Positions 1 to 19,902 of a stretch of 19,902 nucleotides of DNA are shown piece after piece (position 1 is the first letter of the stretch; the number at the start of each line of letters is the position of its first letter). Position numbers and translations under genes: made by a program. The DNA lies in contig WAJX01000191.1 of assembly GCA_015523665.1 (NCBI GenBank), positions 1-19,902 of the forward strand, in the 5' to 3' direction. The notes below the pieces were generated by a model. It had not been told where the DNA came from and did no database searches. It saw nothing but the letters and a program-made list of their open reading frames with translations. The stretch is from Ferroglobus sp. GTDB lineage: Archaea; Halobacteriota; Archaeoglobi; Archaeoglobales; Archaeoglobaceae.

Positions 1-1
1 A

Positions 2-214
2 CCCCCAATAAACGGCATCCAACCAAACGATCTCGACAACGACGGATTGTATGAAGATGTCTACGGAGATGGAACATTCAACATATGGGATGTAGTCTTC
101 TTCTTCCAGCACTACAATGATCAAAGCATCAAAAACTACCCAGACTTCTACAACTTCGATGGAAGTGATGGAATAACAATCTGGGATGTTGTAAAGCTCT
201 TCTGGATGTTGTAG
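2..214 (+). CDS. C-terminus of a secreted protein with dockerin/EF-hand-like repeats (partial)
   Basis: The reading frame is open from the window edge and ends at TAG 212-214, giving the last 70 residues of a longer protein. They hold two acidic Ca-binding-like segments, DLDNDGLYEDVYGDG and, near the end, NFDGSDG, each followed by a hydrophobic IWDVV helix. This spacing (D-x-D-x-D-G then a short amphipathic helix, twice) is the layout of dockerin type I-like or EF-hand C-termini, common on large surface or exported proteins of Archaeoglobi and methanogen-related archaea. The function of the whole protein cannot be told because its N-terminus is outside the window. A T-rich tract follows the stop at once. 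I infer a cell-surface or exported protein; the dockerin name rests on pattern only. Confidence 0.75.
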   Translation, partial: PPINGIQPNDLDNDGLYEDVYGDGTFNIWDVVFFFQHYNDQSIKNYPDFYNFDGSDGITIWDVVKLFWML

Positions 215-262
215 TTTGATTGATTTTTTAATTTTAATTTATTTTTATATTTTTTATTTTTA
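215..262 (+). terminator. T-rich tract after the dockerin-like gene
   Basis: Several runs of four to six T residues begin right after the stop codon with no strong hairpin. This is the usual form of archaeal intrinsic terminators (poly-U release), so it probably ends the upstream transcript. Confidence 0.4.
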
Positions 263-314
263 ATGAAATAATAATTATGTAACAAAAGATATTAATAGCA
301 ACTTCAGAGTAACT

Positions 315-629
315 TTAGATTCTTAAGAACTGGGCAAATAGGCAATTTATATAGCTGAAAGCTAAATCTGTTGAAATATCATCCTTTTCCTTAAATAATT
401 TAATAATTTGTTTCGTGAGTAATATTCTCCAACTTTTCTTAGATTTCTTAATTGTTATTCCATCACTTCTTCAGAATCACTCGGAATATTTTAGCAATCT
501 TTTAAATGATGAACTATGTGTTATCTCATTCCTTTTCAGAATTTTTCCCTATTTGGGGTTTAACTCCTTTTTAGTTTCCTTTTTAGTTTTCAATTCATCA
601 GAATTGTCAAGAATTTTAGGGAGTTTCAT
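315..629 (-). pseudogene. Possible decayed reading frame (stop-interrupted), function unknown
   Basis: The 215-703 gap has no intact gene. On the minus strand one frame starting at ATG 629-627 reads MKLPKILDNSDELKTKKE and runs 105 codons to TAA 317-315, broken by three in-frame stops. Between the stops it keeps a lysine/glutamate-rich composition like the real genes here (for example KLFKEKDDISTDLAFSY). The plus-strand frame over 415-636 is its hydrophobic antisense image and starts at GTG with no ribosome-binding site. I read this as a faint relic of a gene, perhaps mobile, but recognise no family; it could equally be chance in AT-rich DNA. Confidence 0.22.
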
Positions 630-649
630 TAATTAGCATCTTCACCGAT

Positions 650-661
650 AATTATATATAT
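650..661 (+). promoter_or_regulatory. TATA box upstream of the small Cys protein gene
   Basis: AATTATATATAT-like sequence lies about 26-30 bases before the expected transcription start near 682, leaving a leader of about 20 bases to ATG 704. This is the spacing of an archaeal TATA box. Confidence 0.45.
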
Positions 662-703
662 CCACATTTTGAACCTATTAATACAATAATAATAGTGATA
701 ATT

Positions 704-940
704 ATGTCATTTATGAGACTCCAAATTAAATTTAAAAGAAGGAGAGGAGTTGTTGAAGTAGATGTGGTTGAGAAGTCTGTTGTAGTTTTGGATTGTACAA
801 TAATTGAAAGTTGCTCAAGATACTATGGGAAATGTGTCCCATATTGCGAGCTCATAGTTGCTGCAAAGGATTACGCTTTCAAGAGGAGAAAACCTAAAGC
901 TGAGGTAGTTGAAATTGAGTCAGCGCGTCAAACGGATTGA
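704..940 (+). CDS. Small conserved-looking protein with four cysteines, function unknown
   Basis: A 78-residue protein of unrecognised family. It starts with a basic stretch (FKRRRG), then two valine-rich beta-strand-like segments (VVEVDVVEKSVVVL), then four cysteines in the pattern C-x6-C-x6-C-x3-C (DCTIIESCSRYYGKCVPYC), which could bind a metal, and a basic tail. I chose ATG 704; GTG 695 and ATG 713 are in frame, and none has a clear ribosome-binding site, as expected for a short-leader archaeal transcript from the TATA box at about 650-661. Its 3' end overlaps the convergent DUF429 gene by 21 bases. The compact size and promoter support a real gene; the function is open. Confidence 0.6.
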   Translation: MSFMRLQIKFKRRRGVVEVDVVEKSVVVLDCTIIESCSRYYGKCVPYCELIVAAKDYAFKRRKPKAEVVEIESARQTD

Positions 941-1444
941 TGGAATCAAGATCTTACACTTCTCCCCTACAAGTTTACCCTTTCCCTCCTTATAGAGTTT
1001 TACTGTAATTGCTGAGGTTATCGCATCTATTTCATGATGATTTAATACAAAATCGATATCTACAAATTTATTTAAAAATTCTGTTATCCTCTTTCTTCCC
1101 TTTTTTCTCTTCTTATTTTCCTTACATCCCAATATGTATCTAGTTGCATAAGGATAAACCTCATAAACCTCTCCTATCATCTTAGCCTTCTCAGCAATCT
1201 CTATCCCTTTTTTTGTCAATTCTTTCATAATCTTCATGTTAACTGGAAAGATTGGGATTCCCATATCTAAAATGTATCTATCACAATCTCTGAAAGGTCT
1301 ATCAGAAAAGCTTAAAGGTGAGTCAATTCCACATGCATGAAATCTGAGATCCTCTCTCCACTCTCCGAGATATCTTATCTCTCTTCCACTTATTATAGCA
1401 GCAATACTCCTTTTCATTCCAACATCTATACCGCAGATCATCAT
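920..1444 (-). CDS. DUF429 family protein, predicted RNase H-fold nuclease
   Basis: The 174-residue protein begins MMICGIDVGMKRSIAAI, a strand with an early Asp followed by a second strand, as in RNase H-like folds, and has the typical DUF429 stretches GIDSPLSF, a proline/tyrosine-rich middle (YEVYPYATRYILGC) and a C-terminal HHEIDAITSA helix whose Glu/Asp would complete an acidic site. The family is widespread in archaea and predicted to be a nuclease, but its substrate is not established. The start at ATG 1444 is the natural one, 56 bases from the divergent rps13 start. A basic insertion (ENKKRKKGRKR, near residue 110) could help nucleic-acid binding. Its 3' end overlaps the small gene at 704-940. 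Confidence 0.75.
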   Translation of the reverse strand: MMICGIDVGMKRSIAAIISGREIRYLGEWREDLRFHACGIDSPLSFSDRPFRDCDRYILDMGIPIFPVNMKIMKELTKKGIEIAEKAKMIGEVYEVYPYATRYILGCKENKKRKKGRKRITEFLNKFVDIDFVLNHHEIDAITSAITVKLYKEGKGKLVGEKCKILIPSIRLTR

Positions 1445-1458
1445 AAAGAGGTAGCAAT

Positions 1459-1496
1459 CTTTAAATATCCTTTTTAATTGCTGTCATGGTAGGTGG
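1459..1496 (+). promoter_or_regulatory. Promoter and ribosome-binding site of the rps13 operon
   Basis: A TATA-like CTTTAAATAT at 1459-1468 is followed by AGGTGG at 1491-1496, four bases before ATG 1501. The same AGGTGGTTAAATG string precedes cbiM. The predicted transcription start near 1490 would leave a very short leader beginning at the ribosome-binding site. Confidence 0.45.
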
Positions 1497-1500
1497 TTAA

Positions 1501-1944
1501 ATGAGTGAATTTAAGCATATAGTTAGAATTGCAGATACAGATCTTGATGGAAATAAAAAAGTTATTCACGCTCTTACTGGGATAAAAGGAATAGGATTGA
1601 GATTAGCTCATGCGATAACAAATCATCTCGGGATAAATTCAAAATTAAAACTCGGAGAGCTTAGTGATGAGGAGATAGAGATGTTAAAAAAGTTTATTGA
1701 GGAGTCAATAGAAGATTTACCATCTTGGATGCTTAACAGAAGGAAAGATCCTTATTCTGGAAAGAACTTGCATCTCCTAAGTAAAGATGTTGAATTCGCT
1801 AGAATGCTTGATATTGAGAGGTTAATTAAGATTAGAGCATACAGAGGAGTTAGACATGCAAGAGGGTATAAGGTTAGAGGGCAGAGAACTAGATCTACTG
1901 GCAGAAAAGGAGCGACTGTTGGAGTTATAAGAAAGAAGAAATGA
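1501..1944 (+). CDS. rps13: 30S ribosomal protein uS13
   Basis: A component of the small-subunit head that contacts the 5S/uL5 bridge and the P-site tRNA. The 147-residue protein shows the archaeal form: FKHIVRIADTDLDGNKK at the N-terminus, the helix-hairpin-helix segment ALTGIKGIGLRLAHAI, and the strongly basic C-terminus RGVRHARGYKVRGQRTRSTG typical of the family. Length matches archaeal uS13 (about 145-150). First gene of the rps13-rps4-rps11-rpoD cluster; AGGTGG sits just before its ATG. The next gene starts 10 bases after its stop. Confidence 0.98.
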   Translation: MSEFKHIVRIADTDLDGNKKVIHALTGIKGIGLRLAHAITNHLGINSKLKLGELSDEEIEMLKKFIEESIEDLPSWMLNRRKDPYSGKNLHLLSKDVEFARMLDIERLIKIRAYRGVRHARGYKVRGQRTRSTGRKGATVGVIRKKK

Positions 1945-1954
1945 GGTGTGAGAT

Positions 1955-2476
1955 ATGGGGGATCCGAAAAGGCATAGAAAGAAGTATATAACTCCAACAA
2001 AACCGTGGGATAAAGTTAGGCTTGAACAAGAAGCATCTTTAATTATAAAATATGGGTTGAGAAATAAAAGAGAACTTTGGAGATTTCAAAATATCCTCAG
2101 AAAATATAGGAGAGTTGCAAGAGATCTTTTGGCTAGAGTAGATATGCCTGGAAGAGAAGGAGAATACGCTAAAGCGAAGGCTCAGCAGATAATAAAGAAA
2201 CTTTACAGACTTGGAATTCTTGATGAAGATGCAATTCTCGATGACATTCTTAATTTAAGTGTTGAGGACTTTCTTGAGAGGAGGTTGCAAACAATAGTTT
2301 ACAGACAGGGATTAGCTAACACGATTAAACAAGCCAGACAATTGATAGTTCACGGCCATATAGCTATTTCTGGGAGAAGAGTAACATCTCCGAGTTATAT
2401 AGTTAAAAGAGAAGAGGAGGGAATGATAGATTATTATGTGAATTCACCTTTTGCGAGGAGGAATGAGAATGGCTAA
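1955..2476 (+). CDS. rps4: 30S ribosomal protein uS4
   Basis: A primary 16S rRNA-binding, assembly-initiating protein of the small-subunit body. The 173 residues start [11 protein letters not shown], the normal archaeal/eukaryotic (S9e-like) N-terminus, and include the S4 RNA-binding domain from about residue 104 ([19 protein letters not shown], then [17 protein letters not shown]). The start ATG follows AGGTGTGAGAT in the intergenic spacer. Its last 8 bases overlap the start of rps11, so translation is probably coupled. Confidence 0.98.
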
Positions 2477-2864
2477 GAAAAAGCCGATTTGGGGAATTGC
2501 GCATATATTTTCATCATATAACAACATAATCATAACGATAACGGATATTACTGGTAGTGAAACTATTGCAAGGGTTAGTGGAGGGATGATTGTTAAAGCT
2601 GATAGGGATGAGGGTAATCCATATACAGCGATGCAAGCTGCTTTAAGAGCTGCTGAGATCGCAAAGGATAAAGGTATTGAAGGTGTGCATATAAAGGTTA
2701 GAGCCCCTGGAGGAAATAAGCACACCACTCCTGGCCCTGGAGCTCAGGCAGCAATAAGAGCTTTAGCAAGAGCAGGTTTGAAAATAGGAAGAATTGAAGA
2801 TGTTACACCGATCCCTCATGATGGAACTCGTCCACCAGGTGGGAAAAGAGGTAGAAGAGTTTAA
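2469..2864 (+). CDS. rps11: 30S ribosomal protein uS11
   Basis: A platform protein of the small subunit near the E site and the 3' end of 16S rRNA. It reads [19 protein letters not shown], then [16 protein letters not shown], and ends with the conserved basic tail [17 protein letters not shown]. The open frame extends to a TTG at 2451, but AGGAGG at 2456-2461 is correctly spaced (7 bases) for ATG 2469, which also gives the canonical archaeal N-terminus; I therefore use 2469 (131 residues). It overlaps the end of rps4 by 8 bases. Confidence 0.98.
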
Positions 2865-2875
2865 TTGTGATTTTT

Positions 2876-3664
2876 ATGAAAATTGAGTTTATTCAAGAGA
2901 ATGAAAATTTTGCTAAGTTTATATTAAAAGACTCTTCTATAACGTTTGCAAATTCTTGGAGAAGAGCGATGAAAAGCTATGTGCCAACTATGGCTGTAGA
3001 TTACATAGATGTGTATCTAAATACTTCTTTTCTTTACGATGAAATTCTCGCTCATAGGATTGGTTTGATCCCTCTTAAAACAAATCTAGAAAAGTATAAT
3101 CCACAAGAAAAATGTGTTTGTAATGGAGAGGGATGTCCAAATTGTCAAGTTTCTTTGAGATTAAATGTTGAGGGACCGAAAGTTGTTTATTCTGGTGATT
3201 TTATCTCTGAAGATCCAGAGATAGTCCCAGTCTTTGAAGATATACCAATTGTAGAGCTTTATAAGGATCAACAACTTATGATAGAGGCTGTAGCGAGACT
3301 CGGAACTGGAAAGGAACATGCAAAGTTTCAACCAGTATCTTTATGCTCGTATAAAATAATTCCCAAAATAGAGATAGAAAGGGGGAAATGTAATTTATGT
3401 AAGAGATGTATTGAAGTCTGTCCAAGAGATGTTTTTGGAGTTGAGGATGAGGATATTAAGGTTGAAAGAATTTTAGACTGTTCTTTTTGCTTAGAATGTG
3501 TTAAAGCATGTGATGAGAAAGCAATTACCGTTTTGGAAACGAATAACTTTCTTTTCACAATTGAGGGATTAGGTCAACTCCCTATAAGAGTTGTGATGAA
3601 AAAGGCTTTAGAAGTTTTAAAAGAGAAAGCAGAAGAGATGAACAGAATTCTTGAGGCTGTATGA
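2876..3664 (+). CDS. rpoD: DNA-directed RNA polymerase subunit D (Rpo3) with two ferredoxin-like 4Fe-4S motifs
   Basis: The archaeal counterpart of bacterial alpha and eukaryotic RPB3; it pairs with subunit L to nucleate polymerase assembly. Of 262 residues, 1-50 form the dimerisation start (SITFANSWRRAMKSYVPTMA), residues 80-90 hold a CVCNGEGCPNC knuckle, and 172-212 hold an inserted ferredoxin-like domain with two full sets of four cysteines: C172, C175, C178, C182 and C202, C205, C208, C212, each with the CxxCxxCxxxC spacing. The C-terminal segment (LFTIEGLGQLPIRVV) returns to the dimerisation fold. ATG 2876 is chosen over GTG 2867 because it gives the usual N-terminus and the GTGAT at 2867-2871 can serve as a ribosome-binding site. 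Last gene of the operon; the rpl18e-rpl13-rps9 genes that follow rpoD in many archaea are absent. Confidence 0.97.
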   Translation: MKIEFIQENENFAKFILKDSSITFANSWRRAMKSYVPTMAVDYIDVYLNTSFLYDEILAHRIGLIPLKTNLEKYNPQEKCVCNGEGCPNCQVSLRLNVEGPKVVYSGDFISEDPEIVPVFEDIPIVELYKDQQLMIEAVARLGTGKEHAKFQPVSLCSYKIIPKIEIERGKCNLCKRCIEVCPRDVFGVEDEDIKVERILDCSFCLECVKACDEKAITVLETNNFLFTIEGLGQLPIRVVMKKALEVLKEKAEEMNRILEAV

Positions 3665-3881
3665 GATTGTGTGATGTATAATATAAATATATTTAATAAA
3701 AAATATATAATATAATAATAAATATTAATAAGACTGAAAGATTATATATTTATATATATCAATTTTATATCTTTCCTTTTTATATTTGGGTTTGTTATAA
3801 CGAATCTTTTTTATATTATTAATATTAATTAAATTATCAATATTTGGTTTTGTTTATTTAATTAATTTATTTGTTCTATAA
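3665..3881. other. AT-rich spacer between convergent rpoD and the antiporter gene
   Basis: Almost pure A/T with T-runs (CTTTCCTTTTTATATTT, 3771-3787) suited to terminating rpoD transcription on the plus strand; the antiporter transcript presumably ends here from the other side. No gene or structured RNA seen. Confidence 0.4.
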
Positions 3882-5033
3882 TCACCTCTCAGATATCAAG
3901 AGTAAACGTTTGACAAGAGATGGGCAAATTATAACAGATATTATTGCTAAAATTACGAATATGGAAAATAATTCATCGTTTATCAACTTAATCTCATACC
4001 CAATTTCAACAGCTGCTATTATCAAACTAAGTCTGGTTGCATGTAATAATCCCATGGATAGACTTTCTTTAATGTTAAATCCGCTAAAGTTGGAAATAAA
4101 GCTCACACCAGCAACCTTTGAAATTATCCCGGAAATTACAACAATTAAAAGAATTTCAATACTTTCCATACTGGAAAGTAATAATGGTATATTCATACGA
4201 GCTCCGACTAGTATGAAGAATAGTGGTATAAAAAACCCATATCCGAAGCTTTCGAGCTTTCTTTCGAGGATCGAACGCTCTTGTGGAGTCAATTCTGATA
4301 TGATCAATCCAGCAATGAATGCTCCCATTATCGAATGAAACCCTAATTCTCCAGATAGAGCCACTAATGATATAATTAAAGCAAAAGATAATCTAACTCC
4401 TTGTTCAAAATGTGTCTCATCACATAACCAACTTTCAATCTTATTTCGAACATCTCTTTTCTTTATTCCGTATGGGATTAAAAAGAGTATGGTAAGTAGA
4501 ATCGCTGAATATAGGAATGAGAGTGTTAAAGCTCCTTGAATGAAGGTTATGGTGAATGCAAGCAGAAATATGCTAAGTATGTCCACTAATACAACTGAGC
4601 TTATGAGAGTTTCTGAAAACTCCTCCTTTTTGCCAACCTCTTTTGAAAATGGGAGAATTATTCCAATAGAGGTTGTTGAAAAAACTGTTCCAGCGAATAA
4701 GGGATGTATGCCTATATAGGGTGATATAAGAATTCCTGTTATAAATGGGATCAGAATTGAAAATAGTGAAATTTTAATCGTTTTTTTAAGTCTATCCTCT
4801 ATTTTTGAGAAATCTACGTCAAGACCAGCAAGAAACATTAGATATATCAACCCGAATGATTTGAAGAAGTCTATAATTGGATCTTCGCTCACAACATTAA
4901 GTAATGAAGCACCAAAAAAAGCTCCTAAAATTATTTCGATCACGATTAGTGGCATTTTAGTTCTTTTTGAGATTTCGGGGGCTATCATTATACCAAAAAA
5001 GATGATAGCAAGTGAGATTATTATCGATTCCAT
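3882..5033 (-). CDS. Cation:proton antiporter, CPA2 (KefB/NapA-like) family
   Basis: A 383-residue, almost wholly membrane protein with about eleven to twelve hydrophobic helices. Family marks are MFLAGLDVDFSKI (the GLxxD helix end), the STTSIG segment after a substrate-path helix, GELGFHSIMGAFIAGLIISE, and ILVGARMNIPLL near the C-terminus. CPA2 proteins exchange Na+ or K+ for protons across the cytoplasmic membrane to hold pH and ion balance. There is no C-terminal TrkA-N regulatory domain: the protein ends right after the membrane part, the usual compact archaeal form. A TATA box (TTTATAAC at about 5057-5064 on this strand) lies some 26-30 bases upstream of ATG 5033, so the message is probably nearly leaderless. 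It stands alone between spacers. Which cation it carries cannot be told. Confidence 0.9.
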   Translation of the reverse strand: MESIIISLAIIFFGIMIAPEISKRTKMPLIVIEIILGAFFGASLLNVVSEDPIIDFFKSFGLIYLMFLAGLDVDFSKIEDRLKKTIKISLFSILIPFITGILISPYIGIHPLFAGTVFSTTSIGIILPFSKEVGKKEEFSETLISSVVLVDILSIFLLAFTITFIQGALTLSFLYSAILLTILFLIPYGIKKRDVRNKIESWLCDETHFEQGVRLSFALIISLVALSGELGFHSIMGAFIAGLIISELTPQERSILERKLESFGYGFFIPLFFILVGARMNIPLLLSSMESIEILLIVVISGIISKVAGVSFISNFSGFNIKESLSMGLLHATRLSLIIAAVEIGYEIKLINDELFSIFVILAIISVIICPSLVKRLLLISER

Positions 5034-5255
5034 GGTGAGCTTGTTACTTACTCAGTTATAAAGGTTGTAGTTCATCAATTAAAATAAAATAATAAAAATA
5101 TAGATATAAAGAGATAAAAAATAGATATAATATAATTAATTATAATTAATTAAATTATTTAACATTAATATTTTTAACTAAATTGGCAAAACGTATATCA
5201 TTTTAATCTCATTTTTTAATTATTTTATTTTATAAAAAATATAGAAATTGTATTA
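5034..5255. other. AT-rich spacer with the antiporter promoter
   Basis: Repetitive TTAATTATAATTAATT-type sequence, with the minus-strand TATA box of the antiporter gene at its left edge (about 5057-5064) and the end of ccmF at its right edge. No gene seen. Confidence 0.4.
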
Positions 5256-7085
5256 TTAATCAAATTTCAATCTATAACTCATGGCGAATAATCCGCCGAT
5301 AATCATAACAATAGAACCTATCCAAACGAAAGAGACTAATGGAATTACGTAAAATTCAAAGAATCCTTTATTTTGACTAATCCCGCTAATGGCTATATAA
5401 TAGTCTCTTTCTACACTTGAATCAATACTAACTCCAGAAACTATCCTTTCTTGTCTTTTAATCTTGTAATTGATAAGTTTTGGATTTAACTCAGCCTTTA
5501 AATTACCGTCTTTATAAACATCCACGATAGCTGTGGCTACAACCTTTTCCTCATCTTCACTGAAGATCACATCCTTAAGTTTTAATTCATACTCTCCAGC
5601 TTTGTAACTTCCACCCACTGGTATCTCAACTTTATAATGCTCTTCATAAATCCATGACCCCATAACTCCGATAAAGAGTAGTAGGAGACCTATGTGGGTT
5701 ATATATCCACCAAACTTTCTTGGATTTTTATAATCCGTTGGTTTTATAGTTTGTATATGGTTAATTAATGAAAAAAGAAAGATTCCACTCGCTAAGCTTG
5801 CTATGCTCATAGATGTTACAAAAAATACGATAATTCCTGCTATAATTCCAATTAGAGAGGAGATTTTTATTCTCAGTAGAAAAACTTCTTTGTTGAATTT
5901 CCAATCCATTGCAATACATATGCCTAATAGAATAACAAGTAGTGTTCCAAGTGGTATTTCAATTCTGTTGTAGAATGATTTACCAACTACAACATCACTA
6001 AAAAGTGGGGTCAAAGTTCCTAACAAAATAGTTATTGCTGATAGCGAGAGTATAAAAATATTCATAATTAATGTAAGATCTCTAATAGTTGATGCACTTT
6101 TCTTATTTTCAGTATGGGTTTTCCCCTTATAAACTTTGAACGAGAGTAGAGCTGAGAAAGTAATTAGTGCTAAATAGAAGTACGCTTCAGCACTCTCTCC
6201 AAAAGCATGGACACTTTCTATAATCCCACTTCTTGTTATGAAGGTTGCAAGAATGACTAACATGAACGTTGTTGATGTAAGCCAAAAATTGAGATGTCTA
6301 AATCTCCTTATGAGTCCATGGATTAGTGCTGTTGCTGTAAGCCAAGGAAGTAAGCTGGCATTCTCGACTGGATCCCAAGCCCAAAAACCACCCCATCCGA
6401 GTGTTTTGTAAGCCCACCATCCACCTAAAAATATGCCAATTGATAGGAAAATCCACGTGATGAGAGTCCATATTCTTATTCTATTCTCCCACTGACTTCT
6501 CAAATACATAGATGCTATTGCAATTGAGAATGGCAAAGTTGCTCCCGCATAACCGAGAAATATTGTTGGAGGATGAAGAGCCATCTCAGGAGTTCTGAGT
6601 AACGGAATTAGTCCATATCCATCTTGAGGTGTAAACTCTAGTCTAACAAAAGGATTTGATGTTGTCAAAAGGAGTAAGCTTAAAAAGAGGAAAATGAATG
6701 ATGAGATAGAAAGAGATAAAGCTAGGACTCTGTCTTTTCTCTCGATTTTCAATGCTAAGACATTTAAGATTGCAATGTAAACTGCCCAAAGTAATAACGA
6801 CCCTTCTCTTCCAGCCCATACAGCACTGATTGTATACAGAGGACTTAGATGCCTATCTGAGTATAGATAAACATATCTAACATTAAAATCCCGTATTAAA
6901 AAATAATATGTCAAAATTAAAATAGAAACTATGATTGATATTGTGTAGATGTATAGACTATTCTCTGCCCTTTTTAAAAGCCGTATAGCGACCTTTTTAT
7001 CTGATTTTGAGCCAATATAAAAAGCGTAAGTTGCATAAAGTGAAGAAAGAAATGAAATTATCAAGAATAGATATCCAATATCCAA
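5256..7085 (-). CDS. ccmF: Cytochrome c maturation protein CcmF (heme lyase subunit)
   Basis: Membrane component that attaches heme delivered by CcmE to apocytochrome c on the outer face of the cytoplasmic membrane. The 609 residues show the CcmF signature WAGREGSLLLW (90-100), the tryptophan-rich WWD heme-handling segment at 223-249 (WWAYKTLGWGG, FWAWDPVENASLLPWL), conserved His171 (LHPP) and His293 before and after it, and an outside soluble segment at about 490-580 before a last helix. Length is near the bacterial norm (about 630-650). The start is TTG 7085: AGGAGG at 7098-7093 is 7 bases upstream and lies inside the last codons of ccmE, so the two genes are translationally coupled. No ccmA, B, C or H lies within the window, so the rest of the pathway must be elsewhere. 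Confidence 0.95.
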   Translation of the reverse strand: MDIGYLFLIISFLSSLYATYAFYIGSKSDKKVAIRLLKRAENSLYIYTISIIVSILILTYYFLIRDFNVRYVYLYSDRHLSPLYTISAVWAGREGSLLLWAVYIAILNVLALKIERKDRVLALSLSISSFIFLFLSLLLLTTSNPFVRLEFTPQDGYGLIPLLRTPEMALHPPTIFLGYAGATLPFSIAIASMYLRSQWENRIRIWTLITWIFLSIGIFLGGWWAYKTLGWGGFWAWDPVENASLLPWLTATALIHGLIRRFRHLNFWLTSTTFMLVILATFITRSGIIESVHAFGESAEAYFYLALITFSALLSFKVYKGKTHTENKKSASTIRDLTLIMNIFILSLSAITILLGTLTPLFSDVVVGKSFYNRIEIPLGTLLVILLGICIAMDWKFNKEVFLLRIKISSLIGIIAGIIVFFVTSMSIASLASGIFLFSLINHIQTIKPTDYKNPRKFGGYITHIGLLLLFIGVMGSWIYEEHYKVEIPVGGSYKAGEYELKLKDVIFSEDEEKVVATAIVDVYKDGNLKAELNPKLINYKIKRQERIVSGVSIDSSVERDYYIAISGISQNKGFFEFYVIPLVSFVWIGSIVMIIGGLFAMSYRLKFD

Positions 7086-7088
7086 TTG

Positions 7089-7457
7089 TTATCCTCCTGC
7101 TTGATATTTACTTGGGCATTTAAGCAATAACTTTTCCGCTTCAAAAACTCCATTTTTGTAATCTCCAACAACAACTGCTGGTATCCCTTCTTGATAATTC
7201 TGAACGGCTCCTCTGTAAATCACTTTAATAGTTGTTTTTCCGTCAGTTAATAGAAACGTTCTGGTGTTTGTTTCTGGGTTGTAGGTTGTAGAATTAGGAA
7301 CTATTGTTCCGTTAACTTGGACATTTATAGCTTCCCCCCTCTCTACGACTTGTGTTACAGTTAGATAAGGAGATATACTGTTTTTAAACGCAAACGCTAA
7401 TCCAATTGAGAATATTATTAATGATATTCCTAATATCGTTTTTGTATTTCTATTCAT
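7089..7457 (-). CDS. ccmE: Cytochrome c maturation heme chaperone CcmE, CxxxY variant
   Basis: Periplasm-facing heme chaperone that takes heme from CcmC and passes it to CcmF. The 122-residue protein has one N-terminal membrane helix (about 7-25), then an OB-fold beta-barrel (VQVNGTIV, RTFLLTDGKTTIKVIYRG, IPAVVVGDY, VFEAEKLLLKCPSKY). At the heme-binding site it carries C114-P-S-K-Y118 in place of the HxxxY of standard bacterial CcmE; this Cys form is known from archaea and some sulfate reducers. I chose ATG 7457 over the upstream in-frame TTG 7463 because AGGT and GAGG motifs are better spaced for it. The stop is 3 bases before the ccmF start and the last codons encode the ccmF ribosome-binding site. 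Confidence 0.93.
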   Translation of the reverse strand: MNRNTKTILGISLIIFSIGLAFAFKNSISPYLTVTQVVERGEAINVQVNGTIVPNSTTYNPETNTRTFLLTDGKTTIKVIYRGAVQNYQEGIPAVVVGDYKNGVFEAEKLLLKCPSKYQAGG

Positions 7458-7710
7458 ATCCAACCTACCTCAATATCACTTACTTTTAATTTCTTTGATC
7501 GATATTTAAATCTAATCATCTTTTTATTTTTAACACACATAATCAATTTTTGAATTATTTTAAATTTAAATTTAGATTTTTAATTTAACTTTTTAATTTT
7601 GAATTAATTATTTTGATAATTTTTAATTTGTATTTTTGTTTTTGCTTGAGAAAATTTTTTATATTATTATTTTATATTATATTTTTGATATTAAAAGATA
7701 ATAATGAAGA

Positions 7711-7766
7711 TGGCTCAGAACTCAAAACCCTCATCATTTATTCAGAGGGGCCCTATCATCATAGCC
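7711..7766 (-). ncRNA. Box C/D guide sRNA (2'-O-methylation guide)
   Basis: Read on the minus strand, all elements of an archaeal C/D sRNA occur in order and at normal spacing: terminal stem GGCT (7766-7763), box C ATGATGA (7762-7756), a 10-nt guide (7755-7746), box D' CTGA (7745-7742), a 4-nt spacer, box C' ATGATGA (7737-7731), a 12-nt guide GGGTTTTGAGTT (7730-7719), box D CTGA (7718-7715), closing stem AGCC (7715-7712). Such RNAs assemble with L7Ae, Nop5 and fibrillarin to methylate ribose in rRNA or tRNA at the base paired five positions upstream of D or D'. By that rule the D guide would target the first C after U in AACUCAAAACCC; I could not assign the target RNA. It directly abuts the H/ACA-like RNA on its 5' side. 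Confidence 0.85.
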
Positions 7767-7851
7767 AGTTGTTGCCGATTTTGTGGAATCCCCATCATCC
7801 CCCATCATTTAAAATTTCGGGGATTTCAGGGGACGCATGGCGAATCGGCAT
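7767..7851 (-). ncRNA. H/ACA-like pseudouridylation guide RNA (single hairpin with K-turn)
   Basis: On the minus strand a 7-bp lower stem GCCGATT/AATCGGC (7849-7843 with 7780-7774) encloses a pocket with 8 bases on the left (CGCCATGC, 7842-7835) and 7 on the right (TCCACAA, 7787-7781), then an upper stem GTCCCC/GGGGAT (7834-7829 with 7793-7788). Above it CTGA (7829-7826) faces ATGATG (7798-7793), which can form a K-turn for L7Ae, capped by a CCCC/GGGG stem-loop. ACA lies at 7772-7770, one base after the lower stem, and 15 bases from the upper stem, matching the 14-16 base rule. The upper stem is shorter than usual (6 bp), and CCCC/GGGG runs allow other folds, so the call is less sure than the C/D RNA next to it. 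Confidence 0.65.
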
Positions 7852-7869
7852 AAACCTCTTATTAGATAG

Positions 7870-7880
7870 ATAATAAAAAT
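7870..7880 (-). promoter_or_regulatory. TATA-like box for the guide-RNA pair
   Basis: On the minus strand ATTTTTATTAT lies about 25 bases before the first base of the H/ACA lower stem, the archaeal TATA-to-start distance. It would start one transcript carrying both RNAs. Confidence 0.4.
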
Positions 7881-8060
7881 CTTTCTTTGCATTATTGGAG
7901 TTTGAAAGTTTTTGAAAATTAATTATAAGTAAATTTATATAATTTTTATGTTTTATATAATATATATTTAATTTAATTTTAATATTTTTTATTTTATATA
8001 ATAATGAATAGATTCACATTTAAATTTGCTTTTTTGTTTTTAAATCATTTAAAATAGAAA

Positions 8061-8120
8061 AATTTATAAATGGTCAGGTTTATTTGATCAAATAAATTTG
8101 ATTAAAAATCAAGAGAGGTG
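8061..8120 (+). promoter_or_regulatory. cbiM operon promoter with palindromic candidate operator
   Basis: TATA box AATTTATAAA at 8061-8070 predicts a start near 8092. Across that point lie two overlapping dyads: TTTGATCAAA (8083-8092) and ATCAAAT-AA-ATTTGAT (8087-8102, perfect 7-bp arms). A repressor bound here would block initiation; a Ni/Co-sensing regulator such as NikR is a reasonable guess from the genes but the site is not a recognised consensus. GAGAGGTG at 8113-8120 is the ribosome-binding site. Confidence 0.45.
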
Positions 8121-8125
8121 GTTAA

Positions 8126-8782
8126 ATGCATATAATGGAAGGTTTTCTCCCACCATTCTGGGCAGTGTTGTGGTATGTTTTTGCTTTACCCATCATTGCA
8201 TACGGTGGTTACAAGGTTAAAAGGAAAATAGATGAAGATCCGAAAAGTAAATCGTTGCTTGCGGTAGCGGGGGGTTTTATATTTGTTCTCTCCGCTTTAA
8301 AAATACCTTCCGTTACTGGAAGTTGTTCGCATCCAACAGGAACTGGAATAGCTGTTATTTTATTTGGTCCGGCTATAACAGCTTTCTTGTCTGCTATAGT
8401 TTTACTTTACCAAGCTCTCTTACTTGCACATGGAGGATTAACAACTCTCGGAGCTAATACTACCTCCATGGGAATAATAGGTCCATTTGTTGGTTGGCTT
8501 GTATATAAAGTTGTAAAGGGCAAGATTGATGTTAAGGTATTAACTTTTATAGTAGCGGCAATATCGGACTGGGTAACGTATATAGTTACTTCATTTCAAC
8601 TATCTCTAGCATTTCCATCGGGTGTTGGTTTTAATGGAGTTTTAAGTTCGGCAGTGAAGTTTATGGCCATATTTGCAATTACACAGATTCCATTAGCAAT
8701 CATTGAAGGAATCGTGGCTGCTTTATTGATAGGCTATTTGATACAAATAAGGGAAGATGTTGCCGAGGTGGTGTTGGTATGA
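8126..8782 (+). CDS. cbiM: Cobalt ECF transporter substrate-binding subunit CbiM
   Basis: Integral membrane substrate-capture component of a cobalt (or nickel) energy-coupling-factor transporter. The 218-residue protein starts MHIMEGFLPP, the invariant N-terminus whose His2 coordinates the metal, and has the further conserved SHPTGTGIAVILFGP (His69) and LLLAHGGLTTLGANTTSMGIIGP (His102) segments, with about six to seven membrane helices. A full-length CbiM with a separate CbiN and CbiQO is the arrangement typical of cobalt transporters. The start follows GAGAGGTG and the same GGTTAAATG seen at rps13. Its stop overlaps the cbiN start by 4 bases (ATGA). Cobalt would feed corrinoid synthesis or nickel would feed hydrogenase or methyl-CoM-type enzymes. 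Confidence 0.97.
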   Translation: MHIMEGFLPPFWAVLWYVFALPIIAYGGYKVKRKIDEDPKSKSLLAVAGGFIFVLSALKIPSVTGSCSHPTGTGIAVILFGPAITAFLSAIVLLYQALLLAHGGLTTLGANTTSMGIIGPFVGWLVYKVVKGKIDVKVLTFIVAAISDWVTYIVTSFQLSLAFPSGVGFNGVLSSAVKFMAIFAITQIPLAIIEGIVAALLIGYLIQIREDVAEVVLV

Positions 8783-9123
8783 AGATCTCACATCTTTTAG
8801 CTATCTTCACTCTATTCTTAACCTCTTCATCTTTATTTATGGGAATAATTGATACAGCAGTTGCTGAGTGGGTTGGAACTGATGAAAAAGCTAAACAAGC
8901 TATAAACGAAATAGATCCCCATTATAAGCCGTGGTTCTCCCCGATATGGGAGCCACCAAGTGGAGAAATAGAGAGTTTTCTCTTCAGCCTTCAAGCTGCG
9001 ATAGGATCTCTGTTGGTTGGTTATTTCATAGGTTATTATAAAGGTAAGAATAGCTCTGCTGATGGGAGGGTTAAGGGGGAAGATGAGAACAGAGATGGGG
9101 ATTATGAAAATAGAGTTTTTTAA
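8779..9123 (+). CDS. cbiN: Cobalt ECF transporter accessory subunit CbiN
   Basis: Small two-helix membrane protein needed with CbiM for metal loading. The 114 residues show an N-terminal helix, the outside segment WVGTDEKAKQAINEIDPHY, the family hallmark PPSGEIESFLFSLQAAIGS leading into the second helix, then a charged tail (about residues 88-114) that is longer and more acidic/basic than in most CbiN. ATG 8779 overlaps the cbiM stop. The gene ends 15 bases before cbiQ. Confidence 0.95.
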   Translation: MKISHLLAIFTLFLTSSSLFMGIIDTAVAEWVGTDEKAKQAINEIDPHYKPWFSPIWEPPSGEIESFLFSLQAAIGSLLVGYFIGYYKGKNSSADGRVKGEDENRDGDYENRVF

Positions 9124-9138
9124 AGGAGTGGTAAAATT

Positions 9139-9867
9139 ATGCATGAAACTTTAGAAGAACTTCAGATGACCTCAAAAAAACATATACGAGGAGATTTGAA
9201 GGTTTATTTCTCCTTTTTTACTTTAATCTTTATTTTACTAGCCAATAAAATTTCGGTTCACATCACAGCTTTCTTGATCTTCAGCATACTATCGATTTAC
9301 TCGATCGGGTGGTATTATCTAAAGCTACTTAAGATTCCAACGTATTTCTTACTCCCAAGTTTGCTTATCATAGCGTTCTTCATTCCTGGAAAGAGTGTTG
9401 ATATGGCATTTCCATTCAAGCCTACTAAAGAAGGTTTAACTCTCGCTTTTCATACCGCTTTGAGAGCTTACGCTTCCCTTTCAATCTTATTTTATATGGT
9501 CTTAACAACAACTATCCCAGAAATCTTCGCAGCTCTTAAGAGACTTAAGTTGCCAAGCTTTGTTATTGAGCTCTCTTTGCTCATCTATCGAGCTATACAG
9601 ATTCTGATGGATGAACTTTCAAGACTTGATAAGTCGGCAAATTCAAGACTTGGATATTCGAGTAAAAGAACTTTCATCAATACAGCTAGTCTTCTCGGAT
9701 ATTCTCTCTTTATAAAATCTCTTGAGAGAGCTGAAAAGATGAATCTGGCTATGGAAGCTAGGTGTTATTCTGGTAAGATGCCCATAATGAAGGAAAAAAG
9801 TTCTGGATATAGAGTAGTTGTAGGGATATTAATTTTATTGACAATCTTATGGGTGATTGCGATATGA
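9139..9867 (+). CDS. cbiQ: Cobalt ECF transporter transmembrane subunit CbiQ (T component)
   Basis: The 242-residue T component couples CbiO ATP hydrolysis to CbiM. It has about five to six membrane helices and the conserved cytoplasmic coupling segment SLERAEKMNLAMEARCYSG (near residues 193-212) that contacts the ATPase. The usual second motif ends ARG; here it is ARC, a substitution worth noting. The ATG follows GGAGTGG with normal spacing. The stop codon overlaps the cbiO start (ATGA). Confidence 0.94.
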   Translation: MHETLEELQMTSKKHIRGDLKVYFSFFTLIFILLANKISVHITAFLIFSILSIYSIGWYYLKLLKIPTYFLLPSLLIIAFFIPGKSVDMAFPFKPTKEGLTLAFHTALRAYASLSILFYMVLTTTIPEIFAALKRLKLPSFVIELSLLIYRAIQILMDELSRLDKSANSRLGYSSKRTFINTASLLGYSLFIKSLERAEKMNLAMEARCYSGKMPIMKEKSSGYRVVVGILILLTILWVIAI

Positions 9868-10898
9868 TCGAGACAAGAGATCTCTGGTTCTCTTATTCAT
9901 ATAACAGATATCGTAAGGGTGGGGATAGTGAGTATATCCTTAAAGGTGTAAATTTCAGGGCTAAAAAAGGAGAAGTAACGGTTTTATTGGGAAGAAATGG
10001 AGCTGGAAAATCAACACTTTTAATGCATTTGAATGGACTTTTAAAACCCAATAAAGGAGAGATATTCGTCGATGGCAAGAAAGTTAGGTATAGTAAGAAA
10101 GGTCTGATAGAACTCCGAAAAAAAGTTGGATTCGTCTTCCAAAATCCCGATGATCAAATAATTGCTCCGACCGTTTGGCAAGAAGTAGCTTTTGGCCCAA
10201 AAAATATAGGGATTGAAGATGATGGAGTAATAAAGGAAGCATTGAAATCTATGGGGCTTGAAGGGTATGAGAATAGGTTGTGTAACACTTTAAGCGGTGG
10301 AGAGAAAAAGAGATTGACTATAGCGAGCGTTCTTGCGATGAAGCCTGAATATATTATCATGGATGAACCCACATCTGGATTAGATGGAATAGGGTTAAAA
10401 AATATGATAAGGATCGTGAACAGACTTAGAAATGAGGGAAAATCTCTGATTATATCAACTCATGATTTGGATTTTGCAACAAGTATTGCTGATAGATTTG
10501 TGATAATTGAGGATGGCAGAATAATTTTTGATGCAGATTATATAGACTACTCTTTAGTGGAGAGATGTGGTATAAGATTGGGATATTTAAGAGGAGAGTT
10601 GATAGTCGTCCCACATGATTCGCAACTACCAAAGACAGATGTAGATTTTATAGCTGTTATGGGATTAAAAGCGAGAAAGAAGCTCGAAGAAATTGGTATA
10701 GAGGCCGATATAATAAGTGCTAGTCTTGAAAGAGCTTTGCTAAGAGCTCTTGGAGGAAACACAGTTATGCTCGTTTGTAGTAGAGAGATGCTTAACGTTG
10801 TTAAGAGGGAAGCTGGGAATTATCCTATCAGGCTTAGAATTCTTGATAATATCAAGGAGGTTGATAGTTATTCTGTTATTAGTAATAGCGGTAATTAG
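9864..10898 (+). CDS. cbiO: Cobalt ECF transporter ATP-binding subunit CbiO with C-terminal extension
   Basis: ABC ATPase that powers the CbiMNQ transporter. Of 344 residues, the nucleotide-binding domain covers about 1-240: Walker A GRNGAGKST (43-51), Q-loop FQNPDDQ (92-98), signature LSGGEKKR (143-150), Walker B YIIMDEP (163-169), D-loop SGLD, and switch His200 in ISTHD. Residues 255-344 form an extra domain (VDFIAVMGLKARKKLEEIG and following) seen in long archaeal CbiO proteins and absent from bacterial ones; its role is unknown to me. I use ATG 9864, which overlaps the cbiQ stop and has GGGTGAT (9851-9857) upstream; ATG 9849 is in frame but earlier than the usual N-terminus. The end overlaps the next gene. 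Confidence 0.95.
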   Translation: MIETRDLWFSYSYNRYRKGGDSEYILKGVNFRAKKGEVTVLLGRNGAGKSTLLMHLNGLLKPNKGEIFVDGKKVRYSKKGLIELRKKVGFVFQNPDDQIIAPTVWQEVAFGPKNIGIEDDGVIKEALKSMGLEGYENRLCNTLSGGEKKRLTIASVLAMKPEYIIMDEPTSGLDGIGLKNMIRIVNRLRNEGKSLIISTHDLDFATSIADRFVIIEDGRIIFDADYIDYSLVERCGIRLGYLRGELIVVPHDSQLPKTDVDFIAVMGLKARKKLEEIGIEADIISASLERALLRALGGNTVMLVCSREMLNVVKREAGNYPIRLRILDNIKEVDSYSVISNSGN

Positions 10899-11472
10899 TA
10901 TAGCTGTTATACATTCTTTCGCCCCAGATCATTACTTACCGATCTCAACAATAGGGAAAATTAGAAATTGGAGTTTGAGAAAAACACTCTTAATTGCATT
11001 TATCACATCTTTAATTCATGTTACTACTTCAATATTTATTGGAGTATCTGCGATTATAGGGGTGGATCTGTTAGGATATGCTGAGCAAATAGAGAATATC
11101 TCTCCTATGCTTTTGATTATCTTTGGATTTGGTTATGCGGCAGTATCTTTTATGAGACCACATAGACATCTCCATACAACATCACTCACAACCTTAATGT
11201 TCCTATTAGGTTTATCACCATGCATTCCACTGATCCCAATTATGATTGCAACTGATAGTATCGCTGAAATGATAATGATAGTAGCAGTTTTCTCAACAGC
11301 TACTATTGGGACAATTATCTTATTAACATATCTTTCATACAAAACCTTTAAGCCTCCAAAATTTGATAGAGAAGATGTTGTGAGTGGTGTTATTATAGCA
11401 ATTGTTGGTGTTATAACATATATATTTAGCTTTAAAAAGATCTATAAAAAATCAGAAAAAATTATAATATAA
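10861..11472 (+). CDS. HX4DH-motif membrane protein, probable Ni/Co permease or metal-linked transporter
   Basis: A membrane protein of about 203 residues with six predicted helices, the first carrying H18-SFAP-DH24, the HX4DH motif of nickel/cobalt permeases (NiCoT, UreH and NicO-like families); PHRHLHTT is a His-rich loop and LGLSPCIPLIPIM a kinked helix as in the same superfamily. Its place directly after cbiO, with the reading frames overlapping by 38 bases, supports a metal role. Start choice is uncertain: the frame is open to 10750, far inside cbiO. AAGGAGG at 10854-10860 is the obvious ribosome-binding site, but it abuts TTG 10861 and no standard start lies 5-10 bases downstream (ATT 10870 is the only candidate); TTG 10843 is upstream of it. 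I use TTG 10861 as a compromise. Confidence 0.75.
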   Translation: MIVILLLVIAVISIAVIHSFAPDHYLPISTIGKIRNWSLRKTLLIAFITSLIHVTTSIFIGVSAIIGVDLLGYAEQIENISPMLLIIFGFGYAAVSFMRPHRHLHTTSLTTLMFLLGLSPCIPLIPIMIATDSIAEMIMIVAVFSTATIGTIILLTYLSYKTFKPPKFDREDVVSGVIIAIVGVITYIFSFKKIYKKSEKIII

Positions 11473-11568
11473 TAGTAAATATAAATTTGAAAAATTATTA
11501 TTGAAAAATTAATATAATATTAAATAATTATTAATTACTATTTAATTTATAAATTTATGTATAATTAA

Positions 11569-12582
11569 ATGTCCTATGGCAAACTATTTTTTAATAATGT
11601 TCCTAAAATTTTTGTGGAATGTGAGATATGTGGTAGGCCACGAGTATCGAAATATATTCCGATTTGTCATAGATGTGCAAAAAGTTATGATATCTCGGAG
11701 AGAGTACATAGTAATTTACACATAATTGGTGGTGGGGATTGTAAGGTATGCTCAAATAAATGTGGAATTGATGATACTGGTTTGTGTGGCCTGAGGTTTA
11801 GAGAAAGTGGAAAATTAAAATCACTTGTAACAAAAACGACAGCTCTTCTTCATGCTTATTATGACCCCCTTCCAACAAATTGTTGTAACTCATGGTTTTG
11901 TAGAGGTAGTAAGCTTGTAGGCTACAATCTTGCAGTATTTTATTATGGATGTAATTTCGATTGCTTATACTGTCAAAATTATATCCATAAGAGAATAGAA
12001 GATGCCAGAGTTGTAAATGTAGATCAAATTTTGGAATTTTTGAATAGAGATGTGAAATGTATTTGCCATTTTGGGGGATCTCCAGAACCTCAAATAGATT
12101 TTGCAATAGAATTTAGTAGGAGAGCAATTGAAAAAGGAGTTATGATTTGTTGGGAGTGGAATGGAGCTGGGGAGAGGAGGAAAGCTTTAAAAGCTGCAGA
12201 ATTAAGTAGTTTGAGTAGTGGAACAGTTAAATTTGATCTTAAGGCTTGGAATGAGAATTTACATAAAATTCTTACTGGAAGGAGTAATGAGATAGTTTTA
12301 AAGAATTTTGAGGCTATTTTTGAGAAGTATCCTGAGGTGTTATCTGCTACAACTCTCTTAGTTCCATATTATGTTGATGCTAAAGAAATTGAGGGTATAG
12401 CGTCGTTTATAGCAAGCTTGGATGATAGAATTCCGTATAGCCTTTTAGTTTTTCATCCAGATTATAAATTAAGAGACTTACCGATTACACCAAAAGAACA
12501 AGTTTTTGAATGTTATAAAATCGCTAAGAAATATCTGAAAAATGTTAATATAGGAAATAAACATCTTCTAGTTTTTGGTTAG
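11569..12582 (+). CDS. Radical SAM protein with cysteine-rich N-terminal region (activase-like)
   Basis: A 337-residue cytoplasmic enzyme. The radical SAM cluster motif is C128-NFD-C132-LY-C135 (YGCNFDCLYCQN), which ligates the 4Fe-4S cluster that cleaves S-adenosylmethionine; the CQN ending and following GGSPEPQ resemble the PflA/AmmeMemoRadiSam-type activase branch. The first 115 residues carry two further cysteine sets: C18, C21, C33, C36 (zinc-ribbon-like) and C58, C61, C65, C73, plus C105, C106, C111, so extra metal or Fe-S sites are likely. Substrate unknown; proteins of this type are common and uncharacterised in euryarchaea. A TATA-like region (11541-11555) only 14-28 bases before ATG suggests a leaderless message. 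Confidence 0.88.
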   Translation: MSYGKLFFNNVPKIFVECEICGRPRVSKYIPICHRCAKSYDISERVHSNLHIIGGGDCKVCSNKCGIDDTGLCGLRFRESGKLKSLVTKTTALLHAYYDPLPTNCCNSWFCRGSKLVGYNLAVFYYGCNFDCLYCQNYIHKRIEDARVVNVDQILEFLNRDVKCICHFGGSPEPQIDFAIEFSRRAIEKGVMICWEWNGAGERRKALKAAELSSLSSGTVKFDLKAWNENLHKILTGRSNEIVLKNFEAIFEKYPEVLSATTLLVPYYVDAKEIEGIASFIASLDDRIPYSLLVFHPDYKLRDLPITPKEQVFECYKIAKKYLKNVNIGNKHLLVFG

Positions 12583-12909
12583 GTTAAGTAAGTTAGGCTC
12601 TCTTAGTCTGCTTTTTAAATGCTAATAGATTTTAGATCTCTGCCCTCTTCAAGGATGTTGAATTGTGTAAGTTTTTAATACCAATATATTTTGTACTATA
12701 TTTCAATAATTAAATTTAATTGAAATTCATAAAGAAAATTGTAGAAATAAAGCAGAATAGACTGCGCAATGGTAAATTGTCGGAAAATTTTTAAATAATA
12801 TTTTATGTAGAAATACAACCATTTGGAGAGTGTTAAAAATTAGAGTGGTTGAGGTGAGACATTGTCTCAACCTCAAAAATGTTAGAGTTGGAACAAGTTT
12901 TTCAATAAA
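12583..12909. other. Spacer with promoter of the NosD-like gene
   Basis: 327 bases without a gene. An AT-rich TATA region (TTTTTAAATAATATTTT, about 12787-12803) predicts a transcript start near 12825 and so an untranslated leader of about 85 bases holding the hairpin described separately. The left half shows no reading frame or structure I trust. Confidence 0.4.
12847..12874 (+). promoter_or_regulatory. Stable hairpin in the leader of the NosD-like gene, two alternative folds
   Basis: GAGGTGAGAC (12851-12860), ATT loop, GTCTCAACCTC (12864-12874) pair over ten base pairs with a single bulged base. The same bases can pair as GGTTGAG (12847-12853) with CTCAACC (12866-12872). It lies 36 bases before the GTG start and is far more G+C-rich than its surroundings; it may affect translation or transcript stability. 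No second copy is in the window. Confidence 0.5.
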
Positions 12910-13917
12910 GTGACGTTAATTAAAAGGAGTAACGCAAAATATTGTTCTTTACTGATTTTCCTATTGATCTTGATAGTTTCAAAAGCCAACGCATATTCAA
13001 ATATAAGCTCATGCACGGTGATAAGTTCTCCGGGATATTACGTTTTAACTCAGGATATAATCAATTCTACAGCTTCCACATGCATAGAGATAACCTCAAA
13101 CGATGTTGTGCTTGATGGACAAGGGCATAGGATTGATGGGGTTGATTTAGATAGATCAAGGGGAGTTTATGTTCATGATGTTGACAATGTTACCATAAAA
13201 AATCTCAGGATAACTGACTGGGGTGAAGGAATTGTTATCAGATATATGTCAAGATCCACAATTTCAAATAATATATTGTCAAGAAACTCGGAAGGAGTCG
13301 TTCTTTGGGCGAGTCTGAACAATTCTATATCAGCCAACACCTTCACAAATAATTATGAAGCGATTTTAATTGCTTCTGGATCAAATTATAATATAATTTC
13401 AGGCAATGTAATAATAAATAATATGGAGGGAATACGTTTAGAGTTCAATATAAACAATTTTATTCTCAATAATACAATCTCCAACAACGTTCTTTATGGA
13501 ATTCAAATTACATATGGTTTATTCGGACAAGATCCAAATCATCTTATTTACAATAACTATCTCAATAATAGCAATAATATTGATAATCTCAACAAAGTTA
13601 ATTTCTGGAACATCTCCAAAACTCCGGGCAGAAATATTGTTGGAGGACCATACCTTGGAGGAAACTTCTGGGCCAATCCCAGTGGAACCGGTTTCTCTCA
13701 GACGTGCAACGACACAGACATGGATGGAATCTGTGATGATCCGTATGTGATAGATGAGAACAACACCGATTATCTCCCTCTATCTCTGTACATGCCCACA
13801 TCAAATCCATCTCATATCTCACACAAGGTTCCACTATTGAGTGATTTCTCTTTAGCAGTGTTAATTCTACTCTTGACTCTTACAGCATTGATCACAATCT
13901 TAAAGCGCGGGGAATAA
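12910..13917 (+). CDS. Secreted NosD-like right-handed beta-helix protein with C-terminal anchor
   Basis: A 335-residue exported protein. Signal peptide at 1-28 (KRSNAKYC, hydrophobic core, cleavage after ANA). Residues about 60-260 are NosD/CASH parallel beta-helix repeats of the form N-x-I-S-x-N-x-x-x-x-x-x-x-G-I (NNILSRNSEGV, ANTFTNNYEAI, GNVIINNMEGI, NNTISNNVLYGI), then the NosD-type end NFWANPSGTGFS and an acidic DTDMDGICDDP. The C-terminus is VPLLSDF, a hydrophobic helix and LKRGE, the three-part layout of archaeosortase-processed or membrane-anchored surface proteins, though the motif is not a standard PEF- or PGF-CTERM. The only upstream start before an in-frame stop is GTG 12910. Repeats of this kind often bind carbohydrate in archaeal surface proteins; the real ligand is unknown. 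Confidence 0.85.
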   Translation: MTLIKRSNAKYCSLLIFLLILIVSKANAYSNISSCTVISSPGYYVLTQDIINSTASTCIEITSNDVVLDGQGHRIDGVDLDRSRGVYVHDVDNVTIKNLRITDWGEGIVIRYMSRSTISNNILSRNSEGVVLWASLNNSISANTFTNNYEAILIASGSNYNIISGNVIINNMEGIRLEFNINNFILNNTISNNVLYGIQITYGLFGQDPNHLIYNNYLNNSNNIDNLNKVNFWNISKTPGRNIVGGPYLGGNFWANPSGTGFSQTCNDTDMDGICDDPYVIDENNTDYLPLSLYMPTSNPSHISHKVPLLSDFSLAVLILLLTLTALITILKRGE

Positions 13918-15211
13918 TATTATTTAAATTCTTCAAAATTTAATTTTATTTTTAATTTATTTTTAATTTTATATATAAAAATAACCAAGAACATATCAGA
14001 GTTGTGCTTTAAAAATGAAGAGGATGAGAAAATGTCAAGTCCTAATTAAGACAATTGTAAAACCACTAAACTCTTCAACTTTTAGAGCAATCTGGGCTTT
14101 AATATTAGATGAAAGTGTTTTCCTGCAAACCTCCTCAATTCAGTTTGAGAGTTCATCAAATTTAATCTGTAAGTTTCTGAGATTAAGCATCATTTGAAGC
14201 AATATATTTCTGGATGAGATTTTTAAGATGTTTAAAAACCAAGATTGGTTTAAAATCTCTACTCTCTCAAAAAGTTGCAAGCTTTTAAAGCTTTAAAACT
14301 TTAATAAATCTCCTCAGACCTTCCAATAACAAAAAGTAACTCTCTGTTCTCTTCAAATCATGACAATATTCTCAGAAGATTTTTCTATATGGATTTATGC
14401 AACCTCTTGAGTATATAGTTTTGATGTAAACTCATCTCTTACTATCTCCCAACGAACCCGTTCTCTTTTCTGAGATGTTGTAAAGACGTATCTAAATATC
14501 TTCATACATTTCCAAGCCTTTGCCAAGATTTTTAATTTTTCAATTCTTTAGTTTTTAATTGCTTTAGCGTTTTAAGAATTTTATCTTTTCCTTTTTTAGA
14601 ATTTTCTTGTTTTTAAAAGCTCTTTTTAACGCTCTAAACCTTTAGGATTATTGCTTTGATATATCCTTATCCTTTAGCTATTGAACTAACCTTAATTCTC
14701 AAGGTCTCGTTTAACTCACAAACTGAAGCATACATCTTCTCTTGAATTGAATGATAAAAACAAAAAAGTGAAGTATAGAGACTTTTAAAAGAAATCTGAA
14801 GAGAAACGAGAGATGGGAGGAAAACTCGATCAATTTCCTCTTCTAACAATGTATAAAAGACATAGAAAATTTTCGGATTTAGAGGGATGATGCTAAAAAG
14901 CATATCGATTGTGATGAACCGAAAGTTTGGTTTTCACGGCTATTAACAATAGATAAACAAAGATTTAAAAATTTAAACCATTTTTAGAAAGTTTTGTAGA
15001 ACCTCTCGAAAATCTTATATGATTTTTTAAAAAGAATCTCTAAGAGGGATTTTAATGCTAAGAAATTAAAAAGAAACGGAATGTTAATAAAATTCTCATG
15101 ATCTTATAGAGAGACAATAACAATACCCATTTTCAAAATTGATGAAATATTAAAGGATGAAACTCAAAAACCAAAACCACTCATAAAAATAAACTTTTCA
15201 AAAGAAAATAA
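13918..15211. other. 1.3-kb gene-free region with eroded sequence
   Basis: T-rich termination sequence follows the NosD-like gene at about 13942-13972. Beyond it no frame longer than about 80 codons is convincing on either strand. The middle part, about 14035-14903, looks like degraded coding sequence on the minus strand (separate entry). Small dyads occur, for example ATGCT-AAAA-AGCAT (14889-14902) and AATCTC-TAAGA-GGGATT (about 15038-15054), but they do not make a recognisable RNA. I found no IS ends or target-site duplications. Confidence 0.5.
14035..14903 (-). pseudogene. Degraded coding region on the minus strand, family not recognised
   Basis: Three stretches on the minus strand have protein-like composition but are cut by stops and frame changes: 14903-14667 (78 codons, MLFSIIPLNPKIFYV start, ends SSIAKG); about 14640-14340, one frame reading FKNKKILKKEKIKIL, then after a stop KSWQKAWKCMKIFRYVFTTS and VRWEIVRDEFTSKLYTQEV, then stops; and 14193-14035 (MMLNLRNLQIKFDELSN, one stop, IEEVCRKTLSSNIKAQIALK). 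Their order and strand suggest one or two old genes, possibly a transposase or other accessory gene, in advanced decay. I could not place them in a family, and the AT-rich base composition makes chance similarity to coding sequence possible. Confidence 0.3.
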
Positions 15212-15294
15212 TGCGGGGGGTGGGATTCGAACCCACGAAGGCCTACGCCACTGGACCCTAAATCCAGCGCCTTTGACCACTCGGCAACCCCCGC
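15212..15294 (-). tRNA. tRNA-Leu (anticodon UAG)
   Basis: Full cloverleaf on the minus strand: acceptor stem GCGGGGG/CCCCCGC, discriminator A at 15212, D arm with GCCGAGTGGTCAAAGGC, anticodon stem CTGGA/TCCAG with loop TTTAGGG and anticodon TAG, a class II variable arm (TGGCGTAGGCCTTCG), and T arm GTGGGTTCGAATCCCAC. It decodes CUA and wobble CUN leucine codons. No CCA is encoded. No intron. A T-rich tract (15211-15199 on this strand) follows as terminator. Confidence 0.97.
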
Positions 15295-15314
15295 CTTACA
15301 CTATTTGGTTAAGG

Positions 15315-15324
15315 TAATATATAT
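15315..15324 (-). promoter_or_regulatory. TATA box of tRNA-Leu
   Basis: ATATATATTA on the minus strand is centred about 25 bases before the first tRNA base, the expected archaeal spacing. Confidence 0.6.
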
Positions 15325-15394
15325 GAATGCGAGTGGGTTAATAACTTTGACTGTCCACCAATACCTAAAAATTATTGATTATCGGTGTATATGC

Positions 15395-16300
15395 ATGCTC
15401 ACAGTATTCTCAGGAGGGACTGGAACGCCAAAGTTATTAAGAGGTTTAAAAGAATTATGTAATTTTGCGGTTATTGTAAATACGGCTGAAGATATATGGA
15501 TATCTGGAAATAAGATATGTCCTGATATAGATTCTGTTATGTATTCTCTCTCAGAGTTGATAGATACAAATAAATGGTGGGGTATAAAAGAAGATACGTT
15601 TGTAACTCATGAAATGTTAAAAAAGCTTGGATATGAAGAAATGCTTAAAGTAGGGGACATGGATAGAGCGATACATATCTTAAGAAGTGAGCTTTTGAGA
15701 AAAGGGTATTCTCTCACCGAAGCTACAAGACAAATTGCAAAAAGATTAGGAGTTAAGCAAGACGTTTTACCTATGTGTGAAGAAGAAGTTGAAACGATAA
15801 TCGTCACACCTTATGGAGAGATGCATTTTCAAGAATTTTGGGTCTCAAAAAGAGGTGAACCTGAGGTTATTGATGTCTTTTTTAGGAATATAGAGAATGC
15901 TAAAGCAACGGATGATGTTGTGAGTATGCTTGAAAAAAGTGAAGTCATCTTAATAGGTCCAAGTAATCCTATTACGAGCATAATGCCAATCTTAGAGGTA
16001 AGAGGGATAAAAGAGACAATTTATGATAAAAAAGTGATAGCTGTATCGCCGATTATAGGTAATAGAGCGTTTAGCGGACCAGCTGGAAAATTGATGAGAG
16101 CTAAAGGGTTTGAAGTATCTCCACTCGGAATTTTGGAAATATATAAGGACTTTCTTGATGTCTTAATTGTTGATAAATCCGATGAAAAACTTTCTGGGAA
16201 ATACAAAGATATTCAGATTATAGCAGAAAATACAGTTATAAATAACAAAAAAGATGCAATAAAGTTGTCGAAAACTATACTCTCCTTGATTGATAGTTAA
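15395..16300 (+). CDS. cofD: 2-phospho-L-lactate transferase CofD (coenzyme F420 biosynthesis)
   Basis: Transfers the phospholactyl group of its guanosine-diphospho-activated donor to Fo, giving F420-0 (or the dehydro form from the phosphoenolpyruvyl donor), the step before glutamate addition by CofE. The 301 residues begin [18 protein letters not shown], the family nucleotide-site motif, followed by [39 protein letters not shown] and the late [13 protein letters not shown] segment. The open frame extends to 15305, but the extra residues do not belong to the family; ATG 15395 gives the canonical N-terminus with GGTG at 15384-15387 upstream. The gene stands alone, divergent from tRNA-Leu. It shows that the organism makes F420, the hydride carrier of methanogens and their relatives. 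Confidence 0.96.
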
Positions 16301-16377
16301 TATTTTTCCTTAATATTGCTTACCATAATTATTTATTATAATATAATTAATATATTATAAAAAATTATTTATTATAT

Positions 16378-16770
16378 TTATATATTAATATTACCAAAAA
16401 CTTCAACTATATGCTTCTTTAAAATTCTCTCAACTCTCTTCAAAACTTTTTTGTCAATTTCATTTGTTAATGGACAAAAATCATGTAAAGTAGCTCTTTT
16501 CCTCTCTAAATCCCAAACAACTGGGTAGAGCTTACAACCTAACGGCCTGTATTTATAAACTGAACATTTTCCATTTTTTAAGAAGAAGCATTTTCCATTT
16601 ACATTCTTTAGGATATAGATGCCATCTTCTCTAACTGAAAAGTCACTTCTATTATACCCTAACTTTTCGAGTCTCTTCAAATCTCTCTCACTCAATTGCA
16701 TTTCTGTCTCTTCACAACAACTGTGGCAGTTTATTTCGTTACATCTAACTTTTATTTCCATATGTCTCAT
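16378..16770 (-). CDS. YkgJ-family cysteine-cluster protein (predicted Fe-S or zinc protein)
   Basis: A 130-residue protein with the family cysteine set: C-x4-C-x2-CC near the start (RCNEINCHSCC), GKCFFLKNGKC in the middle, then RPLGCKLYPVVWD and a final HDFCPL. YkgJ/UPF0153 proteins are predicted to bind an Fe-S cluster or zinc; biochemical roles are mostly unknown. ATG 16770 is used; ATG 16761 is in frame and starts nearer the cysteines, with no strong ribosome-binding site for either. It overlaps the end of the asparagine-synthetase-like gene by 26 bases, so the two are very likely translated from one message and may act together. Confidence 0.82.
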   Translation of the reverse strand: MRHMEIKVRCNEINCHSCCEETEMQLSERDLKRLEKLGYNRSDFSVREDGIYILKNVNGKCFFLKNGKCSVYKYRPLGCKLYPVVWDLERKRATLHDFCPLTNEIDKKVLKRVERILKKHIVEVFGNINI

Positions 16771-17902
16771 CTCTTAAAAACTTTTCAAGAGAGACACCTT
16801 CTCTCCTTGCAATTTTTTCGAGAATCTTGTAAGTTTTAGTTGAGTATTGAATTGCTTTTTTATCTCTCATTGCAATCTCTTTGGGTAAGATTTTTTTTGC
16901 AGCCTCTCTAAGAATATATTTTCTAATCACTTTCCCATCTTCTCTCCTAACCTTATACTCTGGAGGTATGCTTATAGCTAAACTTATCATATCCCAATTG
17001 AGATAAGGTGTTATAATTGCCATCTCATTCCTATAAGCGATCTTACAATCTCTCTCTAAGTTATTCACTCCAATATTTTTAAGATCATCTTCAAGCACTT
17101 TTTCAAGATTTTTCCCTGTGAGATTCTCGTATCTCTTATATCCACCAAAAAGTTCGTCAGCTCCTTGTCCAAAAACTATTTTTCTATATCCCATCTCTCT
17201 TGCCAACCTCATACATAGATGTATCGGTATGGCAATTGAAACTTGAAGTGGATTTGTCGTCTCAATGCTCCTAATAACATCACTTACACATTCTCTCACC
17301 TCATTTTCTCCAAATTTCATTATTTCAACATCCTTACCAATCATTTTGGCTGCTCTTCTTATCCATTCCTCATCCTCTTTTGAAGATGTAACACTTATCA
17401 TCTCAGCATCATAAATTGCTGCAAGAAGTGACGAATCAACACCACCAGAAAATGAAATACATGCATCGCCGATTTTAACTCTTTCAAGTATCCTCAGAAT
17501 CATTTCTGGAATCTCACTAACTTCTATTTCTATTTTCTTAAAAACCTCATCAATATTAAATACTCTACTTTCAACAATCTCTCCGTTGTAAGAAAGTTTA
17601 AGCACCTCTCCAGGCATAACTTCTAATGGTTTTTCATCGAAATACCACTTAAAATTTGAGATTGTAAGGTTTTTCGAGTTTTTTGAATAGTATAGGGGCT
17701 TACTCCCAAGAACATCTCTTGATAGAAAGATGTGAGATGGTTTAAACGATACTATGTAATAGAATCCCTTTATTTCAAGAGGCATCTTATCTGAGATTTT
17801 CAATTTTTCTGAGGAGTCATAAAATGTTAGACCTTCTTGAATACTTGGATAACGTGATGATGCATATATCGTTTTGTCTATCTCGGTTATGTATACTGAC
17901 AT
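16745..17902 (-). CDS. Asparagine-synthetase-like protein lacking the catalytic Cys of the glutaminase domain
   Basis: A 385-residue two-part protein. Residues 1-125 resemble a shortened N-terminal nucleophile glutaminase domain (SRDVLGSKPLYYSKN, VMPGEVLKLSYNGEI) but start MSVYITEIDK and have no Cys2 nucleophile, so glutamine hydrolysis is unlikely. Residues about 130-385 are the ATP-pyrophosphatase synthetase domain with PP-loop FSGGVDSS (151-158), GQGADELFGGYKRY (245-258), and the late MRDKKAIQYSTKTYK segment. It should adenylate a carboxylate and join it to ammonia or an unknown amine; asparagine is only one possibility. The downstream YkgJ-type gene overlaps it. A TATA-like AGTATAAAAAC (about 17967-17977 on this strand) lies upstream. 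Confidence 0.85.
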   Translation of the reverse strand: MSVYITEIDKTIYASSRYPSIQEGLTFYDSSEKLKISDKMPLEIKGFYYIVSFKPSHIFLSRDVLGSKPLYYSKNSKNLTISNFKWYFDEKPLEVMPGEVLKLSYNGEIVESRVFNIDEVFKKIEIEVSEIPEMILRILERVKIGDACISFSGGVDSSLLAAIYDAEMISVTSSKEDEEWIRRAAKMIGKDVEIMKFGENEVRECVSDVIRSIETTNPLQVSIAIPIHLCMRLAREMGYRKIVFGQGADELFGGYKRYENLTGKNLEKVLEDDLKNIGVNNLERDCKIAYRNEMAIITPYLNWDMISLAISIPPEYKVRREDGKVIRKYILREAAKKILPKEIAMRDKKAIQYSTKTYKILEKIARREGVSLEKFLRDETYGNKS

Positions 17903-18308
17903 GTGGTTAATTAGTCTCTGTGTCTATTTATTTGTTTAGCTAATTTTTATTATATGTTTTGTGTTGTTTTTATACTTATAGGGTTTGTTATAACGATAAA
18001 ATCATTCTAAATTCTATATCCACAGCTTTTATACACTCTCGCAATGACATTACTATCTATGTCAAACCCACTTTTTATTTTCATTTTTTATATTTTCATT
18101 TTTTATTTTTATTTTTTGGAAACAAAAGAGAATAGTTAAAAATATTATGATAGCTCTAAACTCTCATTTATTTATTTCTGTTTATCTTATATTATTTTAA
18201 TTTAATATTTAAAAATATTAATATATTATTTGATATTAATAAAATTTAAATTAGACAAACAGTATGAAGGAAAAGTTAAAGAATGTGAGAAATGTAAAGT
18301 AAAAAAAT
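17903..18308. other. Divergent spacer between the asparagine-synthetase-like and CYTH genes
   Basis: 406 bases, mostly A/T. It should hold both promoters: a minus-strand TATA at about 17967-17977 and AT-rich sequence at 18200-18245 for the plus-strand gene. Minor items are a weak TGACAT...ATGTCA dyad (18045-18064), T-rich repeats of TTTTCATTTTTTAT at about 18078-18105, and a 12-codon frame starting ATG 18264 just before the CYTH gene. None is convincing as a gene or RNA. Confidence 0.4.
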
Positions 18309-18836
18309 ATGGAGATTGAAATAAAATTTAGAATTGAAGATGTTGAGAAAGTTGAAGAGAAAGTAAAGAAATTTGCAGAATTTGTGATTGACAAAATTGA
18401 GGAGGATTTATACTTTAATTCTCCGATAAGAGATTTTAGGAGATATGATGAGGCTTTAAGAATTAGAAAGGACATCGAGGGTGTAAGTATAACTTATAAA
18501 GGTCCGAAAATTGATAAAGAAACGAAAAGTAGAGAGGAAATAAAAGTTGGTGTTGACAATTATGATAAAGCCGTGCTATTGTTAAAAAAACTGGGTTTTA
18601 AGGAGGTAGGGAAGGTTTTGAAAAGACGTAAAATATACAGGCATAATAATGTATTGATTTGTATCGACTCCGTTTTTAATCTCGGAGATTTTATTGAGAT
18701 TGAAGTTGTGAGTGATGGTATAGAAGAAGATATAGAAAAAGCAAAAGAAGAAGTTTTTAAAATTGCAGAGAGTATTGGATTAGATAGAAAGAGTAGTTTG
18801 AGAGAATCGTACTTGGAAATGCTGATGAATAAATAA
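18309..18836 (+). CDS. CYTH-domain protein (CyaB / class IV adenylate cyclase-like, triphosphate-binding)
   Basis: A 175-residue soluble protein that begins with the family signature EIEIK (residues 2-6, the ExExK motif) and continues with alternating charged strands of a triphosphate tunnel: RRYDEALRIRKD, VSITYKGPK, SREEIKV, EVGKVLKRRKIYR, LICIDSVFNLGDFIEIEV, and a final SSLRESYLEML. The family members hydrolyse or cyclise triphosphates (thiamine triphosphate, ATP, tripolyphosphate); archaeal ones are often annotated class IV adenylate cyclase but activity is rarely shown, so I leave the substrate open. ATG 18309 puts the motif at the very N-terminus as expected. The topoisomerase gene follows after 34 bases on the same strand, so co-transcription is possible. 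Confidence 0.9.
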   Translation: MEIEIKFRIEDVEKVEEKVKKFAEFVIDKIEEDLYFNSPIRDFRRYDEALRIRKDIEGVSITYKGPKIDKETKSREEIKVGVDNYDKAVLLLKKLGFKEVGKVLKRRKIYRHNNVLICIDSVFNLGDFIEIEVVSDGIEEDIEKAKEEVFKIAESIGLDRKSSLRESYLEMLMNK

Positions 18837-18870
18837 ATAGTTCGTTATGAATGTAATAAAAGGTGTCCAA

Positions 18871-19902
18871 ATGAGCTGGTTAATAATAACTGAAAAAGAT
18901 AATACTGCCAAGAGGTTATCTTCAATTCTTTTTGGAGAATTTGAAAGAAAAAAGAAGTTTAATGTCAATTACTATTACTCTAAAACAAAAGATGCATACG
19001 TTCTTGGCTTAAAAGGACATATTGTTGAACTCGATTTTCCTCAAGAGTATAACAATTGGGGAAAAGTCTCTCTCAACTCTTTGTTAAAAGCAGAGGTTAT
19101 AAAGAAAGTTAAAGAAGAAAGGATTGTAAAACTCCTTGAATATCTTGGGAAACAAGTTGATAGAGTGACCATAGCAACTGATTATGATAGAGAAGGGGAG
19201 TTAATAGGATTAGAAGCGGTTGAGATTATAAAGAAAGTTAATCCTGATGTGAGAATAGATAGGGTTAGATATTCAGCTTTAACACCACCTGATATAAAAA
19301 AAGCTTTTTCAAAACCAGATACACTCAACATCAATCTAGCTAAATCTGCTGAAACGAGGCAGATAATAGATCTGTATTGGGGTGCTATTCTCACGAGATT
19401 GTTATCAATCTCTTCTGGGAGACTTGGAAAAGATTTCCTTAGTGTTGGACGAGTACAATCTCCAACTTTAAGGCTTATTGTTGAAAGAGAGACAGAAATA
19501 AGAGAGTTTAAGCCTAAGAAATACTGGGAAATAATTGCTACTTTTAACTCTAGTGGAGGGATTGAATTTATTGGAAAGCATTTAAAAAGGTTTGATGAAA
19601 AAAATGAAGCTTCAAAAGCTCTTGGAAATATAAGAGATTATGGGATCGTTAGGGAATTTAAAGAAGTGGAGAGGGTTGATAAAAAACCAACTCCATTTAA
19701 TACAACAGAATTTTTAAAGGAAGCTTCAAGGTTTATGAGTCCAGATAGAGCTATGAATGTAGCGGAAAACCTTTATATTAATGGTTACATCTCTTATCCA
19801 AGAACTGACAATACTGTTTATCCAAAATCGTTAAATTTAAAAAGAATTGTGAAATCGTTTTTGAATTCGAGCTTTAAAGATTGTGCATTAATTGCATTAG
19901 AA
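18871..19902 (+). CDS. topA: DNA topoisomerase I, type IA (N-terminal part, runs off the window)
   Basis: Relaxes negatively supercoiled DNA through a 5'-phosphotyrosine intermediate. The 344 visible codons include the Toprim domain (LIITEKDNTAKRL with Glu8; TIATDYDREGELIG with D104, D106, E108 for Mg binding), RYSALTPPDIKKAF, the SVGRVQSPTLRLIVERE segment (all type IA enzymes), and the active site SYPRTDNTVYP with catalytic Tyr309. The sequence is the archaeal Topo I type, with no helicase domain ahead as in reverse gyrase. ATG 18871 is chosen because AGGTG at 18861-18865 is correctly spaced; ATG 18847 is in frame upstream. The C-terminal zinc-finger region lies beyond the window. Confidence 0.95.
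   Translation, partial: MSWLIITEKDNTAKRLSSILFGEFERKKKFNVNYYYSKTKDAYVLGLKGHIVELDFPQEYNNWGKVSLNSLLKAEVIKKVKEERIVKLLEYLGKQVDRVTIATDYDREGELIGLEAVEIIKKVNPDVRIDRVRYSALTPPDIKKAFSKPDTLNINLAKSAETRQIIDLYWGAILTRLLSISSGRLGKDFLSVGRVQSPTLRLIVERETEIREFKPKKYWEIIATFNSSGGIEFIGKHLKRFDEKNEASKALGNIRDYGIVREFKEVERVDKKPTPFNTTEFLKEASRFMSPDRAMNVAENLYINGYISYPRTDNTVYPKSLNLKRIVKSFLNSSFKDCALIALE

Follow-up and report, generated by a model that had tools for sequence, protein, structure and literature searches.

The window, by which we mean the whole stretch of 19,902 nucleotides analysed here, is contig C191 of a Ferroglobus sp. MAG (81.7% complete, 267 contigs). Between ccmE (7463-7089, minus strand) and cbiM (8126, plus strand), both named by Pfam, lies a G+C-rich island that reads on the minus strand as two guide RNAs, an H/ACA RNA first and a box C/D RNA second. 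The pair is abutting: the terminal stem of the C/D RNA begins at 7766, directly after the presumed H/ACA 3′ end at 7767, so that the zero gap proposed in an earlier sequence-only reading, with the H/ACA RNA ending three bases past its ACA and touching the first base of the C/D RNA, was borne out. The minus strand here has a fold z-score of -3.1, and only 1 of 200 shuffles was equally stable. The features are as follows.

7871 to 7879, minus strand: TATA-like box TTTTTATTA, the proposed single promoter, beginning 30 nt before the H/ACA stem
7767 to 7849, minus strand: H/ACA guide RNA, Af190 type by target (model R1 match, covariation, 16S target)
7849-7843 with 7780-7774, minus strand: H/ACA lower stem of 7 bp, GCCGATT with AATCGGC (from sequence)
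7842-7835, minus strand: H/ACA 5′ pocket, 8 nt (from sequence)
7836 to 7841, minus strand: 5′ guide GCCATG, pairing with CATGGC after the target uridine
7788 to 7834, minus strand: upper stem, K-turn and lineage-specific apical extension (alignment and fold)
7834-7829 with 7793-7788, minus strand: H/ACA upper stem, GTCCCC with GGGGAT, one G-U (from sequence)
7829-7826 opposite 7798-7793, minus strand: H/ACA K-turn, CTGA opposite ATGATG (from sequence)
7787-7781, minus strand: H/ACA 3′ pocket, 7 nt (from sequence)
7783 to 7786, minus strand: 3′ guide CCAC within this pocket, pairing with GTGG before the target uridine
7770 to 7772, minus strand: ACA box (from sequence)
7769-7767, minus strand: ACT following the ACA box (from sequence)
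7712 to 7766, minus strand: box C/D guide RNA, 55 nt (model R2 match, four boxes)
7762-7756, minus strand: C box ATGATGA (from sequence)
7746 to 7755, minus strand: D′ guide TAGGGCCCCT, with several short matches
7745-7742, minus strand: D′ box CTGA (from sequence)
7736-7731, minus strand: C′ box TGATGA (from sequence)
7719 to 7730, minus strand: D guide GGGTTTTGAGTT, predicted target C34 of tRNA-Leu(CAA) (from guide-tRNA pairing in relatives)
7718-7715, minus strand: D box CTGA (from sequence)
7089 to 7463, minus strand: ccmE, downstream neighbour of the C/D RNA (Pfam CcmE)
7085-5256, minus strand: ccmF, following ccmE (Pfam CcmF_C)

The genes from 920 to 7463 (S13, S4, S11, RpoD, CcmF, CcmE) and the C/D RNA are collinear with a region of a related genome, G010, at C1:740 kb (loci L198 and L178). 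The exception is a Na/H-antiporter-like gene (3882-5033), which is without a match at the G010 locus. The archaeal RpoD subunit gene (2867-3664) encodes a 4Fe-4S ferredoxin-like domain according to Pfam, and the gap between the C/D RNA and ccmE (7464-7711) is A/T-rich and ∼250 bp long in the window versus ∼80 bp in G010.

The H/ACA RNA conforms to its class. Archaeal H/ACA RNAs are described as having a lower stem of 7-9 bp and an ACA box 14-16 nt from the upper-stem pair that closes the pocket (PMC4652768). The 7-bp lower stem, the pocket of 8 and 7 nt and the upper stem in the window lie within the class limits, and the ACA box is 15 nt from U7788, or 14 nt should the following base be stacked within the stem. 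The letters of the K-turn, CTGA opposite ATGATG, mark a putative L7Ae site. The lower stem, pocket, K-turn and ACA (7772-7770) had been named from the sequence alone, and reading the sequence again confirmed them. The length of 83 nt assumes an end three bases past the ACA, and both ends of the RNA are deduced ones. Over the H/ACA model the window RNA spans 84 nt, as opposed to 60-68 nt in the remaining 49 Af190-type RNAs; alignment and folding attribute the difference to an apical loop enlarged into an added stem. In this extra part (7800-7825), a CCCC/GATGATGGGG module is repeated, as if a K-loop had been duplicated and nested to give a K-turn plus a stem.

To what extent the hairpin is conserved was judged in relatives. 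A strict H/ACA pattern recovered the RNA in 16 of 55 genomes of the family, and in nine loci of named Archaeoglobaceae, Geoglobus and Archaeoglobus records, a distribution by which we assign the window to Archaeoglobaceae; model R1, built from the 16 pattern-found RNAs, then matched 50 of 57 genomes of the order, with a single copy in each. The first, smaller alignment, which was not fitted to the model, displayed changes on both sides at four of the seven pairs of the lower stem, a stem that lay outside the search pattern; its further pair types did not rise above shuffles, being matched by 86 of 500. Across all 50 sequences (49 of them distinct), 98.0% of the pair cells were standard, and both-side changes affected 8 of 13 pairs (42 cells) in both stems, so that the compensatory changes for which the sequence-only reading had proposed to look are indeed present. 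The covariation values of this alignment were reached by none of 500 shuffles and by no slid register; the alignment, being fitted to the model, leans towards structure, and the shuffles ignore relatedness. The ACA was in place in 50/50 sequences. The strict K-turn letters, CTGA together with TGAT, occurred in 26/50, the neighbouring letters varying in the others. When the H/ACA part was searched alone against Rfam, three weak matches were returned, none of them to an archaeal H/ACA family, and we took these to be chance.

The two guides of the pocket were invariant in all 50 RNAs, and the stretch from CCAC to the upper stem was variable. With the window RNA as query, we scanned the pocket against rRNA of relatives (7 SSU and 6 LSU sequences, one LSU being partial) and obtained one site common to 7/7 SSU, GGTGG-U-G-CATGGC, paired through 6 + 4 bp. 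This context was present in 10/10 full-length SSU sequences. Counted in the annotated E. coli 16S gene, the target uridine is position 1052, beside C1054 of the 30S head. The same uridine is position 1004 in five relatives (G003, G004, G013, G015 and G040) and falls at 999 to 1023 in the other five SSU. In A. fulgidus, a member of the same archaeal family, the RNA Af190 serves S1004 according to PMC4652768. Because the uridine at 1004 of the relatives coincides with this published site, we took the window H/ACA RNA to be of Af190 type, an identity by target position rather than by comparison with the Af190 sequence itself. From its sequence, the bipartite guide is thus predicted to address the equivalent of 16S U1052.

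The C/D RNA is equally regular, with a C box RUGAUGA, D′ box CUGA, C′ box UGAUGA and D box CUGA, guides of ∼10-12 nt and a terminal stem GGC/GCC. Model R2 matched it in 51 of 57 genomes, G046 containing it twice, and all four boxes, described as perfect in the sequence-only reading, were retained in each of the 19 C/D RNAs that were aligned out of a set of 24. Together with the constant ACA, this answers the question of conservation in relatives positively, and the matches to R1 and R2, along with our own reading of the sequence, uphold the two classes and their boundaries. Rfam archaeal C/D models matched the window below their cut-offs, the best being snoPyro_CD with 31.4 bits versus 45; a gathering score is a curated label and not a defining trait of C/D sRNAs. 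Likewise, in the four C/D and three H/ACA loci of relatives that we tried, no match attained an Rfam gathering score. Phage records gave no match. Could a hairpin and box-like sequence without guide function have come together here by chance? We found nothing in support of this; conservation, covariation and the invariant guides are judged to refute it, and it is almost certainly wrong.

For the D guide, we compared the guides of six relatives, chosen because their guides vary, with the tRNA-Leu(CAA) of the same genome. The first anticodon base fell at box D +5 in 6/6, and 11 or 12 of 12 positions paired, G-U included; the guide places an A opposite G37 in two of the six (G004, G014), and four of the 12 pairs in G020 are G-U. 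A competing site was considered in 16S rRNA near 970-990 (GGCTGAAGACCC). In a scan of the guides of five genomes against their own SSU and LSU, of which the G018 row was void since it contained a different nearby C/D RNA, this site paired well in 3/4 valid genomes (G010, G013, G022) but was mismatched at the +5 base; tRNA-Leu(CAA) fits better, and rRNA was dropped as the D-guide target. The different C/D-like RNA of G018 (L013) lies within ∼1.5 kb of the tRNA-Leu-type C/D RNA. Pyrococcus C/D sRNAs are known for the same position 34 of the tRNA-Leu(CAA) anticodon, as reported in PMC7994747; they belong to the same class and share the predicted target, and are likened to the window RNA by target, not by sequence. 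The D′ guide had 7-8 nt matches to the tRNA-Leu variable arm, tRNA-Leu(GAG) and two 23S sites, none compelling, and the 23S sites recurred only in pairs of genomes. Neither rRNA genes, which were looked for, nor a tRNA-Leu(CAA) among the 23 tRNA matches were found in the window's own genome, and both targets were therefore read from relatives. Two further observations concern tRNA-Leu genes. In G014, the anticodon of the tRNA-Leu(CAA) gene (L112) is apparently followed by a short insert or intron, and the D guide pairs with this form too. In G004, a full tRNA-Leu(GAG) has a same-strand partner at a distance of 13 kb, a truncated 5′ copy (C1:562338 and 575641; L096, L102); the two resemble the termini of an element that has integrated into the tRNA gene.

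The sequence-only reading had placed one TATA-like box at the right distance before the H/ACA RNA and none between the two RNAs; the single well-placed box, TTTTTATTA at 7879-7871, held. A TATA-like motif starting at -36 to -22 before the H/ACA RNA was present in 45 of 50 genomes, the window's included, versus 12/50 and 10/50 in two control stretches. For the window genome alone the box is weak evidence, because the local spacer is A/T-rich. No TATA-like motif was found in the 36 nt before the C/D start at 7766. In relatives, 19 of 30 distinct stretches upstream of the C/D RNA had one versus 13 of 30 in the control, a weak promoter signal. The nearest candidate in the window, AATTTTAAA at ∼7816-7808, is located in the apical loop of the H/ACA RNA, 42-50 nt before the C/D RNA, which in our judgement is too distant for a usual C/D start. 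Since the place of a C/D promoter is filled by the hairpin and the nearest TATA-like motif is this far ahead, the C/D RNA should use the H/ACA promoter. It is very unlikely that the two RNAs merely abut, with the C/D RNA having its own start or coming from read-through of another transcript: AATTTTAAA could start an RNA inside the H/ACA RNA, and the weak C/D promoter signal of relatives would agree with this, but the 36 nt before 7766 are devoid of a TATA-like motif and, as the bases preceding 7766 are the H/ACA hairpin, any transcript from upstream includes that hairpin.

How the two genes came to be neighbours was addressed by their positions elsewhere. Both RNAs occur in 47 genomes and are adjacent in one, the window's own; in 10 genomes they share a contig at distances of ∼23 kb or more (linear coordinates), and in 36 they are on different contigs. 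Adjacency in 1/47 genomes points to a local, lineage-specific event. Consistently, model R2 was run over the window, 30 cbiM loci and 49 H/ACA loci with flanks of 1-1.5 kb (some truncated where a contig ends), and it matched only the window locus (as window and as L227), save for a 14-bit partial match inside the H/ACA RNA of L148. The C/D RNA was found 80-135 bp before a ccmE match in G010, G012, G001 and G013 (4/20 C/D neighbourhoods), and the order C/D-ccmE-ccmF in these four and in G021 (5/21 other genomes examined). As the C/D RNA precedes ccmE in other genomes, it seems native to this place, and the H/ACA RNA looks like the newcomer. The upstream neighbour is new too, because no H/ACA RNA was found next to cbiM in 29 of the 39 other genomes in which cbiM was matched. 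In G010, the H/ACA RNA is 54 kb from the C/D RNA and cbiM is at 1155 kb, which makes both the H/ACA RNA and the gene beyond it new neighbours in the window. Neighbours of the H/ACA RNA differed between most genera examined and were shared within genera g2 and g8, as judged from 13 of 21 loci, the other eight having been dropped where the pattern missed the RNA. Two single pairs of neighbours shared across genera, at different distances (G004-G012 and G051-G001), were taken as chance.

The orientation in G010, H/ACA on the minus and C/D on the plus strand, would allow the window order to arise by one inversion. We dropped this route, as 0/11 searched window proteins from the right of the pair were found at 640-760 kb of G010. 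A contig in which the ccm-C/D locus had been wrongly fused with an H/ACA locus unrelated to it would also produce a unique arrangement. The MAG lies in many contigs, the arrangement was seen once, and the left part is collinear with G010 up to and including the C/D RNA, with the H/ACA RNA and cbiM elsewhere in that genome. Nevertheless, we regard an assembly artefact as quite unlikely: each RNA was found only once in the assembly at E ≤ 0.001, leaving no evident repeat on which a misjoin could form; such a break would have had to land precisely at the boundary of the two RNAs; and the neighbours of the H/ACA RNA vary between most genera examined.

A similar arrangement exists in Thermococcales. 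In P. abyssi, the H/ACA RNA Pab21 (230,517-575) is at the 5′ end of a transcript (230,449-575) annotated as the C/D RNA snoR9 (PMC4652768), and in four Thermococcales the sR9 candidates have an H/ACA RNA ahead of the C/D RNA (PMC2241582). Order and closeness are as in the window; the single transcript is reported there and deduced here. The RNAs themselves do not appear to match. The snoR9 family (RF00065) matched nothing in the H/ACA half with E values up to 10 allowed and was absent among the 41 matches listed for the whole region, from which two same-clan matches were left out; the sR9 model (RF01312) scored 13.3 bits on the C/D half, with a cut-off of 36. The window instead combines an Af190-type H/ACA RNA with a predicted tRNA-Leu(CAA) C/D guide, and its pair very probably arose independently of the Thermococcales case. 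Our literature search, whose partial coverage makes it weak evidence, returned no archaeal H/ACA-C/D transcript besides snoR9/Pab21. PMC7994747, reviewing the context of C/D genes, lists groupings of two or three such genes as well as pairs with a tRNA. The observation and reading of a pair of guide RNAs in the sequence-only note were thus right. Its view that the pairing is unusual stood as to rarity: the arrangement is uncommon, and this is a second case of a known one.

Precedents for the presumed processing come from tRNA-C/D precursors of N. equitans, I. hospitalis and T. tenax, where, as in the window, the C/D RNA starts at the end of another structured RNA (PMC3491384 and PMC7994747). 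By analogy, one processing event could yield both ends. Moreover, the internal boxes, rather than the flanking sequence, are reported to determine C/D maturation (PMC7994747), and a C/D RNA behind an H/ACA RNA would accordingly mature without special signals.

Could the two halves never be separated and act as a stable two-domain guide RNA of ∼138 nt on which RNPs of both classes, H/ACA and C/D, sit together? Eukaryotic composite scaRNAs are comparable two-class guide RNAs. The zero gap suits such a molecule, as does U7767, the third base after the ACA, for which A7711 offers a pairing partner in the C/D terminal stem, and the 127-nt snoR9 transcript of P. abyssi, with its H/ACA RNA at the 5′ end (PMC4652768), is a parallel. 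We consider it rather unlikely, given that relatives keep both RNAs apart, so that a fused product is unneeded, and that C/D sRNAs are described as being trimmed out of diverse precursors under the protection of their RNPs (PMC7994747). The stronger proposal, an uncut two-enzyme guide RNA independent of snoR9 in origin that would provide 16S h34 and tRNA-Leu wobble modification at a fixed 1:1 supply from one promoter, is unlikely.

In our opinion, the locus probably holds two ordinary archaeal guides, an H/ACA gene having moved in front of a native C/D gene, with one transcript made from the H/ACA promoter. What we observed comprises the identity and conservation of the RNAs, the guide-target fits, the gene order and the non-adjacency elsewhere; from these we infer co-transcription, processing from one precursor, modification and which gene moved. 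The H/ACA RNA would assemble with Cbf5, Nop10, Gar1 and L7Ae and direct pseudouridylation of the 16S U1052 equivalent; the C/D RNA, with L7Ae, Nop5 and fibrillarin, would direct 2′-O-methylation of the wobble C34 of tRNA-Leu(CAA). With the C/D gene at home before ccmE-ccmF, the H/ACA gene, its own promoter included, would have arrived directly before it in the window lineage, leaving the C/D RNA dependent on the H/ACA promoter within a single transcript. RNPs nucleated by L7Ae on both halves may then define the ends, by cleavage and trimming at 7767/7766; alternatively, the two-part RNA may be kept, like the Thermococcales snoR9.

The pair is a modest curiosity and not a new system. Two RNA families emerge from the work, an H/ACA one present in 50 genomes and a C/D one in 51, for which Rfam 15 remained below its cut-offs in the window and in the loci of relatives that we tried. 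As a second archaeal H/ACA-C/D pair, the window informs how an H/ACA 3′ end forms without a spacer, and since the separate genes are still visible in relatives, it is a clean case for the movement of a guide RNA gene and the loss of a promoter.
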